DNA of 9,524 nt from a bacterium. Its GTDB lineage: Bacteria > Thermosulfidibacterota > Thermosulfidibacteria > Thermosulfidibacterales > Thermosulfidibacteraceae. Within the stretch, counting starts at the first letter, position 1; every line of letters starts with the position of its first letter. The position numbers and the translations under genes were made by a program. The stretch is from NCBI GenBank assembly GCA_027022065.1, contig JALVZS010000013.1, positions 1,647 to 11,170 on the forward strand, in the 5' to 3' direction. Below, piece after piece: positions 1 to 9,524 of the stretch. The notes below the pieces were generated by a model, which saw only the letters and a program-made list of their open reading frames with translations, had not been told where the DNA came from and did no database searches.

Positions 1-376
1 GGTTTATAGGTCCCCTAACAAAGACCGCTCCCTTTTTCAGTAACCACTCATGGGCAAGCTCAAAAAGCTTAGATGAAACATCTTTATCATCAACACTTTC
101 AAAAAAACCAAAGTATCCTACGTTTTCTCCCCTATACTTGAAGTGAAACCTGTCGTATATGGCGGCAATCCTGCCCAAAGGGCGTCCTATATCATCCGTT
201 ATATAGAAAAAAGCAGCATCTGCATGGTTAAAGAAGGGATTTTTGTTCTTGTTTAGAAGAGTCATCATATCGGCCACTATAGGAGGGACCCAGTTTTCAT
301 CACCTTTGTATATAGCCCAGGGAACCCTGATAAACTCTATAAGGCTTTTTTTGTCGGAAACCTCGTGAATCCTCAT
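1..376 (-). CDS. GNAT-superfamily acyltransferase, YghO-like (5' part only)
   Basis: This is the N-terminal 125 codons of a gene that runs off the low-coordinate edge, translated by hand from the minus strand. The ATG at 376-374 overlaps the TGA of the upstream synthase gene as ATGA, which suggests translational coupling; its own Shine-Dalgarno is weak (AAAGGT about 11 nt upstream). Visible family blocks are [10 protein letters not shown] (15-24) with D26 and W29-V-P-P (29-32), N-P-F-F-N-H-A (46-52), G-R-I-A-A-I-Y-D (68-75), G-F-F-E-S (90-94) and G-P-I-N (122-125). I recognise this pattern from COG-type proteins annotated as YghO-like or GNAT N-acetyltransferases, which often sit beside serine-palmitoyltransferase-like genes in bacteria. 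The likely role is acyl transfer to an amino group, possibly N-acylation of the neighbour's product. The C-terminal half and the stop codon are outside the window, so the acyl-CoA site cannot be judged. Confidence 0.75.
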
Positions 377-1557
377 ATTATACCGAACCTTTTGCCTACC
401 TTCTCCAACTTCTCAAGAGCAAAGTCTATATGTTCAGGCTTGTGAGTGGCCATAACGCTGAGGCGCAAAAGAGACTTTCCAGGTGGCACCCCTGGAGGCA
501 CAACGGGATTCACAAACACTCCCTCATCGTGAAGAGCTCTGCATATCTGGAAGGTCTTTAACTCATCCCCTATGTAGACAGGAATTACCGGAGTCTGAGT
601 GTTTCCTATGTCAAATCCCAAAGATCTAAGGCCCTCCTGTAGCCTTCTGGTGTTCTCCCAAAGGGCCTTTCTTCTTTCGGGCTCGCTCTTGAGAATGCGC
701 AAGGCCTCTAAAGCAGCAGCGGTATTGGGCGGAGAAATGCTGGCACTAAAAATCAAAGCCCTGGCCTTGTGCTTGAGATATTCTATCACATCCCTGTTTG
801 ATGCAGCAAATCCTCCTAAAGATGCCAAAGACTTACTAAAGGTTCCCATTATGATGTCCACCTCATCCGTTAAACCAAAGTGCTCCGCCGTTCCTGCCCC
901 AGTCTCCCCGAGTACTCCAAGGCCATGGGCATCATCAATCATGAGACGTGCCCCGTATTTCTTGCACAGCTTCAGTATCTCTGGAACAGGAGCTATATCC
1001 CCCTCCATGCTGTAAACACCATCAACCACTATGAGTTTACCTGCCTCAGTCTCAAGCCCTTGAAGCACCTTTTCAAGATGGGCCATATCGTTGTGCCTAA
1101 ATCTCTTTATCTCACCCAGAGAGAGCCGGCAGCCTTCCACTATGCTGGCGTGGTCCGATTTATCTATGATAACGTAATCTCCTTTACCCACAAGTGTGGA
1201 GATTATGCCAAGATTGGTTTGAAAGCCTGTACTGAAGAGCAGAACCGCCTCCTTACCCAGAAACTCAGCAAGCTCATGCTCCAGTTGTAGATGCAGGTCC
1301 AAGGTGCCGTTGAGGAAGCGCGATCCTGCACAACCTGTTCCGTATTTATCTATGGCTCTCTTTGCAGCCTCCTTTACCCTGGGATCATCTGTGAGGCCCA
1401 AGTAACTGTTGGAGCCAAGCATGATGAGTTCTTTTCCATTTATCCTTACCACGGGCCCCTGTTGGGTGGTAATGGGCCTGAAGTAGGGATATATTCCCAT
1501 CTTCCTTACTCTGTCCGGCTCCTTAAAGGCAAAACACTTCTCAAAAATGTCCGCCAC
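373..1557 (-). CDS. PLP-dependent alpha-oxoamine synthase, serine palmitoyltransferase-like
   Basis: A 394-residue fold-type I PLP enzyme of the alpha-oxoamine synthase family, which condenses an amino acid with an acyl thioester and releases CO2. The start is GTG at 1557-1555, supported by a Shine-Dalgarno GGAGGT (1565-1570) seven bases upstream; the next in-frame Met (residue 20) would cut into the conserved G-I-Y-P-Y-F-R-P-I block (21-29). Visible sites are S-N-S-Y-L-G (49-54), G-S-R-F-L-N-G-T (78-85), H136 in D-H-A-S (PLP stacking), D208 and H211 in D-D-A-H-G, and the Schiff-base lysine K242 in G-T-F-S-K-S (238-243). The N-terminal block, [11 protein letters not shown] and the C-terminal N-P-V-V-P-P (350-355) look more like bacterial serine palmitoyltransferases, especially the Bacteroidetes kind, than like BioF or Kbl, which usually carry T-L-G-K around the lysine. 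The Arg of the Sphingomonas R-P-P motif is V353 here, by my remembered alignment. BioF or glycine C-acetyltransferase remains possible. It lies 15 bases after ychF. Confidence 0.85.
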
Positions 1558-1564
1558 TTCCCAA

Positions 1565-1570
1565 ACCTCC
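1565..1570 (-). promoter_or_regulatory. Shine-Dalgarno fixing the GTG start of the oxoamine synthase
   Basis: The mRNA reads GGAGGT seven bases before GTG. It lies in the 15-base gap directly after the ychF stop codon (TAA at 1575-1573). It is the main reason to prefer the rare GTG start at 1557. Confidence 0.8.
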
Positions 1571-1572
1571 AG

Positions 1573-2661
1573 TTAGTTTTTGAACCTTATGTAAACGAGG
1601 TCCCCATCCTCAACTACATAATCTCTACCCTCCACCCTAATAAGGCCCTTCTCCCTGGCCACAGACAGAGATCCTATTTTATCAAGCTCCTCAAAGGGAA
1701 TAACCTCTGCCTTTATAAAGCCCTTCTGCATGTCTGTGTGTATCTTTCCCGCTGCCTCCCAAACGGTTGATCCCCTCTTCAATGTCCAAGCCCTTGCCTC
1801 GTTCTCGTTGGCGGTAAAAAAGGTTATAAGCTTCAATGTAGTGTAGCCCGCTTTTATCAGTCTCTCAAGTCCCGATTTTTTTAGTCCAAACTGCTCCAGA
1901 AACTCCTTCCTCTCCTCAGGAGAAAGCTCCGAAAGCTCCTCTTCCAGCTTCCCGCATATAACCACGAATCCAGCATTTTTCTCCTGTGCAATTCTTCTGA
2001 GCCTGTTAGCTGCCTCTCCCTCTATCCCATCCTCGTCAACATTTGCCACATAGAGCACAGGCTTAAGCGTTATAAACTGATAGGGCTTAACTGCCTCAAG
2101 CTCTTCCTCACTCCACTCAAGAAACCTCAACTGCACACCGTCCTTCAGAGCCTCATAGGCTTTATTAAGGGCTTCAAGCTCCCTCTTTCTCGCCCTATCT
2201 CCAGACCTCACCACCTTCTCCAGCCTTTTCAGGTTTCTTTCAGCCACCTCAAGATCGGAAAGCACCAGCTCAAGCTCCACTAGCGCCACATCCCTTTCGG
2301 GATTAACATCTCCCTCCACATGGGAAACATTAGGATCAGAAAAGCACCTAACCACATGCACCACCGCATCAACACCCCTTATGTGGGAGAGAAACTGATT
2401 CCCCAGTCCCTCCCCGTGACTTGCCCCTTTTACCAAGCCTGCTATATCCACGAACTCTATATACGTAGGTGTGGCCTTCGCAGACCCCACTATCTCTCTT
2501 ATGCGCTCAAGACGGGTATCGGGCACCTCCACCACACCCACATTGGGATCCACCGTGCAGAAGGGATAATTCTCGGCAGGAACCGATGCACCTGATAGGG
2601 CGTTGAATATGGTGGATTTTCCCACATTAGGAAGCCCCACTATACCACATTTAAAGCCCAT
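1573..2661 (-). CDS. ychF: YchF/OLA1-family ATPase with TGS domain
   Basis: A 362-residue Obg-related P-loop NTPase of the YchF/OLA1 subfamily, the usual family length (E. coli about 363). These cytosolic proteins bind ribosomes, prefer ATP to GTP and are linked to translation and stress responses. Walker A is G-L-P-N-V-G-K-S-T (9-17), the switch I region contains [10 protein letters not shown] (31-40), and the G3 motif is [10 protein letters not shown] (72-81). H92 in H-V-V-R-C-F fits the family's catalytic-region histidine. The G4 position reads A-N-V-D-E-D (206-211) rather than the NKxD of GTPases, which fits ATP preference. A charged helical stretch (about 118-170) forms the coiled-coil insertion, and a TGS domain occupies about 278-360. 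The ATG at 2661 lies inside the last codons of pssA (11-base overlap), with GGGGT about 8 bases upstream as a plausible ribosome site. It is a housekeeping gene with no obvious metabolic tie to its neighbours. Confidence 0.97.
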
Positions 2662-3376
2662 TTTCCTTCACCCCTTCGGATAGGGCCTCCTCTCTGCCTT
2701 TCAGAAGCATTAGTGGTCCTGAAAGGTAATATCCGAAAAATATCAAAAATATAAATAAATAAGGCTCAGAAGCAATCACAAACACGGCAAGCACAGAGGC
2801 AAGCACCACAGCGAAGGAACCCTTCTTTGAAAGCTCCCCTTTAAAGGCAGCATACTTCACTCTGCTTACCATAAGAAGCGATGCTGTAAACATAAAAAAC
2901 GCCGCTACTATAGCCAAAAGCTTATAAGGTAGTGATGAAAGCATATGGGTGGCGAATATATGGTAGGAGGCCATAAGCCCTGCAGCGGCAGGTATTGGGA
3001 AACCGACAAAATCCTTGGTCTTTTCATTGGAAGCCATAACATTAAACCTTGCAAGCCTTAAAGCACCACAGGCCACAAATAGAAAAGCTATCAGCCACCC
3101 TATCCTGCCAAAGGGCTCCAGCACCCATTTGTAAACGAGTATAGATGGAGCAACCCCAAAGGACACAAGATCCGCAAGAGAGTCGTAGTTGATACCAAAA
3201 TCGCTTGTGGTGTTGGTTATCCTGGCTACCCTCCCGTCTAGTATGTCCATAAACATGGCTATAAACAGTATCCAAGCCGCCTTCTCATACTCCCCCTTCA
3301 GAGAAGCAACCAGAGAGTAAAAGCCAAAGAAGAGGTTTCCCGTGGTAAAAAGATTGGGTAAAATATAAAGCCTCAT
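2651..3376 (-). CDS. pssA: CDP-diacylglycerol--serine O-phosphatidyltransferase
   Basis: A 241-residue integral membrane enzyme of the CDP-alcohol phosphatidyltransferase family. It makes phosphatidylserine from CDP-diacylglycerol and L-serine. The full signature D-G-x2-A-R-x8-G-x3-D-x3-D is present: D47, G48, A51, R52, G61, D65 and D69, with D44 just ahead. The aspartates bind the metal and the pyrophosphate. Further family blocks are [10 protein letters not shown] (103-112) and F-V-G-F-P-I-P-A-A (123-131). About six hydrophobic segments are visible (roughly 9-26, 33-46, 92-109, 128-145, 151-170 and 188-224, the last probably two helices). This is the membrane type of PssA found in Bacillus and many other bacteria, not the soluble E. 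coli type. Its ATG overlaps the psd stop as ATGA (3373-3376), with GGGAGA about 8 bases upstream. Directly after psd, it completes a two-gene phosphatidylethanolamine unit. Confidence 0.95.
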
Positions 3377-3981
3377 TTTACTATTCTCCCTATTATGGTT
3401 TCCCCAGCCTTAACCTTGCTTCCCCTCTTTACATAAAGCTCCCATCTACCAGGAAGGTGGAGATCCACCCTGGAGCCAAAGGCTATCATGCCAATTCTTT
3501 CTCCTGCCTCAACCTTCTGCCCTTCCCTTACCCAGCAGTGAATCCTTCTTGCCAGAAGCCCCGTTATTTGCACCACCTTCACATTGCCAATAGCGGTTTC
3601 CATCTTTATGGTATTGCTAACATTTGTGCTTGAATCCTTCTTAAAGGCCGCCTTGTAGCCCCTTCCACCCTTGTAAATCCTCTTGACCACCCCTGTATAC
3701 GGGGCCCTGTTCACATGACAGTCAAATATGGACATGAATATGGAGACAAACGCCTTCTCATCATCAGAGTAAGCCTCCATGACCTTCCCATCGGCGGGAG
3801 AAAGGGCAAACTCCGGAGAAAATACAACATCCCTTTCCGGATCCCTGAAGAAGCGTGTAAAAAATATGGATATAAAAAACAAAAGGGCTGCTGGAGCATA
3901 AAGCCCCAAGCAGCCGCATACAAAACCCAATGCAAAAGCGCCCCATATAAAGGGCTTACCCTCTGGCCTTATCCTATTCAT
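3373..3981 (-). CDS. psd: phosphatidylserine decarboxylase proenzyme (short form)
   Basis: A 202-residue self-processing decarboxylase that converts phosphatidylserine to phosphatidylethanolamine. Two hydrophobic segments (about 11-30 and 31-45) anchor the N-terminus in the membrane. Conserved blocks are F-R-D-P-E-R (45-50), S-P-A-D-G (61-65, with D64), D-C-H-V-N-R (87-92, with H89) and G-L-L-A-R-R-I (141-147). Cleavage is expected between G169 and S170 in F-G-S-R-V-D; the serine becomes the pyruvoyl cofactor of a small alpha chain (170-202). F-G-S replaces the L-G-S-T of the longer E. coli enzyme, as is normal for this short PSD class seen in Geobacter-like bacteria and archaea. The ATG at 3981 overlaps the end of ilvC by 8 bases. 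An in-frame TGA lies three codons upstream, so no longer start is possible. The only purine-rich stretch (GAAAGG) abuts the ATG, so translation probably depends on coupling to ilvC. Confidence 0.94.
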
Positions 3982-4972
3982 CCTTTCTCAACCAGGGCAT
4001 CATAGCTCTCAAGCGCTTTCCTACTTCTTCTATTGGATGCTCCTCATCAGCCTTAAGTAGCGCATTGAACACAGGCCTTCCAACCATATTCTCCAGTATC
4101 CACTCCTTGGCAAAGGCACCTGTCTGGATCTCTGTAAGTATCTCCCAGAGCCTCTCCCTCACATGTGCATCTATTACCCTAGGACCCCTGGTCACATCCC
4201 CGTATTTGGCAGTGTCGCTAACCCATTTTCTCATTCCACTTATGCCCTGCTCGTATATGAGATCCACAATCAGCTTCAATTCATGGAGACATTCAAAGTA
4301 GGCCACCTCAGGCTGATACCCTGCCTCCACCAGGGTTTCAAAAGCAGCTTTAATAAGAGCGGTAACTCCCCCACAGAGGATCACCTGCTCTCCAAAAAGA
4401 TCCGTCTCTGTCTCCTCCTTGAAGGTGGTTTCAATAACACCTGCCCTTGTCCCCCCGATGCCCTTTGCGTAGGCTAAAGCTATATCAAAGGCCTTTCCCG
4501 TGGCGTTCTGCACAACAGCCACAAGGCATGGAACTCCTTTGCCCTCCTGGTACATACGCCTAACAAGAGAGCCCGGGCCTTTTGGAGCCACCATGAAAAC
4601 ATCAACATACTTGGGAGGGACTATCTGGCCGAAGTGTATGTTAAAGCCGTGGGCAAAGGCAAGGGCATTTCCCTCTTTAAGGTAAGGGGCTATTTGGTTC
4701 TTATAAACCTCTGGCTGCATGGTGTCGGGAATGAGCATCATTATAACATCCGCCCACTGAGCAGCCTCAGCAATCTCCATCACCTTAAGCCCGTCATTCT
4801 GCGCCCTTTCCCAGGATGCTCCTCCCTTTCTCAGACCCACCGCAACATCAAGACCCGAATCCTTAAGGTTTAAGGCATGGGCATGTCCTTGGCTACCGTA
4901 GCCTATAATCGCTATCTTCTTGCCTTTAAGAGCATCAAGACTCACCTCTTCATCTGTGTAAACCTTCGCCAT
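3974..4972 (-). CDS. ilvC: ketol-acid reductoisomerase, class I
   Basis: A 332-residue class I (short) enzyme of valine and isoleucine synthesis. It isomerises and reduces 2-acetolactate or 2-aceto-2-hydroxybutyrate to the dihydroxy acid, using Mg2+ and NAD(P)H. The N-terminal Rossmann domain shows G-Y-G-S-Q-G-H-A (24-31). The cofactor-selecting loop after the second strand reads G-L-R-K-G-G-A-S (46-53), with Gly at 51 where a serine is common. Active-site candidates are H108 (A-H-G-F), K131, D191 and E195 (D-L-F-G-E), E227 and E231, and S252. The C-terminal all-helical domain covers about 183-327. The ATG at 4972 is 4 bases after the ilvN stop; its strong ribosome site GGGAGGT (4979-4985) lies in the last ilvN codons and the first base of its TAA. 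The protein ends in W-L-R-K-D-E, overlapping psd. Confidence 0.98.
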
Positions 4973-4976
4973 CCTT

Positions 4977-5513
4977 TTACCTCCCTCCAGAGATTTTGAG
5001 GCTCTTAGGCCCCCTTAAAGCGGCAACCTTTCCTGTTCTTATAATTTCTCTTATGCCGCACTCCTTAAGAAGAGAAATGGCAGCGTTTATCTTGTCCTCA
5101 TTGCCGGTAATCTCTATGGTAAAGGTCTCCGGGCTTACATCAACTATGTTGCCCCTGAATATCTGGGCTATCCTCATGGCCTCTGCCCTGGCCTCGCCTC
5201 TTGCACTTACCTTCACCAACACCAGTTCCCTCTCCACATAGTCCATCCCGCTTGCGGTAAGATCCAGAACCTTAATAACATCAATTATCTTCCTCAACTG
5301 CTTAACTATCTGCTCTATAATCAGGGGATGGCCCTCTGTCACAAGGGTTATCCTTGAAACGGTGGGATCAAGGGTTTCCCCCACAGATATGGATAGTATA
5401 TTGTAGCCCTTGGCACTAAATAGTGTGGCTATCCTTGCCAAAACTCCAGGCTGGTTCTCAACAAGAAGGGCTATAGTGTGTCTCTGCACTCCTTCATTAT
5501 CCTTCTGCTGCAT
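4977..5513 (-). CDS. ilvN: acetolactate synthase regulatory (small) subunit
   Basis: A 178-residue regulatory partner of IlvB, which raises the activity of the catalytic subunit and carries valine feedback inhibition. The N-terminal ACT domain (about 12-85) holds [10 protein letters not shown] (16-25) and K-G-Y-N-I-L (35-40). N20, G23 and N38 match, by my alignment, the valine-binding positions N11, G14 and N29 of E. coli IlvH, so valine control is probably kept. The second half (about 93-165), with E-R-E-L-V-L-V-K-V (94-102) and F-R-G-N-I-V-D-V (119-126), is the usual second ACT-like domain. The first ten residues extend beyond the compact E. coli form. The ATG at 5513 is chosen because GAGGTGG (5518-5524) precedes it; a GTG at codon 9 has no well-spaced site. 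It starts 9 bases after ilvB. Confidence 0.97.
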
Positions 5514-5522
5514 TTTACCACC

Positions 5523-7277
5523 TCATGATGGGAAGTTTAGAGGCCTCATGCCTTTAAGTGCCTCGCCGTTTTCGGATGTTTTTGGTCCCTCAAGGATCAT
5601 CTGTTTTACAGAAGCTCCAGCAGGAACCATGGGGAACACATTTTCCTCCCTATCAACATGGACATCCACCACAACTGGTCCCTTATGCTCAAGAGCTTCC
5701 TTCAACGCCTTTTTAAGCTCCGAAGGTCTCTCCACCCTCATCCCCTTTATGCCATATGCCTCCGCAACCTTAACGAAATCCGGCTGGCAGGAAATATCGG
5801 TTTCTGAGTACACCCTGTCAAAGAAGAGCTGCTGCCACTGCCTCACCATACCAAGGTAGCCGTTGTTGATAATGATCACCTTCACGGGAAGGTTGTACTG
5901 CTTCACTGTTGCAAGCTCCTGTATGTTCATCTGGAAGCTTCCATCCCCGGCCACATCAATCACTAGAGCATCCGGATGTGCCACCTGAACCCCTATTGCC
6001 GCAGGAAAGCCAAATCCCATAGTTCCAAGACCGCCCGAGGTTATGAAGTGCCTAGGATATATGTGCTTGTAAAACTGGGCCGTCCACATCTGATGCTGTC
6101 CCACCTCTGTGCAAATGTAGGCCTTGCCCTGGGTAAGTTCATACAGGGTCTCTATAACCATCTGGGGCTTTATAACATCTGCGCTTTTGTCGTAGCTTAA
6201 CGGATACTCCTCTTGCCACTCCCTTATCTTCTCAAACCACTCCCTATGTTTTTTCTCCCAGTCTATATCTACCTTCTCCAGCTCTTCCAGGATCTGGCCC
6301 AGAATAACCTTCGCATCTCCCACTATGGGAATATCCACCACCACATTCTTACTTATGGATGCTGGATCTATATCAATATGAATCTTAACCGCATCAGGAG
6401 CGAAGTCCTCAAGCTTACCTGTAACCCTGTCGTCAAACCTGGCACCTATGGCTATGAGAAGATCGCATTCGGTCACACACATATTGGCAGTATAAGTTCC
6501 GTGCATCCCTAGCATACCCACGAACAGAGGGTGATCTCCAGGAAAAGCACCCAATCCCATAAGAGTAAGGGTTACAGGAGCATGTATGGTTTCGGCAAGC
6601 TTCTTCAGCTCTTCAAAGGCACCAGACCAGTTTATTCCTCCCCCTGCGTATATCAAGGGCCTTCTTGCCTTTACCATAGCCTCAACAGCCCTCTTAACCT
6701 GGGCAGGATGTCCCTTTATGTTGGGGTTATATCCCCTCCTTGAAACCTTTTCCGGATATACGTACTCCGCCTCTCCCACTATTACATCTTTAGGCATATC
6801 AACAAGAACAGGGCCGGGCCTTCCCGTGGATGCTATGTATATGGCCTCCTTTATTATCCTAGGAAGGTCCTCCGTATGCTTCACCAGATAGTTGTGCTTT
6901 GTGCAAGGCCTCGTTATTCCCACTATGTCAGCTTCTTGAAAGGCATCGTTGCCTATGAGAGCCGTGGGAACCTGTCCCGTAAAGACTACCACAGGGGAAG
7001 AATCCATGTAAGCGGTAGCAATCCCCGTCACCGTATTGGTTCCTCCAGGGCCAGAAGTTACGAGAACCACACCTACTCTTCCTGTGGATCTCGCATAGCC
7101 GTCTGCAGCATGAACCGCCGCCTGCTCATGCCTCACAAGGATATGCCTAACCTTGTCCTTGTACTTGGGGTAGGCATCGTAGATGTTTATAACAGCACCA
7201 CCCGGAAGTCCAAAAACAGTATCAATCCCCTCTCTGATGAGGGTTTCCCAGAACATATCTGCGCCTTTCAGCTTCAT
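5523..7277 (-). CDS. ilvB: acetolactate synthase catalytic (large) subunit
   Basis: A 584-residue thiamin-diphosphate enzyme that joins two pyruvates to 2-acetolactate, or pyruvate and 2-oxobutyrate to 2-aceto-2-hydroxybutyrate, the first common step to valine, leucine and isoleucine. The N-terminal domain carries the cofactor-activating glutamate E51 in R-H-E-Q-A-A (49-54) and S-G-P-G-G-T-N (75-81). The middle domain has R-F-D-D-R-V-T-G (280-287), typical of FAD-binding acetohydroxyacid synthases. The ThDP/Mg motif runs from G-D-G-S (444-447) to N-N (471-472). The W-Q-Q segment at 481-483, in the loop near the herbicide and substrate site, is also typical. The ATG overlaps the ilvD stop as ATGA (7274-7277), with GAGGAG five bases upstream. 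The following ilvN gene encodes its regulatory partner, so anabolic synthase is a better call than catabolic AlsS or another ThDP enzyme. Confidence 0.98.
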
Positions 7278-8947
7278 GACTGCTCCTCTACAACATCTCT
7301 GTATACGGCCCCTGTTGAGGCACTTGTCACAAATTTTGCGTATCTTGCAAGATATCCCTTTGTTATCTTGGGCTGAGGAGGCTTCCAGCTTTCCCTCCTC
7401 TTTTTAAGCTCCTCTTCAGACAGCTCCACCTCCAGCCTTCTCGCAGGTATGTCTATTTTTATAACATCCCCATCCTGCAACAAAGCTATGGGACCGCCCT
7501 CTGCAGCCTCAGGGGAAACATGCCCTATGCATGGACCTTTGGTTCCGCCTGAAAACCTGCCATCCGTTATCAGCGCCACAGATTCAGAAAGACCCATGCC
7601 TACAATGGCAGAGGTGGGAGCAAGCATCTCCCTCATACCAGGACCACCCTTTGGACCTTCATACCTTATAACCACCACCTCTCCCTCTTTTATCCTTCCC
7701 CCAAGGATGGCCTCCATTGCCTCCTCTTCAGAGTTAAATACCCTCGCCTTTCCCGTGAATTTCATCATATTCTCGCTAACAGCGGTCTGCTTGATGACTG
7801 CTCCATCTGGAGCAAGGTTGCCGAAGAGAACAGCTATACCTCCCTCTTTATGATAAGGATTATCCAAAGGCCTTATCACATCCTCATCAAAGATGGTGGC
7901 CCCATCGGCTATCTCGTATATGGTCTTTCCGGAAACGGTGGGAACATTGTTCAAAAGCTCCTTCAGCCTCTTCATCACTGCAGGGATCCCACCTGCTGCA
8001 TCAAGATCCTCCATCATATAATCCCCGCCTGGGCGCAGGTTTGATATGTGCGGGGTTTCCCTGCTGATTCTATCAAAGTCCCTGAGATCCAGCTTTACAC
8101 CTGCCTCGTTTGCTATGGCGGTTATGTGTAGCACCGCATTGGTGGAACCACCTAGGGCCATATCTATCCTTATGGCGTTGTGTATGGCCTCCTTTGTCAT
8201 TATGTCTCTGGGCCTTATGTTCTCTCTCACAAGCTCCACAACCCTGTATCCAGAATCAAAGGCTATACGCCTCTTTTTGGCAAGCCCAGCCACCGCCGTA
8301 GCACATCCAGGAAGGGACATGCCCATGGCCTCAGTGACACAGGCCATAGTGTTTGCCGTGTAAAGCCCCTGGCATGAACCAGGACCGGGGCACGCCTCCA
8401 TCTCGCAGAGCTCAAGCTCCTTTTCATCAATCTGACCTGCTTTGAACCTACCCACAGCCTCAAAGGTGTCCCTAACCAAGGAGAGTCTCTTTTTACCTAT
8501 TCTACCGGACTGCATGGGGCCCGCCGTTACCACTATTGATGGGATATTTATGCGGGCAGCGGCCATTAGCATACCTGGTGTGATCTTATCGCAGTTCGTC
8601 AAAAAGACTAGACCATCAAGCTTGTGAGCCTCAACCACACACTCAATCATATCTGCTATCAACTCCCTTGATGGAAGAGAGTACTTCATACCGGAGTGAC
8701 CCATGGCCACACCATCACATATACCGGGAACACAGAAGATAAATGCATACCCTCCAGCAGAGTGTATCCCCTTCTCAATCCACCTCTCCAGCTCCCTCAT
8801 TCCCACATGGCCTGGGATGAGATCCGTGAAGCTGCTCACTATTCCTATAAAGGGCATGTCCCAAGCCTTTTTGGGAACCCCCGTTGCGTAAAGGAGCGCC
8901 CTGTGAGGAACACGCTCAACTCCCCTCTTTACCTCATCGCTTCTCAT
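7274..8947 (-). CDS. ilvD: dihydroxyacid dehydratase
   Basis: A 557-residue Fe-S dehydratase of the IlvD/Edd family. It converts 2,3-dihydroxy-isovalerate and 2,3-dihydroxy-3-methylvalerate to the 2-oxoacids for valine and isoleucine. Conserved sites are S-R-E-L-I-A-D (93-99), N-C-D-K-I-T-P-G (118-125, with cluster cysteine C119, D120 and K121), C-P-G-P-G-S-C-Q-G (186-194, with C192) and the catalytic-type serine S466 in D-G-R-F-S-G-G-T (462-469). The third cysteine motif (G-N-T-C-N) of plant and mycobacterial [2Fe-2S] enzymes is absent: the segment reads [10 protein letters not shown] (38-47), as in E. coli-type enzymes. The start at 8947 gives the family's usual M-R-S-D-E beginning and has GGAGG (8954-8958) six bases upstream. 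It is the first ilv gene, only 26 bases after the DUF465 gene, so there is no room for a leader peptide or T-box in front of it. Confidence 0.97.
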
Positions 8948-8953
8948 TTCAAG

Positions 8954-8958
8954 CCTCC
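8954..8958 (-). promoter_or_regulatory. ilvD Shine-Dalgarno in a short T-rich leader
   Basis: GGAGG lies six bases before the ilvD ATG. The 26-base gap (8948-8973) holds a T-rich near-repeat of TTTAATTT just upstream and nothing that resembles a promoter or an attenuator. Confidence 0.7.
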
Positions 8959-8973
8959 AGAAATTAAAGAAAA

Positions 8974-9204
8974 TTAAACCTGTATCTCTCCCTTCTTAAC
9001 CTTCACAATAATCTCGTTCATCCTATCCTTCAGCTCAAGCTTCTGCTTCTTGATTGCCTTAACCTCCAGCTCCTCCTCCAAGGTGAGGTATAATTTTTTC
9101 TGTAGTTCCTCAAGCCTCTCCTCAAGCTGTGCGTGCTTCTGTTTCAGCTCCCTAAACTCCTCGTGCTTTTCCATCAGCCTTTCAATGATCTCCTGCTCCG
9201 TCAT
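8974..9204 (-). CDS. DUF465/YdcH-family small coiled-coil protein
   Basis: A 76-residue, highly charged, almost entirely helical protein. It matches the DUF465 (YdcH) family in length, in the opening pattern (E-E-F-R-E-L around 15-20) and in the basic turn [12 protein letters not shown] (49-60), where the family usually reads L-K-x-x-K-L-x-L-K-D. Heptad-like leucines from about 20 to 62 suggest a helical hairpin or a coiled-coil dimer. There is no signal peptide or membrane segment. The function of the family is not known to me. It sits between rimI and ilvD, 37 and 26 bases from them, so it is co-transcribed, but this says little about its role. The ATG at 9204 has GGAGGT (9210-9215) five bases upstream. 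Confidence 0.85.
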
Positions 9205-9205
9205 G

Positions 9206-9221
9206 CAGCACCTCCATGCTG
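9206..9221 (-). promoter_or_regulatory. small hairpin presenting the DUF465 ribosome site
   Basis: The mRNA can pair CAGCA with TGCTG around a six-base loop TGGAGG, which places most of the Shine-Dalgarno GGAGGT in the loop just before the start codon. The stem is only 5 bp, so it may be chance. If real, it would keep the site exposed rather than hide it. Confidence 0.3.
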
Positions 9222-9241
9222 TTTGCGTTTTGGATTAAGAA

Positions 9242-9524
9242 TTATAACAACTTCTCCATAACCAGTCCATCCTCTCCGTCGTGATACATGCCTTTTCTAA
9301 CTCCAACCACCTCAAAACCAAATTTCTTATAAAGCCTCTGTGCTTTTATATTGGAAGCCCTCACTTCAAGTACTATATAGTTGGCTCCCTCCTTTTCCGA
9401 AACCTCTATGACCCTCTCCATGAGCATCCTACCTATACCTAATCCCTGGAATTCGGGAGCAACAGCTATATTGGCCAGGTAAGCCTCAGGAGGCAGTATC
9501 CACAAAACCGCATACCCAGCTAAC
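9242..9524 (-). CDS. rimI: RimI-type ribosomal protein S18-alanine N-acetyltransferase (3' part)
   Basis: The C-terminal 94 codons of a GNAT acetyltransferase whose start is beyond the high-coordinate edge. The reading frame stays open to position 9524 with L-A-G-Y-A-V-L-W, so the TTG at 9505 is not the true start. Family blocks are [16 protein letters not shown] (the Q-x-x-G-x-G acetyl-CoA pyrophosphate loop), [18 protein letters not shown] and [10 protein letters not shown], followed by M-E-K. This run is the standard RimI C-terminus, including the glutamate of L-E-V-R and the tyrosine of G-M-Y as likely catalytic acid and base. RimI acetylates the N-terminal alanine of ribosomal protein S18 in model species. 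The N-terminal third is missing here, so another RimI-like protein acetyltransferase cannot be excluded. The stop at 9242 is 37 bases before the DUF465 gene. Confidence 0.88.

Follow-up and report, generated by a model that had tools for sequence, protein, structure and literature searches.

Sphingolipids have long been assumed to be rare in bacteria, and two overlapping genes at the start of the 9,524-nucleotide stretch of DNA analysed here (the window) raise the question whether the bacterium that carries them encodes the opening steps of ceramide formation. An earlier note on this DNA had described the genes as a serine palmitoyltransferase (SPT)-like synthase coupled to a YghO-like acyltransferase, and had proposed a ceramide-like lipid branch. 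This proposal has turned out to be largely right, supported by the tree of the synthase, the YghO homology of its neighbour and the occurrence of CerR in the order. We estimate at about 0.86 the probability that the pair encodes the first two bacterial ceramide steps, with a CerR-family reductase at another locus of the genome. The evidence is drawn from sequence (family membership and active-site residues), from phylogeny and predicted fold, and from the way in which the genes are coupled and co-occur in the order. The features of the pair are the following:

373 to 1557, reverse strand: spt, serine palmitoyltransferase, 394 residues, GTG start, PLP lysine K242 (from NCBIfam, structure matches, tree and active-site residues)
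1 to 376, reverse strand: bcerS, bCerS/YghO-family N-acyltransferase-like, N-terminal third only (from YghO homology and a family profile)
373 to 376, reverse strand: ATGA, 4-base overlap of the spt stop and the bcerS start (read from the sequence)

The 394-residue reading frame, including the SPT-like blocks that had been quoted for it (FVNPVVPP among them), is present at these coordinates, and the 4-base overlap is real, as the coding strand at the junction reads ...TATAATATGAGGATTC..., with the stop overlapping the next ATG as ATGA. The adjoining gene has likewise been found to be YghO-like, with the refinement that it is broken by an assembly gap and lies only partly in the window. The piece inside the window (1-376) encodes about 125 residues; 10 Ns at positions 1637-1646 of contig C13, directly before the window start, split the gene, and the remainder (C13 923-1609, reverse strand, 228 residues) lies past this scaffold gap. 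On a profile of about 371 positions derived from relatives, the two pieces span positions 1-127 and 137-370, so that the gap costs bcerS only about 9 residues and the gene otherwise looks whole. Intact copies exist in relatives, e.g., at L045:7189-8304. Short N scaffold gaps adjoin the window both at position 1 and at 9524, and a rimI-like GNAT reading frame at the far end of the window is also interrupted by one.

For the synthase, the best NCBIfam model has been NF047600 (Bacteroidota-type SPT), with 599 bits at a curated cut-off of 640, and the two other SPT equivalogs are matched below their cut-offs as well (NF047599, 429 < 500; NF047603, 366 < 670). As these models appear to be lineage-specific, the synthase has been assigned to the broader SPT clade only and to none of the three. 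Models of BioF and Kbl reach 425 bits and below, far under the value for NF047600; TIGR01822 (Kbl) gives 339 bits (cut-off 493), and TIGR00858 (bioF) gives 412.9 bits, slightly below its cut-off of 426.45. Among solved structures, the top matches are those of Sphingobacterium multivorum SPT (8guh/3a2b) at 469 bits, compared with 342 for the next alpha-oxoamine synthase (AOS) and 272 for cysteate C-acyltransferase. The alignment to S. multivorum SPT is ungapped, with 203 of 387 residues identical (52.5%).

In an AOS tree of 72 rows, built by a quick method and with the BioF reference (Klebsiella) on a long branch, the synthase falls within the SPT clade alongside the S. multivorum and E. coli enzymes, and the branch that parts this clade from Kbl, HemA, BioF and the genome's own paralogue carries an SH-aLRT of 99. 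Given the quick method and the long Klebsiella branch, the SPT call is based on the agreement between tree, residues and scores. The paralogue, a second AOS of BioF type, lies outside the SPT clade and scores 476 bits, above the bioF cut-off. It is located at L004:8733-9896, adjoining coaD and other unrelated genes, with no biotin genes nearby. A housekeeping BioF or Kbl with an unrelated GNAT acetyltransferase as its neighbour is extremely improbable: the fold is common to all AOS and the TIGR00858 score comes near its cut-off, but the tree placement, the SPT-type GTFSKS motif, the residue A272 (see below) and the separate paralogue oppose it, and neither biotin nor threonine-degradation genes have been seen beside the synthase on the contig stretch. 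We have rejected this identity on tree, residues, own paralogue and gene context.

The catalytic and serine-contacting residues have been compared with those given for S. multivorum SPT (PMC10196870). Positions N50, S79, H136, S183, D208, H211, T239, S241, K242, A272 and R365 match that enzyme, and these include the PLP lysine K242, the stacking histidine H136 and the PLP or substrate ligands D208, H211, T239 and R365. SPT and SulA, the enzyme of sulfonolipid synthesis, can be told apart by a single residue, which is Ala in SPT and Lys in SulA (position 281; PMC9304779). The synthase has A272 at this position, and alanine is found there in 63 of 63 SPT-clade rows and in none of the 9 other AOS. 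A cysteate-derived sulfonolipid as the product of the pair, instead of a sphingolipid, would draw on the SPT-like fold of SulA and on an active site that is almost entirely the same (PMC9304779), yet we regard it as extremely improbable, since the diagnostic lysine is replaced by alanine and the cysteate C-acyltransferase structure is matched far less well than SPT. The window synthase shares with this enzyme the AOS fold and the PLP site, at much lower similarity, and a SulA identity has been rejected on A272 and the lower score.

The serine contacts of the S. multivorum complex (N52, G80, S81, H138 and S243) are all kept. This bears on the possibility that the enzyme, although SPT-like, uses alanine, glycine or another amino acid in vivo and leads to a 1-deoxyceramide or a similar product. 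Both alanine and glycine are weakly accepted by the S. multivorum enzyme too (PMC10196870), and 1-deoxyceramides are made by Black Sea anaerobes with SPT-like genes (PMC11334938). We nevertheless consider such a preference unlikely, as among the compared contacts only M271 differs, and its replacement, I269, is the commonest residue at this position (58 of 63 SPT-clade rows). Apart from this residue, the window synthase departs from S. multivorum SPT in its own order-level branch of the tree and in its score below the Bacteroidota-type cut-off. The synthase is an SPT-clade enzyme, for which condensation of serine with a long-chain acyl thioester is predicted.

The acyltransferase has been compared with YghO of E. 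coli BL21, which was found in the BL21 spt region via the chromosome annotation. In pairwise BLASTP, the N-terminal piece shows 33% identity (E = 4e-21) and the C-terminal piece 37% (E = 1e-45). A profile made from SPT-adjacent relatives only gives 155 and 276 bits for the two halves and 369 bits for E. coli YghO itself. Among the named acyltransferase families of NCBIfam and Pfam, none matched either piece, and no NCBIfam model matching bCerS or YghO has been found; the general Pfam GNAT model Acetyltransf_1 scores 23.1 bits on the C-terminal piece (cut-off 20.7). The gene yghO has been listed as a homologue of Caulobacter CC_1154 (aca), an N-acyltransferase required for dihydroceramide formation (PMC9386255) that is named bCerS elsewhere (PMC11087976), and the comparison with bCerS, carried out through E. 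coli YghO, therefore places the window gene with this group. AlphaFold predicts the intact relative L045 as a tandem GNAT with a mean pLDDT of 92.5. The best solved match to this model is 7q3a, a mycobacterial tandem GNAT (Z 25.4), and N-myristoyltransferases, which use acyl-CoA, match at a Z of about 16. The model supports the tandem-GNAT fold and not an activity, and N-acylation of a sphingoid base is the predicted reaction. Both the model and the Acetyltransf_1 match in the gene's own C-terminal half agree with the earlier assignment to the GNAT superfamily. By full-length homology to YghO, the gene product is a bCerS/YghO-family acyltransferase and a putative ceramide synthase. It resembles CC_1154 and YghO in this homology (YghO being the one compared), in its company with SPT and in the tandem-GNAT fold predicted for the intact relative; the arrangement differs from that in E. 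coli BL21, where yghO lies on the opposite strand to spt.

The pairing recurs widely. Of 78 named loci, 58 carry a bCerS-family gene no more than 1.5 kb away from SPT, and 47 of these also have CerR within 3 kb. The share is biased as an estimate, because the loci were picked for their closeness to the window SPT, with Bacteroidota predominating. The same proximity of bCerS has been seen in 10 of 18 loci of a domain-wide sample and in 5 of 6 order relatives, compared with 1 of 24 loci of BioF/Kbl-type control synthases, which shows that the pairing is no chance event. Linked loci span Bacteroidota, Nitrospirota, Thermodesulfobacteriota, Elusimicrobiota and others. Close coupling (a gap of at most 10 bp or an overlap) occurs in 4 of the 5 order relatives with the pair and in 23 of the 58 named loci with it. 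Of the 9 genomes of the order, 7 have both SPT and bCerS; the other two, in which neither has been found, are only 71-73% complete. The single control locus with the pairing belongs to G004, a genome of the same order that has been rearranged: in it a bcerS-trxB block stands behind the BioF/Kbl-type paralogue and not behind spt (L145:6201-7382, L189:880-3279). G007, of the same genus, retains spt-bcerS, and the arrangement in G004 is a rearrangement with its breakpoint directly after the two related synthase genes. A published statement, used in discussing a salvage pathway, holds that in bacteria spt and cerS never share an operon (PMC11324152); the close coupling seen here and in many phyla qualifies it.

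Upstream of spt, the window contains the following genes:

1573 to 2661, reverse strand: ychF GTPase, conserved neighbour outside the pathway, directly upstream of spt (named from sequence)
2651 to 3376, reverse strand: pssA, CDP-diacylglycerol-serine O-phosphatidyltransferase, context only (TIGR00473, 153 bits, cut-off 107)
3373 to 3981, reverse strand: psd, phosphatidylserine decarboxylase, context only (NF003685, 199.8 bits, cut-off 183)

The order ychF-spt is kept in all 6 order relatives examined, and the row ilvD-ilvB-ilvN-ilvC-psd-pssA-ychF (window 1573-8947) is largely conserved across the order. The neighbouring pssA and psd hint at a phosphoethanolamine headgroup but prove nothing. 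No dedicated ACP, acpR or acyl-ACP synthetase has been found beside spt, and a search for an E. coli-type acyl-ACP synthetase returned weak matches only, probably generic AMP-ligases. The lack of a dedicated ACP next to spt fits the acyl-CoA-using Bacteroidota type better than the ACP-dependent proteobacterial type.

The reductase has to be sought elsewhere. The earlier note had seen neither CerR nor ACP near the pair and had concluded that the pathway continues downstream or differs; none indeed lies beside spt, for CerR throughout the order, and the second part can now be refined, as CerR is unlinked in this order. A CerR profile gives strong matches in 8 of 8 other order genomes (1e-67 to 1e-88). 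In a tree, these genes share a group with the CerR sequences that adjoin SPT, other extended SDRs falling outside it, and their exact position among the CerR sequences is weakly supported. In the eight genomes the gene follows a class-III aminotransferase and, where the stretch is covered, belongs to a metK-purE-tsaC-type row, in which all names but that of the aminotransferase have been assigned by eye. The locus thus resembles the spt-bcerS-cerR clusters of Bacteroidota and Nitrospirota in its adjacent SPT and bCerS and in the CerR-family gene of the other order genomes, and differs from them in the unlinked CerR of the metK-purE row and in the missing ACP or acyl-ACP synthetase beside spt.

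The window's own assembly has been queried with E. coli CerR, a 17-row CerR profile and a relative's own gene, and no strong match has resulted (best profile match 5e-25). A NAD-epimerase-like reading frame, L003 15291-15797, was rejected as CerR, being YfcH-type by eye. Taken at face value, the missing match would suit an organism that lacks CerR, in which the pathway ends at N-acyl-3-ketosphinganine or employs an unrelated reductase. We judge this improbable, considering the presence of the reductase in every other order genome and the state of the assembly, which is 88.3% complete. This assembly yielded neither metK, which in G002, a relative of the same family, is about 2.4 kb away from the CerR-family gene, nor, in a DNA search, the metK-purE-aminotransferase-CerR row. 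With metK of the same row also missing, the CerR stretch probably lies in the roughly 12% of missing sequence, so that the absence of CerR from the assembly is probably one of sequence and not of the gene. The class-III aminotransferase adjacent to CerR in L149-L156 (in L150, aminotransferase at 4455-5756 and CerR-family gene at 5760-6707) is GSAM-like, the L150 copy scoring 353 bits at a HemL cut-off of 527. That the reductase and this aminotransferase together convert ketoceramide to an unusual amino-modified ceramide in the order is a very unlikely reading; if true, a heat-loving order would make a sphingolipid type so far undescribed.

With an SPT, a bCerS-family acyltransferase and a CerR-family reductase as its components, the pathway that we infer, from its substrates and acyl donor to the order of its last two steps and the lipid produced, would run as follows. 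SPT would condense serine with a long-chain acyl thioester to 3-ketosphinganine, the acyl donor probably being acyl-CoA, which the closely related enzyme of Bacteroidota uses. The tandem-GNAT protein of the YghO/bCerS family would then N-acylate the amino group and yield ketoceramide, or dihydroceramide if reduction comes first, and the CerR-family reductase, from its separate locus, would reduce the 3-keto group. The literature disagrees on which of the two, reduction or N-acylation, comes first (PMC11087976). Judged from its genes, the lineage probably makes sphingolipids.

The proteins of the window contig and of contig C155 show an IVYWREL value of 0.437 and a charged-minus-polar bias of 13.3. 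The growth temperature estimated from this composition is about 75 C (an E. coli control gave a value near 34 C), and the host is an uncultured, probably heat-loving bacterium. The genome search places its lineage with genomes of its own order only, the next level being already the domain. The route had been called a little-described one for membrane lipids, which no longer applies to bacteria at large, as 38 phyla from the Black Sea are reported to carry SPT-like genes (PMC11334938). The pathway itself is known, and what is added are its core genes in a little-known lineage with a thermophile-like protein composition. Sphingolipids with phosphate headgroups have been described as making up to 40% of bacterial lipids in hydrothermal sediments at 40-80 C, and in the portion of that report considered here their producer is not named (PMC5572230). 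The order of the window may be regarded as a testable candidate source of these hot-sediment phosphosphingolipids.
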